A stretch of 59,075 bases of DNA from Salinibacterium xinjiangense (lineage in GTDB: Bacteria > Actinomycetota > Actinomycetes > Actinomycetales > Microbacteriaceae), in NCBI RefSeq assembly GCF_014645015.1, contig NZ_BMLC01000003.1, positions 1-59,075 of the forward strand. The letters run 5' to 3'. The translations under genes were made by a program, and so were the position numbers. Position 1 is the first letter of the stretch. Every line of letters starts with the position of its first letter. The notes under the pieces were generated by a model. That model worked only from the letters and a program-made list of their open reading frames with translations. It was not told the DNA's origin and made no database searches. Below are positions 1 to 59,075 of this stretch, one piece after another.

Positions 1-8
1 TGTAAAAT

Positions 9-49
9 AGCCACCCCAGCTGTTGAAAAACAGCCAGGGTGGCTGTTTT
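9..49 (+). terminator. Rho-independent terminator, possibly bidirectional
   Basis: An 8-bp outer stem (AGCCACCC with GGGTGGCT) encloses a second stem (GCTGTT with AACAGC) with a short A-rich loop, followed by TTTT at 46-49. The left side carries AAAA at 4-7, so the hairpin could also end transcription from the - strand. It probably ends the gene left of the window. Confidence 0.8.
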
Positions 50-60
50 GCGTTAAGCAC

Positions 61-73
61 CAGCAATTTGCTG
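61..73. promoter_or_regulatory. 13-bp palindrome upstream of the TPR gene
   Basis: CAGCAA-T-TTGCTG is a perfect inverted repeat around one central base, 64 bp before the chosen start of the first gene. It could be a small operator. No regulator is linked to it, so the role is only a guess. Confidence 0.3.
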
Positions 74-136
74 TCATTCAGATTTAGGCTCAGGCAGGGC
101 CCGCAGGGCGCTGGGATTCCAGAAAGAGGCAGCATC

Positions 137-1369
137 GTGAGTGATACACCCAGGCGTGACGGCCCATCCAGGGATGGCCGGCCTTCCAGCGGTCGTTCCG
201 GAGCTGCCGGTGCTCGCGGTACCAGCAGGGGCGGTTCAGACCGCGACCGCGGCGAACGAACCCAGGGCGGCCAGGGCGAACGCGGTCGCGTCGAGCGCGG
301 CCAGGGTGACAGCGGTCAGAAGCCGTCGTGGTCGAAGCGGCCCGAAAATGTTCCGGGGTCGAAGCCCGGTGAGAAGCGCCTATGGACCAAGGGCGGGGCA
401 CCGGCCCGTGGTGACAGGGACGCCCGGGAGCGAGAGGTTCCCGAGGATAGGGACCCTTTCGGCATCCGCTCTGTACGTGCGTATCACGAGGCACCCGAGA
501 TCCCCGAAGATGTCACTCCGAAACAGCTCGATCGGGTTGCGCTCAACGAGCTGAAGACCCTGAGCAAGGAGAACGCAGAGGGCGTAGCGAAGCATCTCGT
601 GATGGCCGCACGTCTGATCGAGGATGACCCGCAGCTCGCTCACAGCCATGCCATCTCGGCAGCGAGGCGCGCCGGTCGGATCGGCGTGGTCCGCGAAACC
701 CTCGCGATCACGGCTTACGCGATAGAGGATTACGCCCTCGCGCTGCGAGAACTGCGCACCTACCGCCGCATCACCGGGCGCGACGACCAACTGCCGATGA
801 TGGTGGACAGTGAAAGGGGGCTCGGTCGCCCTGAGAAGGCGCTTGAGCTCGGTCGTTCCGTGTCCCGGTCCACACTCGCGGTTGGCGTGCAGGTTGAGCT
901 TGCGATCGCGATGTCAGGTGCGCGACTCGATCTCGGCAATGCTGAGGCCGCCCTGGTGGAGCTGGAGATTGCGCAACTCGATCCGGAGACGGCCTTCTCC
1001 TATAGTCCGGGCCTGTTCGGTGCCTACGCGACAGTTCTCGAGGAGCTCGGTCGTGGCGCCGAAGCCGAGCAGTGGTACGCCCGGGCGGAACAGGCTGAAG
1101 ACGCGCTCGACGAGCTGGGCGGCGACGATGACATGATCGAGGTCATCGAGGAGGACGCGATCGAGGTCATCGAGGAGGACGCGATCGAGGTCATCGAGGA
1201 GGACGCGATTCGGTCGGATGCCGTCGACCAGCAGGCCCCTCAAGAGCAGGCCCCTCAAGAAAACATCGCTGACGAGAAGACCGCTAACGAGCAGATCGAG
1301 GATGTGCGTGATGACGCCGAAGTTGCCAGGTCCCTTCAGGCGGCGGAAGACGACAACGTCGATGACTGA
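137..1369 (+). CDS. TPR-like conserved protein (Rv1691-type)
   Basis: A 410-residue protein. The GTG start at 137 follows AGAAAGAGG. Residues 1-100 are basic, Gly/Arg-rich and probably disordered. The middle (about 115-320) is helical with alternating Ala/Leu patterns like tetratricopeptide repeats. The tail is very acidic and holds three exact copies of an 8-residue unit (VIEEDAIE-like) followed by two QAPQE units. It is the first gene of a run that in mycobacteria reads Rv1691-Rv1692-tlyA-nadK-recN, and it overlaps the next gene by 8 bp. The basic head and acidic tail suggest a scaffold or an RNA- or ribosome-associated role, but no catalytic motif is visible and the function is unknown. 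An in-frame upstream start at 23 lies within the terminator hairpin and is unlikely. Confidence 0.75.
   Translation: MSDTPRRDGPSRDGRPSSGRSGAAGARGTSRGGSDRDRGERTQGGQGERGRVERGQGDSGQKPSWSKRPENVPGSKPGEKRLWTKGGAPARGDRDAREREVPEDRDPFGIRSVRAYHEAPEIPEDVTPKQLDRVALNELKTLSKENAEGVAKHLVMAARLIEDDPQLAHSHAISAARRAGRIGVVRETLAITAYAIEDYALALRELRTYRRITGRDDQLPMMVDSERGLGRPEKALELGRSVSRSTLAVGVQVELAIAMSGARLDLGNAEAALVELEIAQLDPETAFSYSPGLFGAYATVLEELGRGAEAEQWYARAEQAEDALDELGGDDDMIEVIEEDAIEVIEEDAIEVIEEDAIRSDAVDQQAPQEQAPQENIADEKTANEQIEDVRDDAEVARSLQAAEDDNVDD
1135..1206 (+). repeat. 3 x 24-bp in-frame tandem repeat in the TPR gene
   Basis: Three identical 24-bp units (1135-1158, 1159-1182, 1183-1206) each encode eight mainly acidic residues. 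A second pair of near-identical 15-bp units follows at 1232-1261. Perfect DNA identity suggests recent expansion and possible length variation between strains. Confidence 0.9.
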
Positions 1370-2402
1370 CATTTCGTCGATGACTGACATCTCGGCGCTG
1401 GCGGGGACTTCGGTGCTGGCGGGGATCGACCTGGTGCTCACCGACCTCGACGGAGTGGTCTACCGCGGTCCGACGGCGTTGCCGCACGCGGTGGAGACTC
1501 TCAATCGCATCGCCGAAACCTCACGAGTTGCGTACATCACCAACAACGCATCACGCACTGATGCGTCGGTCGCCGCGCACCTGACGGAGCTCGGGCTCAC
1601 CGTGGTGCCGACAGACGTCGTAACGTCGCCGCAGGCGGCTGTCGCCATCCTGAAGCAGACCGTCGACGCGGGTGCGGTGATCCTTGTCGTCGGGGGTGAC
1701 GGGCTCGTCGATGAAGTCAGCAAGGCCGGATTCATCGTCACGCGGTCAGCGCTCGATGCTCCAGCCGCGGTGATTCAGGGTTTCGCACCGGAGGTCGGAT
1801 GGGTGCATCTCGCCGAAGCTGCCTTCGCGCTCAACGGGGACGGTGCCTCGGGAGACCTGCCCTGGATCGCCACGAACACTGACTGGACTATTCCGCAGTC
1901 GCGCGGCACGGCGCCGGGCAACGGCACGCTCGTGTCGGCGGTGCACACCGCGGTGGGTCGCCTTCCGATCGTCGCAGGGAAGCCCGAGGTCGCGATCTTC
2001 ACTGAGGCCCTGGACAGGTTCGGCTCGCGAGCCGCATTGATGATCGGCGATCGACTCGATACCGACATCCTGGGTGCCAATCGCTCCGGAATCCCGTCGG
2101 TACTCGTGTTGACGGGCATCGATGGGCCGAAGCAGGTGCTTGCTGCCGTCGAGGCAGAGCGCCCGACGTTCATCGTCGACGATCTTCGGGGGCTGCTCGA
2201 GCCATATCCGGCCACGGAGACCCGTGAGATTGCGGGCGGAACGATCACCATCGTGGGGAACGCCGCTGTTCGCCGCGTCGGAAACGTGCTCACTGTGGAC
2301 TCGGGCAACGGTATCGACCTGCTCAGGGCGGGTTCCGCGGCAATCTGGAATTCCGGGCTCGCGATCTATGCCCTCGAGGTTCCACCGGAACTATATTCGT
2401 GA
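1362..2402 (+). CDS. HAD superfamily IIA phosphatase (NagD/PGP-like)
   Basis: A 346-residue cytosolic phosphatase. Motif I is DLDG with nucleophile D28 and general acid D30, motif II is ITNNAS, motif III is K207 in GKPEVAIF, and motif IV is GDRLDTD around 229-235. The cap lies between motifs II and III, as in subclass IIA. The mycobacterial gene in this position (Rv1692) is a glycerol-3-phosphate phosphatase, so that activity is the best guess. Two possible ATG starts lie 18 bp apart in a duplicated segment (1362 and 1380). The gene overlaps the TPR gene upstream, and its stop overlaps the start of the next gene (GTGA). Confidence 0.85.
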   Translation: MTDISSMTDISALAGTSVLAGIDLVLTDLDGVVYRGPTALPHAVETLNRIAETSRVAYITNNASRTDASVAAHLTELGLTVVPTDVVTSPQAAVAILKQTVDAGAVILVVGGDGLVDEVSKAGFIVTRSALDAPAAVIQGFAPEVGWVHLAEAAFALNGDGASGDLPWIATNTDWTIPQSRGTAPGNGTLVSAVHTAVGRLPIVAGKPEVAIFTEALDRFGSRAALMIGDRLDTDILGANRSGIPSVLVLTGIDGPKQVLAAVEAERPTFIVDDLRGLLEPYPATETREIAGGTITIVGNAAVRRVGNVLTVDSGNGIDLLRAGSAAIWNSGLAIYALEVPPELYS

Positions 2403-2590
2403 CCATGACCGATTCGGGCGACGAGGAACCGACTGCAGACGCCATCGAGCTCGATTCGAATTCCCTGCTGTCACGCTTGCGTGTTATCGAGGATCAGCCG
2501 CTCGAATCCCGGGCTGCCGCGTTCGCACGGGTGCATGACACGTTGCAGCGCAGGCTCGAGGGTGGAGACTCGACGGCCTCGCGTGGTTGA
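2399..2590 (+). CDS. small conserved protein (Rv1693-like)
   Basis: A 63-residue acidic protein between the HAD phosphatase and tlyA. Its C-terminal half contains VIEDQPLESRAAAFARVHD, a helical motif recurring in actinobacterial small proteins at this locus. The GTG start overlaps the upstream stop (GTGA); an ATG at 2405 is an alternative. Its stop lies within the start region of tlyA, so translation is coupled. Function unknown. The position-specific conservation supports it being real. Confidence 0.7.
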   Translation: MTMTDSGDEEPTADAIELDSNSLLSRLRVIEDQPLESRAAAFARVHDTLQRRLEGGDSTASRG

Positions 2591-3392
2591 CGGCGCCCAG
2601 CGGCTCGACGCAGCCCTCGCGACCCGGGGCCTTGCCAGGTCACGCACCCACGCCGCGAAGCTGATCGCCGACGGACTCGTCAGCGTCGATGGCACCCCCG
2701 TCGTCAAGTCCTCGGTGCAGGTGACGCAGAGCCAGGGCATCACGGTGGCCGACAGCGACCACTACGTGAGCCGGGCCGCGCACAAACTCATCGCGGCGCT
2801 CGACAGTTTCAGCGTGGATCCGACGGGGCTCCTCGCGCTCGACGTCGGGGCGTCGACCGGGGGGTTTACGCAAGTGCTGCTCGAGCGTGGCGCCAGGCAC
2901 GTGATCGCGCTCGATGTGGGGCACGGCCAGCTCGCGGCATCCATTCGCTCTGACGCGAGGGTGTCGGTCGTGGAGGGCTCGAACGCCCGCTACATGACTG
3001 CTGCGTCGCTCGCAGCCGATGCTCGCACGACCGAGATCCCGACACTGGTTGTCGGCGACATCTCCTTCATTTCGCTCACAACAGTGCTGCCAGCGCTTGT
3101 CGCATCGATAGGACTCGATGCTGACTATGTGTTGCTGGTGAAGCCGCAGTTCGAGGTCGGAAGAACGGGCATCCGCGAAGGGATCGTGCGTGACGCCGGA
3201 CGTCGGGACGATGCGGTGATGGGGGTGCTCTGGGCGGCCTGGGATCTCGCCCTTCCGACCGCGGGCATCATCCCCTCCCCACTAGCGGGAAACTCTGGAA
3301 ATCAGGAGTATCTCGTCTGGCTGAGCGCGAGCTCGGGCAGCAATCCGACAGAATGGACTGCGCAGGTTTCTGCGATAACCGCCAACCGCTGA
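2583..3392 (+). CDS. tlyA: TlyA family rRNA (cytidine-2'-O)-methyltransferase
   Basis: About 269 residues. An N-terminal S4 RNA-binding domain (RLDAALATRGLARSR, ADGLVSVDG) precedes an FtsJ-type Rossmann methyltransferase with the SAM-binding motif LDVGASTGGFT and downstream DVGHGQL. Known family members 2'-O-methylate 16S C1409 and 23S C1920, which makes ribosomes sensitive to capreomycin. The start is uncertain: GTG 2583 overlaps the upstream stop, while an in-frame GTG at 2562 would add seven residues. It sits in the usual tlyA-nadK-recN order. Confidence 0.92.
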   Translation: MVDGAQRLDAALATRGLARSRTHAAKLIADGLVSVDGTPVVKSSVQVTQSQGITVADSDHYVSRAAHKLIAALDSFSVDPTGLLALDVGASTGGFTQVLLERGARHVIALDVGHGQLAASIRSDARVSVVEGSNARYMTAASLAADARTTEIPTLVVGDISFISLTTVLPALVASIGLDADYVLLVKPQFEVGRTGIREGIVRDAGRRDDAVMGVLWAAWDLALPTAGIIPSPLAGNSGNQEYLVWLSASSGSNPTEWTAQVSAITANR

Positions 3393-3454
3393 CACAGCCT
3401 GGCGACGAAAGTACTGGACAATCAGCAGTGTTCGACGATGAAGGGGCATTCACC

Positions 3455-4381
3455 GTGACATCCGACCGCCACATTCTCATCGTGGCGCACATGGGCCGCG
3501 CGGAATCTCGCAATGCCGCCATCAGCGTGTGCCGTCAGTTGATCGCTGACGGACTGACCCCCGTGCTGTCGCGGGACGAATACCATGACGTCCTCGCCGT
3601 CGCCCACGACCTCGCACCCATCGCACTGCTCGGCGACACCGTGCAGATCGGGGAACTCGAACTCGTCATAGTGCTCGGGGGTGACGGAACGATTCTGAGG
3701 GCAGCCGAACTGGCTCGTGGATGCTCCGTTCCGCTGCTGGGGGTCAATCTCGGTCACGTGGGATTCCTCGCCGAGAGCGACAAAGAAGATCTCACTGACA
3801 CTGTAACCAGGGCCCTCGCCCGGGACTATCTGGTCGAGGAACGCATGACGCTGTCCGTGCGGGTCAAAGTGGATGCCGAGGTCGTGTTCGAGACCTGGGC
3901 GCTCAACGAGGCGACGGTGGAGAAAGCGAGCAGGGAGCGCATGCTCGAGGTCGTCATCGAAGTCGACGGTCGACCGCTCTCATCGTTCGGCTGTGACGGG
4001 GTCGTGATGTCGACACCGACAGGTTCTACCGCATACGCGTTCTCGGCGGGAGGGCCTATCGTCTGGCCGAGCCTGAACGCGATGCTGTTGGTGCCGTTGA
4101 GCCCGCATGCACTCTTCGCGCGTCCCTTGGTCGTCGGTCCGGATTCGACGCTCGCCGTGGAAGTTCTCGACCGCACGCAGGGTACCGGGGTGCTGTGGTG
4201 CGATGGCAGGCGCACCCGCGATCTTCCCCGCGGCGCCAGGGTGATCGTGCGGCGTTCTCCCGTTCCGGTCAGGCTCGCGCGGCTCTCGCAGGGACCGTTC
4301 ACCGATCGTCTCGTCAACAAGTTCAACCTGCCGGTCAACGGGTGGCGTGGGCCACTCGACGACGAGGACCAGCGACCGTGA
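3455..4381 (+). CDS. nadK: NAD kinase
   Basis: A 308-residue enzyme that phosphorylates NAD+ to NADP+. It shows the GGDGT motif with catalytic D77, the following GVNLGHVGFL, the NE pair before the conserved region around 157-165, and TGSTAYAFSAGGP. The GTG start at 3455 follows AAGGGG with 8-bp spacing; an in-frame GTG at 3428 is less well placed. The last base triplet overlaps the recN start (GTGA), so the two are translationally coupled, as in other actinobacteria. Confidence 0.95.
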   Translation: MTSDRHILIVAHMGRAESRNAAISVCRQLIADGLTPVLSRDEYHDVLAVAHDLAPIALLGDTVQIGELELVIVLGGDGTILRAAELARGCSVPLLGVNLGHVGFLAESDKEDLTDTVTRALARDYLVEERMTLSVRVKVDAEVVFETWALNEATVEKASRERMLEVVIEVDGRPLSSFGCDGVVMSTPTGSTAYAFSAGGPIVWPSLNAMLLVPLSPHALFARPLVVGPDSTLAVEVLDRTQGTGVLWCDGRRTRDLPRGARVIVRRSPVPVRLARLSQGPFTDRLVNKFNLPVNGWRGPLDDEDQRP

Positions 4382-6075
4382 TCGAAGAGATCACCATTCA
4401 CAATCTCGGTGTGATCGGCGAAGCGCGACTCCCGCTCGGGCCGGGCTTCACCGCACTCACCGGCGAGACCGGTGCCGGAAAGACCATGATCGTGACGGCC
4501 CTGGGCCTGCTTCTCGGAGACCGGGCGGACAGCGGGGCCATCCGCTCCGGAAGCTCGCAGGCGGTCGTCGAAGGACGCTGGCAAATCGACGACTCCGGCT
4601 CTGTCGCCGAGCGGGTGAGGGATGCCGGGGGAGACCTCGACGACGGCGAACTGATCCTGAGCAGGTCCATCTCGCAGGAAGGCCGCGGACGCACCGTCGT
4701 CGGCGGGCGCAGCGCTCCCGTCAGCGTGCTCCATGAGATCGGTCACCAGTTGGTGGTCGTACATGGCCAGTCCGACCAGGTTCGGCTGCGATCATCCATG
4801 GCCCAGCGCGAAGCCCTCGACCGGTTTGCCGGGGCGTCGGTATCGCGTGTGCTCGGCGAATACCAGGACGTCTTTGCGCGCTGGCAGTCCCGCCAGGGCG
4901 AACTCGACCTGCTCATGGCCGAAGGCGATCGGCGCGCCCGCGAGGCCGACGACCTGCGAGACGCCATGGCGCAGATCGAGGCCGCGGGCGCGACCCGCGG
5001 TGAAGACCGTGCACTGGGTGAGCGAGCGGACCGACTCGGCAATCTCGAGGAACTGCGGCTCGCGGCCGGAGAAGCCAGAGCCATGCTGTCGTCAGAGGTG
5101 TCGGACGAATCCACGGATGTCGTTGGCCTGCTGACGGCCGCCCGACGGCAACTCGAGCGCGTGGCGGACCATGACGCGGCGCTCGCGGCGATCGCCACGA
5201 CCGTTGCCGAGGCGTCCATCGCCGTCACTGAGATCTCGGGGGAGCTGTCACGCTACCTCGCCACCCTCGATGCGGATGGTGCTCGCGAGCTCGACGTCGT
5301 AAACGACCGTCTCGCCCAGCTGAACTCCCTCGTTCGAAAGTTTGGCCCCAGCCTGGACGACACCCTGGACTACCTCGACTCTGGCAGCAGCAGGCTGTTG
5401 GAGCTCGACAACGACTCCACGCGAATCGAATCACTGGAACGTGAGGTCGAAACCGATCGCGAGAGCGTCATCGAACTCGCGCAGCAACTCAGTTCCATCC
5501 GCAGTGAATTCGGCGTGGCCCTGTCGGAACGCGTCACAGCAGAGCTGGCGGCGCTCGCGATGCCCAACTCGAGGGTGACTGTCGTCGTCGACGACCGCCC
5601 GGACTACTCGCATACCGGAAAAGACCAGGTCTCGATCCTGCTCCAGGCGCACTCCGGTGCGGAACCACGGCCGCTCGGGAAGGGCGCCAGTGGCGGAGAG
5701 CTATCCCGTGTGATGCTCGCCATCGAGGTCGTCATCGCGGGCAATGACCCGGTTCCCACCTTCATCTTCGACGAGATCGATGCTGGCGTAGGCGGGGCAT
5801 CAGCAATCGAAGTGGGCCGGAGGCTCGCGCGACTGAGCCGCACTGCGCAGGTCATCGTCGTCACCCACCTCGCCCAGGTCGCGGCATTCGCCACGAATCA
5901 CCTGCAGGTGAGCAAGGACAGCGACGGCGCAGTGACGGCCTCCAGCGTGACCCAGCTCCTGGGCGAAGACAGGATCTCTGAGATGGCGCGACTGCTGTCT
6001 GGACTCCCGGATTCCCAGAGCGGACTGGCTCATGCTCGCGAGCTGCTGGATATAGCGCAGGAGCTCCAGCAATAG
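4378..6075 (+). CDS. recN: DNA repair protein RecN
   Basis: A 565-residue SMC-like ATPase of double-strand break repair. The Walker A motif GETGAGKT is at 29-36. A long Ala/Arg/Glu-rich coiled coil follows, then the ABC signature SGGELSR near 438 and Walker B with IFDEIDAGVGG. The GTG start at 4378 gives the canonical N-terminus starting with IEEITIHNLG; longer in-frame extensions to 4195 are nadK sequence in another frame. A hairpin lies just after the stop. Confidence 0.95.
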   Translation: MIEEITIHNLGVIGEARLPLGPGFTALTGETGAGKTMIVTALGLLLGDRADSGAIRSGSSQAVVEGRWQIDDSGSVAERVRDAGGDLDDGELILSRSISQEGRGRTVVGGRSAPVSVLHEIGHQLVVVHGQSDQVRLRSSMAQREALDRFAGASVSRVLGEYQDVFARWQSRQGELDLLMAEGDRRAREADDLRDAMAQIEAAGATRGEDRALGERADRLGNLEELRLAAGEARAMLSSEVSDESTDVVGLLTAARRQLERVADHDAALAAIATTVAEASIAVTEISGELSRYLATLDADGARELDVVNDRLAQLNSLVRKFGPSLDDTLDYLDSGSSRLLELDNDSTRIESLEREVETDRESVIELAQQLSSIRSEFGVALSERVTAELAALAMPNSRVTVVVDDRPDYSHTGKDQVSILLQAHSGAEPRPLGKGASGGELSRVMLAIEVVIAGNDPVPTFIFDEIDAGVGGASAIEVGRRLARLSRTAQVIVVTHLAQVAAFATNHLQVSKDSDGAVTASSVTQLLGEDRISEMARLLSGLPDSQSGLAHARELLDIAQELQQ

Positions 6076-6079
6076 CATC

Positions 6080-6095
6080 GAGCACGACCGTGCTC
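6080..6095 (+). terminator. short hairpin after recN
   Basis: GAGCAC-GACC-GTGCTC gives a perfect 6-bp stem with a 4-nt loop, starting 5 bp after the recN stop. There is no T-run, so it is at best a weak or RNA-stabilising element at the end of the tlyA-recN unit. Confidence 0.4.
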
Positions 6096-6155
6096 CACAT
6101 CTGCCGGATCCATGACCAATACCTGCGAGTCACAGCGAGCGGCAGTGATCGGGGA

Positions 6156-6161
6156 TAAGAT
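6156..6161 (+). promoter_or_regulatory. -10 element for pyrG
   Basis: TAAGAT lies 8 bp before the pyrG GTG in the 94-bp gap after recN. No ribosome binding site is visible, so the message may be leaderless. Confidence 0.5.
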
Positions 6162-6163
6162 GA

Positions 6164-8530
<2,367 letters not shown>

Positions 8531-8534
<4 letters not shown>

Positions 8535-9451
8535 CTTCCGGGGCGGTCGACATTGCGGTCGCCGTCGACCGCTACCTGCGCCACGTCTCGATCGAGCGCG
8601 GACTGTCGCCCAACACCGTGCAGGCTTATCGCCGCGACCTCGGTGCGTACACCGACATGCTCGCTGGTCGCGGCATCCACAACCCGTCGGCGATCGCGAC
8701 ACAGGATGTCGTGGCTTTCGCCCACGAGCTGCGCACCAGACATGAGCGGCCGCTGAGCGCGTCATCCACAGCCAGGATGCTGTCATCGGTGCGCAGTTGG
8801 CACCGGTTCCTGCTCGATGAATCGATCGTGGAGGTGGATGTCGCATCCGAGGTGCAGCCGCCGAAACAGTCGATGCGGCTGCCGAAGGCGATCTCGATCG
8901 AACAGATGGAATCTGTGCTCTCGGCAACCGATGGCGACGACGTGCAGTCCCTGCGGGATAAAGCACTACTGGAGCTGCTGTATGCGACGGGTGCCCGAAT
9001 CTCGGAGGCTGTCGCACTGAACGTCGATGACCTCGTCGATGGCGACATCGTGCGGCTGTTCGGCAAGGGCAGCAAGCAGCGCATCGTGCCGGTGGGCAGC
9101 TTCGCAAGATCGGCGATCGATGCATACCTCGTGCGTGCGCGACCCATATTTTCCGCGCGCGGAGCTGCCACTCCCGCGTTGTTCCTCGGTTCCCGGGGCC
9201 ACCGGGTGTCGAGGCAGAATGCGTGGCTCATCATCAGGGCGGCGGCGGAAAGAGCGAAGCTCGGCCTCGAGATCTCACCGCACACCTTCAGGCACTCGTT
9301 CGCCACCCACCTGCTCGCCGGCGGAGCCGATGTGCGCGTGGTGCAGGAGCTGCTGGGGCACTCATCGGTTGCCACGACCCAGATATATACGATGGTCACT
9401 GCCGATACGCTGCGCGATATGTACACGACCGCGCATCCCCGGGCGCGTTGA
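8531..9451 (+). CDS. xerD: site-specific tyrosine recombinase XerD
   Basis: A 306-residue recombinase that resolves chromosome dimers at dif. The N-terminal SAM-like domain (SIERGLSPNTVQAYRRDL) is followed by a catalytic domain with R156 in ATGARISE, H251-x-x-R254 in HTFRH, H277 in LLGHSS and nucleophile Y286. All active-site residues are present. The ATG overlaps the nudix stop (ATGA). Position next to pyrG, parA and scpAB matches other actinobacteria. Confidence 0.95.
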
Positions 9452-9533
9452 CGAGTAATAACCTTCAACCTCTGGTAGAGGCGAACCGCGCGCGCCGCTC
9501 GCGTGGCGGCAGTTGCTCCCAAAATCGGCACCG

Positions 9534-9539
9534 TACAGT
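9534..9539 (+). promoter_or_regulatory. -10 element, leaderless parA promoter
   Basis: TACAGT is followed by exactly 6 bp and the ATG at 9546. TTGCTC at 9513-9518 is a possible -35 with 15-bp spacing. No Shine-Dalgarno sequence fits between. Confidence 0.6.
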
Positions 9540-9545
9540 GGAGCC

Positions 9546-10433
9546 ATGACGGTGCACAGGGACGATTCGGCGGTGCTGTCCGGCATGGAAGCACCGGTCA
9601 AGGGGCCCACTGGCAGGCCGTTGCGAACCTTCGCAGAACCGCCGGTTTTGAAGGGCCACGGACCCGCGCGCATCATCTCCCTCTGCAACCAGAAGGGCGG
9701 CGTCGGCAAGACGACGACCACCATCAACCTGGGGGCGACACTGGCCGAACTCGGCAGGCGTGTGCTGGTGATCGACTTCGATCCGCAGGGTGCGCTCTCC
9801 GCCGGGCTCGGAGTGCAGACGCACGATGTCCCGACGATCTACGACCTGCTTCTCGGGACCGTGAAGAACCCGGTCGAGGCCATCGTCCACACGAACTATC
9901 CGAACCTCGACATCATCCCGGCGAACATCGACCTCTCTGCGGCGGAGGTGCATCTCGTCAACGAGGTCGCCCGTGAAACAATCCTCGCCAGGGTGCTGCG
10001 CAAGGTCAGCGACCAGTACGACGTCATCCTGATCGACTGCCAGCCCTCGCTCGGCCTGCTGACCGTCAACGCCCTTACGGCAGCGCACGGGGTGCTCATC
10101 CCGCTCGAGTGCGAGTTCTTCGCCCTGCGTGGGGTTGCCCTGCTGGTCGAGACGATCGAGAAGGTGAAGGATCGGTTGAACTCGGCCATCGAGCTCGACG
10201 GAATCCTGGCCACCATGTACGACTCCCGCACCCTGCACTCGCGCGAGGTGCTCGACCGGGTGGTCGAGACCTTCGGCGACAGTGTCCTGGAGACCGTCAT
10301 CGGCCGTACTGTCAAATTCCCTGACGCCAGTGTCGCCGGTGCCCCGATCACGAGCTTTGCTCCCGAGCACGCGGCATCGCAGGCGTACCGCCAGCTGGCC
10401 AGAGAACTGATCTCCCGTGGCGCTGTCGCCTGA
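9546..10433 (+). CDS. ParA/MinD family ATPase of the scpAB locus
   Basis: A 295-residue P-loop ATPase with the deviant Walker A motif KGGVGKTTTTINLG, switch I around DFDPQGALSAG and Walker B IDCQPSLG. No parB or parS is nearby. Instead it precedes scpA and scpB, as with Rv1708 in M. tuberculosis, so it probably helps chromosome organisation or segregation together with condensin rather than being the main parA. The chosen ATG lies behind a leaderless-type promoter and leaves about 40 residues before the P-loop. It overlaps scpA by 17 bp. Confidence 0.88.
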   Translation: MTVHRDDSAVLSGMEAPVKGPTGRPLRTFAEPPVLKGHGPARIISLCNQKGGVGKTTTTINLGATLAELGRRVLVIDFDPQGALSAGLGVQTHDVPTIYDLLLGTVKNPVEAIVHTNYPNLDIIPANIDLSAAEVHLVNEVARETILARVLRKVSDQYDVILIDCQPSLGLLTVNALTAAHGVLIPLECEFFALRGVALLVETIEKVKDRLNSAIELDGILATMYDSRTLHSREVLDRVVETFGDSVLETVIGRTVKFPDASVAGAPITSFAPEHAASQAYRQLARELISRGAVA

Positions 10434-11251
10434 CGGCGTCGGCACCGGACACGCAATCGCTGCCGAACCGGTGGAGCCCCCCGTCGGCTTCTCCGTCAGC
10501 CTGAACAACTTCAACGGTCCGTTCGACCTGCTTCTCTCCCTCATCACCAAACACGAGCTCGACATCACCGAGGTGTCGCTCTCGAAGATCACCGACGAGT
10601 TCATCTCTTACCTGCGCGGGCTCGACTCCGAGGCAGAGCTCGACCAGGCGACTGAATTCCTTGTCGTGGCAGCGACACTGCTCGACCTGAAGGTGGCTGG
10701 GCTGCTCCCGCAGGGCGAACTCGTCGACGCCGAGGATGTCGCGCTGCTCGAAGCGCGGGACCTCCTTTTCGCCCGGCTGTTGCAGTACCGCGCCTTCAAG
10801 GAGGCCGCCCAGTGGTTCTCGGCTCAGTGGGACGCCGAATCCACCCGGCATATCAGGACGGTGCGGCTGGAGGAGAAGTACCGAAAGCAGACGCCCGAGC
10901 TGGTCTGGACCATGACGCTCGACGACTTCTCTGCTATCGCCTCACTCGCCTTCGCCCCTCGCGAGATTCCGTCGGTCGGTCTCGACCACCTGCACGCGCC
11001 CCTCGTATCGATAAGGGAGCAGGCTGCCTACGTCGTGGCGATGTTGAGACGTGGTGAGGTCCTGACCTTTCGCCAGCTGATCTCGGGTGCAGAGCAGAGG
11101 GGCGTCGTTATCGCGCGCTTCCTGGCTGTGCTCGAGCTGTACCGTGGAGCGTTCATCGGTTTCGACCAGGTCGAACCGCTCGGCGAGTTGCACATCCGCT
11201 GGTCGGTCGAACACTGGACCGACGACAGCCTCGCCAACCTCGGGAGTGACT

Positions 11252-11262
<11 letters not shown>
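10417..11262 (+). CDS. scpA: segregation and condensation protein A
   Basis: A 281-residue kleisin that bridges the SMC heads. The N-terminal SMC-neck-binding motif reads FNGPFDLLLSLI near residues 28-40, followed by the acidic helical region typical of ScpA. The GTG start is inside the end of parA. It overlaps scpB by 11 bp, and its partner SMC is encoded at 53.9 kb. Confidence 0.93.
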
Positions 11263-11844
<582 letters not shown>

Positions 11845-11845
<1 letters not shown>

Positions 11846-12681
11846 TGAGCAACGGCAGCAGCAGTGACAGCAACAGCAATGGCAGCGACGCACCGAACCC
11901 CGAGGGCGAGCGGCTGCAGAAGGTCATGGCGGCGGCGGGTGTTGCCTCGCGCCGGGTATCCGAAGACCTGATCGCGCAGGGGCGTGTCACCGTCAACGGC
12001 GAGATCGTCACAGAGCCGGGCCGGCGCGTGCTGTCGACAGACAGGGTGACAGTCGACGGCACCGCGATCCAACTCGACACCACCAAGCGATACGTCATGC
12101 TCAACAAACCCATCGGGGTCGTCAGTTCGATGCAGGATGAGGCCGGCCGGCCGGACCTGCGCGAATTCACGCGCGACTACGACGAGCGGCTCTTCAACGT
12201 GGGCAGGCTCGACGCCGGCACGTCCGGCCTCCTCGTGCTCACTAACGACGGAGAGCTCGCACACGTGCTGGCCCATCCATCATTCGGGGTGTCCAAAACC
12301 TACATCGCCAAAGTCTCAGGTTCCATGAGTGCCCAGACTGTCAGCATGCTGACAAAGGGCATCGAGCTCGACGACGGCCCCATCCACGCCGACAAGGCGC
12401 GAATGCTGGGCACGGCATCCGGGGGCGCATCCATGGTGGAGGTAACTCTGCACTCCGGCCGCAACCGCATCGTGCGCAGGATGCTCGACGCCGTCGGTCA
12501 CCCGGTGATCGAGCTGGTGCGGCGCCAGTTCGGACCCCTCCACCTCGGGTCGCTCGGTGTCGGCCGCACCCGTGACCTCACGAAGGCCGAGCTGGGCGAG
12601 TTGCTGACCATTTCCCGGGGTGGCCAGGACGCTGCCGCTCCCGAGGCGCCCGTCGAGCCGGAGAGTAGCGCCCGTGAGTGA
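11845..12681 (+). CDS. rluB: 23S rRNA pseudouridine synthase RluB-type
   Basis: A 278-residue RsuA-family enzyme. A Ser/Asn-rich tip is followed by an S4 domain (ERLQKVMAAAGVASRR) and the catalytic domain with D123 in GRLDAGTSGLLVLTNDGE. Later conserved blocks include VEVTLHSGRNRIVRRMLDAVGHPV. It probably modifies 23S rRNA U2605. The scpA-scpB-rluB order is widely conserved. The 3' end overlaps tyrA by 8 bp. Confidence 0.93.
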
Positions 12682-13765
12682 CCGCCGGCTGGAAGGTCCG
12701 GTGCGGATCGTGGGGGCTGGACTCCTCGGGGCGAGCATCGGTCTTGCGCTGAGGGAGCGCGGCGTCGACGTCATTCTCGACGACGTGTCGCCGTCCGCAC
12801 TCGACCTCGCGATCGACTACGGCGCCGGCCGGCCAGCCGCTGACGGCGACCTGCCCGCACTCGTCGTGGTCTGCGTGCCGCCCGATGTGGTTGCGCGGGT
12901 GGTGGCGGCGGAGCTCGCCGCACACCCGATCGCGCTGGTGACGGATGTCGCCAGCGTCAAGGTGGCCCCGCTCGAACAGCTGCGCGCACTGGGTGTGGAC
13001 CTCTCCCGGTACATCGGTTCACATCCGATGGCGGGCCGCGAACGAAGCGGAGCGATTTCGGCCAGGGCCGACCTCTTCATCGGCCGACCCTGGGTGATCG
13101 CCGGTCACGACGCCATCAGCTACGGCAGGGCAGCCCAGGTTGAACAGCTCGCCCTCGACCTCGGGGCGATCCCGATGGAGATGACGGCTGGGGAGCACGA
13201 TCGCAATGTCGCCCTCGTCTCGCACACTCCGCAGGTCGTGGCATCCCTTCTGGCGCGCAGGCTTTCCGGAGCCACCGATTCCGCTGTCGCGCTAGCCGGC
13301 CAGGGCCTGCGTGACACCACACGCATCGCGTCGAGCGAACCCGAGCTCTGGGTACAAATCCTGGGTGCCAACGCCGAGCCGGTCGCAGAGATCCTGGCGG
13401 CATTCCGCGACGACCTCGACGCGATGATCGCCGCCCTCCAGCAGCCGACGGCACCGGGAGCCCGCCGCGCCATCGCCGAATCGCTCGCCGGTGGCAACGC
13501 GGGCGTTGCCCGCATTCCCGGCAAGCATGGCCAGGCGAGTCACTTCAGCCAGATCGTCGTGAAGGTGGATGACACCCCGGGCGAGCTTGCGCGGCTGCTC
13601 ACCGACATCGGTGAGGCCGGGGTCAACATGGAAGACCTCAGGCTCGAGCATTCACCCGGTGCGCAGATCGGCCTTGCCGAGATCTCGGTGCTGCCCGAAG
13701 TCGAAGAACGACTCGTCTCGGAGCTGTCGGCCCGGGGCTGGAAGATTGCAGGAGCATTCGCATGA
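12674..13765 (+). CDS. tyrA: prephenate dehydrogenase with C-terminal ACT domain
   Basis: A 363-residue NAD(P)-dependent enzyme of tyrosine synthesis. The Rossmann motif [10 protein letters not shown] is at the N-terminus, [11 protein letters not shown] carries the catalytic His, and [12 protein letters not shown] follows. The last 75 residues form an ACT domain ([18 protein letters not shown]), so tyrosine feedback is likely. The GTG start is in the rluB tail. The gene sits between rluB and cmk, a position M. tuberculosis does not use. Confidence 0.92.
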
Positions 13766-14502
13766 ACACGACCGTCGTCGCGATCGATGGCCCAGCGGGG
13801 AGCGGCAAGTCGAGCGTGTCCAAAGCCGCAGCGGCGAAACTCGGGTTCGCCTATCTCGACACGGGAGCCGCGTATCGGGCGCTGGCGTGGTTCTGCCTGG
13901 AGCGCGGTATCGACACCGTCGGTGCTGACGGCATCACGGATGCCCTGTCGGAGTTCGACTTTTCGATCGGCACCGACCCCGACGCATATTTCGTACGCGT
14001 CGGCGGTGACGACGTGACCGGCGACATCCGGGAGCCCCGCGTCACGAAGATCGTCAGTAGCGTAGCGAGGGTTCCCGAGGTGCGCAGCTATCTGGTGGCG
14101 CTGTTCCGGAAGATCATGGCGGGCGTGCCGAACGGCGGGATCATCGTCGAGGGCCGCGACATCACCACGGTCGTGGCGCCCGATGCGAGAGTGCGGATTC
14201 TGCTCACGGCAACCGAAGAAGCTAGAATGGGCAGGCGTTCTGCTGAACTCACCGGGGTCGACGCCTCGACCACAGCACGGGAGCTCAGTTCCCGGGACGC
14301 GCAGGATTCGCGTGTCGTGGACTTCATGAACGCCGCAGATGGTGTCACCACCATCGATTCCACCGATCTCGACTTCGAACAGACCGTGCAGGCTGTCGTG
14401 GGTCTCGTGCACAGTGCTGTTGATAAGCGCGGTGCTGTTGATAAGCACCGTGAAGCTGACAAGCACAGTGCAGTTGATAAGCACCGTCCGCATAACCCCT
14501 AA
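13762..14502 (+). CDS. cmk: cytidylate kinase with repetitive C-terminal tail
   Basis: A 246-residue (d)CMP kinase. The P-loop GPAGSGKS is at 10-17, followed by [13 protein letters not shown] and the conserved [13 protein letters not shown] and SRDAQDSR blocks. After the normal end of the fold near residue 217, the protein carries four 6-residue units of the type SAVDKH and a short end. Family members usually stop near 220-230 residues. ATGA overlap with tyrA; der follows 9 bp downstream. Confidence 0.93.
14413..14484 (+). repeat. 4 x 18-bp imperfect tandem repeat in the cmk 3' end
   Basis: Units at 14413-14430, 14431-14448, 14449-14466 and 14467-14484 share the form NGTGCTGTTGATAAGCAC and stay in frame, giving [18 protein letters not shown] and SAVDKH. 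The unit is unlike the rest of cmk in composition. Confidence 0.88.
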
Positions 14503-14511
14503 GGAAAAGCC

Positions 14512-16035
14512 ATGGCTGACGACACCGCCTCCGCAAAAGACGACTTCCCGCAGATCGACGAGGCGCTCGCCGAGCGCATCAGGGGCATCGACGACGACGA
14601 GGCCACCCAGCGGGCCAGCGCGCTGCGCCAGGGTCTCGCCGACTATGACCTCGACGACGAAGACTTCGGCATTCTCGATCTCGCATCCGAAGACCCTGAC
14701 GCGATCGTCTACCTGCCAGCGCTTCCGGTGCTCGCGATCGTGGGTCGACCGAACGTCGGCAAGTCCGCGCTCGTCAACCGCATCATCGGTCGTCGCGAGG
14801 CCGTCGTCCAGGACACTCCCGGCGTCACGCGTGACCGCGTCAACTACAAGGCCGAATGGGCTGACCGCTCCTTCACCATCGTCGACACCGGTGGTTGGGA
14901 GCCGGACGCCAAGGGCATCAACGCCTCCGTAGCGGCGCAGGCCGAGATCGCGATCGACCTGGCAGACGCCGTGCTGTTCGTCGTCGACGCCACGGTGGGA
15001 GCGACATCCACCGATGAGCACGTCGTTCGCATGCTGCGCGCTACCAGGAAGCCCGTCATCCTCGTCGGCAATAAGGTCGACGACGTGCACCAGGAACCGG
15101 ATGCCGCAGCGCTCTGGTCTCTCGGACTCGGCGAGCCGTGGCCCGTCTCGGCCGTCCACGGCCGTGGTGTTGCTGACCTGCTCGATCACGTCCTGACGAT
15201 CCTTCCGGAGATCTCCGCCGTAGCCAAGGAGGAGGTGGGTGGACCGCGTCGCGTCGCCATCCTCGGGAAGCCGAACGTTGGAAAGTCGAGCCTGCTCAAC
15301 AAGACTGCCGGGGAGGAGCGAGTCGTCGTCAACGAGATGGCCGGCACCACCCGTGATCCCGTCGATGAGCAGATCGAGCTGGGCGGTAAGTTCTGGCGCT
15401 TCGTCGACACCGCCGGAATTCGTCGCCGCGTCAACCTCTCCCAGGGTGCAGATTTCTACGCCACCCTGCGTACCTCAGCCGCGTTAGAGAAGGCGGAAGT
15501 CGCCGTCGTCGTCATCGACGTGTCTGCACCGATCAGTGTGCAGGATCTCAAGATCGTCGATCTCGTGCTCGAATCCGGTCGCGCGCTCGTGCTGGCCTAC
15601 AACAAGTGGGACCTGCTCGACGACGAGCGCCGCGTGTACCTCGAGCGTGAGATCGAACAGGACCTCTCTCATGTGTCGTGGGCTCCCCGCGTGAACATCT
15701 CGGCCAAGACCGGTCGCCACCTCGAGAAGCTCGTTCCGGCCCTTGAACTCGCGCTCGCCTCCTGGGACACCCGCATCCCGACAGGCAAGTTCAATGCCCT
15801 GCTCGCCGAACTCACGCAGGAGCACCCGCACCCCGTACGCGGAGGCAAGCAGCCGCGCATCCTGTTCGGCACACAGGCAGCATCGCGCCCGCCGACGTTC
15901 GTGCTGTTCACCACCGGATTCCTCGATCCGCAGTACCGCCGGTTCATCACGCGTCGCCTGCGTGAGATCTTCGGCTTCGAGGGCAGCCCCATCAACGTGA
16001 ACATGCGAGTGCGGGAGAAGCGCAAGCGCACCTGA
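14512..16035 (+). CDS. der: ribosome biogenesis GTPase Der (EngA)
   Basis: A 507-residue tandem GTPase needed for 50S assembly. An acidic extension of about 70 residues, common in actinobacteria, precedes G domain 1 (GRPNVGKS 78-85, DTGGWE) and G domain 2 (GKPNVGKS 252-259, [13 protein letters not shown]). A C-terminal KH-like domain ends in an Arg/Lys tail. The ATG follows AAGGAAAAGCC. It closes the core block. Confidence 0.96.
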
Positions 16036-16081
16036 CCCGGATAGACCCGGTGGCCGTCACTGATTCGCCAGCGTGATCGGC

Positions 16082-16087
16082 TAACGT
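16082..16087 (+). promoter_or_regulatory. -10 element for the second nudix gene
   Basis: TAACGT stands 7 bp before the ATG at 16095 with no ribosome binding site between, as in a leaderless transcript. Confidence 0.5.
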
Positions 16088-16094
16088 CGAGTTC

Positions 16095-16577
16095 ATGGAT
16101 CCGCTCCCCAACAGCCTCCCCCGCCGACCACGAGGACCGGGCGACGAGTGGGTGTACGGCGAGAACGGTGAGAAGTTCTGGGGCAGTTTCGGTGCTGCCG
16201 GGCTACTGGTCTGGCATCGCGATCTCGGAGTTCTTCTGCAGCATCGCTCCCTGTGGAGTCATTTCGGTGGAACGTGGGGCCTTCCCGGCGGTGCGCTCAA
16301 ACCCGACGAGGGTGCGATTGCGGGTGCGATGCGGGAGGCCAACGAGGAAGCCGGTGTCGACCCCGAGCTGTTGCGGGTGATGTTCTCCACCGTGCTGGAC
16401 AGGGGCGTCTGGACGTACACCACGATCGTTGCGGAAGCCATGGTGGTGTTCGAGCCGGTCATCGGCGACGCAGAGAGCGTCGCGCTCGCGTGGGTGGCAT
16501 TGGACGACGTGGTCGGGCTGCCGCTTCATCCGGGATTCGAAGCCACCTGGGTGGATCTCAGGTCCCGGCTGGTCTGA
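16095..16577 (+). CDS. nudix hydrolase, substrate unknown
   Basis: A 160-residue nudix protein with the box starting at GGALKPDEGAIAGAMREANEEAG (residues about 64-86; all consensus Gly, Glu and REANEEAG residues present). The N-terminal part is short and contains EKFWGSFGAAGLLVWH. It may clean up oxidised or non-canonical nucleotides, but the substrate cannot be read from the sequence. Single gene with its own promoter, convergent with the DUF3515 gene. Confidence 0.82.
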   Translation: MDPLPNSLPRRPRGPGDEWVYGENGEKFWGSFGAAGLLVWHRDLGVLLQHRSLWSHFGGTWGLPGGALKPDEGAIAGAMREANEEAGVDPELLRVMFSTVLDRGVWTYTTIVAEAMVVFEPVIGDAESVALAWVALDDVVGLPLHPGFEATWVDLRSRLV

Positions 16578-16598
16578 CTTTCGGTGCCCGCGCCTCGC

Positions 16599-17099
16599 TC
16601 AGCTGCCGGCAACCTCCGGCGAGACGCATGTGCGATCGGCCGGGATCTCGCTGACCGAGGCAGCCAGCTCGCTGAGCACATCGAAACCGGAGACCCCATC
16701 GTTGGTCACGTCAGGGTTGCCATCGCTGTCGATGATCACCTCGACAGCGGGGGTACGGCCGTAGGTGGTGAAGACGAAGTTGGGGTCATTGCTGTCGTCG
16801 CGCAACCAGTCGATGCCGTCGACGGTGATGCACGGAAGCGTCGCGGTGGGCGCAGGAGACGGAACCCCGCACCGTAGCAGTACGAACGCGGGTTGGCCCC
16901 AGGCGGCCGTCGACTGGGCGTCGGTCTCGCGGGCCGCCAGTTCGCCCACGGTGTCGGGCAGTCGCACCATGGCGGGTGCGCATGCGGGATTCGCGGCGTC
17001 ATCCGCGGCATCCAGCACGACCGCGGGCGTGCACCCCACCAACAGCAGCAGGAGGGGTGCGGTCAGCGCAATGACCAGGGTTGCGCGGGTCGATCTCAT
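16599..17099 (-). CDS. DUF3515 family lipoprotein
   Basis: A 166-residue secreted protein. Residues 1-23 form a lipoprotein signal peptide with lipobox LVGC (C23). The mature part has several Cys, a DTVGELAARETDAQSTAAWGQ-type region and WLRDDSNDPNFVFTTYGR, features of the actinobacterial DUF3515 family. The function is unknown. Divergent from thiL with only 25 bp between the starts. An in-frame extension upstream of the ATG would run into thiL and is rejected. Confidence 0.75.
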   Translation of the reverse strand: MRSTRATLVIALTAPLLLLLVGCTPAVVLDAADDAANPACAPAMVRLPDTVGELAARETDAQSTAAWGQPAFVLLRCGVPSPAPTATLPCITVDGIDWLRDDSNDPNFVFTTYGRTPAVEVIIDSDGNPDVTNDGVSGFDVLSELAASVSEIPADRTCVSPEVAGS

Positions 17100-17107
17100 C
17101 GGAATCC

Positions 17108-17117
17108 AGGTTACCGT
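17108..17117. promoter_or_regulatory. overlapping divergent -10 elements (DUF3515 and thiL)
   Basis: On + TACCGT (17112-17117) is 7 bp before the thiL ATG. On - TAACCT (17113-17108) is 8 bp before the DUF3515 ATG. The two hexamers share two bases, so both promoters cannot be occupied at once. Confidence 0.5.
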
Positions 17118-17124
17118 GTGAAGT

Positions 17125-18153
17125 ATGACGACTGCTGAGATCCCTGGGCCTGCTGAGATCTCCGGCCCGGCCGGGACTCTCGGCATCCTCGACACTCTCG
17201 GCAGCCTCGGAGAGCAGGCGGTTCTGGCACGGATCTTCCCTCGGCTTCCCGCGGCGGCGAGCGAGCTACTCGGGCCCGGTGATGACGCAGCGGTGGTCGC
17301 TGCACCGGACGGCAGGGTCGTGATAACGACGGACATGATGATCCACGGCCCGGATTTCAGGCTCGCGTGGTCGACCCCTTATGACCTGGGATGGAAGGCC
17401 GCGGCATCCAACCTCTCTGATATTGCGGCCATGGGAGCCGTGCCGACTGCGCTCGTCGTGGCGCTCGCCGTGCCCGCAGACACTCCCGTGCTCGTGCTCG
17501 AGCAGTTCAGTGACGGGCTTCGCCATGGCTGCGACTCGCTCGCCCCGGGCTGTGGAGTCGTCGGCGGTGATCTCTCTGTCTCGACGGTGTTCACTATCGC
17601 CGTGACAGCCCTCGGCGACCTCGAGGGCCGTGCGCCGGTGCTCCGTTCCGGTGCCGTGGTGGGTGACGTCGTGGCGGTGTCTGGCGTGCTGGGGGCCGCC
17701 GCCGAGGGGCTGCGACTGCTGTTCGAGCACGGAACCGTCGACTCGGTTCCGGATGTCGCATCCGCCGCCCGGCTCAGGCTCGAGCACGCCGCCGCCATCG
17801 CCGCCCAACTGGCGCCCCAGCCCCCGATCGCCGACGGGCCCGCCGCCGCGATCGCCGGAGCGACCGCCATGCTCGACCTCAGCGACGGGCTCGCCATCGA
17901 CGCACGTCGGCTTGCCGCGGCCAGTGGCGTAGCGCTCGACCTGTCGAGTGCGGCCGTGGGCGGAAAGCTGCAGCTCGATGGGGGAGAGGATCACAGCCTG
18001 CTCGCCACGTTCCCGGCGACGACGATTCTGCCGGGCGGTTTCCGGGCGATCGGGATGGTCGTGGCCGGTGTCGGGGTGCTGGTCGACGGCGAACCGTACA
18101 TCGAATCGAGCGGCTGGGACCCGTACCGCGGGTGGGATGGCGAGGCCGGCTGA
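17125..18153 (+). CDS. thiL: thiamine-monophosphate kinase
   Basis: A 342-residue kinase making thiamine diphosphate from the monophosphate. After a Gly/Ile-rich N-terminal stretch come GPGDDAAVV, TTDMMIHGPDF, DLGWKAAASNLSDIAAMGA, GGDLS and LDLSDGLAIDARRLA, all ThiL signatures. It is somewhat longer at the N-terminus than typical because of a 20-residue low-complexity start. Convergent with rsmD. Confidence 0.92.
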   Translation: MTTAEIPGPAEISGPAGTLGILDTLGSLGEQAVLARIFPRLPAAASELLGPGDDAAVVAAPDGRVVITTDMMIHGPDFRLAWSTPYDLGWKAAASNLSDIAAMGAVPTALVVALAVPADTPVLVLEQFSDGLRHGCDSLAPGCGVVGGDLSVSTVFTIAVTALGDLEGRAPVLRSGAVVGDVVAVSGVLGAAAEGLRLLFEHGTVDSVPDVASAARLRLEHAAAIAAQLAPQPPIADGPAAAIAGATAMLDLSDGLAIDARRLAAASGVALDLSSAAVGGKLQLDGGEDHSLLATFPATTILPGGFRAIGMVVAGVGVLVDGEPYIESSGWDPYRGWDGEAG

Positions 18154-18176
18154 CCTGCGCGGTGCTGTAAGCAGGG

Positions 18177-18734
18177 CTAGAGCGCGCTGAGCCAGTACAG
18201 GGCAGTGTCGCCGTAGTCCTTACGGCGTTCGAGCTCGAGCCCCTCGGGCCACTCCGGTTCCGGGGTGCGCGAACTGCGCTCGAGCACCACGATGGCACCC
18301 GGCGAGAGCCGCGGCACGAGGGCGTCGAGGTTGTGCGCGAGTTCGGGCAGGCCGAGATCGTAGGGCGGATCCATGAACACGAGGTCCCAGAAGGCGCGAG
18401 CCGAGGTCAGAAACGGCTGCACAGCCTGCCCCGACGATTCGATGGCTGGCTTGCTGCCTTTCGGCGCCTGCTTCAGGATGCGCGCAGCGTTCAGTTTGCC
18501 GGTCTGGATGAAGCGGTCGACGAGTGTCACGTGGGTCGCGCCGCGGGACGCCGCCTCGAGCCCCAGCGCGCCCGATCCGGCGTACAGGTCGAGCACCCGC
18601 AATCCGGCAATGGCGTCTCTCGCCTCGAGCGCGGAAAAGATCGCCTCACGAACGCGGTCACTGGTGGGCCTGGTGCCGGATCCGGGCACGACGATGGTGA
18701 GCGATCCTGCCCACCCTGCGATTATCCGGGTCAT
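18177..18734 (-). CDS. rsmD: 16S rRNA (guanine(966)-N(2))-methyltransferase RsmD
   Basis: A 185-residue SAM-dependent enzyme. It starts MTRIIAGWAGS and contains RPTSDRVREAIFSALE, SAM motif LDLYAGSGALGLEAASRGA and catalytic DPPYDLGL. In many actinobacteria rsmD lies beside coaD and recG. Here all three are near each other, but rsmD is inverted and shares a unit with the upstream M50 protease (8-bp gap). Confidence 0.92.
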   Translation of the reverse strand: MTRIIAGWAGSLTIVVPGSGTRPTSDRVREAIFSALEARDAIAGLRVLDLYAGSGALGLEAASRGATHVTLVDRFIQTGKLNAARILKQAPKGSKPAIESSGQAVQPFLTSARAFWDLVFMDPPYDLGLPELAHNLDALVPRLSPGAIVVLERSSRTPEPEWPEGLELERRKDYGDTALYWLSAL

Positions 18735-18742
18735 AGCGGCAG

Positions 18743-19537
18743 TCAAATCCAGAAACGGAAGAGGGCGAACCCGCTGCCGACGAAGACGGAGGGAACGCCC
18801 AGGAACGAGGTGAGCCCGATGATCGCGGTGAAGAACGCGGCATTGATGGCGGGCACCCACAGCAGGGCGAACAGACCGAAGATGGCGAATGGCGCGATCG
18901 GTGCAACCGCCGCCAGGGCACGGTCAGAGAGGTAAGGCTCGATAATTCCGAACCCGTCGAGGCCAGGCACAGGCAGCAAATTGAGCACGGCCGCCGTGAC
19001 CTGGAGAAACAGCAGGAACGACAGCGTGAACCAGAAAGGGCTCGTGCCCTGCCTGAAGCCCAGTGCGAGGGCCAGTACCAGCGCGATCGCCAGGTTGGTG
19101 AGCGGTCCCGCAGCCGAGACAGCCGAGGTGGCGAAACGGGTTCGGATCGCCGCTCGATTGATGAACACTGCGCCGCCCGGAAGCCCGATCCCACCGGCGA
19201 TGAGGAAGACGAGAGGAAGCACGAGGCTGTAGACCACGTGGGTGTAGCGCAGGGGATCGAGTGTGAGGTAGCCGCGGTGTACGACAGAGACGTCGCCGTT
19301 GCGGTACGCCACGAGGGCATGAGCGAATTCATGAAGTGACAGCGAGACGATCCAGAAGAGCAGCACGAACACGAACGACATGATGGCGGGAGGGCCGATC
19401 CCCGACCAGAGCGCCCAGCCCGACACGATTGCACCCCCGACGAGCGCGAGAAAGATCGGCGATGGACGGTGACCGGAGTGCGGGGGTGTGGATGTCGGGC
19501 CAGACTCCTCGCGGTCCTCGCTGCCGGTTCCACTCAT
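18743..19537 (-). CDS. M50 family site-2-protease-like membrane protein
   Basis: A 264-residue integral membrane metalloprotease homologue with about six hydrophobic segments. Zinc site H69-E70-F-A-H73 and the second motif NLLPVPGLDG (N186, D194) are complete, so it should be active in the membrane. It resembles the minimal Rv2625/SpoIVFB-type group without PDZ or CBS domains. The substrate is unknown. A start at 19591 would add 18 residues lying over short tandem repeats, so the ATG at 19537 is preferred. Confidence 0.85.
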   Translation of the reverse strand: MSGTGSEDREESGPTSTPPHSGHRPSPIFLALVGGAIVSGWALWSGIGPPAIMSFVFVLLFWIVSLSLHEFAHALVAYRNGDVSVVHRGYLTLDPLRYTHVVYSLVLPLVFLIAGGIGLPGGAVFINRAAIRTRFATSAVSAAGPLTNLAIALVLALALGFRQGTSPFWFTLSFLLFLQVTAAVLNLLPVPGLDGFGIIEPYLSDRALAAVAPIAPFAIFGLFALLWVPAINAAFFTAIIGLTSFLGVPSVFVGSGFALFRFWI

Positions 19538-19551
19538 CGTCACGCTGGCAA

Positions 19552-19583
19552 TCCTGTCACAGGGCTGTCCTGTCACAGGGCTG
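19552..19583. repeat. 2 x 16-bp perfect tandem repeat
   Basis: TCCTGTCACAGGGCTG is repeated exactly at 19552-19567 and 19568-19583. The core CCTGT-C-ACAGG is an 11-bp palindrome. A related array lies at 20335-20436 on the other side of osmC. Confidence 0.85.
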
Positions 19584-19711
19584 TCGACCATCAGTCGCAG
19601 TGGCCGCCTTGGCGCTCCAGTCGGTCCTCGTGGCGTGCAACAGCCTCAGGCTGCAGTCCTTCACGGCACGGAAGAGGAAGGCGCGTGCTGGTCGGCCTCC
19701 GCCGTGCCGAC

Positions 19712-20188
19712 CTAGACGCGAGCGAGGACCTTGTTTGTCCAGTCGCTTGAGACCTCGACGCCGGCCCGCACGAAAAGCTGGGTCAGTGGGCAGCGACGGC
19801 CCACCTCCGCGACGAACTCATCGAAGGCCGCGTCATTGAGCTCGGTTTCGAGTTCGACCGTCAACTTCACCCGTGAGAAGTTCGGATTGCCCTCTGCCCC
19901 GAGGACCAGCACGGAGTTGTCGAGATCTGCCTCGATACGACCAGTGAACTCGCCCAGCACGATGTTCTGGCCGAGTGCAACGATCTTCGACGTGACCTGG
20001 TTGCACGAGACGTATGCGGCGAGTACGTAATCGAGCGGGCTGGGAGCACTGTCGGTTCCCCCGAACGCAGGGTGGCCTTCCGCGCGGATCGTGTGTGCGC
20101 TTCCGGCGATGGAGACTTCCTGGAGCACCCCCTCGCCCGTGGCGGAAAGATCAAAGGCCAGGATGGTGCCTTTTTCGTGGATCGGCAT
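19712..20188 (-). CDS. OsmC family peroxiredoxin-like protein
   Basis: A 158-residue OsmC/Ohr fold protein. Both redox cysteines are present: C62 in YVSCNQVTS and C133 in RRCPLTQLF. Length and motif spacing fit the OsmC-type subgroup that detoxifies organic hydroperoxides. The ATG follows AAGAAGAACACC. It is a single-gene unit, and both its flanks carry the same family of short tandem repeats. Confidence 0.85.
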   Translation of the reverse strand: MPIHEKGTILAFDLSATGEGVLQEVSIAGSAHTIRAEGHPAFGGTDSAPSPLDYVLAAYVSCNQVTSKIVALGQNIVLGEFTGRIEADLDNSVLVLGAEGNPNFSRVKLTVELETELNDAAFDEFVAEVGRRCPLTQLFVRAGVEVSSDWTNKVLARV

Positions 20189-20334
20189 GGTGTTCTTCTT
20201 TCTCGCTGTCGGACTCTGTTACCCGTCACGATAGGGGGGCGAATTCCCGCGTCGCTGAAGATGACAGATTGTTTCCTGCGGCCCCAGACGCTCTCGCACG
20301 TGATCGGTCGGTATGCCCGCGCTCGACATGGTCA

Positions 20335-20436
20335 TGTCACCGCGCTGTCCATGTCACGGGGCTCTCCCGTCACGGGGCTCCTGTCCTCGCGCTCCTGTCC
20401 TCGCGCTCCTGTCCTCGCGCTCCTGTCACAGGGCGC
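20335..20436. repeat. 14-16 bp tandem repeat array between osmC and recG
   Basis: Three exact copies of CTGTCCTCGCGCTC lie at 20381-20394, 20395-20408 and 20409-20422. Diverged copies with TGTCACGGGGCTC flank them on the left (20335-20380), and CTGTCACAGGGCGC flanks on the right (20423-20436). The array ends 7 bp before the recG -10 element. Confidence 0.85.
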
Positions 20437-20443
20437 TGGCGGG

Positions 20444-20449
20444 TAGCGT
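20444..20449 (+). promoter_or_regulatory. -10 element, leaderless recG promoter
   Basis: TAGCGT is followed by 6 bp and the GTG start at 20456. The -35 region falls inside the tandem repeat array, so repeat number may change promoter strength. Confidence 0.55.
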
Positions 20450-20455
20450 TGGATC

Positions 20456-22642
20456 GTGGCATCCCCCCTCGACCAGAAGCTCGCCGACATCCTCGGCGGG
20501 CGTACGGCTGCGGCATTCGCCAAGGGGCTGGGGCTGGAGACAGTCGGCGACCTGCTCAGCCACTATCCGCGGAGGTATGCGCGCCGGGGGGAGCTCACCG
20601 CTCTCACCCACCTGCCCGTCGACGAGAACGTGACCATCGTGGCCGAGGTGCTGCGCGTGATGAACAGGCCGATGCGGGCGAAGCGTGGCTCCATCCTCGA
20701 GGTGACGATCGGCGACGGCAAGGGCATCCTGACCCTGACCTTCTTCAACCAGGCCTGGCGGGCCAACGAGCTGAAGGCAGGCGCGAGGGGCATCTTCACG
20801 GGAAAGGTCGGTGACTATCGGGGCAGTCTGCAACTCGCGCATCCGGACTACGAACTTTTCGAAGCGGATGACGAGACCGGCGCCGACCCCGAACGCGCAA
20901 AGGCCTGGGCAGAACTGCCGATCCCGATCTACGGCGCCACCTCGACGGTCGCGAGCTGGCAGATCCAGAAGGCGATCGGGGTGGTTCTCGACACCCTGGA
21001 TCCCATCGACGACCCTGTGCCGGTAGAGCTTCGAACGACCCTGAAGCTGATGGATTTCTCGCGGGCGCTGCAGCTCGTGCACCGGCCGACCGTCGACGCC
21101 GAATGGGGTGCCGCGCGCAAGAGCCTGCGTTTCCAGGAGGCGTTCGTGCTGCAGGCAGCCCTGTTGCAGCAGCGCCAGCGGTTGAGAGAGACGGCGGCGA
21201 CGGAGCGGGTGGCCGGAGCCATCCTCGACGGGTTCGACGCCACGCTCCCGTTCACACTGACCAGCGACCAGGCTCTCGTGGGGTTGCAGGTCGCCGACGA
21301 CCTGGCCGCCCCGGTGCCGATGAACAGGCTCGTGCAGGGGGAGGTCGGATCGGGCAAGACCCTGGTCGCCCTGCGGGCCATGCTGGCCGTTGCGGAATCG
21401 GGCGGGCAATCCGCCCTGCTCGCTCCGACCGAAGTGCTCGCGCACCAGCACCTCCGGTCGATCGTGAAAACCCTGGGTCCGGATCTCGCCGCGCGACTGC
21501 GGCCCACCCTGCTGACGGGCCAGCTCCCGGTGGCGGAGCGGCGCAAGGCGCTGCTCGCGGCGGTCTCGGGTTCGGCGCACATCGTCATCGGCACCCACGC
21601 CCTGCTCGGCGACCGGGTCGAGTTCTTCGACCTTGGCCTCGTGGTCGTCGACGAGCAGCACCGCTTCGGGGTCGAACAGCGCGAAGCCCTGCGCCTGAAG
21701 GGACGACAGCCTCCCCATGTGCTCGTGCTGACGGCGACCCCGATCCCGCGCACCGTGGCGATGACGGTCTTCGGCGACCTCGACATCTCCACCATCGCGG
21801 AGCTGCCAGCAGGCCGGTCGCCGATCGAGAGTTTCGTGGTTCCCCTGGCCGAGCATCCCGGCTGGGTCGCGCGGGTGTGGGCGCGGGTGGCGGAGGAGCT
21901 CGCCAAAGGCCACCAGGCTTTCGTGGTGTGCCCCGCCATCGACGCCACACCGGTCGACGCCACACGGGTCGACGACAGCGACCTTCCGGCACCGGATGCC
22001 GTCGCCACCGGTGCCCCGGCACCCAGGCCGACCGCTAACGTGACCGAGGTGCTCGCCTCGCTGCGGGCCAACCCGGTGCTCGCGGGCAGGCGCATCGAAG
22101 GATTGCACGGTCGAATGCCTGGCGACGAGAAAGACGAGATCATGAGATCGTTCGCCGAGGGGCGCATCGACGTGCTCGTCGCGACCACCGTGATCGAGGT
22201 GGGCGTCGACGTGCCCAACGCCTCCACGATGGTCGTTCTCGACTCCGATCGCTTCGGGGTGTCGCAACTGCATCAACTCCGCGGGCGTGTGGGTCGCGGC
22301 GGGGTGCAGGGGCTTGCGCTCTTCGTGACCGGTGCGGAGGAAGAGTCGCTCGCGCGCGAGAGGGTGGAGGCTGTGGCATCCACCCTCGACGGATTCGAGC
22401 TGGCCAATAAGGATCTCGAACTGCGGCAGGAGGGTGACGTGCTGGGTCGGATGCAGTCTGGCGGCCGATCGAGCCTGCGCCTGGTCAGGGTGGCGAAGGA
22501 TGGCGCCCTCATCGCTGACGCGCGCGAGCGTGCGGCGGCAATCCTCGCTGCCGACCCGACACTTTCTGCTCACCCCGCGTTGCGTGAAGCACTCGATCGC
22601 CGGCTCGACGAGACGGCCGAATCGTTCCTGGCGAAGAACTGA
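20456..22642 (+). CDS. recG: ATP-dependent DNA helicase RecG
   Basis: A 728-residue superfamily 2 helicase that remodels stalled forks and Holliday junctions. The N-terminal wedge OB domain spans about 60-150. Walker A GEVGSGKT is at 295-302, the DEQH box is at 399-402, then TATPIPRT and motif VI QLRGRVGRGG. The TRG-type tail is present. An insertion of about 25 residues rich in Ala, Pro and Thr follows AFVVCPAI (about 500-525). GTG start behind a leaderless-type promoter. Confidence 0.95.
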   Translation: MASPLDQKLADILGGRTAAAFAKGLGLETVGDLLSHYPRRYARRGELTALTHLPVDENVTIVAEVLRVMNRPMRAKRGSILEVTIGDGKGILTLTFFNQAWRANELKAGARGIFTGKVGDYRGSLQLAHPDYELFEADDETGADPERAKAWAELPIPIYGATSTVASWQIQKAIGVVLDTLDPIDDPVPVELRTTLKLMDFSRALQLVHRPTVDAEWGAARKSLRFQEAFVLQAALLQQRQRLRETAATERVAGAILDGFDATLPFTLTSDQALVGLQVADDLAAPVPMNRLVQGEVGSGKTLVALRAMLAVAESGGQSALLAPTEVLAHQHLRSIVKTLGPDLAARLRPTLLTGQLPVAERRKALLAAVSGSAHIVIGTHALLGDRVEFFDLGLVVVDEQHRFGVEQREALRLKGRQPPHVLVLTATPIPRTVAMTVFGDLDISTIAELPAGRSPIESFVVPLAEHPGWVARVWARVAEELAKGHQAFVVCPAIDATPVDATRVDDSDLPAPDAVATGAPAPRPTANVTEVLASLRANPVLAGRRIEGLHGRMPGDEKDEIMRSFAEGRIDVLVATTVIEVGVDVPNASTMVVLDSDRFGVSQLHQLRGRVGRGGVQGLALFVTGAEEESLARERVEAVASTLDGFELANKDLELRQEGDVLGRMQSGGRSSLRLVRVAKDGALIADARERAAAILAADPTLSAHPALREALDRRLDETAESFLAKN

Positions 22643-22705
22643 CAATCGCCGCCCGCGTGGTCGGTTGGGTGCCCATTCGGTAACGAACCCGCAACTTTGG
22701 CCCGG

Positions 22706-22711
22706 TATGGT
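22706..22711 (+). promoter_or_regulatory. -10 element, leaderless coaD promoter
   Basis: TATGGT is followed by exactly 6 bp and the coaD ATG at 22718. Confidence 0.55.
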
Positions 22712-22717
22712 GAAAGC

Positions 22718-23200
22718 ATGCACAGGATCGCCGTCGTTCCTGGGTCTTTCGACCCGGTCACCCTTGGACATCTCGATGTCATAGAACGAGCGGCGGGTTT
22801 GTTCGACGAACTCCACGTGCTGGTGGTGCACAACCCGGGGAAGGCCGCGTTGTTGCCGATCGCGCAACGGGTCACGCTGATCGAGCAGGCGATTCGCGAG
22901 GCCGGTTTCGGGGGCAACATCCGAGTCACCAGCTGGAGTGTCGGCCTGCTCGTCGACTACTGCACCGAGGTGGGGGCAACCGTCATCGTCAAGGGAATCC
23001 GTTCGCAGGTGGATGTCGCGTACGAAACGCCCATGGCGATCGTGAACCGTGATCTCGCCGCTGTCGAGACGATCTTCCTGCTTCCCAATCCCGCGCATGC
23101 CCATGTCTCGAGTTCGCTTGTGCGCCAGGTGGATGCGCTGGGCGGGGACGTCGCGCCCTATGTTCCGCCCGCGGTCTCGCGCTTCCTGCGGCAGGGCTAG
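22718..23200 (+). CDS. coaD: phosphopantetheine adenylyltransferase
   Basis: A 160-residue enzyme of coenzyme A synthesis. It has the nucleotidyltransferase motif [10 protein letters not shown] at 9-18, the [12 protein letters not shown] block and the HVSSSLVR motif (the ISSTxxR equivalent). Length is typical. The ATG at 22718 gives the canonical [12 protein letters not shown] start. Confidence 0.95.
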
Positions 23201-23281
23201 CCAGCACCAGCCGCAGCACCGGGCTCGCGCGCCGGGCTTGCGCACTGCAACGATCGTGGCTGGCTGAGATCACGGCCCGCC

Positions 23282-23329
23282 GGCCTGCGCTGGCCTGAGG
23301 AGTGGGCAGGCCAAAGGAGTGCGCAGGCC
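23282..23329. repeat. inverted and direct repeats between coaD and fgd
   Basis: GGCCTGCGC (23282-23290) and GCGCAGGCC (23321-23329) are a perfect 9-bp inverted repeat. Within it GGAGTGGGCAGGCC (23299-23312) and GGAGTGCGCAGGCC (23316-23329) are 13/14 identical. The 187-bp gap shows nothing else apart from the fgd promoter. Confidence 0.5.
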
Positions 23330-23375
23330 TCGCCGCTGAGCCAGCCCGCGGTATCGCCACGCACCCGATCGAGCG

Positions 23376-23381
23376 CAGAAT
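23376..23381 (+). promoter_or_regulatory. -10-like element for fgd
   Basis: CAGAAT is followed by 6 bp and the GTG at 23388. No Shine-Dalgarno sequence is visible. Confidence 0.4.
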
Positions 23382-23387
23382 GGTGTC

Positions 23388-24398
23388 GTGACCCTCAAAC
23401 TCGGATACAAGGCATCGGCAGAGCAGTTCGACCCGCGAGAGTTGGTGGAGATTGCGGTCGCCGCAGAAGCGCACGGCATGGAGAGCGTCGCGGTCAGTGA
23501 CCACTTCCAGCCGTGGCGGCACGAGGGTGGGCATTCACCATTCTCGCTCAGCTGGATGGCCGCGGTGGGTGAGCGCACCTCCACCATCCAGATTGGCACC
23601 TCGGTGATGACGCCGACGTTCCGCTACAACCCGGCCGTGCTCGCCCAGGCGTTTGCGACGATGGGATGCCTCTACCCGGGGCGGATCATGCTCGGCGTCG
23701 GTACCGGCGAGGCGCTCAACGAGATCGCGACCGGTTTTGCAGGTGAGTGGCCGGAATTCAAGGAGCGCTTTGCCCGGCTGCGCGAATCCGTCGCTCTCAT
23801 GCGCCAGCTCTGGACCGAGGATCGCGTGAACTTCGAGGGCGAGTACTACACGACCGTCGACGCCTCGATCTATGACAGGCCGGATGTGCCGGTGCCGGTC
23901 TATATCGCCGCTGGCGGCCCTGTCGTGGCGCGTTACGCGGGTCGCGCGGGCGACGGCTTCATCTGCACCTCGGGTAAGGGTATGGAGCTGTATACCGAGC
24001 AGCTCATTCCGGCGGTGAAAGAGGGCGCCGAGAAGGTCGGCCGGGACTACGACGACATCGACCGCATGATCGAGATCAAGATCTCCTATGAGAGCAGCCG
24101 GGAGGTCGCCCTCGAGAACACGCGGTTCTGGGCGCCACTGGCGCTGTCGAAGGAGCAGAAACACGACATCACCGACCCGATGGAGATGGAGAAAGCTGCG
24201 GACGCGCTGCCGATCGAGAAGATCGCGTCGCGATTCATCGTCAGTTCCGATCCTGACGACGTGGTCGCCCAGGTCAAGCAGTACGTGGATGCCGGCATGA
24301 ATCATCTCGTTTTCCATGCACCCGGGCATGACCAGCGTCGATTCCTGGATCTCTTCGAGAAGGATCTCGCCCCGAGGCTACGCGCGCTCGACGCGTGA
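23388..24398 (+). CDS. fgd: F420-dependent glucose-6-phosphate dehydrogenase
   Basis: A 336-residue luciferase-like monooxygenase-fold enzyme that reduces F420 with glucose-6-phosphate. It is recognisable from [19 protein letters not shown] at the start, [45 protein letters not shown] and KMIEIKISY-like and [15 protein letters not shown] blocks, which match mycobacterial Fgd1 almost word for word. It would supply F420H2 to the LLM reductases of the cell. Its stop overlaps the start of the DinB gene (GTGA). Confidence 0.95.
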
Positions 24399-24988
24399 CC
24401 GACGACCCGAAAGAGACGTTGCACCGCTACCTCCGGCAGGCGCGCGAGGCGCTGCTCTGGAAGGTCGAAGGCCCCAGCGAGTAGGACATCCGTCGACCGC
24501 TCGTGCCGAGCGGCTCGAACCTGCTGGGCATCGTCAAGCATGTGGCGAGCGTCGAGGCTGGTTACTTCGGCGAGATCTTCGGGCGGCCGTCCCCAGACCC
24601 GATGCCGTGGTTCGACGAGGGCGCGGAGCCGAACGCGAATATGTGGGCGACCGCCCACGAGTCACGCGAGTGGGTCATCCATCTGTATGAGCGAGTGTGG
24701 GCCCACTCTGATGCCACGATCGATGCGCTCGGCCTCGATGCACCCGGTCTCGTGCCCTGGTGGTCTGAAGAGCGTCGAAACGTCACCCTCCATACGATGC
24801 TCGTGCACATGGTGACCGAAACAAATCGGCACTGCGGCCATGCCGACATCCTGCGCGAGCTCATCGACGGCAGCGTCTGGCACCGCCCGCAATACAGCAA
24901 TATGGGTGAGGGGGATGCCGCGGCCTACGCCGCGCACGTCGATCGTCTCGAGGCCGTGGCGAAGACATTCTCCCGAGCCTTGCCCTAG
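24395..24988 (+). pseudogene. DinB/DUF664 family protein with in-frame amber stop
   Basis: Reading from the GTG at 24395, which overlaps the fgd stop, gives a DinB-type protein of about 197 residues, but codon 30 is TAG (24482-24484). Both sides are in the same frame and read on smoothly: ...VEGPSE, stop, DIRRPLVPSG... In relatives this position is usually Tyr (SEYD), so a single TAC/TAT to TAG change explains it. The rest is intact, with the His residues of the metal site in IVKHVASVE and the MLVHMVTETNRHCGHADI region. A GTG at 24503 could still give a 161-residue product lacking the first helix. A sequencing error is possible. Confidence 0.8.
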
Positions 24989-25380
24989 GTGGCGAGCGGT
25001 CCGGCGATCTCCCAGATGGTTCCGGCGGGATCGGCGAAGGCGGCGGTGCGAATTCCCCACGGGCGGTCGAGGGGGCCGTTGATGAGGGTGACCCCCTTGC
25101 CGACGAGTTCGGCAGCCGAAGCATCCACGTCGTCGACGTCGAGAGTGAACTGTGCCCGCGCACCGTCGTCGGCCGCTGCGACCTTTGCTGGGGCGATCAG
25201 GTTGGGCGCTTCCCTCGTGGCAAGGAGGTTGATGAGAATGTTGCCGAATGTGAAGACCACCGACGAGTCGTCTTCGAAGAGCACCTGCAGTTCGAAGACG
25301 TCGAGGTAGAACTGTCTCGCGTCGGTGAGGTCATCGGCGAAGATGGTGATCGCACTGATATTTCCAGGCCATGTCGTCAT
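24985..25380 (-). CDS. VOC (glyoxalase/bleomycin resistance) family protein
   Basis: A 131-residue protein with two beta-alpha-beta-beta-beta modules; motifs include ITIFADDLTDARQFYLDVF, FTLDVDDVDASAAELV and AFADPAGTIWEIAGPL. It could bind a metal and act as a lyase, isomerase or resistance protein; the substrate is unknown. The stop codon overlaps the DinB stop in a CCTAGG palindrome. Confidence 0.8.
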   Translation of the reverse strand: MTTWPGNISAITIFADDLTDARQFYLDVFELQVLFEDDSSVVFTFGNILINLLATREAPNLIAPAKVAAADDGARAQFTLDVDDVDASAAELVGKGVTLINGPLDRPWGIRTAAFADPAGTIWEIAGPLAT

Positions 25381-25386
25381 GCTCAC

Positions 25387-25392
25387 AGCATA
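25387..25392 (-). promoter_or_regulatory. -10 element, leaderless VOC promoter
   Basis: On the - strand TATGCT is followed by 6 bp and the ATG at 25380. Confidence 0.5.
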
Positions 25393-25680
25393 TATTTCCG
25401 GCATATCCGGGCACCTCTTCTGCACCGGCATCGACCCCCTCGACGGGCGCTCCGGATGAAGAAGTCCACGGGTTCATCAGTCCACGGGTTAGTCAACGAC
25501 CTGGAGTGCCCGGTCCGCACCTGCCCGCCGGGCAGGCGCATGTTCGAGGTGATCAGCGGCTGGGCACGATCCCGCCCGACCCGATCATCCTGTCATCGAC
25601 GACTTCGCTGCGAGCCGGCGCGCCGCGATCTGGCACCGCGCCCCCTCCCGCTCCCTTCCCTTTCCCGCGCGCGCTCCTTC
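25393..25680. other. intergenic stretch left of the large inverted repeat
   Basis: I see no gene here. The last 45 bp are pyrimidine-rich (C and T runs from about 25638) and roughly complementary to the purine-rich stretch at 25761-25868, so the two could extend the inverted repeat described next. Confidence 0.5.
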
Positions 25681-25759
25681 CCAAATGAAGGAGTTTTCTC
25701 GTCTGGCGGGAGTTTCTGGCGGCAGTTTGGGTCATGAGTGCGAAATCTCCTTCATTTGG
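25681..25759. repeat. long inverted repeat with internal direct repeat
   Basis: CCAAATGAAGGAGTTTTC (25681-25698) and its inverted copy at 25742-25759 match in 17 of 18 positions. The 43-bp centre holds two near copies of CTGGCGG(G/C)AGTTT. There is no ORF of convincing composition. It looks like a palindromic interspersed element or a cruciform-forming site. Confidence 0.75.
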
Positions 25760-25760
25760 C

Positions 25761-25868
25761 AGGAGGGGACGACGGAAAAGGGAGGTGACGGGAGGGCGGG
25801 GAGGGGACGGAAGGGGGCGGGGACGGAAGGCGGGCGGGGACGGGAGGGAGGAGAGAGGAGCGGAGGTG
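25761..25868 (+). other. purine-rich, G-quadruplex-prone tract
   Basis: About 105 bases almost free of T with many GGG runs. 25790-25806 reads GGG-A-GGG-C-GGGG-A-GGGG, a textbook four-run G-quadruplex motif. It lies just upstream of the cofE promoter. Confidence 0.65.
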
Positions 25869-25903
25869 CGCATGCGGCACGTGCCCGAGGCGCGACCCGC
25901 GCC

Positions 25904-25909
25904 TAAACT
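25904..25909 (+). promoter_or_regulatory. -10 element, leaderless cofE promoter
   Basis: TAAACT is followed by exactly 6 bp and the ATG at 25916. A further ATG lies at 25919. Confidence 0.6.
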
Positions 25910-25915
25910 GATGCG

Positions 25916-26674
25916 ATGATGCTCTCGGTTTTCGCGGTCGGCGGGCTGCCCGAGTTCGTAGCCGGGGACGATCTGGTGACGATTCTCGGGGACGCGGTCG
26001 ACGGCATCCTGCATGACGGCGACATACTCGTCATCACCTCCAAGATCGTGAGCAAGGCCGAAGGCCGCCAGGTGCACGCGGATGATCGGGAAGCCGCGAT
26101 CACCTCGGAGACCGTGCGGGTCGTGGCCACCCGTGAGCACGCGGGAGGTGTCACCCGCATCGTCGAGAATCACCTCGGGATGGTCGCGGCCGCAGCCGGT
26201 GTCGACTCCAGCAACGTGCCTGACGGCATCGTGTTGCTTCTTCCCGTCGACCCTGACGCGACAGCGTTGCTGCTCTGCCGTGAATTTCGCAAACGGTCCG
26301 GCCGGCGTATCGGCATCCTCATCACCGACACTCTCGGCCGGCCGTGGCGACAGGGCCAGACCGATGTCGCGATCGGTGCGGCCGGCATCCGCGTGCTCGA
26401 CGACTTACGCGGTTCGACCGATGCAAATGGCAGGCGACTGGATGTCACGGTGCCGGCCGTCGCGGATGAAATCGCCGCCGCGGCCGACCTCGTCAAAGGC
26501 AAGTCGCTCGGGCTGCCGGTAGCGGTAGTGCGCGGTCTCGGCCATCTGCTGGCCGAACTGGATGCGCCGGGCGCCAGGTCAATCGTGCGCACGGGCCCCG
26601 ATGACATGTTCAGGCTGGGGACCGCTGAAGCCTGGGCCGAGGGATTCGAGGCCGGGCGCGCGAGTGCCCACTGA
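25916..26674 (+). CDS. cofE: coenzyme F420-0:L-glutamate ligase
   Basis: A 252-residue enzyme that adds gamma-linked glutamates to F420-0. Recognised from [55 protein letters not shown] and [19 protein letters not shown]. Unlike mycobacterial FbiB (about 450 residues) it has no C-terminal nitroreductase-like domain and so has the archaeal CofE length. Overlaps cofC by 11 bp, forming a cofE-cofC unit. Confidence 0.93.
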
Positions 26675-27242
26675 CTGGATCGTCATCGTGCCGGTCAGGG
26701 TCGCGTCGGCCAAGACCCGCTTCGGCCCGCACGACAACAGTGAGCTGGCGCTGGCAATGGCGATCGACACCGTGGTCGCTGCGCTCCAGGTCGCGCGCGT
26801 GATCGTGGTGACCGACACCGCGCAGTCTTTCCTGGAGCTCGGTGCTGCTGTGCATCCTGATCCCGGTACCGGCCTCAACGCCGCCATCGAAGCAGGGCTT
26901 GCGCAGGCCGGGATCGGCGCCCGCCGGGCGGTGCTGCTGGGGGATCATCCTGCTCTCACCCCCGCCGAGCTGGACGAAGCTCTGGACGCCGCAACCCATC
27001 CGCTGAGCATGGTTGCCGATGCCGCGGGAACCGGAACCGCCCTGACTGCCGCACTGCCGGGGGTCGGGCATCGGCCCGCGTTCGGCGAGGGTTCGAAAGC
27101 GGCGCACGAATCGGCCGGCTACATCCCGCTCAGCGGCGACTGGCCGGGGCTCCGCACCGACGTGGACACCGCGGCAGATCTCGCGCGCCTCAGGCGAACC
27201 GGCCCGCACACTGCTGCCTGGTCAGCCGACAGCCGCCGCTAG
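26664..27242 (+). CDS. cofC: phosphoenolpyruvate/2-phospho-L-lactate guanylyltransferase
   Basis: A 192-residue nucleotidyltransferase (CofC/FbiD) that activates the F420 side-chain precursor with GTP. Signature segments are [39 protein letters not shown] and [13 protein letters not shown]. The GTG at 26664 gives the family-typical [11 protein letters not shown] start. The 3' end overlaps the convergent cofD by 21 bp. Confidence 0.9.
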
Positions 27243-28172
27243 CGCGTGCCTGCCGAGCGTCGCGCTCGACTCCGGGTCGCGCATCCACAGTGGGACGACG
27301 TGCGCCCGGATGCCCGCAGCCTCGATCGCGGAGGTGAGCTGGGAGTCAGAGTTATCGACGAGCCAGTCATCCAGCACCCCGCCGTTCGACCGAGCGCCGT
27401 AGTGCAGCGCGACCGCGTCGGCAGTGGTGGAGACGCCGATGGCGGTCAGGCACGCGTCGGCCATGCCCCGCACGACGGCGCCCGAGATGATCGGCGAAAC
27501 CCCGACGACACGTGCCGAGGTTGCGGCAAGTGCCGTCCGAATCCCGGGGATCGCGAGAATCGGGCCGATCGAGACCACCGGGTTCGATGGCGCGAGCAGC
27601 ACGGCGTCCGCTTCCGTGATGGCGTCGAGTACACCGCGAGCAGGAGTCGATTCGGCAACGCCACGGTAGTCGAACGACAGGGCGGGGATGGATGCCCGAT
27701 GCCGGGTCCACCACTCCTGGAAGTGCATGGTGGCCTCCGCCGTCACGACGTGGGTCTCGACCTCGTCATCGGTGGCAGGGATGAGGCGCACACCGAGCGG
27801 CCATCGCGACGCGATGCGTGCCGTCACCTCACTCAACGGCAGCCCCTCGCGCAGCAGGTGGCTGCGGGTGAGGTGGGTGCCGATATCGAGGTCGCCGAGG
27901 GTGAACCACGGCCATCCCACTCCATATGCACGAAGCTCACCGCTGACCCTTTCGGTCTCACCAACGCGACCCCAGCCGCGCCGCTCATCGTTCTCGCCCG
28001 CCAGCGTGTACATGATCGAGTCGAGGTCTGGCGCGATGCGCAGCCCGGTGAGCCACATGTCGTCGCCCACGTTCACGACCGCGGTGACCTCGTCGGTCGG
28101 GGAGATGGCGTCGCGCAGCCCGCGCAGGAAGCGCGCGCCACCGACGCCGCCGGAGAGAACAGTGATCTTCAC
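27222..28172 (-). CDS. cofD: 2-phospho-L-lactate transferase (CofD/FbiA)
   Basis: A 316-residue enzyme that joins the activated lactyl or enolpyruvyl moiety to FO to give (dehydro-)F420-0. Motifs are MKITVLSGGVGGARFLRGL, VVNVGDDMWLTGLRI, PDLDSIMYTLAG, GDLDIGTHLTR and APSNPVVSIGPILAIPG. GTG start. Transcribed towards cofC with overlapping 3' ends, so the two strands could make antisense RNA over the last 21 bp. Confidence 0.95.
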   Translation of the reverse strand: MKITVLSGGVGGARFLRGLRDAISPTDEVTAVVNVGDDMWLTGLRIAPDLDSIMYTLAGENDERRGWGRVGETERVSGELRAYGVGWPWFTLGDLDIGTHLTRSHLLREGLPLSEVTARIASRWPLGVRLIPATDDEVETHVVTAEATMHFQEWWTRHRASIPALSFDYRGVAESTPARGVLDAITEADAVLLAPSNPVVSIGPILAIPGIRTALAATSARVVGVSPIISGAVVRGMADACLTAIGVSTTADAVALHYGARSNGGVLDDWLVDNSDSQLTSAIEAAGIRAHVVPLWMRDPESSATLGRHALAAAVG

Positions 28173-28179
28173 CGGGCTA

Positions 28180-28185
28180 ACGCTA
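28180..28185 (-). promoter_or_regulatory. -10 element, leaderless cofD promoter
   Basis: TAGCGT on - is followed by 7 bp and the GTG at 28172. Confidence 0.5.
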
Positions 28186-28239
28186 CGGCGTCGGCGGAGG
28201 GAGCAGGCGCTGGCTCTTCCGCCGTCGGCTTCCGACTCC

Positions 28240-28245
28240 TACAAT
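28240..28245 (+). promoter_or_regulatory. -10 element for the PLDc_N membrane protein
   Basis: TACAAT is followed by 7 bp and the ATG at 28253. It is back to back with the cofD promoter, 54 bp apart. Confidence 0.55.
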
Positions 28246-28252
28246 GCGAAGC

Positions 28253-28606
28253 ATGATTCAGGTTCTGTTGACGGTGGGGTCGCTTGCTCTGATGATCTTC
28301 GCCCTGGTGGACGTCATCACGTCGGACTCGTGGAAGTTCCGCTACCTCGACAAGGTGGCCTGGGTATTCATCGTGATCCTGCTGCCGTTGATCGGCTCGA
28401 TCCTCTGGCTGATCGTCGGCAAGCAGCCGGTGGAGTCCACAGATCGGGGTACCTTCGGTGATCCCCGCAGGTACGAGACACCCGTCAGCCAGCAATCGCC
28501 GCAGGATGACGCGGCCGCCGTCGAACGTGAGATCGAGTTTCACGAGCGGGAGGCTCGCATCCGGCGTCTCGAAGCGGAGCTGAAGACGAAGCGGATTGCG
28601 CCCTGA
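28253..28606 (+). CDS. small PLDc_N-domain membrane protein
   Basis: A 117-residue protein. Residues 1-55 hold two hydrophobic helices separated by SDSWKFRYLDKVAWVFIVILLPLIGSILWLI, the phospholipase D N-terminal (PLDc_N) arrangement. The rest is a charged tail with a coiled-coil-like end rich in Glu and Arg. There is no catalytic domain. Function unknown; probably an inner-membrane accessory protein. Followed by a terminator. Confidence 0.75.
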   Translation: MIQVLLTVGSLALMIFALVDVITSDSWKFRYLDKVAWVFIVILLPLIGSILWLIVGKQPVESTDRGTFGDPRRYETPVSQQSPQDDAAAVEREIEFHEREARIRRLEAELKTKRIAP

Positions 28607-28630
28607 ACCTTGCCAGCTAACTGGCAGGGT
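28607..28630 (+). terminator. hairpin terminator after the PLDc_N gene
   Basis: ACCTTGCCAG and CTGGCAGGGT pair over 10 bp (one G-T wobble) around the loop CTAA. The following sequence TATCTATT is only partly T-rich. Confidence 0.65.
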
Positions 28631-28650
28631 TATCTATTCGTTATGTCTGG

Positions 28651-28656
28651 CAGACT
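28651..28656 (+). promoter_or_regulatory. -10-like element for the MoxR operon
   Basis: CAGACT is followed by 6 bp and the GTG at 28663. No ribosome binding site is visible. Confidence 0.4.
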
Positions 28657-28662
28657 CAGAAG

Positions 28663-29694
28663 GTGGACAGTGCAGCGTTGAACATCGATACAGGTCACCC
28701 CGATGCCGCCGGGACGGCTATGCCGCACGACGAGTTCTACGCGAGGACCCGTGAGATCCTGCGCATGATCGAGACCGTCATCGACGGCAAGCGCGACGCC
28801 GTCGAGATGGCTCTCACGGTGCTGCTGGCCGAAGGGCACCTGCTCATCGAAGACGTGCCGGGCGTCGGTAAGACGATGCTGGCCCGCACGCTGGCCCGCA
28901 CCATGGACTGCTCGGTCACGCGAATCCAGTTCACCCCGGACCTGCTGCCCGCCGACATCACCGGCGTCTCCGTCTACAACCAGGGCGACCGCGAGTTCGA
29001 GTTCAAGCCGGGGCCCATCTTCGCCAACATCGTCATCGGTGATGAGATCAACCGCGCGAGCCCGAAAACCCAGTCGGCCCTGCTCGAGAGCATGGAAGAG
29101 GGGCAGGTCACCGTCGACGGCCGCAGCTACTCGCTCGGCACGCCGTTCATCGTGATCGCGACCCAGAACCCGATCGAGATGGAGGGCACTTATCCGTTGC
29201 CCGAAGCCCAGCGCGACAGGTTCATGGCACGCATCTCGATGGGGTATCCGGATGCCGCGGCAGAGCTGGCCATGCTCAGGCAGCGTGCCACCTCGAGCCC
29301 CCTCGACGCGGTGCGGCCTGTGGTGGGCATATCCCAGCTCGCCGCCATGATCGCGACAGCACGCAGCGTCTTCGCGAGCCGGGCGGTGGAGCAGTACGCG
29401 GTCGCGATCGCCCAGGCCACCCGCGACGACAGGGAACTGAGGCTCGGCGCGAGCCCCCGCGCGACCCTTCAGCTGCTGCGCGCTGCCAAGGCGCGGGCGG
29501 CCCTCGACGGTCGCGAGTTCGTACTCCCGGACGACATCGACGCTCTGGCCATCCCCGTATTCGGTCACCGGCTGATCGCCGCCCGTCGCTCAGGCGGGGG
29601 CTCCACCGGCTTCGGTGGAGGCACCATCTCCGATGTCATCTCCGCCATAGTCGCGGCCACTCCGGTACCGATCAGTGCGGCCGGCCCGGCCTGA
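28663..29694 (+). CDS. MoxR family AAA+ ATPase
   Basis: A 343-residue AAA+ ATPase. Walker A is GVGKTM near 67-72, Walker B IGDEINRA, sensor 1 ATQNPIEMEGTYPLPEAQRDRFM, followed by the lid domain. MoxR proteins act as chaperones or activators for the DUF58 and transglutaminase partners encoded next. First gene of a three-gene operon, common in actinobacteria, probably acting on secreted or cell-envelope proteins. Confidence 0.92.
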   Translation: MDSAALNIDTGHPDAAGTAMPHDEFYARTREILRMIETVIDGKRDAVEMALTVLLAEGHLLIEDVPGVGKTMLARTLARTMDCSVTRIQFTPDLLPADITGVSVYNQGDREFEFKPGPIFANIVIGDEINRASPKTQSALLESMEEGQVTVDGRSYSLGTPFIVIATQNPIEMEGTYPLPEAQRDRFMARISMGYPDAAAELAMLRQRATSSPLDAVRPVVGISQLAAMIATARSVFASRAVEQYAVAIAQATRDDRELRLGASPRATLQLLRAAKARAALDGREFVLPDDIDALAIPVFGHRLIAARRSGGGSTGFGGGTISDVISAIVAATPVPISAAGPA

Positions 29695-29710
29695 CGGCGG
29701 GGATCCGATC

Positions 29711-31075
29711 GTGCGTCGAGCAGGCAGGCGGGACGGGGTCGGGCGCCCGAGTGGTGTGCGGCCGACACGGCGCGGGGTGGTGATGCTCGTGGCATCCGCG
29801 ATCGCATTCATCGCCGCGTACGCACTGGGATTTCGCCAGTTGCTCTATGTCGCGGTGGCGCTCGCCGCACTGCCCCTGATCGCGCTCGCCATGGTGCGGA
29901 TGCACAGGCCGACGCTCTCGGTGACGAGGAGCTTCTCGCCGCACGTCGTCGAGGCCGGGAGCGCTGCGACGGTCTCCCTCCTCGTGCACAACCTCGGCGC
30001 CTCGCGAACCATGCGCGCGACCTGCTGGGACGAGGTTCCGTGGGTCGAGAGCGGAACGAGCGCTCTCGAGTTGCCGGTGACGCAGCCGCGCAGCCCCCGG
30101 TTCAGCCGGCGCTCGAGCACTGCCCGGCTCGTTTACGACCTGCGCCCACCCCGGCGGGGGATCTTCCCGATTGGTCCGTTCGTCGTCCAGCTCGATGACG
30201 CCTTCGGTTTCGCGACGATGACGTACCGGGTCGGCGTCACGCAGGATGTGATCGTGACGCCCGAGGTCGTCGTGCTCGCAGAAACCGGACTGTCGGTGTC
30301 GGCCGGTGATGGGGAGTCACGGCTCGTGCAGCGCCGGTCGTCCGGGGATGACGACGATTCGATGACGAGGGAATACCGAACCGGTGATGCGATGCGTCGG
30401 GTGCACTGGCGCGCGTCTGCCCGGCACGGCGACCTGATGGTGAGACAGGAGGAGCAGCGATCCTTCCCGGCGGCTCGCCTGATCCTCGACACCCGCGGCA
30501 TCGGCTACGAAGACCTGTCGGGGGATGAGCGCACAGGGGAGTTCGACAGCGATTCCTTCGAATGGGCGGTGCGCATGCTCGCCTCCGTCGCCGTGCACCT
30601 GCGGCGGTTCGGATTTCTCGTGACGGTGGAGGAGTCCGGATCTCCCCAGCTCGAGATCGACATCTCTCGCCGACACCACAGGCTCGATGAGGAATTCCTC
30701 GCCGAGCTCGCCGAACTCCGACTCACTCTCTCATCGGACAGTGCTCCCAATCTCTCCGGCTCGATGGAGAAAGGCCGGGGCAGCAATGGTCCGATCGTCG
30801 CCATCGTGGGCGCCCCGGACGGACAGACCCTTGAGTGGATGATCAGCCAGCGTCGACCCGGCGACGTCGCTGTGGCGTTCCTCGTGCAGGCCGTGTCAGC
30901 GATCGACTCCGACGGCCGAAGCCCCGGCGTGCGCGAGTCGTCTTCGCTAGCCGCAACCACCACGCGACTGGTGAACGCTGGCTGGCTGGTCATTCCGGTC
31001 CGTTCAGACGATGATCACGCTGCGGTGTGGGAAGCCGTCGTGTTCGAGACGGGTCGCTCACGTGTCACCGACTAG
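29711..31075 (+). CDS. DUF58 family membrane-anchored protein
   Basis: About 454 residues. An Arg-rich start is followed by two adjacent membrane helices (about 20-60), then a beta-rich region and the DUF58 core with GDAMRRVHWRASARHGDLMVRQEE and a vWA-like C-terminus. Partner of the MoxR ATPase upstream. The GTG at 29711 follows GGCGGGGATCC; an in-frame GTG at 29675 inside moxR is possible. Overlaps the next gene by 14 bp. Confidence 0.85.
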   Translation: MRRAGRRDGVGRPSGVRPTRRGVVMLVASAIAFIAAYALGFRQLLYVAVALAALPLIALAMVRMHRPTLSVTRSFSPHVVEAGSAATVSLLVHNLGASRTMRATCWDEVPWVESGTSALELPVTQPRSPRFSRRSSTARLVYDLRPPRRGIFPIGPFVVQLDDAFGFATMTYRVGVTQDVIVTPEVVVLAETGLSVSAGDGESRLVQRRSSGDDDDSMTREYRTGDAMRRVHWRASARHGDLMVRQEEQRSFPAARLILDTRGIGYEDLSGDERTGEFDSDSFEWAVRMLASVAVHLRRFGFLVTVEESGSPQLEIDISRRHHRLDEEFLAELAELRLTLSSDSAPNLSGSMEKGRGSNGPIVAIVGAPDGQTLEWMISQRRPGDVAVAFLVQAVSAIDSDGRSPGVRESSSLAATTTRLVNAGWLVIPVRSDDDHAAVWEAVVFETGRSRVTD

Positions 31076-33296
31076 CGTCGCCGTCCGGCCGAAGGTGACG
31101 CCGAAGCTGGACGTGGCATCCAACTGGCTGCTGAGTGCTCTTATGCTGGTCGGCCTGGGAGCCGCGGCTGCGGGCCTCAGCTCGATCATCTCCGATGCCG
31201 TGTGGTGGTTCGTGATCATGACGGTGGCGCTGCTCGTGTTCGCGGCCGGTGCAACCGTGCGATCGTTCGCGAGGCGCCGGATCTGGCCGAGCGTGGCGAC
31301 GGCCGTCACCGCATTCGGGGTCATCACGCTCATGTTCGCGCCCTCCGAGTCCCTCCTCGCCCTGATCCCCACCCCGGGCACATTTGAGAGGTTCGGGGAA
31401 TTGCAGGCGCTGGGGGCGGCATCCATCTCGAGGCAGGCGATTCCTGCGAACGCCGATGAGGGAATCCTGTTCCTGCTCTGTGTCGGAGTGGCACTGATCG
31501 CCGTCGCCATGGACACGCTCGCGTTCACCCTGCGGGTGCCGGCGACCGCCGGTGTGCCGATGCTGGTGCTGCTGCTCGTGCCGAGTTTCGTGCGTTCAGA
31601 ACTCGACAACGGTTTCTCGTTCGTGCTCACCGCAGCAGCCTGGATCGCGATCCTTCTTGTGGGCTCACGGCGACCGGGTCGGCGGATGGCGGCGGGCATC
31701 GCTGTGGCCGCGGTCACCGCCGGACTCGTGCTTCCACTCGCGCTTCCGCCCCTCGAGTCGAGCCAGGCAGGCGGGGAGAGCCCAGCCGGCTTCTCCACCG
31801 GCATCAACCCGATCATCACTCTCGGCGACGACCTCAGGCGCGGCACGCCGTCTCTTGCCCTGCGATACACCTCGAACGAGGCCGAGGGCCAGTACCTCAG
31901 GCTGACCGCCCTCACTGACTTCAGCGGTCGCTCATGGGGAGACGGCGATCCCGAGATCTCGCCCGAGAACAGCGTGGACGCCATCGGCGCCGCTCCTGGG
32001 CTGGGGCCCGACGTGCCCGTGATCGCGGTCACGACAGACATCAGTGTGTCGAACATCCTGAGCCGCTGGCTGCCTGCGCCGTATGCGCCCACCAGCGTCA
32101 CGGGGCTCGTCGGCGTGTGGGCCTGGGATCCGGACGCGTTGACCATCCGCACCGAACTGTCGAGCGCTCGCGGGCAGCAGTACACGGTCGAGAGCCAGCG
32201 GATCGCGCCATCCATTGACCAGCTCATGGCAGCCGGCACCACCGTGGAGTCCGGATTCGAGCGGTATGTGCAGGTGCCGGAAGACCTGCCTGCCGTCGTC
32301 GGTAGCACCGCGCTGGAGGTCACCGCCGCCGCCACCAGCAATTACGAGAAAGCAGTGGCCCTGCAGGACTACTTTCGCGGCGGCGAGTTCACGTACTCCG
32401 AGGATGCACCGGTCGACAACGGTTACGACGGCTCGGGGGCGAGTGTGCTCGATGCCTTCCTCGCGGCGAAGGCCGGGTATTGCGTGCATTTCTCGTCGGC
32501 CATGGCATCGATGGCGCGCACCCTGGGAATGCCAGCCCGCATCGCCGTCGGGTTCACTCCGGGGCAGGGCACGCTGCAGGATGACGGCACCACGGAATAC
32601 ACGGTGACCACTTTCAACCTGCATGCCTGGCCCGAACTGTATTTCGCGAATATCGGCTGGGTGCGCTTCGAACCGACTCCCGGTCGCGGCACGGTGCCGG
32701 AGTTCGCACCGCTCGCCGTCGATGACCCCGCGACCCCGGGTGTCGACGAGTCCGTGCCGGCTGTCGTACCCACGAACGCCGCGACTGCTGCGCCCGATCT
32801 GCCTGCCGAAAAAACGCCGGTCGACCCCGATCTGCAGGCGGCGGGCTTTGGATCGTCGACAGGAGCCGTCCCGTGGTGGATCGTCGCGGTGGCTGCCCTG
32901 GCCGCGGTGCTGCTCGTGCCCGCGGTCGCCCGCTCGGTGCAGCGCACGCGGCGACTCGCGCGGGTCGCTGCCGGGTCGGCCGAGACCGCGTGGGATGAAC
33001 TCCGTGACACCGCTGACGATCTCGGTCTCAAAACGGATCGCGGGCTGACTCCACGTCAGTTGCGTGACGATCTCCGGCAGCACCTCTCGCCCTCCGGGGT
33101 CGACGCGCTGGATCGGCTGCGCGCCGCGGTCGAGTCCGAGGCTTTTGCTGAGCACGCTGGCGCTCCGGATGCGGCCGACGTGCGGACGGTCATCCGGTCG
33201 CTCCGGCGCTCGGCCGGGGTGTGGTCGGCCATGCTCGCGACGTTCGTGCCACGATCGCTCGCGTCGCGCTGGCGGCCGGAGCTCGTGCGCGCGTAG
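31062..33296 (+). CDS. TgpA-like transglutaminase membrane protein
   Basis: A 744-residue protein with about six N-terminal membrane helices (to about 245), an extracytoplasmic domain, and a transglutaminase-like core with C474 in GYCVHFSSAMASMAR and H521 in NLHAWPELYF followed by GWVRFEPTPG. Another membrane helix (about 605-625) leads to a cytoplasmic C-terminal domain. It could crosslink or cleave envelope proteins, with MoxR and DUF58 as partners. The substrate is unknown. Confidence 0.88.
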   Translation: MSPTSVAVRPKVTPKLDVASNWLLSALMLVGLGAAAAGLSSIISDAVWWFVIMTVALLVFAAGATVRSFARRRIWPSVATAVTAFGVITLMFAPSESLLALIPTPGTFERFGELQALGAASISRQAIPANADEGILFLLCVGVALIAVAMDTLAFTLRVPATAGVPMLVLLLVPSFVRSELDNGFSFVLTAAAWIAILLVGSRRPGRRMAAGIAVAAVTAGLVLPLALPPLESSQAGGESPAGFSTGINPIITLGDDLRRGTPSLALRYTSNEAEGQYLRLTALTDFSGRSWGDGDPEISPENSVDAIGAAPGLGPDVPVIAVTTDISVSNILSRWLPAPYAPTSVTGLVGVWAWDPDALTIRTELSSARGQQYTVESQRIAPSIDQLMAAGTTVESGFERYVQVPEDLPAVVGSTALEVTAAATSNYEKAVALQDYFRGGEFTYSEDAPVDNGYDGSGASVLDAFLAAKAGYCVHFSSAMASMARTLGMPARIAVGFTPGQGTLQDDGTTEYTVTTFNLHAWPELYFANIGWVRFEPTPGRGTVPEFAPLAVDDPATPGVDESVPAVVPTNAATAAPDLPAEKTPVDPDLQAAGFGSSTGAVPWWIVAVAALAAVLLVPAVARSVQRTRRLARVAAGSAETAWDELRDTADDLGLKTDRGLTPRQLRDDLRQHLSPSGVDALDRLRAAVESEAFAEHAGAPDAADVRTVIRSLRRSAGVWSAMLATFVPRSLASRWRPELVRA

Positions 33297-33353
33297 CGAC
33301 GAGCAGCTAGCGTCGAGCGCCGCGCAGCCAGGGACGGCGGTGTCGGCTCGGGC

Positions 33354-33377
33354 GGGAAAGCTATCCTTAACTTTCCC
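33354..33377. promoter_or_regulatory. inverted repeat over the fbiC promoter
   Basis: GGGAAAG (33354-33360) and CTTTCCC (33371-33377) form a perfect 7-bp inverted repeat. Between them TATCCT (33362-33367) is a plausible -10 for fbiC, which starts at 33398 after AGCAGGGC. The arrangement would suit a repressor site. Confidence 0.45.
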
Positions 33378-33397
33378 CTCCCGATCGAAAGCAGGGC

Positions 33398-35737
33398 GTG
33401 ACGATTTCTGGGACAACTGTGCAGGCTGGCGTGCTCAGCGCCCTTGAGCGCGCTGCGAGTGGTGAATCGGTGTCGGTGCACGATGCCGAGCTGCTTCTGC
33501 AGGTCCGCGGCGACGACCTGGAACGGCTGTTCGACGTCGCCAGCCGACTTCGCGACGAGGGACTGGAGCGACTCGGCCGACCCGGCGTCATCACGTTCTC
33601 GAAGAAGGTGTTCCTGCCGATCACGAACCTCTGTCGAGACCGCTGCCACTACTGCATCTTCGTCGACACCCCCGGCAAGCTCGCGAAGAAGGGCAAGTCG
33701 CTCTATATGTCGCCTGAGCAGATCGTCGCGGTGGCCCGGCAGGGCGCGGCGATGGGCTGCAAGGAGGCGCTGTTCACCCTCGGAGACCGGCCGGAAGAGC
33801 GCTGGGACGATGCCAGGGCGTGGCTCGACGAGCACGGCTATACCTCGACGCTGCACTACGTGCAGGAGATGGCGGCGCTGGTGCTGAAAGAGACCGGACT
33901 GCTTCCGCACATGAATCCAGGCGTAATGAGCCACGACGAGATGCTCGCGCTCAGGCCATTCGCCCCGTCGATGGGCATGATGCTCGAGACCACATCCGAC
34001 CGGCTCTGGTCGGAGCCCGGGCAGGTGCACTTCGGCTCGCCGGACAAAGATCCGCGAGTCAGGCTGAAGGTGCTGGAGGATGCCGGTCTCGCTCATATCC
34101 CGTTGACCACGGGAATCCTGGTCGGCATCGGCGAGACGGTGCGTGACCGGGCGGAGTCCCTCGTTGCGATGCGCGAATCGCATGCGAGGCACGGTCACCT
34201 CCAGGAGATCATCGTGCAGAACTTCCGGGCCAAGCCCGCGACGGCTGCGCAGAATGACGTGGATCTCGACGCCATCGAGTACGCCGTCACCGTTGCTGTC
34301 GCGCGACTGGTGATGGGCGCAGATGCGCGCATCCAGACTCCACCCAACCTTTCGGATGACGCGGCGCTGGCGATGCTCGTGCGTGCTGGGATCGACGACT
34401 GGGGCGGGGTCAGCCCGCTCACGGCAGATCACGTCAACCCGGAGCGACCGTGGCCGAACCTGGATCGGCTCGCCGAGATGACCCGGTCGACGGGCTTCGA
34501 ACTGCGCGAGCGACTGACCGTGCACGCCGGATACATCCGGGACTCGGCGACCTGGATCGATGCCGCGGTCATGCCCCAGGTGACGGCGCTGCTCGACCCT
34601 GTGACCCTCCTTGCCAACGAGGATGCGCGAGCGGCCGGCAGCAACCCGGCGGCTCCCACGTTCATCAGGCTCTCGACGAAAACTGCCGCAGCAACCGGAT
34701 TGCGCGAGTTGATCGCGCGGGCCGAGCAGTCGCCGGCAAGCCTCGCCGACGAGGACTACGCCGCGCTCCTCGGGGCGACGGGAGACGATCTCGACGCCCT
34801 GGCAACCCTCGCGAGTGACGTACGGCGCTATACGGTGGGCGAAGCCGTCAGCATCGTCGCCAACCGCAACCTCGACTCCACGACTCTCGGCCGAGGGATA
34901 ACGCTCGACGATGTCGCATCGATTGCGGACGATGCCTGGGAGCTCGGTGCCACCGAGTTGTGCATACAGGGGACGGTTTCGGGCGACCTGCCGTCGGGCA
35001 GCTACTTCGATCTCGCGGCTCGGGTGCGGGCGGCCCAGCCAGGGCTGCACCTGCATGCGTTCCGACCGGCCGACCTGGTTGACGGCATCCTGCGCACCGG
35101 GCTGACCGATGTGCAGTTCCTGACGCAGCTGCGGGCTGCGGGAGTCGACACCATACCCGGCACCGGTATCAAGCTGCTCGACGAGCGTCGGCGGCGCGCG
35201 GTCGCTCCCGACGATCTTCCTGTCGACCGGTGGATCGAGATCGTGCGAGCCGCACACGGCGTCGGCCTCAGGTCGACGGCCGTGATGGTCTACGGATTGG
35301 GGGAGTCGGCCGCAGACCGGGTCGCTCACCTGCGGGCGCTGCGGGTGATCCAGGACGACACGGGAGGATTCACCGAACTCGTGCCCATGCCTGCCATCGG
35401 TCACCGGATGCCTCCACACGAGCACCGCGCGGTGCACGCCGTGATCCGGCTCATGCTGCAGGGCAGCATCGATCACCTCCAGGTGCCGTGGACGCGGCTC
35501 GACCCGGAGCTGCTCATACCCCTGCTCCAGGGTGGAGCCGACGACCTCGGTGGCATCCTGCTCGACGGCCGGGTGTTGCCGCAGCACGGTGCCGAGTTCG
35601 GTCGCGAGTTGGGCATCGCGCGCGCCAGGACGCTCACGCAGGCGATCTCCCGGCCCCTCAGGCAGCGCACCACGACCTATGGCGAGCCGCCAGAGGAGCG
35701 AAAGCAGGCCCTCGAGCGGAAGCCGATCCCCGAGTGA
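33398..35737 (+). CDS. fbiC: FbiC-like FO synthase with a cluster-less CofH half
   Basis: A 779-residue homologue of the CofG-CofH fusion that makes the deazaflavin FO from tyrosine and a flavin precursor. The CofG half (about 1-400) is complete: C79-x3-C83-x2-C86 binds the radical-SAM iron-sulfur cluster, and KEALFTLGDRPEERW, GVMSHDEMLAL, MGMMLETTS, VIVQNFRAKP and DDWGGVSPLTADHVNPERPW follow. The CofH half (about 440-779) aligns well (VANRN at 487-491, GATELCIQG, HLHAFRP, WIEIVRAAH, GGFTELVPMP, RQRTTTY). However, the segment that should carry CX3CX2C is replaced by about 15 residues, and C522 is its only cysteine. The SPLYLAGAARPGPS-type segment is also missing. It is about 75 residues shorter than mycobacterial FbiC. 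The frame is open throughout. Overlaps the next gene (GTGA). Confidence 0.85.
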   Translation: MTISGTTVQAGVLSALERAASGESVSVHDAELLLQVRGDDLERLFDVASRLRDEGLERLGRPGVITFSKKVFLPITNLCRDRCHYCIFVDTPGKLAKKGKSLYMSPEQIVAVARQGAAMGCKEALFTLGDRPEERWDDARAWLDEHGYTSTLHYVQEMAALVLKETGLLPHMNPGVMSHDEMLALRPFAPSMGMMLETTSDRLWSEPGQVHFGSPDKDPRVRLKVLEDAGLAHIPLTTGILVGIGETVRDRAESLVAMRESHARHGHLQEIIVQNFRAKPATAAQNDVDLDAIEYAVTVAVARLVMGADARIQTPPNLSDDAALAMLVRAGIDDWGGVSPLTADHVNPERPWPNLDRLAEMTRSTGFELRERLTVHAGYIRDSATWIDAAVMPQVTALLDPVTLLANEDARAAGSNPAAPTFIRLSTKTAAATGLRELIARAEQSPASLADEDYAALLGATGDDLDALATLASDVRRYTVGEAVSIVANRNLDSTTLGRGITLDDVASIADDAWELGATELCIQGTVSGDLPSGSYFDLAARVRAAQPGLHLHAFRPADLVDGILRTGLTDVQFLTQLRAAGVDTIPGTGIKLLDERRRRAVAPDDLPVDRWIEIVRAAHGVGLRSTAVMVYGLGESAADRVAHLRALRVIQDDTGGFTELVPMPAIGHRMPPHEHRAVHAVIRLMLQGSIDHLQVPWTRLDPELLIPLLQGGADDLGGILLDGRVLPQHGAEFGRELGIARARTLTQAISRPLRQRTTTYGEPPEERKQALERKPIPE

Positions 35738-36444
35738 GCGCGAAGCCCACGCTCGTGCTCGTGCCGGGGCTGAGTGGCCGATCTACCTGGGACTTTCCGT
35801 TCATCGCGCCCATGCTCTGCCGCCGGTTCGAGGTGACCGAGGTGGACTTCGATGCCGCCGCTCCCGACCTGGACTCGCTGCTGGCGATTGTCGATGCCGC
35901 TGTCGCCCGATGCGCCACGCCGCCGGTGCTCCTCGGGTATTCGCTTGGCGCAACGGTGGCCGCTCGGGTGAGTCGCCCGCTCGCGTCGCTGGTGCTGGTG
36001 GCCGGATGGTGGCGTCCCTCGCCGAAGCTCGTCGCGTTCGCGAACAGTTGGATGACCCTGCGCGCGGAGGAGTCGACCGCCCTCGACGAGGTTTCGGCGC
36101 TCGCGCTGTACAGCGCCGAGGGCTGGGACGCGGCACGGGCCCTTCCTGCCGACTCCGTCACAGACGCCCTGGTCGCGCTCGCCGCAGGGGTGGACGTGTC
36201 CGAGGTCGACCTCTCGGCGACCGCGCCGACACTCGTGATCGGTGGTTCCCACGATGAGGTCGCGACCACTCGAGAGACGCAGCTGCTGTTCGGCGCGATC
36301 CGGGATGCCCGCTATGCGGAGTTGCGCAGCGGCCATGCCGTCACGCACGAGCGCCCGGCCGAGCTTCTCGAACTCGTGACGTCCTTCGCCGCGCACCCTA
36401 CGGAGTTTCCGGCCGGGTCGATCATCAGCGAGCAGTCGCCGTGA
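35734..36444 (+). CDS. alpha/beta hydrolase
   Basis: A 236-residue alpha/beta hydrolase. The oxyanion-hole region VLVPGLSGRSTWDF is near the N-terminus, the nucleophile elbow is GYSLGA (Ser near 68), the acid is the Asp of GGSHDEV and the His is in RSGHAVTHERP. The cap is small. GTG start coupled to the fbiC stop; its own stop is coupled to the monooxygenase start. An esterase that opens the ester or lactone made by the next enzyme would fit. Confidence 0.82.
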   Translation: MSAKPTLVLVPGLSGRSTWDFPFIAPMLCRRFEVTEVDFDAAAPDLDSLLAIVDAAVARCATPPVLLGYSLGATVAARVSRPLASLVLVAGWWRPSPKLVAFANSWMTLRAEESTALDEVSALALYSAEGWDAARALPADSVTDALVALAAGVDVSEVDLSATAPTLVIGGSHDEVATTRETQLLFGAIRDARYAELRSGHAVTHERPAELLELVTSFAAHPTEFPAGSIISEQSP

Positions 36445-37928
36445 GCCTCTTCGAACCGGACGTGGATGTCGCGATCATCGGTGCCGGGATCGCCGGGATC
36501 GGTCTCGGCATCCGGCTGCGCCGTCGTGGTGACCGGTCATTCGTCATCTTCGAGCGGGCCAGCCAGCCCGGCGGGACATGGCGCGACAACACGTATCCCG
36601 GGGTCGCATGCGACGTTCCCTCCCACCTTTATTCGTACTCGTTCATGCCGAACCCTGGCTGGTCGAGGTTCTTCGCACCGGGAGCCGAGATCCAGAGCTA
36701 TCTCCTCGCCAGCGCGGCCGAGGAAGGGCTCGACGAGCACATCCGGCTGGATACGGATGTCACGGGCGCACGGTGGGACGCCGGGCGCGACCTCTGGGAG
36801 CTCGAGTCGAGCGCCGGTACCGTCACCGCCAGGGTGCTCGTGCTTGCCGCTGGCCGGTTGAGCTCACCGCGGTATCCGTCAGTGCCGGGGATCGATGCCT
36901 TTCCGGGCCCGGCGTTTCACTCGGCGCGGTGGGACCACGACGTGGACCTGTCTGGCAAGAGGGTTGCGATCGTCGGCTCCGGGGCATCCTCGATCCAGAT
37001 CGTTCCCGAGGTGGCGAGGATCGCATCCCGGGTGAGCGTCCTGCAGCGCAGCGCCCCGTATGTCATCCCGAGGGCGAACCCCGAGTACACGGCGGCTGAG
37101 CGGTCCCTCCTCGAGCGCGACCCGGCCGAGCTCGCCCGGTTGCGGGCAGCCCTGTTCTGGCGGGCCGAAGAGGCCTACGCCCAGCGCGCCGCGGAGCCCC
37201 AGGCTCTGGATGCGGCTCGCACCAGGGCGCTCGACCACCTGCACGCGCAGGTTGCTGACACCTCTCTTCGAGAGAAGCTCACCCCGCACTACGAGATCGG
37301 CTGTAAGCGCGTACTGATCTCGAGCGACTACTACCCGGCGATGAGCCAGCCGAACGTGAGCCTCGAGGCGTCAGCGCTCGCTGCCATCGAGGGCAACACC
37401 CTCGTCATGGTGAACGGAACGCGACACGAAGCCGATGTCGTCATCTTCGCGACGGGATTCCATGCAGCAGAGCAGCCATACGCTGAGACGATCGTCGGTC
37501 GGGGTGGCGTCACGCTCTCTGAACACTGGGCGCACGGTATGACAGCGTTCGCCTCCACCGCTGTCAGTGGATTTCCGAACATGTTCGTGATCAATGGGCC
37601 CAACGCCGCTGTCGGCCACAACTCGGCGATCTACATGATCGAGGCGCAGATCGACTACATCCTCGGTGCCCTGCAGTACCAGCGCGCCGAGGGTGACCCG
37701 GTGCTGACGGTGACAGCGGAGGCTGAGCGCGAGTATGTCGACCTCGTCGATGGGCTGAGCGCATCCACGGTCTGGATGACGGGACGCTGCGACAGCTGGT
37801 ACCTCGACCCGCGCAGTGGCAGGCTCACCCTCATCTGGCCGGACTTCGCTTTCGCGTTCCGGGAGCGGAACGGTCGCTTCGATGAGCACGCTTACGAGGG
37901 CGTTTCACGCAAAATCCCTTCGGCTTAG
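36441..37928 (+). CDS. flavin monooxygenase, Baeyer-Villiger type
   Basis: A 495-residue FAD/NAD(P)H enzyme. First Rossmann motif GAGIAG is at 14-19, followed by GGTWRDNTYPGVACDVPSH. The type I Baeyer-Villiger fingerprint F-x-G-x3-H-x3-W is present at F154-W164 (ending WD), and the second Rossmann motif GSGASS begins at 179. It likely turns a ketone or aldehyde into an ester or lactone. Its coupling to an esterase-like gene suggests a two-step degradative route. The substrate is unknown. Confidence 0.88.
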   Translation: MSLFEPDVDVAIIGAGIAGIGLGIRLRRRGDRSFVIFERASQPGGTWRDNTYPGVACDVPSHLYSYSFMPNPGWSRFFAPGAEIQSYLLASAAEEGLDEHIRLDTDVTGARWDAGRDLWELESSAGTVTARVLVLAAGRLSSPRYPSVPGIDAFPGPAFHSARWDHDVDLSGKRVAIVGSGASSIQIVPEVARIASRVSVLQRSAPYVIPRANPEYTAAERSLLERDPAELARLRAALFWRAEEAYAQRAAEPQALDAARTRALDHLHAQVADTSLREKLTPHYEIGCKRVLISSDYYPAMSQPNVSLEASALAAIEGNTLVMVNGTRHEADVVIFATGFHAAEQPYAETIVGRGGVTLSEHWAHGMTAFASTAVSGFPNMFVINGPNAAVGHNSAIYMIEAQIDYILGALQYQRAEGDPVLTVTAEAEREYVDLVDGLSASTVWMTGRCDSWYLDPRSGRLTLIWPDFAFAFRERNGRFDEHAYEGVSRKIPSA

Positions 37929-38059
37929 GGCAGCACGACGAGCAACACTCGGCTCCCTCGCCGGTATTGGCCCAGTCTATTTACGTGCCGGTCACAAACC
38001 GAAACAATGGGGAAACGTTCGCCCTCGATGATGAGGGTCAGATCCCGGAGGTTCCATCC
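37929..38059 (+). promoter_or_regulatory. leader of the pyrimidine-catabolism operon
   Basis: A 131-bp gap. It contains a small hairpin CCCTC-GATGAT-GAGGG (38022-38037) and a ribosome binding site CGGAGG at 38046-38051. An in-frame TTG at 37967 would add 31 residues to the amidohydrolase; the good ribosome binding site favours the ATG at 38060. A clear -10 could not be fixed; TCTATT near 37976-37981 is one option. Confidence 0.4.
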
Positions 38060-38908
38060 ATGACTGTTGTACGCGCCGCTATCACTCAGACCACCTGGAC
38101 GGGCGATAAAGAATCAATGCTCGCCAAGCACGAGCAGTTCGCCCGGGATGCCGCCGCCGCCGGCGCCCAGGTGATCTGTTTCCAGGAGCTGTTCTACGGC
38201 CCGTATTTCGGAATCACCGAAGACAAGAAGTACTACCGCTACGCAGAGCAGGCTGACGGCCCGATCGTGCGGCGCTTCGCCGCGCTCGCCAGAGAACTCG
38301 GCATCGTGATGATCCTGCCGATCTACGAGGAAGACATCACCGGGGTGTACTACAACACCGCTGTCATCGTCGAATCGGATGGGACGATCCTCGGCAAATA
38401 CCGCAAGCACCACATCCCGCACCTCGACAGGTTCTGGGAGAAGTTCTATTTCCGCCCGGGCAACATGGGCTACCCCGTCTTCGACACTTCGGTCGGCAAA
38501 ATCGGCCTCTACATCTGCTACGACCGTCATTTCCCCGAAGGATGGCGCGAGCTGGGGCTGAACGGAGCGCACATGGTGTTCAACCCCAACGCCACCAAGC
38601 CGGGTCTCTCGAACCGGCTGTGGGAGGTGGAGGGCCCATGCGCCGCTGTCGCCAACGGATATTTCGTGCTGCAGCCCAACCGCGTCGGACGTGAAGACAA
38701 CGAATACGGTGACCTTGCCGTGGACTTCTACGGCACCAGCCAGGTGATCGACCCGCGCGGCAATTTCGTCGGCGAGCGCGGCTCAGGCACGGATGAGGAG
38801 ATCATCATCCGCGACCTCGACATGGACATGGTGCAGCAGATGCGAGACGACTGGCAGTTCTACCGCGACCGTCGTCCCGACTCCTACACGAGCATCCCGA
38901 AACCGTAG
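38060..38908 (+). CDS. nitrilase-superfamily amidohydrolase, probable N-carbamoyl-beta-alanine amidohydrolase
   Basis: A 282-residue C-N hydrolase with the Glu-Lys-Cys triad: E43 in CFQELF, K116 in GKYRKHHIP and C153 in YICYDRHFPE. The segments FYGPYFGI and the bulky KYYRYAEQ are typical of beta-ureidopropionase-like members. Followed 16 bp later by the dihydropyrimidinase gene, which would make its substrate. Expected reaction: N-carbamoyl-beta-alanine to beta-alanine, CO2 and ammonia. An N-carbamoyl-D-amino acid or other hydantoin product is an alternative. Confidence 0.88.
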   Translation: MTVVRAAITQTTWTGDKESMLAKHEQFARDAAAAGAQVICFQELFYGPYFGITEDKKYYRYAEQADGPIVRRFAALARELGIVMILPIYEEDITGVYYNTAVIVESDGTILGKYRKHHIPHLDRFWEKFYFRPGNMGYPVFDTSVGKIGLYICYDRHFPEGWRELGLNGAHMVFNPNATKPGLSNRLWEVEGPCAAVANGYFVLQPNRVGREDNEYGDLAVDFYGTSQVIDPRGNFVGERGSGTDEEIIIRDLDMDMVQQMRDDWQFYRDRRPDSYTSIPKP

Positions 38909-38924
38909 TCACGAGGAGCAATCA

Positions 38925-40343
38925 ATGAAGACGCTCATCACCAATGGAACGGTCGTCACCTCGACCGGTCGATCGCGTGCCGATGTGCTCATCGACGGCG
39001 ATACCATCGCCGCCGTGCTGGCACCCGGGTCGAGCCTGCTCGGCTTCGACGTGGCGGGCAACGTCGACGTCGTGATCGACGCCGCCGGCAAATACGTGAT
39101 CCCCGGTGGGGTCGACGCTCACACCCACATGGAGCTGCCGTTCGGTGGCACCGCTGCGTCAGACACCTTCGAGACCGGCACACGGGCTGCCGCATGGGGT
39201 GGCACGACGACCATCATCGACTTCGCGGTTCAGACCTACGGCCAGCGGGTGCTGGATGGCCTCGCCTCCTGGCACCAGAAGGCCGCCGGCAACTGCGCGA
39301 TCGACTACGCGTTCCACCAGATCATCGGTGACGTCAACGACGACTCGCTCGCCGCTATGCGCACGCTTCCCGATGAGGGGATCTCCAGTTTCAAACTGTT
39401 CATGGCGTATCCGGGCGTGTTCATGTCGGATGACGCGCAAATCCTCAGGGCGATGCAGGTGTCGGCCGACACCGGCATGATGACGATGATGCACGCCGAG
39501 AATGGGCCGGTTATCGACGTGCTCGCCCAGCAGTTGATCGACAAGGGCAACACCTCGCCGTTCTACCACGGGGTCGCCCGCGCCTGGCAGATGGAGGAGG
39601 AGGCGACGCATCGCGCGATCATGCTCTCGCACCTGACGGGGGCGCCGCTCTACGTGGTCCACGTCAGCGCGAAGCAGGCCGTCCAGCAGCTGGCCTGGGC
39701 CCGTGACAACGGCCAGAACGTCTTCGGGGAGACCTGCCCGCAATACCTGTACCTCTCGCTCGAGGAGCAGCTCGGCGCCCCGGGGTTCGAGGGCGCGAAG
39801 TGGGTGTGCTCCACCCCGCTGCGGTCGAGGGAGGAAGGCCACCAGCACGCAATGTGGCAGTCGCTGCGCACCAACGACATCCAGATGGTCTCGACCGACC
39901 ACTGCCCGTTTTGCATGAAAGACCAGAAAGAGCTGGGGCTCGGCGATTTCCGAAAGATTCCGAACGGGATCGGCTCGGTAGAGCATCGGATGGACCTGCT
40001 CTACCAGGGCGTCGTCGACGGGCAGATCTCGCTCGAGCGCTGGGTCGAGATCACCGCGACCACGCCAGCCAGGATGTTCGGTCTGTACGGGAAGAAGGGC
40101 GTCATCCAGCCGGGAGCCGACGCCGACATCGTCATCTACGACCCGAACGGTCACACCTCGATCGGCTTGGAAAAAACCCACCACATGAACATGGACCACT
40201 CGGCATGGGAAGGTTTCGAGATCGACGGTCACGTCGACACCGTGCTCTCGCGCGGCAAGGTCATCGTCGACGACAACCAGTACCTGGGCGCCAAAGGCGA
40301 TGGCCGGTTCGTCAAGCGTTCACTCTCGCAGTACCTGATCTAA
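38925..40343 (+). CDS. dihydropyrimidinase / hydantoinase
   Basis: A 472-residue cyclic amidohydrolase. Metal ligands H66 and H68 are in DAHTHMEL, the carboxylated lysine is K157 in SSFKLFMAYPG, H190 is in MMHAEN, H246 is in YVVHVSAK, and the catalytic Asp is in STDHCPF. Converts 5,6-dihydrouracil (or hydantoins) to N-carbamoyl-beta-alanine. ATG with GAGGAG six bases upstream. The N-terminal GTVVTSTGRSRADVLIDGD is the family beta-sandwich start. Confidence 0.93.
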   Translation: MKTLITNGTVVTSTGRSRADVLIDGDTIAAVLAPGSSLLGFDVAGNVDVVIDAAGKYVIPGGVDAHTHMELPFGGTAASDTFETGTRAAAWGGTTTIIDFAVQTYGQRVLDGLASWHQKAAGNCAIDYAFHQIIGDVNDDSLAAMRTLPDEGISSFKLFMAYPGVFMSDDAQILRAMQVSADTGMMTMMHAENGPVIDVLAQQLIDKGNTSPFYHGVARAWQMEEEATHRAIMLSHLTGAPLYVVHVSAKQAVQQLAWARDNGQNVFGETCPQYLYLSLEEQLGAPGFEGAKWVCSTPLRSREEGHQHAMWQSLRTNDIQMVSTDHCPFCMKDQKELGLGDFRKIPNGIGSVEHRMDLLYQGVVDGQISLERWVEITATTPARMFGLYGKKGVIQPGADADIVIYDPNGHTSIGLEKTHHMNMDHSAWEGFEIDGHVDTVLSRGKVIVDDNQYLGAKGDGRFVKRSLSQYLI

Positions 40344-40373
40344 GCGGTACCTGGTTCAACAGAAAGCGGCACC

Positions 40374-41390
40374 ATGGAATTCGGAGCAGTTCTCCAAACC
40401 AATCCACCAGCATCACGCACGGTCCACCTCGCGAAACTCGCGGAGCAGCACGGCTTCGAATACGTGTGGACGTTCGACTCGCACCTGCTGTGGCAGGAGC
40501 CCTATGTGATCTACAGCGCGATACTCGCCGAGACCAACCGCGTGATCGTCGGGCCGATGGTGACCAACCCGGCGACCCGTGACTGGACAGTGACGGCCTC
40601 GGTATTCGCGACCCTGAACGAGATGTACGGCAACCGCACGGTCATCGGGATCGGGCGCGGCGACTCGGCGGTGCGCGTCACCAACGGGGCTCCAACGACG
40701 TTGAAGACGTTGCGCGAGTCGATTCACGTGATCCGCGAGCTGGCGAACAGCCGCTCAGTCGAATACAACGGCGCCGAACTGCAGTTTCCGTGGTCGCGCG
40801 GCTCCGAGGTCGAAGTGTGGGTGGCCGCCTACGGACCGCTGGCGCTGAAGCTCACCGGCGAGGTCGGGGATGGGTTCATCCTGCAACTGGCCGATCTGGA
40901 CATCGCGGAATGGATGATCAAGACGGTGCGGGATGCCGCGGAAAAAGCGGGTCGCGATCCGATGTCGATCAAATTCTGCGTGGCGGCGCCCATGTACATC
41001 GGCGACAACATCGAGCACATGCGAAACCAGACGCGATGGTTCGGCGGGATGGTCGGAAACCACGTCGCCGACATCGTGGCGAAGTACGGCGAAGGATCGA
41101 GCGTGCCCAGCGCACTCACCGACTACATCAGGGCGCGCGAGGGCTACGACTACAACCAGCACGGGCTTGCCGGAAACAGCCATGCCGACTTCGTGCCGGA
41201 CGAGATCGTTGACAGGTTCTGCGTGCTGGGCACGGCCGAACAGCACATCGAGAAGCTCACGGCACTCAAGGAGCTCGGGGTCGACCAGTTCGCCGGTTAC
41301 CTGCAGCACGACAACAAAGAAGAGACGATGCGCCAGTATGGCGAGATCGTGATGCCGGCGCTGCGCGAGCACATCGTCGCTAAAGCATGA
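40374..41390 (+). CDS. LLM-class oxidoreductase (TIGR03842-like)
   Basis: A 338-residue luciferase-like monooxygenase-fold protein. It begins MEFGAVLQTNPPASRTV and carries YVWTFDSHLLWQEPY, VGPMVTNPATRDWTVTAS and IGIGRGDSAVRV. This subgroup is described as F420-dependent and is known beside dihydropyrimidinase/hydantoinase genes. Here it sits between dihydropyrimidinase and an ABC transporter in one unit. It could reduce uracil or thymine with F420H2, or oxidise a related ring. That is inference. ATGA overlap with the permease. Confidence 0.85.
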   Translation: MEFGAVLQTNPPASRTVHLAKLAEQHGFEYVWTFDSHLLWQEPYVIYSAILAETNRVIVGPMVTNPATRDWTVTASVFATLNEMYGNRTVIGIGRGDSAVRVTNGAPTTLKTLRESIHVIRELANSRSVEYNGAELQFPWSRGSEVEVWVAAYGPLALKLTGEVGDGFILQLADLDIAEWMIKTVRDAAEKAGRDPMSIKFCVAAPMYIGDNIEHMRNQTRWFGGMVGNHVADIVAKYGEGSSVPSALTDYIRAREGYDYNQHGLAGNSHADFVPDEIVDRFCVLGTAEQHIEKLTALKELGVDQFAGYLQHDNKEETMRQYGEIVMPALREHIVAKA

Positions 41391-42283
41391 CGCGACAGCG
41401 GGCAGGCATCGCGTGGGGAGCGCTCGGCGTGTTGGCCGTCATGGCGCTGTGGGAGCTTTACAAGGCGCTTGGGCCGGCAGAAGGATTCGTCGTCGGGGCG
41501 ATTGCCGGCAAGACGGGCTCCGGCGTCATGCTGCTTCCCCGCACCAACGACCGGGCCATGCCTCACATCTGGGACATGGTGGCGCGGCTGTTCCAATCGA
41601 CGAGTGGCGGAGACACCCCACCGCTCATAGTCCCCGTGGTCACGGCCTGTCTCACCACACTCGGAATCGTGGCCGTCGGATGGCTCATCGGAGTAACGGT
41701 TGGCCTCCTGCTCGGCCTCGTGATGCAGCGCTGGCGCCTCGCGGAATGGGGCCTGCTGCCCTGGATCGTCGTGAGTCAGACGGTGCCGCTCATCGCCTTT
41801 GCGCCTATCCTTGCGAGCATCGGCAGCCAGGTCGATCGCGCTGGATCCATCCCGTGGCCACAATGGCTCTCCGTGGCGATCATCGCATCGTATCTGGCGT
41901 TCTTCCCGGTCGCGGTCGGTGTGCTGCGCGGCCTCGAGGCGCCGGACCGCATCCACCTCGACCTGATGCGTACCTACGCGGCCGGGTACTGGCAGACGCT
42001 GTTGAGCCTTCGTCTGCCGGCGGCCGTGCCGCACCTGCTGCCAGCGCTGCGACTCGCCGCGGCCAGTGCCGTGGTCGGTGCGGTCGTCGCCGAGGTCTCC
42101 ATCGGGATGCGTGGAGGGATCGGCAGGATGCTCATCCAGCTTGCCGGCCAGGGCTCAAGTGATCCAGCCGCCCCATGGGGCCCCACGTTCGGCTCGATCG
42201 CGCTCGGACTCGTCGCGGCCGGAACCGTCGCACTCATCGGCTTCGGCCTCAGGAACTACCGCAGGGGAGAAGCAACATCATGA
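41387..42283 (+). CDS. ABC transporter permease (first of two)
   Basis: A 298-residue inner-membrane protein of the SsuC/TauC/ThiX class. There are about six hydrophobic helices and the EAA-type loop around VLRGLEAPDRIHLDLMRTYAAGYWQTLLSLRLPAAVPHLLPAL. Pairs with the permease at 43068. ATGA overlaps on both sides (LLM gene and ATPase) show a tightly coupled operon. Confidence 0.9.
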   Translation: MTRQRAGIAWGALGVLAVMALWELYKALGPAEGFVVGAIAGKTGSGVMLLPRTNDRAMPHIWDMVARLFQSTSGGDTPPLIVPVVTACLTTLGIVAVGWLIGVTVGLLLGLVMQRWRLAEWGLLPWIVVSQTVPLIAFAPILASIGSQVDRAGSIPWPQWLSVAIIASYLAFFPVAVGVLRGLEAPDRIHLDLMRTYAAGYWQTLLSLRLPAAVPHLLPALRLAAASAVVGAVVAEVSIGMRGGIGRMLIQLAGQGSSDPAAPWGPTFGSIALGLVAAGTVALIGFGLRNYRRGEATS

Positions 42284-43071
42284 TCGAGCTCGCAGTCAAT
42301 GCACGGGGAGTGGGGAAGACTTTTCCCACGAAAGATGGTGACGTCGTCGCTCTGACCGAGGTCGAGCTCACGGTCGAGGCTGGCGAATTCGTCTCCCTCA
42401 TCGGGCCGTCGGGCTGCGGGAAGTCCACGCTGCTGCGTCTGATCGCCGACCTCGATCCGGCGTCGACGGGAACGCTCGAGATCTTCGGCAAGCCCGCAAG
42501 CCAGGCTCGTGTCGACCAGGACTACGGCATCGCGTTCCAGCAGGCGGGGTTGCTCCCGTGGCGAACGGTGGCGGGCAATATCGCGCTGCCGCTGGAGCTG
42601 CACGGCATGGCGAAGCCAGCCAGGGCGGCCAGGGTCGCCGAGCTCGCCGAGCTCGTGGGGCTCACCGAGTTCGTCGACCGGTATCCCGACCAGCTCTCCG
42701 GTGGTATGCAACAGCGTGTCGCCATCGCGCGGGCGCTTGCCGAGCAACCGCGGCTGCTGCTCATGGATGAACCGTTCGGGGCGCTCGACGAGATGACGCG
42801 CGAATACCTGCAGGGCGAGCTCACGCGCATCGCCGCAGAAACAGGAGCCGCTGTCGTCTTCGTGACGCACTCGATTCCCGAGGCGGTGTTTCTCTCCGAT
42901 CGTGTGGTCGTGATGAGCCCGCGACCGGGCCGCATCACCGAGATCCTCAGCACCGGGCTCGATGACATCCGGGATGAAGCGCTCAGGGAGTCGCCGGAGT
43001 ACTTCGAACGGGTCACGGCGGTGCGCGAGGCACTGCACGGCATTCCCGTCGAACGGGCGAACGAACGATGA
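42280..43071 (+). CDS. ABC transporter ATPase
   Basis: A 263-residue nucleotide-binding subunit. Walker A is [10 protein letters not shown]-loop FQQAGLLPW, signature [15 protein letters not shown], Walker [14 protein letters not shown] and H-loop [15 protein letters not shown]. It resembles SsuB/TauB-type importers. Sandwiched between two permease genes with 4-bp overlaps on each side. GGGGAG precedes the ATG. Confidence 0.93.
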
Positions 43072-43853
43072 CCACCACGAGCAACGCCGTGCGCACTCCA
43101 CCGGTGTGGGTGCGAGTCGTCGCGCCGATCACCGTCGGCGTGGTTATCCTCGTCATCTGGATCGTCGCCGTCGACGTGGTGAAGGCTGCCCCACGCGCGC
43201 TGCCAAGCCCGATCGCGATCACCAACGAATTCGTGTTGCGATCCGGAATCATCGTCGAAGACATGGGCATCACGGCCTCCAACGCACTCATCGGGCTGGT
43301 GGCTGGCGCGATCGTGGCCATCGTGCTCGCGGCCCTCGCCGCGACCTCCCGCCCCGTCGACGGCATGCTCGCCCCGTTGGTCGCGGCGATCGCCGTCGTG
43401 CCGATCGTGGCGCTCACCCCGATCCTCAACACGATGTTCGGCGCATCGAGCCAGTTCGGGCGCCAGTCCGTCGCGGCGATCGCGGCGTTCGTCCCGGTTT
43501 TCGTGAACGTGCTGCGAGGGCTTCGACAGACGAGGCCCGTGCATCGCGACGTCTTGCGATCGTCGGCGGCGACCGGGCTGCAGACCTTCAGGGTGCTGAC
43601 GCTGCCGACCGCGCTCCCGTACCTGATGAGCGGACTTCGCATCGCGAGCTCGATCGCGGTGATCGCCGCCCTCGTCGCCGAATATTTCGGAGGCCCGGCC
43701 GACGGTATCGGTACGGCGATCGCCACGTACGCGAAGTCCGGCCGAGCCTCCCTCGCGTTCGCCTATGTCGCCGGTGGCATCGCCATCGGGCTCGTGTTCT
43801 TCCTCGTCACGTCGCTGCTCGAGTGGCTCGTGTCGAGGCGAAAGCCGGTCTGA
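43068..43853 (+). CDS. ABC transporter permease (second of two)
   Basis: A 261-residue inner-membrane permease with about six helices and an EAA-type loop at [36 protein letters not shown]. Clearly distinct from the first permease, so the channel is probably a heterodimer. A 54-bp gap with AAAGGGAA leads to the binding protein. Confidence 0.9.
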
Positions 43854-43907
43854 CCGGCACCCGCATCACAGCACAGTTACGCATCATCCATCACGAAAGG
43901 GAACAGC

Positions 43908-45074
43908 ATGAGACACAGCACCAGGCGCCTGCTCACCGTGGCATCAGTCGTCGCCATCTCGTCACTCGCGCTCAGCGCGTGCTCCGCTCCGGCGGAAGAC
44001 ACCGGATCGGCTTCGGGCGATTTCGAGCCGATCACCGACATCAGCCTCCAGTTGCAGTGGCTGCCGCAGGCGCAGTTCGCGGGCTACTACGTGGCTCTCG
44101 ATAAGGGCTACTTCGAGGACGAGGGTTTCGACAACGTCGACATCATCCCGTCGGGCGGCGACATAGTCCCGCAGGATGCGCTTGTGGCCGGCGACGTCGA
44201 CTTCGCCGTGGCCTGGGTTCCGAAGGTGCTCGGCACCCTCGAAGCAACCGGCGCGGAACTCACCGATATCGCGCAGGTCTTCCAGAAATCCGGCACCCTG
44301 CAGGTCTCCTTCAAGGGCGACGGCGTCGCTGACGTCGCTGACTTCGAGGGGAAGCGCATCGGGTCATGGGGCTTCGGTAACGAATGGGAGATTTTCGCGG
44401 CGATGGCTGCCGATGGCCTCGACGCGTCGTCCGTTTCGATCACCACGCAGGACTTCTCGATGAATGCGCTGCTCGATGGTGACGTCGACGCTGCCCAGGC
44501 CATGACCTACAACGAGTGGGCGCAGATTCTCGAGGTCGTCAACCCGGCCACAGGCAAGCTGTACCAGCCCGGGGACTTCGACGTCGTCTCGTATGAAGAC
44601 ACCGAGGGCGCGATGCTCCAGGATGCGATCTGGGCCGACACCGCCAGGCTCGACGACCCCGCCTACGCCGATGCGGCCGTGAGGTTCCTCAAGGCGGTCA
44701 CCAAGGGCTGGATCTTCGCCAGGGACAACCCCGAGGAGGCCGCATCGATCACGTACGACGCCGCGGTCAACGCCGAGGCCGCGTTCCCCGTCGGTCCAGT
44801 CCACCAGACCTGGCAGATGAACGAGGTCAACAAGCTCATCTGGGCCGGCGGTGACTTCGGTCTCGTCGACCAGGCAGCGTGGGACAAAACCGTCGCTGGC
44901 GCACTCGCGGCAGTCAACCAGGACGGCATCAACCTGATTAGCGGCGAGCCCGCGGACTCGGCATATTCGAACGAGTACATCAAGAAGGCACTGGAAGAAC
45001 TCGCGGCTGAGGGCATGACAGTAGGCGGCGAATACACGCCGATCGACGTCGTGCTCACCGAGGGTGGCCAGTAG
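43908..45074 (+). CDS. NMT1/THI5-like ABC substrate-binding lipoprotein
   Basis: A 388-residue lipoprotein; the signal peptide ends in lipobox LSAC with C25. The mature protein starts with ISLQLQWLPQAQFAGYYVALDKGYF, the NMT1/SsuA-like fold that binds pyrimidines, thiamine precursors, riboflavin or sulfonates. The DAAQAMTYNEWAQ region is THI5-like. Given its operon with dihydropyrimidinase, a pyrimidine base or related heterocycle is the favoured ligand. Confidence 0.88.
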   Translation: MRHSTRRLLTVASVVAISSLALSACSAPAEDTGSASGDFEPITDISLQLQWLPQAQFAGYYVALDKGYFEDEGFDNVDIIPSGGDIVPQDALVAGDVDFAVAWVPKVLGTLEATGAELTDIAQVFQKSGTLQVSFKGDGVADVADFEGKRIGSWGFGNEWEIFAAMAADGLDASSVSITTQDFSMNALLDGDVDAAQAMTYNEWAQILEVVNPATGKLYQPGDFDVVSYEDTEGAMLQDAIWADTARLDDPAYADAAVRFLKAVTKGWIFARDNPEEAASITYDAAVNAEAAFPVGPVHQTWQMNEVNKLIWAGGDFGLVDQAAWDKTVAGALAAVNQDGINLISGEPADSAYSNEYIKKALEELAAEGMTVGGEYTPIDVVLTEGGQ

Positions 45075-45092
45075 CACTCATCCCTACCAGCG

Positions 45093-45120
45093 GGGCGGGC
45101 GACTTTCGGGTCGCTCGCCC
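45093..45120 (+). terminator. strong hairpin terminator of the ABC/pyrimidine operon
   Basis: GGGCGGGCGAC and GTCGCTCGCCC pair over 11 bp (one G-T wobble) around TTTCGG, 18 bp after the binding-protein stop, followed by TTCTG. Confidence 0.75.
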
Positions 45121-45187
45121 TTCTGCATGCCCCTGTGGCATGAACCGCTGGCAACCATTCGAGGGAAATAATGTCATTCTGCGCCCG

Positions 45188-45193
45188 TATTAT
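45188..45193 (+). promoter_or_regulatory. -10 element, leaderless photolyase-like gene promoter
   Basis: TATTAT is followed by exactly 6 bp and the ATG at 45200. It is among the clearest -10 hexamers in the window. GAAGG lies too close to the ATG to act as a normal ribosome binding site. Confidence 0.65.
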
Positions 45194-45199
45194 CGAAGG

Positions 45200-46417
45200 A
45201 TGATAGAGCAGTTCAATCCCACTCGGGGCGCAGCGCTGGCAGCCCTGGCGGAGTTCGTTCCGCGGGCGGGTCGCGCCTACACGCTGGACCGCAATCACGA
45301 CCGTGGACCGGAGGATCGCAGCAACGTATCGGCGTTGTCGCCCTACCTGCGGCACCGGCTGCTGACCGAGAGCGAAGTGGTCGAAGCCGTGCTCCAGCGG
45401 CACAGTCTCGCTGCGGCCGAAAAGTTCGTGCAGGAGGTGTTCTGGCGCACCTACTGGAAAGGGTGGCTGGAGCTTCGACCCGAGGCCTGGCGGCGCTACC
45501 GGCGAGAGGTCGAGACGCTGGTTCCCGACATCGGTACGGCCGAGTGGTCGAATGATTATGCCCGCGCCTGCGAGGCCCGCACGGGAATCGAGTGTTTCGA
45601 CGCCTGGGTCACCGAGCTGGCCGAGTTCGGCTACCTGCACAATCACACCCGCATGTGGTTCGCGAGCATCTGGATCTTCACGCTCGGCCTGCCGTGGCAG
45701 CTCGGTGCTGACCTGTTCTACCGTCAGCTACTGGATGGCGATGCAGCATCCAATACCCTCTCGTGGCGCTGGGTCGCCGGCCTGCAGACTGCGGGCAAGA
45801 CGTATCTCGCACGGCCCGACAACATCCAGCGCTACACGGATGGGCGATTCTCCCCAACAGGGCTCGCAAGCTTCGCACCAGCGTTGGCAGAACCGGCGCT
45901 TCCTCCGGCCCGGGAGCTGGAGGCCGCTCCCGGTCTGCCCCAGGGCCGGGTAGGCCTCCTGCTGCACGAGGAAGATCTGCACGCCGAGAGCCTGCCGTTA
46001 GGTAACGCAATCGTGCATGCAATCGCGGGCTGGCACCGGGCGGCTGATCGTTCGCCGCTCGGCTGCTCAGACTCCGTCGCCGCTTTCACCTCCACCGCTG
46101 TCAGTGACGGCCTTGCCCGGGCCTCAGCCCACTTCGGAGTGGATTCGGCGCCGCTACTCGAAAGCGACGCCTCGGCTGTGCTCGCCTGGGCCCGCGAGAG
46201 CGGTGTGACCACGATCGTCATCCCGTTCGCCCCGGTCGGGCCCGTACGCGAGCGCGTCGACGGGATGTCGGCGGAACTCGCGTCGGCGGGCGTGTCCCTG
46301 ATCGAAGCTCGACGACAGTGGGACTCGGTGGCGTGGCCGCACGCTGGCCGCGGCTTCTTCCCCTTCCGCGAGCGGATTCCGAAACTGCTCAGAGGGCAGG
46401 GGATCAGGACTCAGTAG
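45200..46417 (+). CDS. photolyase/cryptochrome-like protein with permuted domains
   Basis: A 405-residue protein. Residues about 15-230 match the C-terminal FAD-binding half of DNA photolyases: SALSPYLRHRLLTESEVV, FVQEVFWRTYWKGWLE, YLHNHTRMWFASIW and GDAASNTLSWRWVAGLQT. The last 160 residues (VGLLLHEEDLHAESL, later FFPFRERIPKLL) look like the alpha/beta antenna domain that normally comes first. So the domain order is reversed relative to classical photolyases. DNA repair or light sensing are both possible. Confidence 0.8.
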   Translation: MIEQFNPTRGAALAALAEFVPRAGRAYTLDRNHDRGPEDRSNVSALSPYLRHRLLTESEVVEAVLQRHSLAAAEKFVQEVFWRTYWKGWLELRPEAWRRYRREVETLVPDIGTAEWSNDYARACEARTGIECFDAWVTELAEFGYLHNHTRMWFASIWIFTLGLPWQLGADLFYRQLLDGDAASNTLSWRWVAGLQTAGKTYLARPDNIQRYTDGRFSPTGLASFAPALAEPALPPARELEAAPGLPQGRVGLLLHEEDLHAESLPLGNAIVHAIAGWHRAADRSPLGCSDSVAAFTSTAVSDGLARASAHFGVDSAPLLESDASAVLAWARESGVTTIVIPFAPVGPVRERVDGMSAELASAGVSLIEARRQWDSVAWPHAGRGFFPFRERIPKLLRGQGIRTQ

Positions 46418-46444
46418 AACCGTGCTGACGGGGCTTCAACGTAA

Positions 46445-46450
46445 TACTCT
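46445..46450 (+). promoter_or_regulatory. -10 element, leaderless aminotransferase promoter
   Basis: TACTCT is followed by 6 bp and the GTG at 46457. Confidence 0.5.
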
Positions 46451-46456
46451 GTACTG

Positions 46457-47824
46457 GTGACCACGACAGTTGATACCGATAAAACCCCCGCCTCCGTTCC
46501 GACCGCGCCGACGCCGTCTCCTGAGGGCACGCGAGCATACGATCTCGACCGCGCGCACGTCTTCCATTCGTGGTCTGCGCAGGGCGCCCTCAACCCGATG
46601 GTGATCGCGGGCGGCAGGGGCTCCGAGGTCTGGGACTTCGACGGCAACACCTATCTCGACTTTTCCAGCCAGCTCGTCAACACCAACATGGGCCACCAGC
46701 ACCCGGCGATCATCGACGCGATCAAGGCGCAGGCCGACATCCTGGCGACCGTCGCCCCCGCAGCAGCCAACCTTGCCCGTGGCGAAGCAGCCCAGCGCAT
46801 TGTCGCGAAGGCCGACGCCCACTTCGGCAAGGTCTTCTTCACCAACGGCGGGGCCGACGCGATCGAGAACGCCATCCGGATGGCTCGCATCACGACCGGC
46901 CGCGACAAAATACTCTCCACCTACCGCTCGTACCACGGCAATACGGGCGCCGCGATCGTCGCCACCGGCGACTGGCGCCGCATGCCCAACGAGTTCGCCA
47001 GGGGGCACGCCCACTTCTTCGGCCCCTTCGAATACCGCTCCGAGTTCTGGTCGACGTCGCAGGAGCAGGAGTGCGAGCGTGCGCTGCAGCACCTCGAACG
47101 CGTGATTGTCTCGGAGGGCGCGTCCACTATCGCTGCCATCCTGCTCGAGACCGTGCCCGGCACTGCTGGCGTGCTCGTGCCGCCGCCCGGCTACCTTCCC
47201 GGTGTGCGCGCGCTGTGTGACAGGTACGGCATCCTGCTCATCCTCGATGAGGTCATGTGCGGCTTCGGCCGGACGGGCCAGTGGTTCGCCTGGCAGGGCT
47301 TCGATGTCGTGCCAGACCTCGTCGCCTTCGCGAAGGGCGTCAACTCGGGCTACGTGCCCGCCGGTGGCGTGCTCATCTCTGAATCGATCGCGAACGAATT
47401 CGAGACGCAGGTGTTCCCGGGTGGGCTCACCTACTCCGGCCACCCGCTCGCGATGGCCTCCATCGTCGGATCGATCGATGCGATGGATGCCGAGGGCGTC
47501 GTCGAGAATGCCCGCACCATCGGCACGGATCACCTGGGACCGGGCCTGGCCGAGCTCGCCGAGAAGCATGAGATGATCGGCAACGTGAGGGGGCTCGGCG
47601 TGTTCTGGGCACTCGACCTCGTGGACGACCGGGAATCCCGCCAGGCCGTCTCCGGCGGGGTCATCCTGCAGCTCAAGAAGGCGATGCTCGCCCGCGGGCT
47701 CCTGCCGTTCTCTGCAGATAACCGCATCCACGTGGTGCCACCGTGCATCGTCACGCCAGACCAGGTGGCCCAGGCGCTGTCCATCTACGACGAGGCCTTC
47801 ACGGAGGTCGAGGCGAACCTGTAG
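46457..47824 (+). CDS. class III omega-aminotransferase, probable beta-alanine aminotransferase
   Basis: A 455-residue PLP enzyme. FTNGGADAIENAIRMAR binds the cofactor phosphate, SYHGNTGAA follows, LILDEVMCGFGRTG carries the PLP-binding Asp, and the Schiff-base lysine is K293 in FAKGVNSGY. After the amidohydrolase makes beta-alanine, this enzyme could convert it to malonate semialdehyde (the PydD role). It is a separate unit from the operon upstream. Other omega-amino acids remain possible substrates. Confidence 0.87.
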   Translation: MTTTVDTDKTPASVPTAPTPSPEGTRAYDLDRAHVFHSWSAQGALNPMVIAGGRGSEVWDFDGNTYLDFSSQLVNTNMGHQHPAIIDAIKAQADILATVAPAAANLARGEAAQRIVAKADAHFGKVFFTNGGADAIENAIRMARITTGRDKILSTYRSYHGNTGAAIVATGDWRRMPNEFARGHAHFFGPFEYRSEFWSTSQEQECERALQHLERVIVSEGASTIAAILLETVPGTAGVLVPPPGYLPGVRALCDRYGILLILDEVMCGFGRTGQWFAWQGFDVVPDLVAFAKGVNSGYVPAGGVLISESIANEFETQVFPGGLTYSGHPLAMASIVGSIDAMDAEGVVENARTIGTDHLGPGLAELAEKHEMIGNVRGLGVFWALDLVDDRESRQAVSGGVILQLKKAMLARGLLPFSADNRIHVVPPCIVTPDQVAQALSIYDEAFTEVEANL

Positions 47825-47833
47825 CGGGCACGA

Positions 47834-47853
47834 GCACCTCCTTTCGGTGGTGC
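47834..47853 (+). terminator. hairpin after the aminotransferase gene
   Basis: GCACC-T-CC and GG-T-GGTGC pair around TTTC, with one T-T mismatch, 10 bp after the stop. It is not followed by T residues, so it is only a weak candidate. Confidence 0.35.
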
Positions 47854-47877
47854 GCAGCGCCATCCGGCCCAGAAGCG

Positions 47878-47883
47878 TAGAAT
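47878..47883 (+). promoter_or_regulatory. -10 element for the yceD-rpmF-rnc-mutM unit
   Basis: TAGAAT is followed by 8 bp and the GTG at 47892. Confidence 0.5.
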
Positions 47884-47891
47884 CTTCTCTC

Positions 47892-48461
47892 GTGTCACAT
47901 CTCATTCAGTCCCCGTACACGGTTGCGGTCTACGACCTCATGCACCGCCCAGGCGAGATGCGCGAGAAGGATCTCGATGTCGTCGTGCCGGAAGGCTTCG
48001 GCAATGCTGTCATCGGGGTGGCGACCGGTTCCCAGATGCATATCGACGTGCGACTGGAGTCGCTTCACGACGGCATCCTGGTGTCAGGAAAGATCCGCGC
48101 GACGGCCGACGGGGAGTGCGTCCGATGCCTCATCGAGGTGCAGCTTCCGGTTCGGGTCGAATTCCAGGAGCTTTTCGCGTATTCTTTTGACGAAGCTTTT
48201 GACTATACGGTTCACGACGACCACGTCGACCTGGAACCGGTAGTCAGGGATGCGGTGGTGCTGTCACTACCGTTCCAACCGGTCTGTCAGGAAGATTGCC
48301 TCGGCCTGTGCCCAGAGTGTGGGGTGCGGCTTCTGGACAACCCGGGTCATGAGCATGAAGCTCCCGTCGATCCACGATGGGCTGCTCTTGCTGGACTCGA
48401 CAACCTGAACGACACCATCACCACAGACCCTGTCGATTTCGACACAGAAGAAAAGAGTTAG
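47892..48461 (+). CDS. yceD: YceD (DUF177) family protein
   Basis: A 189-residue protein, usually encoded right before rpmF as here. The N-terminal half has the beta-rich [15 protein letters not shown] region and [21 protein letters not shown]-terminal Cys cluster [13 protein letters not shown] suggests a zinc site. Family members are linked to 23S rRNA processing or ribosome assembly. rpmF follows 2 bp downstream. Confidence 0.85.
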
Positions 48462-48463
48462 CC

Positions 48464-48667
48464 ATGGCTGTACCGAAGCGCAAAATGTCGCGGGCAAGCA
48501 CCCGCATGCGCCGCGCCCAGTGGAAGGCCACCGCCCCCACGCTCGTCAAGACCATCGAGAACGGCAAGACCGTCTACAGCCTTCCGCACCGCGCGAAGGT
48601 TGTCGAGGACTCGACCGGCACTCCCCTGTACATGGAATACAAGGGCCGCAAGGTCGCCGACGTTTGA
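48464..48667 (+). CDS. rpmF: 50S ribosomal protein L32
   Basis: A 67-residue protein starting [21 protein letters not shown], the invariable L32 N-terminus. There is no C-terminal CxxC zinc motif; it ends in [12 protein letters not shown]. This is the zinc-independent form common in actinobacteria. Confidence 0.95.
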
Positions 48668-48676
48668 GCTGATGGC

Positions 48677-48692
48677 TCGCCCTCAGGGGCGA
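48677..48692 (+). terminator. small hairpin between rpmF and rnc
   Basis: TCGCCC-TCAG-GGGCGA forms a perfect 6-bp stem with a 4-nt loop. Without a T-run it may be a processing or attenuating element inside the operon, possibly a target of the RNase III encoded next. Confidence 0.35.
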
Positions 48693-48723
48693 AGCATCGA
48701 CGAGAAGATCGTGACGCTGAACC

Positions 48724-49413
48724 ATGACGCCGAACGCTGACGAGCTATCGTCGGTACTCGGCCTCGTGGTGGTACCCGCGCTCTTCGAACTGGCGCTGAT
48801 CCACAGGTCGTTCGCCTACGAGAACGGCGGGCTCGCCCACAACGAGCGGCTCGAGTTCCTCGGAGATTCGATTTTGGGCCAAGCCGTCACGGTGATGCTC
48901 TACACCGAGAATCCGGCCCTCGACGAGGGAGAACTGGCCAAGCGACGGGCCAGCCTGGTGTCGAGCGTTGCGCTTGCCGAAGTGGCACGCTCGATCGGGC
49001 TTGGTGCGTATATCCGTCTTGGTCGTGGCGAAGAGTTGACGGGTGGCCGCGACAAGTCGTCGATTCTGGCCGACACGGTCGAGGCGCTCATCGGCGCCAC
49101 GTACCTCGACCTCGGCGGTGAGACAGCAACTGCTCTCGTGCTGAGGCTTATTCGCCCGCTGCTCGAGAATCCGAACCGTTTCGGTGCATCGATGGACCCG
49201 AAGACCAGTCTCCAGGAGCTGGCAGCCAGGCAGGGCCGTGGGCTCCCGAAGTACGAGGTCGCTGATAGTGGCCCGGATCACTCCAAGCGCTTTCACGCGA
49301 CCGTGCTGCTCGGCACTGAAGCGGTCGCGGAGGGTCACGGCTCGAGCAAGAAGCAGGCCGAGATGGCGGCAGCGCTGCAGGCGTGGACGCTGCTGCAGAC
49401 ACCCGTCGCCTGA
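48724..49413 (+). CDS. rnc: ribonuclease III
   Basis: A 229-residue double-stranded RNA endonuclease. The catalytic signature NERLEFLGDSILG is near residue 40, DTVEALIGATYLDLG carries the second acidic pair, and a dsRNA-binding domain follows (DPKTSLQELAARQGRGLPKYEV, GHGSSKKQAEMAAALQAW). Two bases separate it from mutM. Confidence 0.95.
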   Translation: MTPNADELSSVLGLVVVPALFELALIHRSFAYENGGLAHNERLEFLGDSILGQAVTVMLYTENPALDEGELAKRRASLVSSVALAEVARSIGLGAYIRLGRGEELTGGRDKSSILADTVEALIGATYLDLGGETATALVLRLIRPLLENPNRFGASMDPKTSLQELAARQGRGLPKYEVADSGPDHSKRFHATVLLGTEAVAEGHGSSKKQAEMAAALQAWTLLQTPVA

Positions 49414-49415
49414 CC

Positions 49416-50372
49416 GTGCCCGAGCTGCCCGAAGTCGAGGTTGTGCGTGCCGGGCTCGAGCCGGCCGTGACCGGTGCGCGCGTGGCATCCGTCACCGTCT
49501 TCGACGGGCGTTCACTGCGCCGTCATGACGGCCCTGCCGAAGACTTCATCGATCGCCTGGTCGGCCGCACGCTGCTCGCGCCGCAGCGCCGGGGCAAGTT
49601 CATGTGGATCCCGCTCGCGCCCCTTCCCCTTTCGGAAATTCAGGAAGTCGCGGGGCCAGCGTCCAAGGCGCCGGGGCAGGAGAGTTCCGCCCCCACGTCG
49701 CTCCCTGAATTTCCAACAGAGGCGGTCGTGACCCACCTCGGCATGAGCGGCCAAGTGCTGCTTCGTGACACGGCGACGGATGACCTGCGCACGAGAATTC
49801 GCATCGACCTGCAGCATCCCGTGCACGGGCCGCTGCGGCTCAACTTCGTCGACCAGCGCATCTTTGGCTCCATGGCGATCGACACTCTCGTGCCCTCCGT
49901 GGACGGCGGTGACACGGTGCCGTCGAAGGTCGTGCACATCGCCCGGGACCCGCTGGATGAGCGATTCGACGACTCCCTGTTCCTGGCGCGACTGGCGCGA
50001 AAGAACACGACGATCAAGCGTGCTTTGCTCGACCAGACCGTCATCAGCGGCATCGGTAACATCTATGCCGACGAGTCTCTGTGGGCCGCGAGGGTGCACT
50101 ACGACCAGCCGACGGCGACCCTCAGTCGCCCCAGGGCGAAGCTCCTGCTCGCCGAGGTTCGGCTGGTTCTTCGCAGGGCGCTGGCGGAAGGTGGCACCAG
50201 TTTCGATGCGCAATACCTGAACGTCAATGGCCAGTCAGGCTACTTCGCCCACTCGCTCAACGCCTACGGGCAGCAGGGCAAGCCGTGCCCGCGATGCGGG
50301 AGGCCCATCATCCGCGAATCATTCATGAACCGTGGGTCGCACTTCTGCGGCTTCTGCCAGCGGGTGCGTTAG
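49416..50372 (+). CDS. mutM: formamidopyrimidine-DNA glycosylase
   Basis: A 318-residue base-excision enzyme for 8-oxoguanine. After removal of the initiator residue, the catalytic proline of PELPEVEVVR is N-terminal. The H2TH region includes LLDQTVISGIGNIYADE, and the zinc finger CPRCGRPI...FCGFCQR closes the protein. An insertion of about 20 residues rich in Pro and Ala (about 73-95) is longer than in most members. The stop overlaps the convergent DUF4279 stop. Confidence 0.94.
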   Translation: MPELPEVEVVRAGLEPAVTGARVASVTVFDGRSLRRHDGPAEDFIDRLVGRTLLAPQRRGKFMWIPLAPLPLSEIQEVAGPASKAPGQESSAPTSLPEFPTEAVVTHLGMSGQVLLRDTATDDLRTRIRIDLQHPVHGPLRLNFVDQRIFGSMAIDTLVPSVDGGDTVPSKVVHIARDPLDERFDDSLFLARLARKNTTIKRALLDQTVISGIGNIYADESLWAARVHYDQPTATLSRPRAKLLLAEVRLVLRRALAEGGTSFDAQYLNVNGQSGYFAHSLNAYGQQGKPCPRCGRPIIRESFMNRGSHFCGFCQRVR

Positions 50373-50815
50373 CTCTCGTCGCCGCTGCCGGTCTGCTTGA
50401 AGAACACTTGGCCGTGAAAGTCGATGCCGAGCGCGCCCATTGCGGCGAGCAGGTCTGCGGGGATGAGAAATCCGGCCTGCATCCGGTCGGAGTAGCCGTT
50501 CCAGGCGATCTCGATGAAGTAGTGCTCGCGCAGCTTGTCGAGCGCTGTGCGTTTGGGCTGCAGCGTCTCGATGAGCCCATGCACGCTGGAGAAATCGGAT
50601 TCCTCCGCCGAGAGCATCTCGGGCGAATCCAGAACCCAGATCGAGTGGGTGCGTTCGCGCATGGACGGCTTGCCGTCGGACCCGGTGCGAACCCGACCCA
50701 CAGGGTCACCCAGTTCGGCGGTCGCCGTGGGCTCGAGCCCGAGCACTGCGGTCACCGCTGCTGCTGTGTGCGTGAGGCTCTTGATCGAGAGACTCGCTTT
50801 TCCATCAATGACCAC
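50369..50815 (-). CDS. DUF4279 domain protein
   Basis: A 148-residue protein with the DUF4279 layout: a short beta strand, TAVLGLEPTATAELGDP, HSIWVLDSPEM, LDKLREHYFIEIAWNGYSDRMQAGFLIPADLLAAMGALGID and a final strand. Function unknown. First of four genes on - that separate mutM from smc. GTG start behind a leaderless-type -10. Confidence 0.72.
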   Translation of the reverse strand: MVIDGKASLSIKSLTHTAAAVTAVLGLEPTATAELGDPVGRVRTGSDGKPSMRERTHSIWVLDSPEMLSAEESDFSSVHGLIETLQPKRTALDKLREHYFIEIAWNGYSDRMQAGFLIPADLLAAMGALGIDFHGQVFFKQTGSGDES

Positions 50816-50821
50816 CCGATA

Positions 50822-50827
50822 ACCCTA
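50822..50827 (-). promoter_or_regulatory. -10 element, leaderless DUF4279 promoter
   Basis: TAGGGT on - is followed by 6 bp and the GTG at 50815. Confidence 0.45.
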
Positions 50828-50921
50828 ACGACCCTTCGGCACCGCTGTCGCACCCCGGCCCAGCGCCGCGGATAATTTTGCCCCCGGGGGCACGTTCGAG
50901 ACGTCCGTCGTCTTCCGAACC

Positions 50922-50945
50922 TCGACCAGCCGCACGGCTGGTCGA
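50922..50945. terminator. perfect 10-bp stem hairpin between GNAT and DUF4279 genes
   Basis: TCGACCAGCC-GCAC-GGCTGGTCGA is a perfect inverted repeat, 32 bp past the GNAT stop on -. No T-run follows on either strand. It may stabilise the GNAT mRNA end or act as a factor-dependent terminator. Confidence 0.5.
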
Positions 50946-50976
50946 CACCCTGCGGCAGGTCGACACCTCGTGCAGA

Positions 50977-52047
50977 TCAGACCAGATCCTTTCGCCAGGC
51001 ACTCTCGCTGGCGATCGGCACGAAGCCGACCGCTTCATTGACATCGAGCATGTGGCGGTTCTCCTCAGCGTTGAAGGTGATGACCGATGGATGCCCCGGC
51101 GCGACTCGTTCGAGGTGCTCCAGGTTCGCGACCTTCAGCAACATGCCGAGCCGGTGCCCGCGGTGCTCACGCAGCACGAGCGTGGCGTACTGGTCCACTG
51201 CGCGGACGAGCTGTTGCGGAACCGACAACACCGTGAATCCGACCAGGCTGCCGCTACGCAGGTGCTCGTCGGCGGCGACCACTCGTCGTCGGGGGTTGAG
51301 GCGGGCGTTGCGATCGTCGAACTCGATCACGCGCTCGACGGTCCAGACATCCTCGGGCTCCTCGAGACCCGCGGAGGGGGCATCCGTGCTCATCCGAGTG
51401 GCAAGGTGGGCGAAGCCTTCGAGCCAGCGTTCCGGAGTGCGCCCCTCCCAGTAGCGCAGAACGTAGTCGACGCCACTGGACTGCTCGGCGTCAGCCAGGC
51501 GCGTCGCGAGACCGTCGACGGGCAGCCCGAGCCTGCTCGCCCGTTCCACCTGTTCGAGCCGGTAGCCGCGTCGCAGCAGAAAGCGGGTAGCTGCGTGGTC
51601 GCGAACGACAGACCCGAATCCGGTGGGCGGTGTCAGCTGCTCGCCGCTCATCGGTGGAATCGGCGTGTAGACGAGCGCTTTCGACTTGCCCGCGGATGCC
51701 GCCATCGTTTCGACGGCCTCCGCGAGGGCGGTGCCGATGCCGAGCCCGCGAAACTCGGGCAGCACCTGTGCGGCCAGCCACGCCGAATCCGCATCCTCAC
51801 CGGTCTGGGTTTCATAGATACCGCGACCGGCCATGCGACCGTCGACCCTGGCCACGAGTAGCGTCATCGGTTCGTGGGGGTTGAGAAAGTGCGGCAACTC
51901 CTCAGCGGGTTCGTAGTTGATGTCCGTCGTGCCGTAGCCGAGGGCGTTGACGGCATTGCCGAGGTCGATAGCCTCGATGAAGTCGACGGCTCCGGGATCA
52001 GCAATACCGCTGGGGATCGTCACCTCGTCGATGGTGAACGTGGTCAC
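50977..52047 (-). CDS. tandem GNAT-domain acetyltransferase
   Basis: A 356-residue protein with two GNAT-like domains. The N-terminal one has the acetyl-CoA loop LPEFRGLGIGTALAEAVE near 100-117; the C-terminal one has LREHRGHRLGMLLKVANLEHL near 300. The overall layout recalls mycothiol synthase-like or antibiotic acetyltransferases, but the acceptor is unknown. GTG start with GGGGAG 8 bp upstream. Confidence 0.8.
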   Translation of the reverse strand: MTTFTIDEVTIPSGIADPGAVDFIEAIDLGNAVNALGYGTTDINYEPAEELPHFLNPHEPMTLLVARVDGRMAGRGIYETQTGEDADSAWLAAQVLPEFRGLGIGTALAEAVETMAASAGKSKALVYTPIPPMSGEQLTPPTGFGSVVRDHAATRFLLRRGYRLEQVERASRLGLPVDGLATRLADAEQSSGVDYVLRYWEGRTPERWLEGFAHLATRMSTDAPSAGLEEPEDVWTVERVIEFDDRNARLNPRRRVVAADEHLRSGSLVGFTVLSVPQQLVRAVDQYATLVLREHRGHRLGMLLKVANLEHLERVAPGHPSVITFNAEENRHMLDVNEAVGFVPIASESAWRKDLV

Positions 52048-52147
52048 GGCGGTGGCTCCCCTGGTGCTGTGTAGTGGATGCCACCGATCGGCAGCCGTCC
52101 AAAATACGACCTCGCGGCACTGTGTCGACACACGAAGAGGGTTGAGG

Positions 52148-52873
52148 CTATAGACCGAATCCGTTGCTGACCGGCGCGATGATCCTGGAGACCACCCCTT
52201 CGCCCGCAGTCGACGTGACGACAACCGAATACGAAAGATTCGAACCGCTGGCTCCAAAACGAGCTTGGTCGTCCGGGAGCGCGATGGTCCCCATGTGAAA
52301 ATAAGTCCGATCAGGTTGATAAGGAACGCTGTAGTGCTCTGCAAAAGCCGGATCATCCGCTGGGAGAGCCAATACATCATCCCCGACCCTGGCGTGGTCG
52401 ACTGTGTCGACGATGACTCCGCGAACGGACGGGGCAGTCACCCAGACCGTTGTTACGGGAGCGTATGGAGGCTCCCCGGGCGTATTGCTGTCGCCGGAGG
52501 TGTTTCTTTCCCCGAGGAGGAAGCCGTCCCAGTTGTGCTCGAGGCGGAAGCGGCCATCGCAGGCACATTCTTCAGGGATCACGCTGTCGGGTGCGAAACC
52601 GAACGCGTCGGTCAGCACTCGCAGTACCTCAACCGGGGCTGTGAAGTAGTCGACAGTATCCACTATCGTGCCCGTGGAATCTATGACCCTGATCGCGTCG
52701 GCAAGAACCGAGACCCGGGCGACCGTTGGGGCTGGGGCTGGGGTCGGACTGGCCGCCTCGACGAGGGGAGTCGGAACGGACGTCGAGGTCGACGCTGGCG
52801 TTGTGCTCGCGCAACCGACCATCGGCAGTGTCAGCGCGATGAGAAAGACAAAATGGCGACGAGTGATTCTCAT
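52148..52873 (-). CDS. lipoprotein, DUF6174-like, paralogue 1
   Basis: A 241-residue lipoprotein (signal peptide, C21 in MVGCAS, then a Thr/Ser/Pro-rich linker). The mature domain has RVLTDAFGFAPDSVIPEE, a Cys pair in ECACDG, DHARVGDDVLALPADDP and ends VVSRIIAPVSNGFGL. It is clearly related to the next upstream gene in order and spacing of motifs. The DUF assignment is a guess; the function is unknown. Codon use and GC are lower than in the core genes. Confidence 0.65.
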   Translation of the reverse strand: MRITRRHFVFLIALTLPMVGCASTTPASTSTSVPTPLVEAASPTPAPAPTVARVSVLADAIRVIDSTGTIVDTVDYFTAPVEVLRVLTDAFGFAPDSVIPEECACDGRFRLEHNWDGFLLGERNTSGDSNTPGEPPYAPVTTVWVTAPSVRGVIVDTVDHARVGDDVLALPADDPAFAEHYSVPYQPDRTYFHMGTIALPDDQARFGASGSNLSYSVVVTSTAGEGVVSRIIAPVSNGFGL

Positions 52874-52879
52874 AGTCGC

Positions 52880-52885
52880 ATCACA
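52880..52885 (-). promoter_or_regulatory. weak -10-like element for lipoprotein 1
   Basis: TGTGAT on - is followed by 6 bp and the ATG at 52873. The hexamer departs from TANNNT, and read-through from lipoprotein 2 (26 bp away) is an alternative. Confidence 0.3.
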
Positions 52886-52899
52886 GGTGCCGACGGCAT

Positions 52900-53568
52900 T
52901 CAGATCCCATAATTCCGATCCGGGGCGATGATGCGGGTGACTTTGTCGAAGGGTGCCGTTCCGGAGACCTCCACGGCGACCCAATTCTCTGGGAATGGCA
53001 CGTCCGGGTTGGGCGAAGGAGAACGCCCGACAGTTATTCCGAGGACACCGAATTCGTTGAATGCAAAATCTGGGTATTCCTGGGCTAGAGCCTGGAGGTC
53101 GTCACCGACGGTGCTGCCCTCGAAGCTCGAAATCTCCACCTCGCCCACCTTCGCTACCGTGGTGCTGACCGTCGTCTCAGTAAATGGGCCGTCTGGATAC
53201 CAGGCGATCTGAAACCCTGTCCATGTTGCCGTCGTTCGGGCGACGAAGCCGCCTTCGAAGCTTTCATTGATGGTTTCGATCGCAGGTGCACCTCCGAAGA
53301 TCTCGGTCAGGGCAACAACCGACCCTGGGTCATGAGGTTGGTGCGCCCAGGAGTGGACGAGTGTGTCCCCAACAAAAGCGTCGAGGGTAATTGCGGAGAT
53401 GACAAGACGAGTCGTAGCCGTAACACTCGGCCCTGCGGTGGGCTCCGTGGTGGTCGGCATCCCGTTGGACGGGCGGGTGGGCTCTGTGGTTGTCGCAAGC
53501 GCGCATGCGTTGAGAGCGAACAAAGTTGCCACAGCGAGAGCAATCGCGGCGCTGGGTTTTAGCTTCAT
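52900..53568 (-). CDS. lipoprotein, paralogue 2
   Basis: A 222-residue lipoprotein with a signal peptide ending in LNACA (C22) and a Thr/Pro linker. The mature part parallels the neighbour: VVALTEIFGGAPAIETIN, GSTVGDDLQALAQEYPDF and final KVTRIIAPDRNYGI. It lacks the neighbour's Cys pair. The two probably arose by tandem duplication. The ATG at 53568 is preferred to a TTG two codons earlier. Confidence 0.65.
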   Translation of the reverse strand: MKLKPSAAIALAVATLFALNACALATTTEPTRPSNGMPTTTEPTAGPSVTATTRLVISAITLDAFVGDTLVHSWAHQPHDPGSVVALTEIFGGAPAIETINESFEGGFVARTTATWTGFQIAWYPDGPFTETTVSTTVAKVGEVEISSFEGSTVGDDLQALAQEYPDFAFNEFGVLGITVGRSPSPNPDVPFPENWVAVEVSGTAPFDKVTRIIAPDRNYGI

Positions 53569-53574
53569 GAACAA

Positions 53575-53580
53575 AGAGTA
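53575..53580 (-). promoter_or_regulatory. -10 element, leaderless lipoprotein 2 promoter
   Basis: TACTCT on - is followed by 6 bp and the ATG at 53568. Confidence 0.5.
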
Positions 53581-53880
53581 TGGTCAACGCGCTGGCTGAA
53601 TGCATCCTCACCCGGCACGATTACGTGACCAGAAGAGTTCACCACCTCTCAAGTTTCTGATCGTGATGGAGTCGACCAGGATCGGTGCCCGCGCGATCGA
53701 CGGTGATCGGTGATCGGAGATCGGGCTCGCGATCTCGGCGATTCCCGGAGCCGGTCCCGCGGTAGGGGTGGCATGCTGGGGCCACCATGCGGCGTGAACC
53801 CGTTCAGGGCGGTGTCGCGGTCTGGGCTCCGCGCTCCGGTACCGTGGTTGCAGCATCCGAGACCACTGAAGGGCGGCGAC
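53581..53880. other. intergenic region between lipoprotein 2 and smc
   Basis: About 300 bp without a convincing gene. It holds repeated TGATCGG/GATCGG units (about 53700-53728), a GGTGGC/GCCACC hairpin (53767-53786) and TACCGT (53840-53845) as a possible smc -10. The frame open from 53710 continues into smc but lacks the family N-terminus, so I treat it as leader. Confidence 0.5.
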
Positions 53881-56800
53881 TTGTACCTGAAAAGCCTGAC
53901 CCTGAAGGGGTTCAAGTCTTTCGCGCAGCCGACGACTTTCGCCTTCGAGCAGGGTGTCACGTGTGTCGTCGGTCCGAACGGTTCAGGCAAATCCAATGTG
54001 GTGGATGCCCTGGCCTGGGTCATGGGGGAGCAGGGGGCCAAGACCCTCCGCGGCGGCAAGATGGAAGACGTCATCTTCGCTGGAACGGCGACCAAAGGGC
54101 CGCTCGGGCGGGCAGAGGTCATCCTCACCATCGACAATGCCGACGGCGCCCTGCCGATCGAGTATTCCGAGGTCACGATCAGTCGAACACTGTTCCGAAA
54201 CGGCGGCAGCGAGTACGCGATCAACGGTGACCAGTGCAGGCTTCTTGACGTTCAGGAGCTACTGAGCGACAGCGGTCTCGGCCGCGAGATGCACGTCATC
54301 GTCGGGCAGGGCCAGCTGGATGCCGTCCTCCGCGCGACACCGGAGGAGCGGCGCGGGTTCATCGAGGAGGCCGCCGGCATCCTGAAGCACCGTCGCCGTA
54401 AAGAGAAGACGATCCGCAAGCTCGATGCGATGCAGGCGAACCTGCTGCGACTATCTGACCTCGCCGGGGAAATCAGGCGCCAACTGAAGCCGCTGGGCCA
54501 GCAGGCCGAGATCGCGAAGGAGGCGGTATCCATCGCGTCGATCGTGCGGGATGCCAGGGCGCGACTTCTCGCGGACGAGGTGGTCGAGCTCCGGGCCGCG
54601 ATCACCGGCTTCAGTCGCAGCGAGTCCGAACGAAAGACAGAGCGGATCGTGCTGCAGGAGCAGCTCGACCAGGCGAAGCTGCGCGAGGGCAGGCTGGAGC
54701 ACGCGCAGGTCGGTGACGCGGTCGACCTCGCGCGCCGCACCGCGTTCGGGCTGGAGTCTGCTCAGGAGCGACTGCGCAACCTCTATACGCTCGCGAACCA
54801 GCGGCTCGCGCTACTCGGTCAACAGGGTGAGGGGCCGTCTCTCGGCAACTCCGTGAGCCAGGCCTCCGTCACCGAGGCGCAGGATGAGGCGAAGCGGCTG
54901 GCGGCGGGGGTCGCCGACGCGGAGGTGGCCGTGGGCATCGCCGCTGCGGCGTCCGCTACGGCAAAAGCGTCACTGGATTCGCTGGACGACGAGATCTCGG
55001 CCCAGAGCGCGCTCGTCTCTCGTCACGAGCTCGAACTCGCCGGTCTCGCGTCCCGCGTCGATGTGACCCGTTCCACACTCGCCGCAGCCCGGGGCGAGTT
55101 GCTGCGCCAGCAGAACGCGATGGAGCAGGCCGAGCAGCGTCGGGACACCTCACGCACCCAGTTCGTTGCGCTCGAAGCGACGGCCGCAACCGCCGACGAG
55201 GGCGACGGCTCGCTCGATGCCGCGTATGAGGCCGCCGAGGCGCTGGTGGCGCTGGTGCAGGTCGACATCGAGACTCTGCGCGACCAACTGCACGCCGCTG
55301 AACGTGAACGCGATGCGCTCGCCGCGCGAAGCTCGGCACTATCGCTTGCGGTCGACCAGAAAGACGGCTCCAGTGCCCTCGTCGGCGCGAAGCTCCCCGG
55401 CATCCGCGGGCTTGTCGCCGAGCATGTGAAGATCGAACCGGGCTTCGAGGCTGCTATCGCGGCCGCCCTCGGCTCACTCGCGGATGCGGTGCTGGCGGAT
55501 GACGCGGACAATGCCTTCTCGGCGCTGGAGGTTTCTGCGGCGAAAGATTTCGGCCGCGTCGAGGTCGTCCTCGCCGCGACCGCAGTGACAGCCGCTTCGC
55601 GAAACCTGCCGGGTGTGCGGGCCGCTATCGACGTCGTGACCGCCCCGAATGGAGTGCTCGGTCTGCTGGCCGACGTGTACATCGCAGATGACCTGGACAC
55701 CGCCCGAGCGGCCTTCGCCGACATCGATGATGCAACAGTCGTCACGCGCTCGGGAGACGTCTTCACGAGGTTCGTGTTACGCGGCGGGTCCGGTGCGAAA
55801 CGCTCGCGGCTCGAACTCGTCGCCGAGCGTGATGCCGCGGCCACCAAACTTGCTGTCGTCAGCACGCAGATCGAACGCTCGAAGTTCGCCCTGGCCGAGC
55901 GTCGCGGTGCGCTCGAGACCTCGAAGGTCGAAGCATCGACCTCTCTTTCCGCTCTGCGGGATTACGACGCCGCACTCGCCGCCCAAGCTGAACAGCTTGC
56001 CCGGTACCGCATCCAGCTCGACGCGGCTCAGGCCGAGTGGGACCGGCTGTCGCACGGTCTTGACCTCACCGCCGAGAAGGTTCAGGATGCCGAATCCGCC
56101 GTGGAGCGCGCGACCGTGACACACGATGACTACGCCTCGACCCCGCGACCCATGCTCGACGTCTCGGCGCGCGAGGGCGTGCTCGACGAGGTGGAGGCGG
56201 CTCGCAGCGCCGAACTGGAGCTGCGCATCCAATTGGAAACGATTCGCGAGCGGGTCAGGGCCGAGCGGGCCAGGGCTGAGGCTCTCGCCGCCCGGCTCAT
56301 CGCCGAGCGCGCAGCAGCCGAAGAGCAGGCGCGATTGACGATCATCCGGCAGCGACAGGTTTCTGCGGCGACCGATGTGATCGCGGCGCTTCCCGCCGTG
56401 CTCGACGCAGCAGACCGTTCGGTGTCTGAGGCGAGAGTGCAACTCGCAGCCAGGGAATCCGAGCGGTCGGCCCAGAACGAGGAGCTCGCGCAGTTGCGCC
56501 GCGAAGAGGGCGCGCTGCGGCAGCGACTGTTCACGGTCAGTGAGAACGTGCACGGGCTCGAGATGCAGATCTACGAGAAGAAGCTGCACCTCTCCACATT
56601 GCTCGAACGTTCGGGGAACGAGCTCGGCCTGGTCGAAGATGTGCTCGTGGCCGAGTACGGCCCCGAGGTTCCCGTTCCTTCCGAAATGACGGACTCCCCG
56701 AGGGCTCAGGCTGATATCCAGGATGCTGCTCGCGAGCAATCGCCCAGTTCTCCGTCATTTCGGAACCCGGCCGACAACATCCGGCGCTTCGTACGCACTG

Positions 56801-57450
56801 AACAGAAGGCGCGGCTGGCCGCAGCCGAGCGCAAGCTTGCACAGCTCGGTCGGGTCAATCCGCTCGCGCTGGAGGAATTCGAGGCGCTCGAGCAGCGACA
56901 CAGGTTCCTCACGGAGCAGCTGACCGACCTCACGAACACCCGCAAAGACCTGCTCACGATCATCGAGGAGATCGATGAGAAGATGCAGGATGTCTTCGGC
57001 GCAGCCTTTGACGACACTCGCGCGGCGTTCAACGAAGTCTTCCCCGTGCTGTTCCCGGGAGGCACGGGCAGCATCCACCTGACCGACCCTGAGAACCTGC
57101 TCACCACGGGTATCGAGGTCAGCGTGAAGCCTGCAGGCAAGAAAATCGAACGGCTCTCGCTGCTCAGTGGTGGCGAGCGATCCCTGGCGGCCGTTGCGCT
57201 GTTGATCGCGATCTTCAAGGCGCGCCCCAGCCCGTTCTACATCATGGACGAGGTCGAGGCGGCGCTCGACGATGCCAACCTCGGGCGGCTGCTCACCATC
57301 TTCCAGGACCTGCGCGAGACATCCCAGCTCATCGTCATCACGCACCAGAAGCGCACGATGGAGATCGCAGACGCCCTGTACGGCGTGAGCATGCGCGCCG
57401 ACGGCATCAGCGCGGTCGTCGGCCAGCGGATCGCGGCCGCAGCGAGCTAG
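53881..57450 (+). CDS. smc: chromosome segregation protein SMC
   Basis: A 1189-residue SMC ATPase, the partner of ScpA and ScpB encoded at 10.4-11.8 kb. N-terminal head: GFKSFAQPTTF and Walker A GPNGSGKSN near 32-40. Two long coiled coils flank the hinge at about 500-640 (LVGAKLPGIRGLVAEHV to VVTRSGDVF). C-terminal head: signature LSLLSGGERSLAAVAL and Walker B FYIMDEVEAALDD. A TTG start at 53881 gives the standard MYLKSLTLKGFKSF and has GAAGGG 7 bp upstream. Confidence 0.95.
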   Translation: MYLKSLTLKGFKSFAQPTTFAFEQGVTCVVGPNGSGKSNVVDALAWVMGEQGAKTLRGGKMEDVIFAGTATKGPLGRAEVILTIDNADGALPIEYSEVTISRTLFRNGGSEYAINGDQCRLLDVQELLSDSGLGREMHVIVGQGQLDAVLRATPEERRGFIEEAAGILKHRRRKEKTIRKLDAMQANLLRLSDLAGEIRRQLKPLGQQAEIAKEAVSIASIVRDARARLLADEVVELRAAITGFSRSESERKTERIVLQEQLDQAKLREGRLEHAQVGDAVDLARRTAFGLESAQERLRNLYTLANQRLALLGQQGEGPSLGNSVSQASVTEAQDEAKRLAAGVADAEVAVGIAAAASATAKASLDSLDDEISAQSALVSRHELELAGLASRVDVTRSTLAAARGELLRQQNAMEQAEQRRDTSRTQFVALEATAATADEGDGSLDAAYEAAEALVALVQVDIETLRDQLHAAERERDALAARSSALSLAVDQKDGSSALVGAKLPGIRGLVAEHVKIEPGFEAAIAAALGSLADAVLADDADNAFSALEVSAAKDFGRVEVVLAATAVTAASRNLPGVRAAIDVVTAPNGVLGLLADVYIADDLDTARAAFADIDDATVVTRSGDVFTRFVLRGGSGAKRSRLELVAERDAAATKLAVVSTQIERSKFALAERRGALETSKVEASTSLSALRDYDAALAAQAEQLARYRIQLDAAQAEWDRLSHGLDLTAEKVQDAESAVERATVTHDDYASTPRPMLDVSAREGVLDEVEAARSAELELRIQLETIRERVRAERARAEALAARLIAERAAAEEQARLTIIRQRQVSAATDVIAALPAVLDAADRSVSEARVQLAARESERSAQNEELAQLRREEGALRQRLFTVSENVHGLEMQIYEKKLHLSTLLERSGNELGLVEDVLVAEYGPEVPVPSEMTDSPRAQADIQDAAREQSPSSPSFRNPADNIRRFVRTEQKARLAAAERKLAQLGRVNPLALEEFEALEQRHRFLTEQLTDLTNTRKDLLTIIEEIDEKMQDVFGAAFDDTRAAFNEVFPVLFPGGTGSIHLTDPENLLTTGIEVSVKPAGKKIERLSLLSGGERSLAAVALLIAIFKARPSPFYIMDEVEAALDDANLGRLLTIFQDLRETSQLIVITHQKRTMEIADALYGVSMRADGISAVVGQRIAAAAS

Positions 57451-58019
57451 TTGCGATCGGCGGTGGAATCGAGTGGTTGCCCGTTGACGGTGAGCACATC
57501 CCACTCGTCGCCGTCGAGCCTGAAGGTCGAAATCGATCCGTTGTGAATAGCGTCGAGCGGTCGCCCGGCCAGGGCCGCGAGCGTGTACCGGATGATCGTG
57601 CCGTGGCAGACGATCACGACGTTCTCGCCGGGGTAATCTGCGGCGATGCGGGCGAGCCCCGCGCGACCACGCTCCACGACAGAGACGACGCTCTCTGCGT
57701 CCGGGTACTGGCGGTCGGGCCAGCGCTGCAGCGCCTCTTCTGTCGAGGTGCCCTCGAGCGAACGGTAGTCGCGCTCGGCGAGCTCCGGATAGGCCGGCCC
57801 GAGCTCGATCCCGAGCTCGGCGGCGATGATCCGAGCGGTTTCGCGCGCGCGCTGCAGCCCGGACGACACGATCGCCGTCCAGTCGCCGCCGGCCAGGATG
57901 GTCGCGGCCTCCGCGGCCTGCTGCCTGCCGAGATCATTCAGCGGGATATCACTCGAGCCCTGGAACAGCAGATCGCGGTTCCAGTCTGTCTGGCCATGGC
58001 GGATGAAGGCGTACGTCAC
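57447..58019 (-). CDS. histidine phosphatase (phosphoglycerate mutase-like)
   Basis: A 190-residue protein with the RHG motif (R7, phospho-acceptor H8) in FIRHGQTDWN, SSGLQRARETARII, the acidic ELAERDYRSLEG and the second His in VIVCHGTIIRY. It could be a broad phosphatase or a CobC/GpmB-type enzyme. GTG start with GAGGAG upstream. Its stop overlaps that of smc in CTAG. Confidence 0.87.
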   Translation of the reverse strand: MTYAFIRHGQTDWNRDLLFQGSSDIPLNDLGRQQAAEAATILAGGDWTAIVSSGLQRARETARIIAAELGIELGPAYPELAERDYRSLEGTSTEEALQRWPDRQYPDAESVVSVVERGRAGLARIAADYPGENVVIVCHGTIIRYTLAALAGRPLDAIHNGSISTFRLDGDEWDVLTVNGQPLDSTADRN

Positions 58020-58076
58020 GGATGTTCTCCTCGGGGTTAGTCACCAGTCTGACAGGGTTGTGAACCGACCTCGTGC

Positions 58077-58931
58077 TCAGCCTTTCACCAGCCGTCCGAG
58101 CTCGGCGCCGTCACGGTCGAGCAGCACCAGGACGTCGCCATCGAATCCCGCGAGTTGGGCCTGGGCCACCCAGCTGGGCACGGACGCACCTTCGCACGCC
58201 ATGAGAGTGGATACGCCGGAGGTTGCGAGGAATCCGCCACTCGCGTCAGCGGCCCAACGCCCAGATCCGCCGTTGCATCCATCAGAACCGGTCCACGTGC
58301 CATCGGCGGCGAACTCGACCCCGGCGCCGGTGGAGACATCCGTGCCCTCGGCCGCCCACTGCCCCTCGTGGGAGGCGACGGTGAGCGAAGAGGGAAGTGG
58401 ATCGGCCGCGGCGAAATACGCGCGGGTGTCATCGGTGACCTTGGGAGGTTCGGCGTAGAAGTCTGCCGCATCCGGGATGGGGTCAGGAGCGCCGTCGATC
58501 GTGAGTGACGCCACGGGTGAGCCAGCGGCATCCACCAGCATGAAGCCGTCAGCGGTCTTCACGAAGAGTTCGACTGACTCGAGCCATCCGACCACAGGCA
58601 GGGTCTCGGTAGCGCAGGTTCCGGAGGAGCCAAACGCGGAAGCGAGCATGAGGCCGTTGGAGGCGCGCCACGATCCCATGATCATGCCGCAGTCGCGCCA
58701 GAGCTGGAACTCGCCTACATCGAGCCGCAGCCAGGTTTCTGCGGACTCGCCGTCGGCGTCGGTCACCCTCCAGAGGTTGACGAGATCGACTGGCGATGAG
58801 TCGGATGGTGCGACCTCGACTGGCGCAACCTCGGCGGCCGGAGGCGTGCTCGCGCATCCGGCGAGGAGCGCGACGGCGATCAGCGGGGCAATCAGCTTGG
58901 CGACAAGCGGGGCGAGCAGTCTCCTGGACAT
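58077..58931 (-). CDS. META/HslJ-like lipoprotein
   Basis: A 284-residue lipoprotein: signal peptide with lipobox LLAGC (C26). The mature part contains two related segments, each with a Trp/Gly-rich strand; the second has FAADGTWTGSDGCNGGSGRW, matching the META domain motif with its GCN. A late Cys in LMACEG could pair with it. Its role in the envelope is unknown. Precedes the histidine phosphatase with a 57-bp gap. Confidence 0.72.
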   Translation of the reverse strand: MSRRLLAPLVAKLIAPLIAVALLAGCASTPPAAEVAPVEVAPSDSSPVDLVNLWRVTDADGESAETWLRLDVGEFQLWRDCGMIMGSWRASNGLMLASAFGSSGTCATETLPVVGWLESVELFVKTADGFMLVDAAGSPVASLTIDGAPDPIPDAADFYAEPPKVTDDTRAYFAAADPLPSSLTVASHEGQWAAEGTDVSTGAGVEFAADGTWTGSDGCNGGSGRWAADASGGFLATSGVSTLMACEGASVPSWVAQAQLAGFDGDVLVLLDRDGAELGRLVKG

Positions 58932-58967
58932 GATCCAAGCATGACGACGACCTCCCGGTTACGCTAC

Positions 58968-59075
58968 CCACTGCGCGTTTCCACTGCGCGTTTCCACTGC
59001 GCGTTTCCACTGCGCGTTTCCACTGCGCGTTTCCACTGCGCGTTTCCACTGCGCGTTTCCACTGCGCGTTTCCAC
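58968..59075. repeat. perfect 13-bp tandem array running off the window end
   Basis: Eight identical copies of CCACTGCGCGTTT (58968-59071), then CCAC, with the array cut by the window edge. The unit length is not a multiple of three and no reading frame is kept, so it is non-coding. Confidence 0.95.

Follow-up and report, generated by a model that had tools for sequence, protein, structure and literature searches.

A cysteine-less CofH domain and a linked monooxygenase gene in Microbacteriaceae: a candidate oxygen-dependent route to the F420 precursor FO

How might bacteria make FO, the precursor of F420, when one of the two domains of their FO synthase homologue has no cluster-binding motif? 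FO synthesis in all studied F420 producers is described as a single mechanism using two radical-SAM domains, CofH forming a p-hydroxybenzyl radical from tyrosine and adding it to ribityldiaminouracil (PMC8498797). The question is raised by a locus in the window, that is, the whole stretch of 59,075 nucleotides of Salinibacterium xinjiangense DNA analysed here. A gene of this locus, designated fbiC*, encodes a CofG half fused to a CofH half without the radical-SAM cysteines.

The CofH half of FbiC*

The features of the locus are collected in Table 1. According to the first-pass annotation, the CofG half keeps C79, C83 and C86, while in the CofH half the radical-SAM motif expected after VANRN is replaced by a cysteine-free linker, the frame continuing beyond it; the sequence agrees with both statements. 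The fbiC* frame is intact, with no internal stop. Directly after VANRN (residues 487-491) stands LDSTTLGRGITLDDVASIADDAWELGATELCIQG, the CX3CX2C segment of canonical FbiC being absent, and FbiC* then reads in frame into normal CofH blocks; no CX3CX2C was found anywhere in its CofH half. With the NCBIfam profiles and their curated cut-offs, FbiC* scored 463 bits for CofG (TIGR03550, cut-off 213.35; CX3CX2C present), 280.2 bits for CofH (TIGR03551, below the cut-off of 374.1) and 929.9 bits for the fused CofGH (NF006687, below the cut-off of 1018). C522 had been pointed out as the sole cysteine of the CofH half, which it is, but all 92 aligned sequences have it without exception, among them 13 canonical ones. 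It was rejected as a replacement ligand because canonical CofH has it too.

The genes fgd, cofE, cofC and cofD, previously described as looking intact, lie 5 to 10 kb upstream of fbiC* and all score at or over their curated cut-offs. On the other side, fbiC*, an alpha/beta hydrolase gene and a monooxygenase gene succeed one another with overlaps of four bases each, as in a putative coupled operon.

Table 1. Features of the locus, with positions in the window
Feature	Position	Strand	Basis or remark
fgd, F420-dependent glucose-6-phosphate dehydrogenase	23388..24398	+	TIGR03554, 659 bits
cofE, F420-0:L-glutamate ligase	25916..26674	+	TIGR01916, 232 bits
cofC, 2-phospho-L-lactate guanylyltransferase (start approximate)	26664..27242	+	TIGR03552, 113 bits
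cofD	27222..28172	-	TIGR01819, 332.8 bits at 27243-28166
fbiC* (CofG fused to cysteine-less CofH), 779 aa	33398..35737	+	ORF, profiles, alignment
Radical-SAM motif CRDRCHYC (C79, C83, C86) of the CofG half, intact	33632..33655	+	
Pseudo-CofH half, about residues 440-765	34715..35692	+	Ordered barrel in model; 518-761 align with MqnE
Linker, residues 492-501, in place of the missing CX3CX2C loop	34871..34900	+	
R556	35063..35065	+	Arg in 102/102 pseudo rows; Ser in 51/51 canonical rows
E636	35303..35305	+	Glu in 99% of 102 pseudo rows; Asp in 51/51 canonical rows
G724	35567..35569	+	Gly in 97% of 102 pseudo rows; Glu in 51/51 canonical rows
Alpha/beta hydrolase, 236 aa	35734..36444	+	GTG start overlaps fbiC* stop codon
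Putative type I Baeyer-Villiger monooxygenase (BVMO), 495 aa	36441..37928	+	Start overlaps hydrolase stop

The AlphaFold2 model of FbiC* (mean pLDDT 93 for the whole protein, pTM 0.64) has an ordered barrel at the CofH half. With the whole model as Foldseek query, the best solved match was MqnE (PDB 6XI9 / 6XIG, E 2e-19), the half concerned being unspecified; by sequence, MqnE aligns with part of the pseudo-CofH half. MqnE, the aminofutalosine synthase, is a radical-SAM enzyme, whereas the cluster site of the pseudo-CofH is lost. FbiC* resembles FbiC, or CofG plus CofH, in its fusion order, its intact CofG half, the company of cofC, cofD, cofE and fgd, and its CofH-type barrel, and differs from them in a CofH half that has neither CX3CX2C nor GG motif and falls under the family cut-offs, and, as far as the examined loci show, in having a BVMO partner.

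The extent of change in each half was estimated from the columns conserved in at least 95% of 57 canonical sequences. At 90% or more of the 60 cysteine-less rows (two of which, L090 and L093, are repeats of the window), the canonical residue was kept in 126 of 150 such columns of the CofG half and in 57 of 158 of the CofH half. Columns in which fewer than half of the cysteine-less rows hold the canonical residue numbered 10 and 80, respectively, and none of the 150 CofG columns was fixed at 95% or more for a non-canonical residue. Besides the cluster loop, the CofH half has lost G526, I527 and P529 of the QGGI.P block, which we take to be the SAM-binding GG motif. It has also acquired near-invariant residues of its own, R556, E636 and G724 (Table 1; comparison of 102 pseudo with 51 canonical rows, after 31 sequences in which the VNRN text pattern was not matched, namely 20 fused pseudo, 5 from other families and 6 canonical, had been dropped).

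Among the 14 closest cysteine-less pairs listed, one of which is a repeat (L011 and L146 have identical counts), dN/dS ranged from 0.12 to 0.32 for the CofH half (0.12-0.19 in 12 pairs, 0.24 and 0.32 in the other two) and from 0.06 to 0.21 for the CofG half. Over 235 cysteine-less pairs the medians were 0.46 for the CofH half and 0.35 for the CofG half (H/G ratio 1.35), compared to 0.35 and 0.31 (ratio 1.05) over 313 canonical pairs, all pairs being limited to pS 0.05-0.45, a range in which synonymous sites are already partly saturated. The values over all pairs, with medians of 0.53 (CofH half) and 0.37 (CofG half), were dropped because of saturation of synonymous sites. The dN/dS of the CofH half therefore indicates that it is under purifying selection and in use, even if its rate of change exceeds that of the CofG half.

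Distribution and history of the cysteine-less form

In a sample of the genus, FbiC was present in 6 of 27 genomes: two canonical forms, and four cysteine-less ones consisting of the window and three others. The sample was then extended to 398 Microbacteriaceae genomes. CofH was matched in 95 of them; the score exceeded the cut-off in 25 (508-527 bits) and fell short of it in 70 (at most 338 bits). Two of the low scorers, G321 and G221, are under the cut-off because they are fragments; G321 was classed as canonical by its score per position, and G221 likewise, its motif region being unseen and its CofG having an internal stop codon. This leaves 68 cysteine-less genomes and 27 canonical ones (25 by score and the two fragments by inference). 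Loci were fetched for 65 of the 68, and the other three (the window, G004 and G010) were also covered. The CofH motif was absent from every one of these loci with a readable CofH region, that of G201 comprising only the end of the gene.

The earlier suggestion that a second CofH acts elsewhere was not borne out. The source genome (3.02 Mb in 9 contigs, 100% complete by the tool's estimate, with the window on contig C3) yielded none outside the fbiC* ORF, whether the query was the whole protein or TIGR03551 (E values up to 10), and each of the 70 low-scoring family genomes had one CofH locus only (E up to 1e-10). The canonical and cysteine-less forms were found together in no genome, compared to some 10 overlaps expected among the 175 cofD-positive genomes under independence, a figure uncorrected for kinship.

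An assembly deletion or frameshift was rejected as the origin of the form, since dozens of genomes share it with intact frames. Interrupted frames were seen in G338 (CofG motif and CofH block in different frames), G124 (a frame break between CofG and CofH, close to N bases) and G501 (CofH match split in two pieces). The first-pass annotation had named as fatal to its reading a deletion unique to this assembly, and had asked whether the form is a conserved clade. The genus holds both forms, on separate sides of the CofG-half tree, and the clade is found in 68 of the 398 family genomes. In that tree, which excludes the columns of the trait and uses 53 of the 60 cysteine-less rows, one change separates the 53 cysteine-less from 57 canonical sequences (SH-aLRT 99).

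An order-wide sample of 366 genomes gave 62 CofH matches, of which 31 were low-scoring. These occurred in three families besides the Microbacteriaceae and, as one fragment (G430), in a fourth. Twenty of the 31 were fetched and six were Microbacteriaceae already known; the fragment and four further Microbacteriaceae (G667, G712, G721 and G754) stand outside the fetched set. All 20 fetched loci, from the three other families, carry a CofH ORF without the motif, and in 17 of them CofG has a gene of its own, which lies within the locus in 15 cases and on another contig in 2. When the split CofGs of other families were added to the CofG tree, three changes were required and a single clade was rejected (P = 0.02), and with it one origin for all CofG partners; the split CofGs may have another history than the fused ones. 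The CofH-half tree shows one change between pseudo and canonical sequences. Taken together, the two trees make the pseudo-CofH look like one lineage, which may have met different CofGs.

The cysteine-less form is found in the company of F420 genes. A cofD match was present in 66 of the 68 cysteine-less genomes, compared to 175 of 398 Microbacteriaceae overall (Fisher P = 6e-25, kinship uncorrected); the two exceptions are G201 (88% complete) and G283 (95% complete, 6% contaminated). A new role for the whole protein, another option of the first-pass annotation, is made less likely by this retention of cofD and by the conservation of the CofG half. Conversely, 82 of the 175 cofD-positive genomes had no CofG or CofH match (E up to 1e-10), so that some Microbacteriaceae may have another source of FO, perhaps uptake. 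In eight such loci, considered with four canonical ones, no candidate for a shared gene supplying FO was recognised; the region L203, whose centre is a BVMO homologue, did not count as a cofD locus.

A monooxygenase gene linked to the pseudo-CofH

The BVMO partner does not figure in the first-pass annotation; wherever the downstream side of a cysteine-less CofH is visible, the BVMO is linked to it. Besides the window, 57 of 57 cysteine-less loci have a BVMO homologue downstream, on the same strand and within 1.5 kb, compared to 0 of 57 canonical loci (the downstream flank is shorter than 3 kb in 28 of the latter, and than 300 bases in two). The family sample, which overlaps with these 57 loci and is not independent of them, shows a neighbouring BVMO gene in 67 of its 68 cysteine-less genomes. 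The exception is G141, where the contig breaks off behind fbiC* and a BVMO homologue opens another contig. Among the 25 canonical family genomes, none had a BVMO within 20 kb on the same contig, with at most three candidates scored per genome. In the three other families, the BVMO gene comes next on the same strand in all 20 fetched loci, with a hydrolase between in one.

Pseudo-CofH and BVMO stay paired in the 17 loci with a separate CofG. The same holds for G179, a Microbacteriaceae genome with CofG and cofD on one contig and pseudo-CofH, hydrolase and BVMO on another. The linkage of the BVMO follows the pseudo-CofH, not CofG. Inheritance from a single ancestor could account for part of it, but if the genes had hitch-hiked on an ancestral operon, one would not expect precisely these two to have stayed together.

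The best solved relatives of the gene product, by sequence and by predicted fold, are steroid, cyclohexanone and phenylacetone monooxygenases. Foldseek comparison of its model gave BVMOs as top matches (for the best hit, TM 0.84 by query length and 32% identity). The protein has Rossmann motifs at 14 (GAGIAG) and 179 (GSGASS), and at 154 the stretch FPGPAFHSARWD, which follows the type I BVMO fingerprint, FxGxxxHxxxW(P/D). D58 and R290 are present in 132 of 132 linked BVMO rows (123 once exact substrings are removed) and in 20 of 20 unlinked homologues, and they fall in the CDV and GAKR stretches of steroid monooxygenase in the alignment. They are likely to be the catalytic Asp and Arg (D66 and R337 in phenylacetone monooxygenase), the correspondence being drawn through the steroid monooxygenase alignment. 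The gene product therefore looks like a type I Baeyer-Villiger monooxygenase, its activity being a prediction from sequence and model. It resembles the known enzymes of this type (steroid monooxygenase 4AOS/4AP3, cyclohexanone and phenylacetone monooxygenases) in whole fold, fingerprint, Rossmann motifs and D58/R290. Unlike them, it is shorter and belongs to a separate pseudo-CofH-linked group, which one branch divides from the 20 unlinked homologues (SH-aLRT 99, 59 linked rows) and in which R139 is present in 132 of 132 rows, compared to 0 of 20 unlinked ones.

Possible routes to FO

The CofG half being nearly unchanged, its substrate should be unchanged as well, and the step to be replaced would be that of CofH. 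We therefore favour, with a probability of about 0.68, the reading that BVMO and pseudo-CofH together replace the radical-SAM CofH in FO synthesis. That the enzyme works in a new way was one of the options of the first-pass annotation and is the best supported of them, except that FbiC* probably does not act alone, a BVMO gene adjoining. The BVMO would supply the p-hydroxybenzyl unit using O2 and NADPH, the pseudo-CofH half would be a non-radical scaffold binding 5-amino-6-ribitylaminouracil and the benzyl donor, and the CofG half would close the deazaflavin ring from its usual intermediate, 5-amino-5-(4-hydroxybenzyl)-6-(D-ribitylimino)-5,6-dihydrouracil.

Phenylacetone monooxygenase converts phenylacetone into benzyl acetate. 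By analogy, a BVMO acting on 4-hydroxyphenylpyruvate would give an ester capable of forming a quinone methide. The BVMO might thus form 4-hydroxybenzyl oxalate from 4-hydroxyphenylpyruvate, or the formate from 4-hydroxyphenylacetaldehyde; 1,6-elimination from the 4-hydroxybenzyl ester would yield the p-quinone methide; and two-electron attack by C5 of the pyrimidine, within the pseudo-CofH barrel, would lead to the product of CofH, the oxidation state staying the same. This sequence of Baeyer-Villiger oxidation, 1,6-elimination and C5 attack is the most likely detailed chemistry that we can offer; it is speculative, and the odds are clearly against its being right in every step. Somewhat more doubtful still is the fuller proposition of a non-radical, O2-dependent deazaflavin pathway with this chemistry, in which a cluster-less radical-SAM barrel has been re-used as the catalyst that adds the quinone methide to 5-amino-6-ribitylaminouracil.

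Other readings were weighed against the replacement of CofH. The constant presence of a monooxygenase in the loci seen, and the new near-invariant residues of the CofH half, would also suit a pair that makes a different deazaflavin, or an oxygenated FO, and not FO. We regard this as unlikely, given the nearly unchanged CofG, the presence of cofD in nearly all cysteine-less genomes and of fgd in the window, and the fact that the cysteine-less form substitutes for the canonical one among sister species, a sign that both have the same product. Slightly less probable again is a CofH activity encoded elsewhere, the pseudo-CofH being merely structural and the BVMO unrelated. An enzyme unrelated to CofH would escape a homology search, but no second CofH was found in the source genome, the BVMO is paired with the pseudo-CofH even where CofG is separate, and the pseudo-CofH is under purifying selection.

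Two further readings seem to us improbable, and about equally so. Salvage of FO is plausible in Microbacteriaceae, given the many cofD-positive genomes without CofG or CofH, and FbiC* might be an FO synthase in decay, its hosts scavenging FO from neighbours. The interrupted frames of a few copies and the faster evolution of the CofH half are in line with such decay; nearly all frames, however, are intact, the dN/dS of close pairs is well below 1, the new residues are near-invariant across many species, and the BVMO is a dedicated partner. Alternatively, the radical-SAM site of CofG, whose cluster and motifs are kept, could perform both half-reactions, leaving the pseudo-CofH as a docking domain. 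Against this, the CofG columns include none fixed for a new residue, even though 10 of the conserved ones have the canonical residue in a minority of rows, and in 17 of the 20 loci outside Microbacteriaceae CofG is encoded by a separate gene. The cofD-positive genomes without CofG or CofH, the faster CofH half and the few interrupted frames also count against replacement of CofH by BVMO and pseudo-CofH.

In four families of one order, one FO-synthase domain no longer has a site for its cluster, and it goes together with the gene of a flavin monooxygenase. Should the two make FO, O2-dependent flavin chemistry on the scaffold of a former radical-SAM domain would have taken the place of radical-SAM carbon-carbon chemistry. 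F420 production in aerobic hosts could gain from this, as a single oxygen-sensitive step would be left. For annotation, an 'FbiC' found by homology need not equal the known FO synthase. The comparisons suggest a new, O2-dependent way to the F420 precursor. A literature search that took in passages of PMC8498797, PMC5408115 and PMC3288000 found nothing in print. As far as the available texts go, neither FO nor F420 was found reported in organisms with the cysteine-less form, and the literature on F420 and Microbacteriaceae (PMC5408115 included) does not treat FO synthesis.

Other neighbours are less constant than the BVMO gene. The 57 cysteine-less loci outside the window, some having short flanks, include 36 with a homologue of fgd, 21 with one of cofD, 18 with one of cofC and 11 with one of the alpha/beta hydrolase. 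The pyrimidine-degradation genes downstream in the window, which were also considered, are found close to fbiC* in just a few other loci. The hydrolase was rejected as the missing factor, since its occurrence in just 11 of these loci makes it accessory at most; where present, it would fit an ester product.

cofD-bearing genomes without CofG or CofH matches

Neither a CofG nor a CofH match (E up to 1e-10) was found in 82 of the 175 cofD-bearing Microbacteriaceae genomes of the family sample, and completeness was at least 98% in 65 of these 82. Eight such cofD loci (L195-L202) were inspected over 14-15 kb around cofD each: cofC was present in seven and cofE in four. Three contained a gene closely similar to fgd, at 79-81% identity, and one of these three copies was cut by the edge. 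These Microbacteriaceae may scavenge FO, or may make it by a novel route.

Divergent and unexpectedly labelled copies

In the CofH-half tree, very long branches were observed for the cysteine-less halves of loci L178 (genome G082) and L055 (Galbitalea sp.); the Baeyer-Villiger monooxygenase (BVMO) of L178 likewise had a very long branch in the BVMO tree. Further functional change or decay is possible for both loci.

FbiC*, the FO synthase homologue with a cysteine-less CofH half, was also carried by L016 and L040, from records labelled Acidobacteria (MAG) and Planococcus. The CofG-half tree placed both among Microbacteriaceae, and the records are probably mislabelled or contaminated. L024 (Millisia brevis) and L049 (Arthrobacter sp. 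MYb23) bear names outside Microbacteriaceae and contain both FbiC* and BVMO, which may reflect transfer or mislabelling.

Other genes of the window

Additional features of the window
Feature	Position	Remark
ORF	24395-24988	start inside fgd stop codon
Carbon-nitrogen hydrolase, dihydropyrimidinase, TIGR03842 LLM oxidoreductase, ABC transporter	37967-45074	
Photolyase-like protein, 425 aa	45140-46417	matches to photolyase models

The photolyase-like product matched these models over the FAD-binding part only, covering positions 205-393 of 471 in the 8-HDF type profile; its N-terminal antenna domain seems to be absent. The ORF after fgd, presumably DinB-like, is broken on sequence reading by an in-frame TAG (24482-24484). 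The genes from the hydrolase to the transporter are a set for degradation of pyrimidine or hydantoin, which recurs in part beside F420 genes at seven other loci (L011, L048, L192, L195, L196, L199 and L201).
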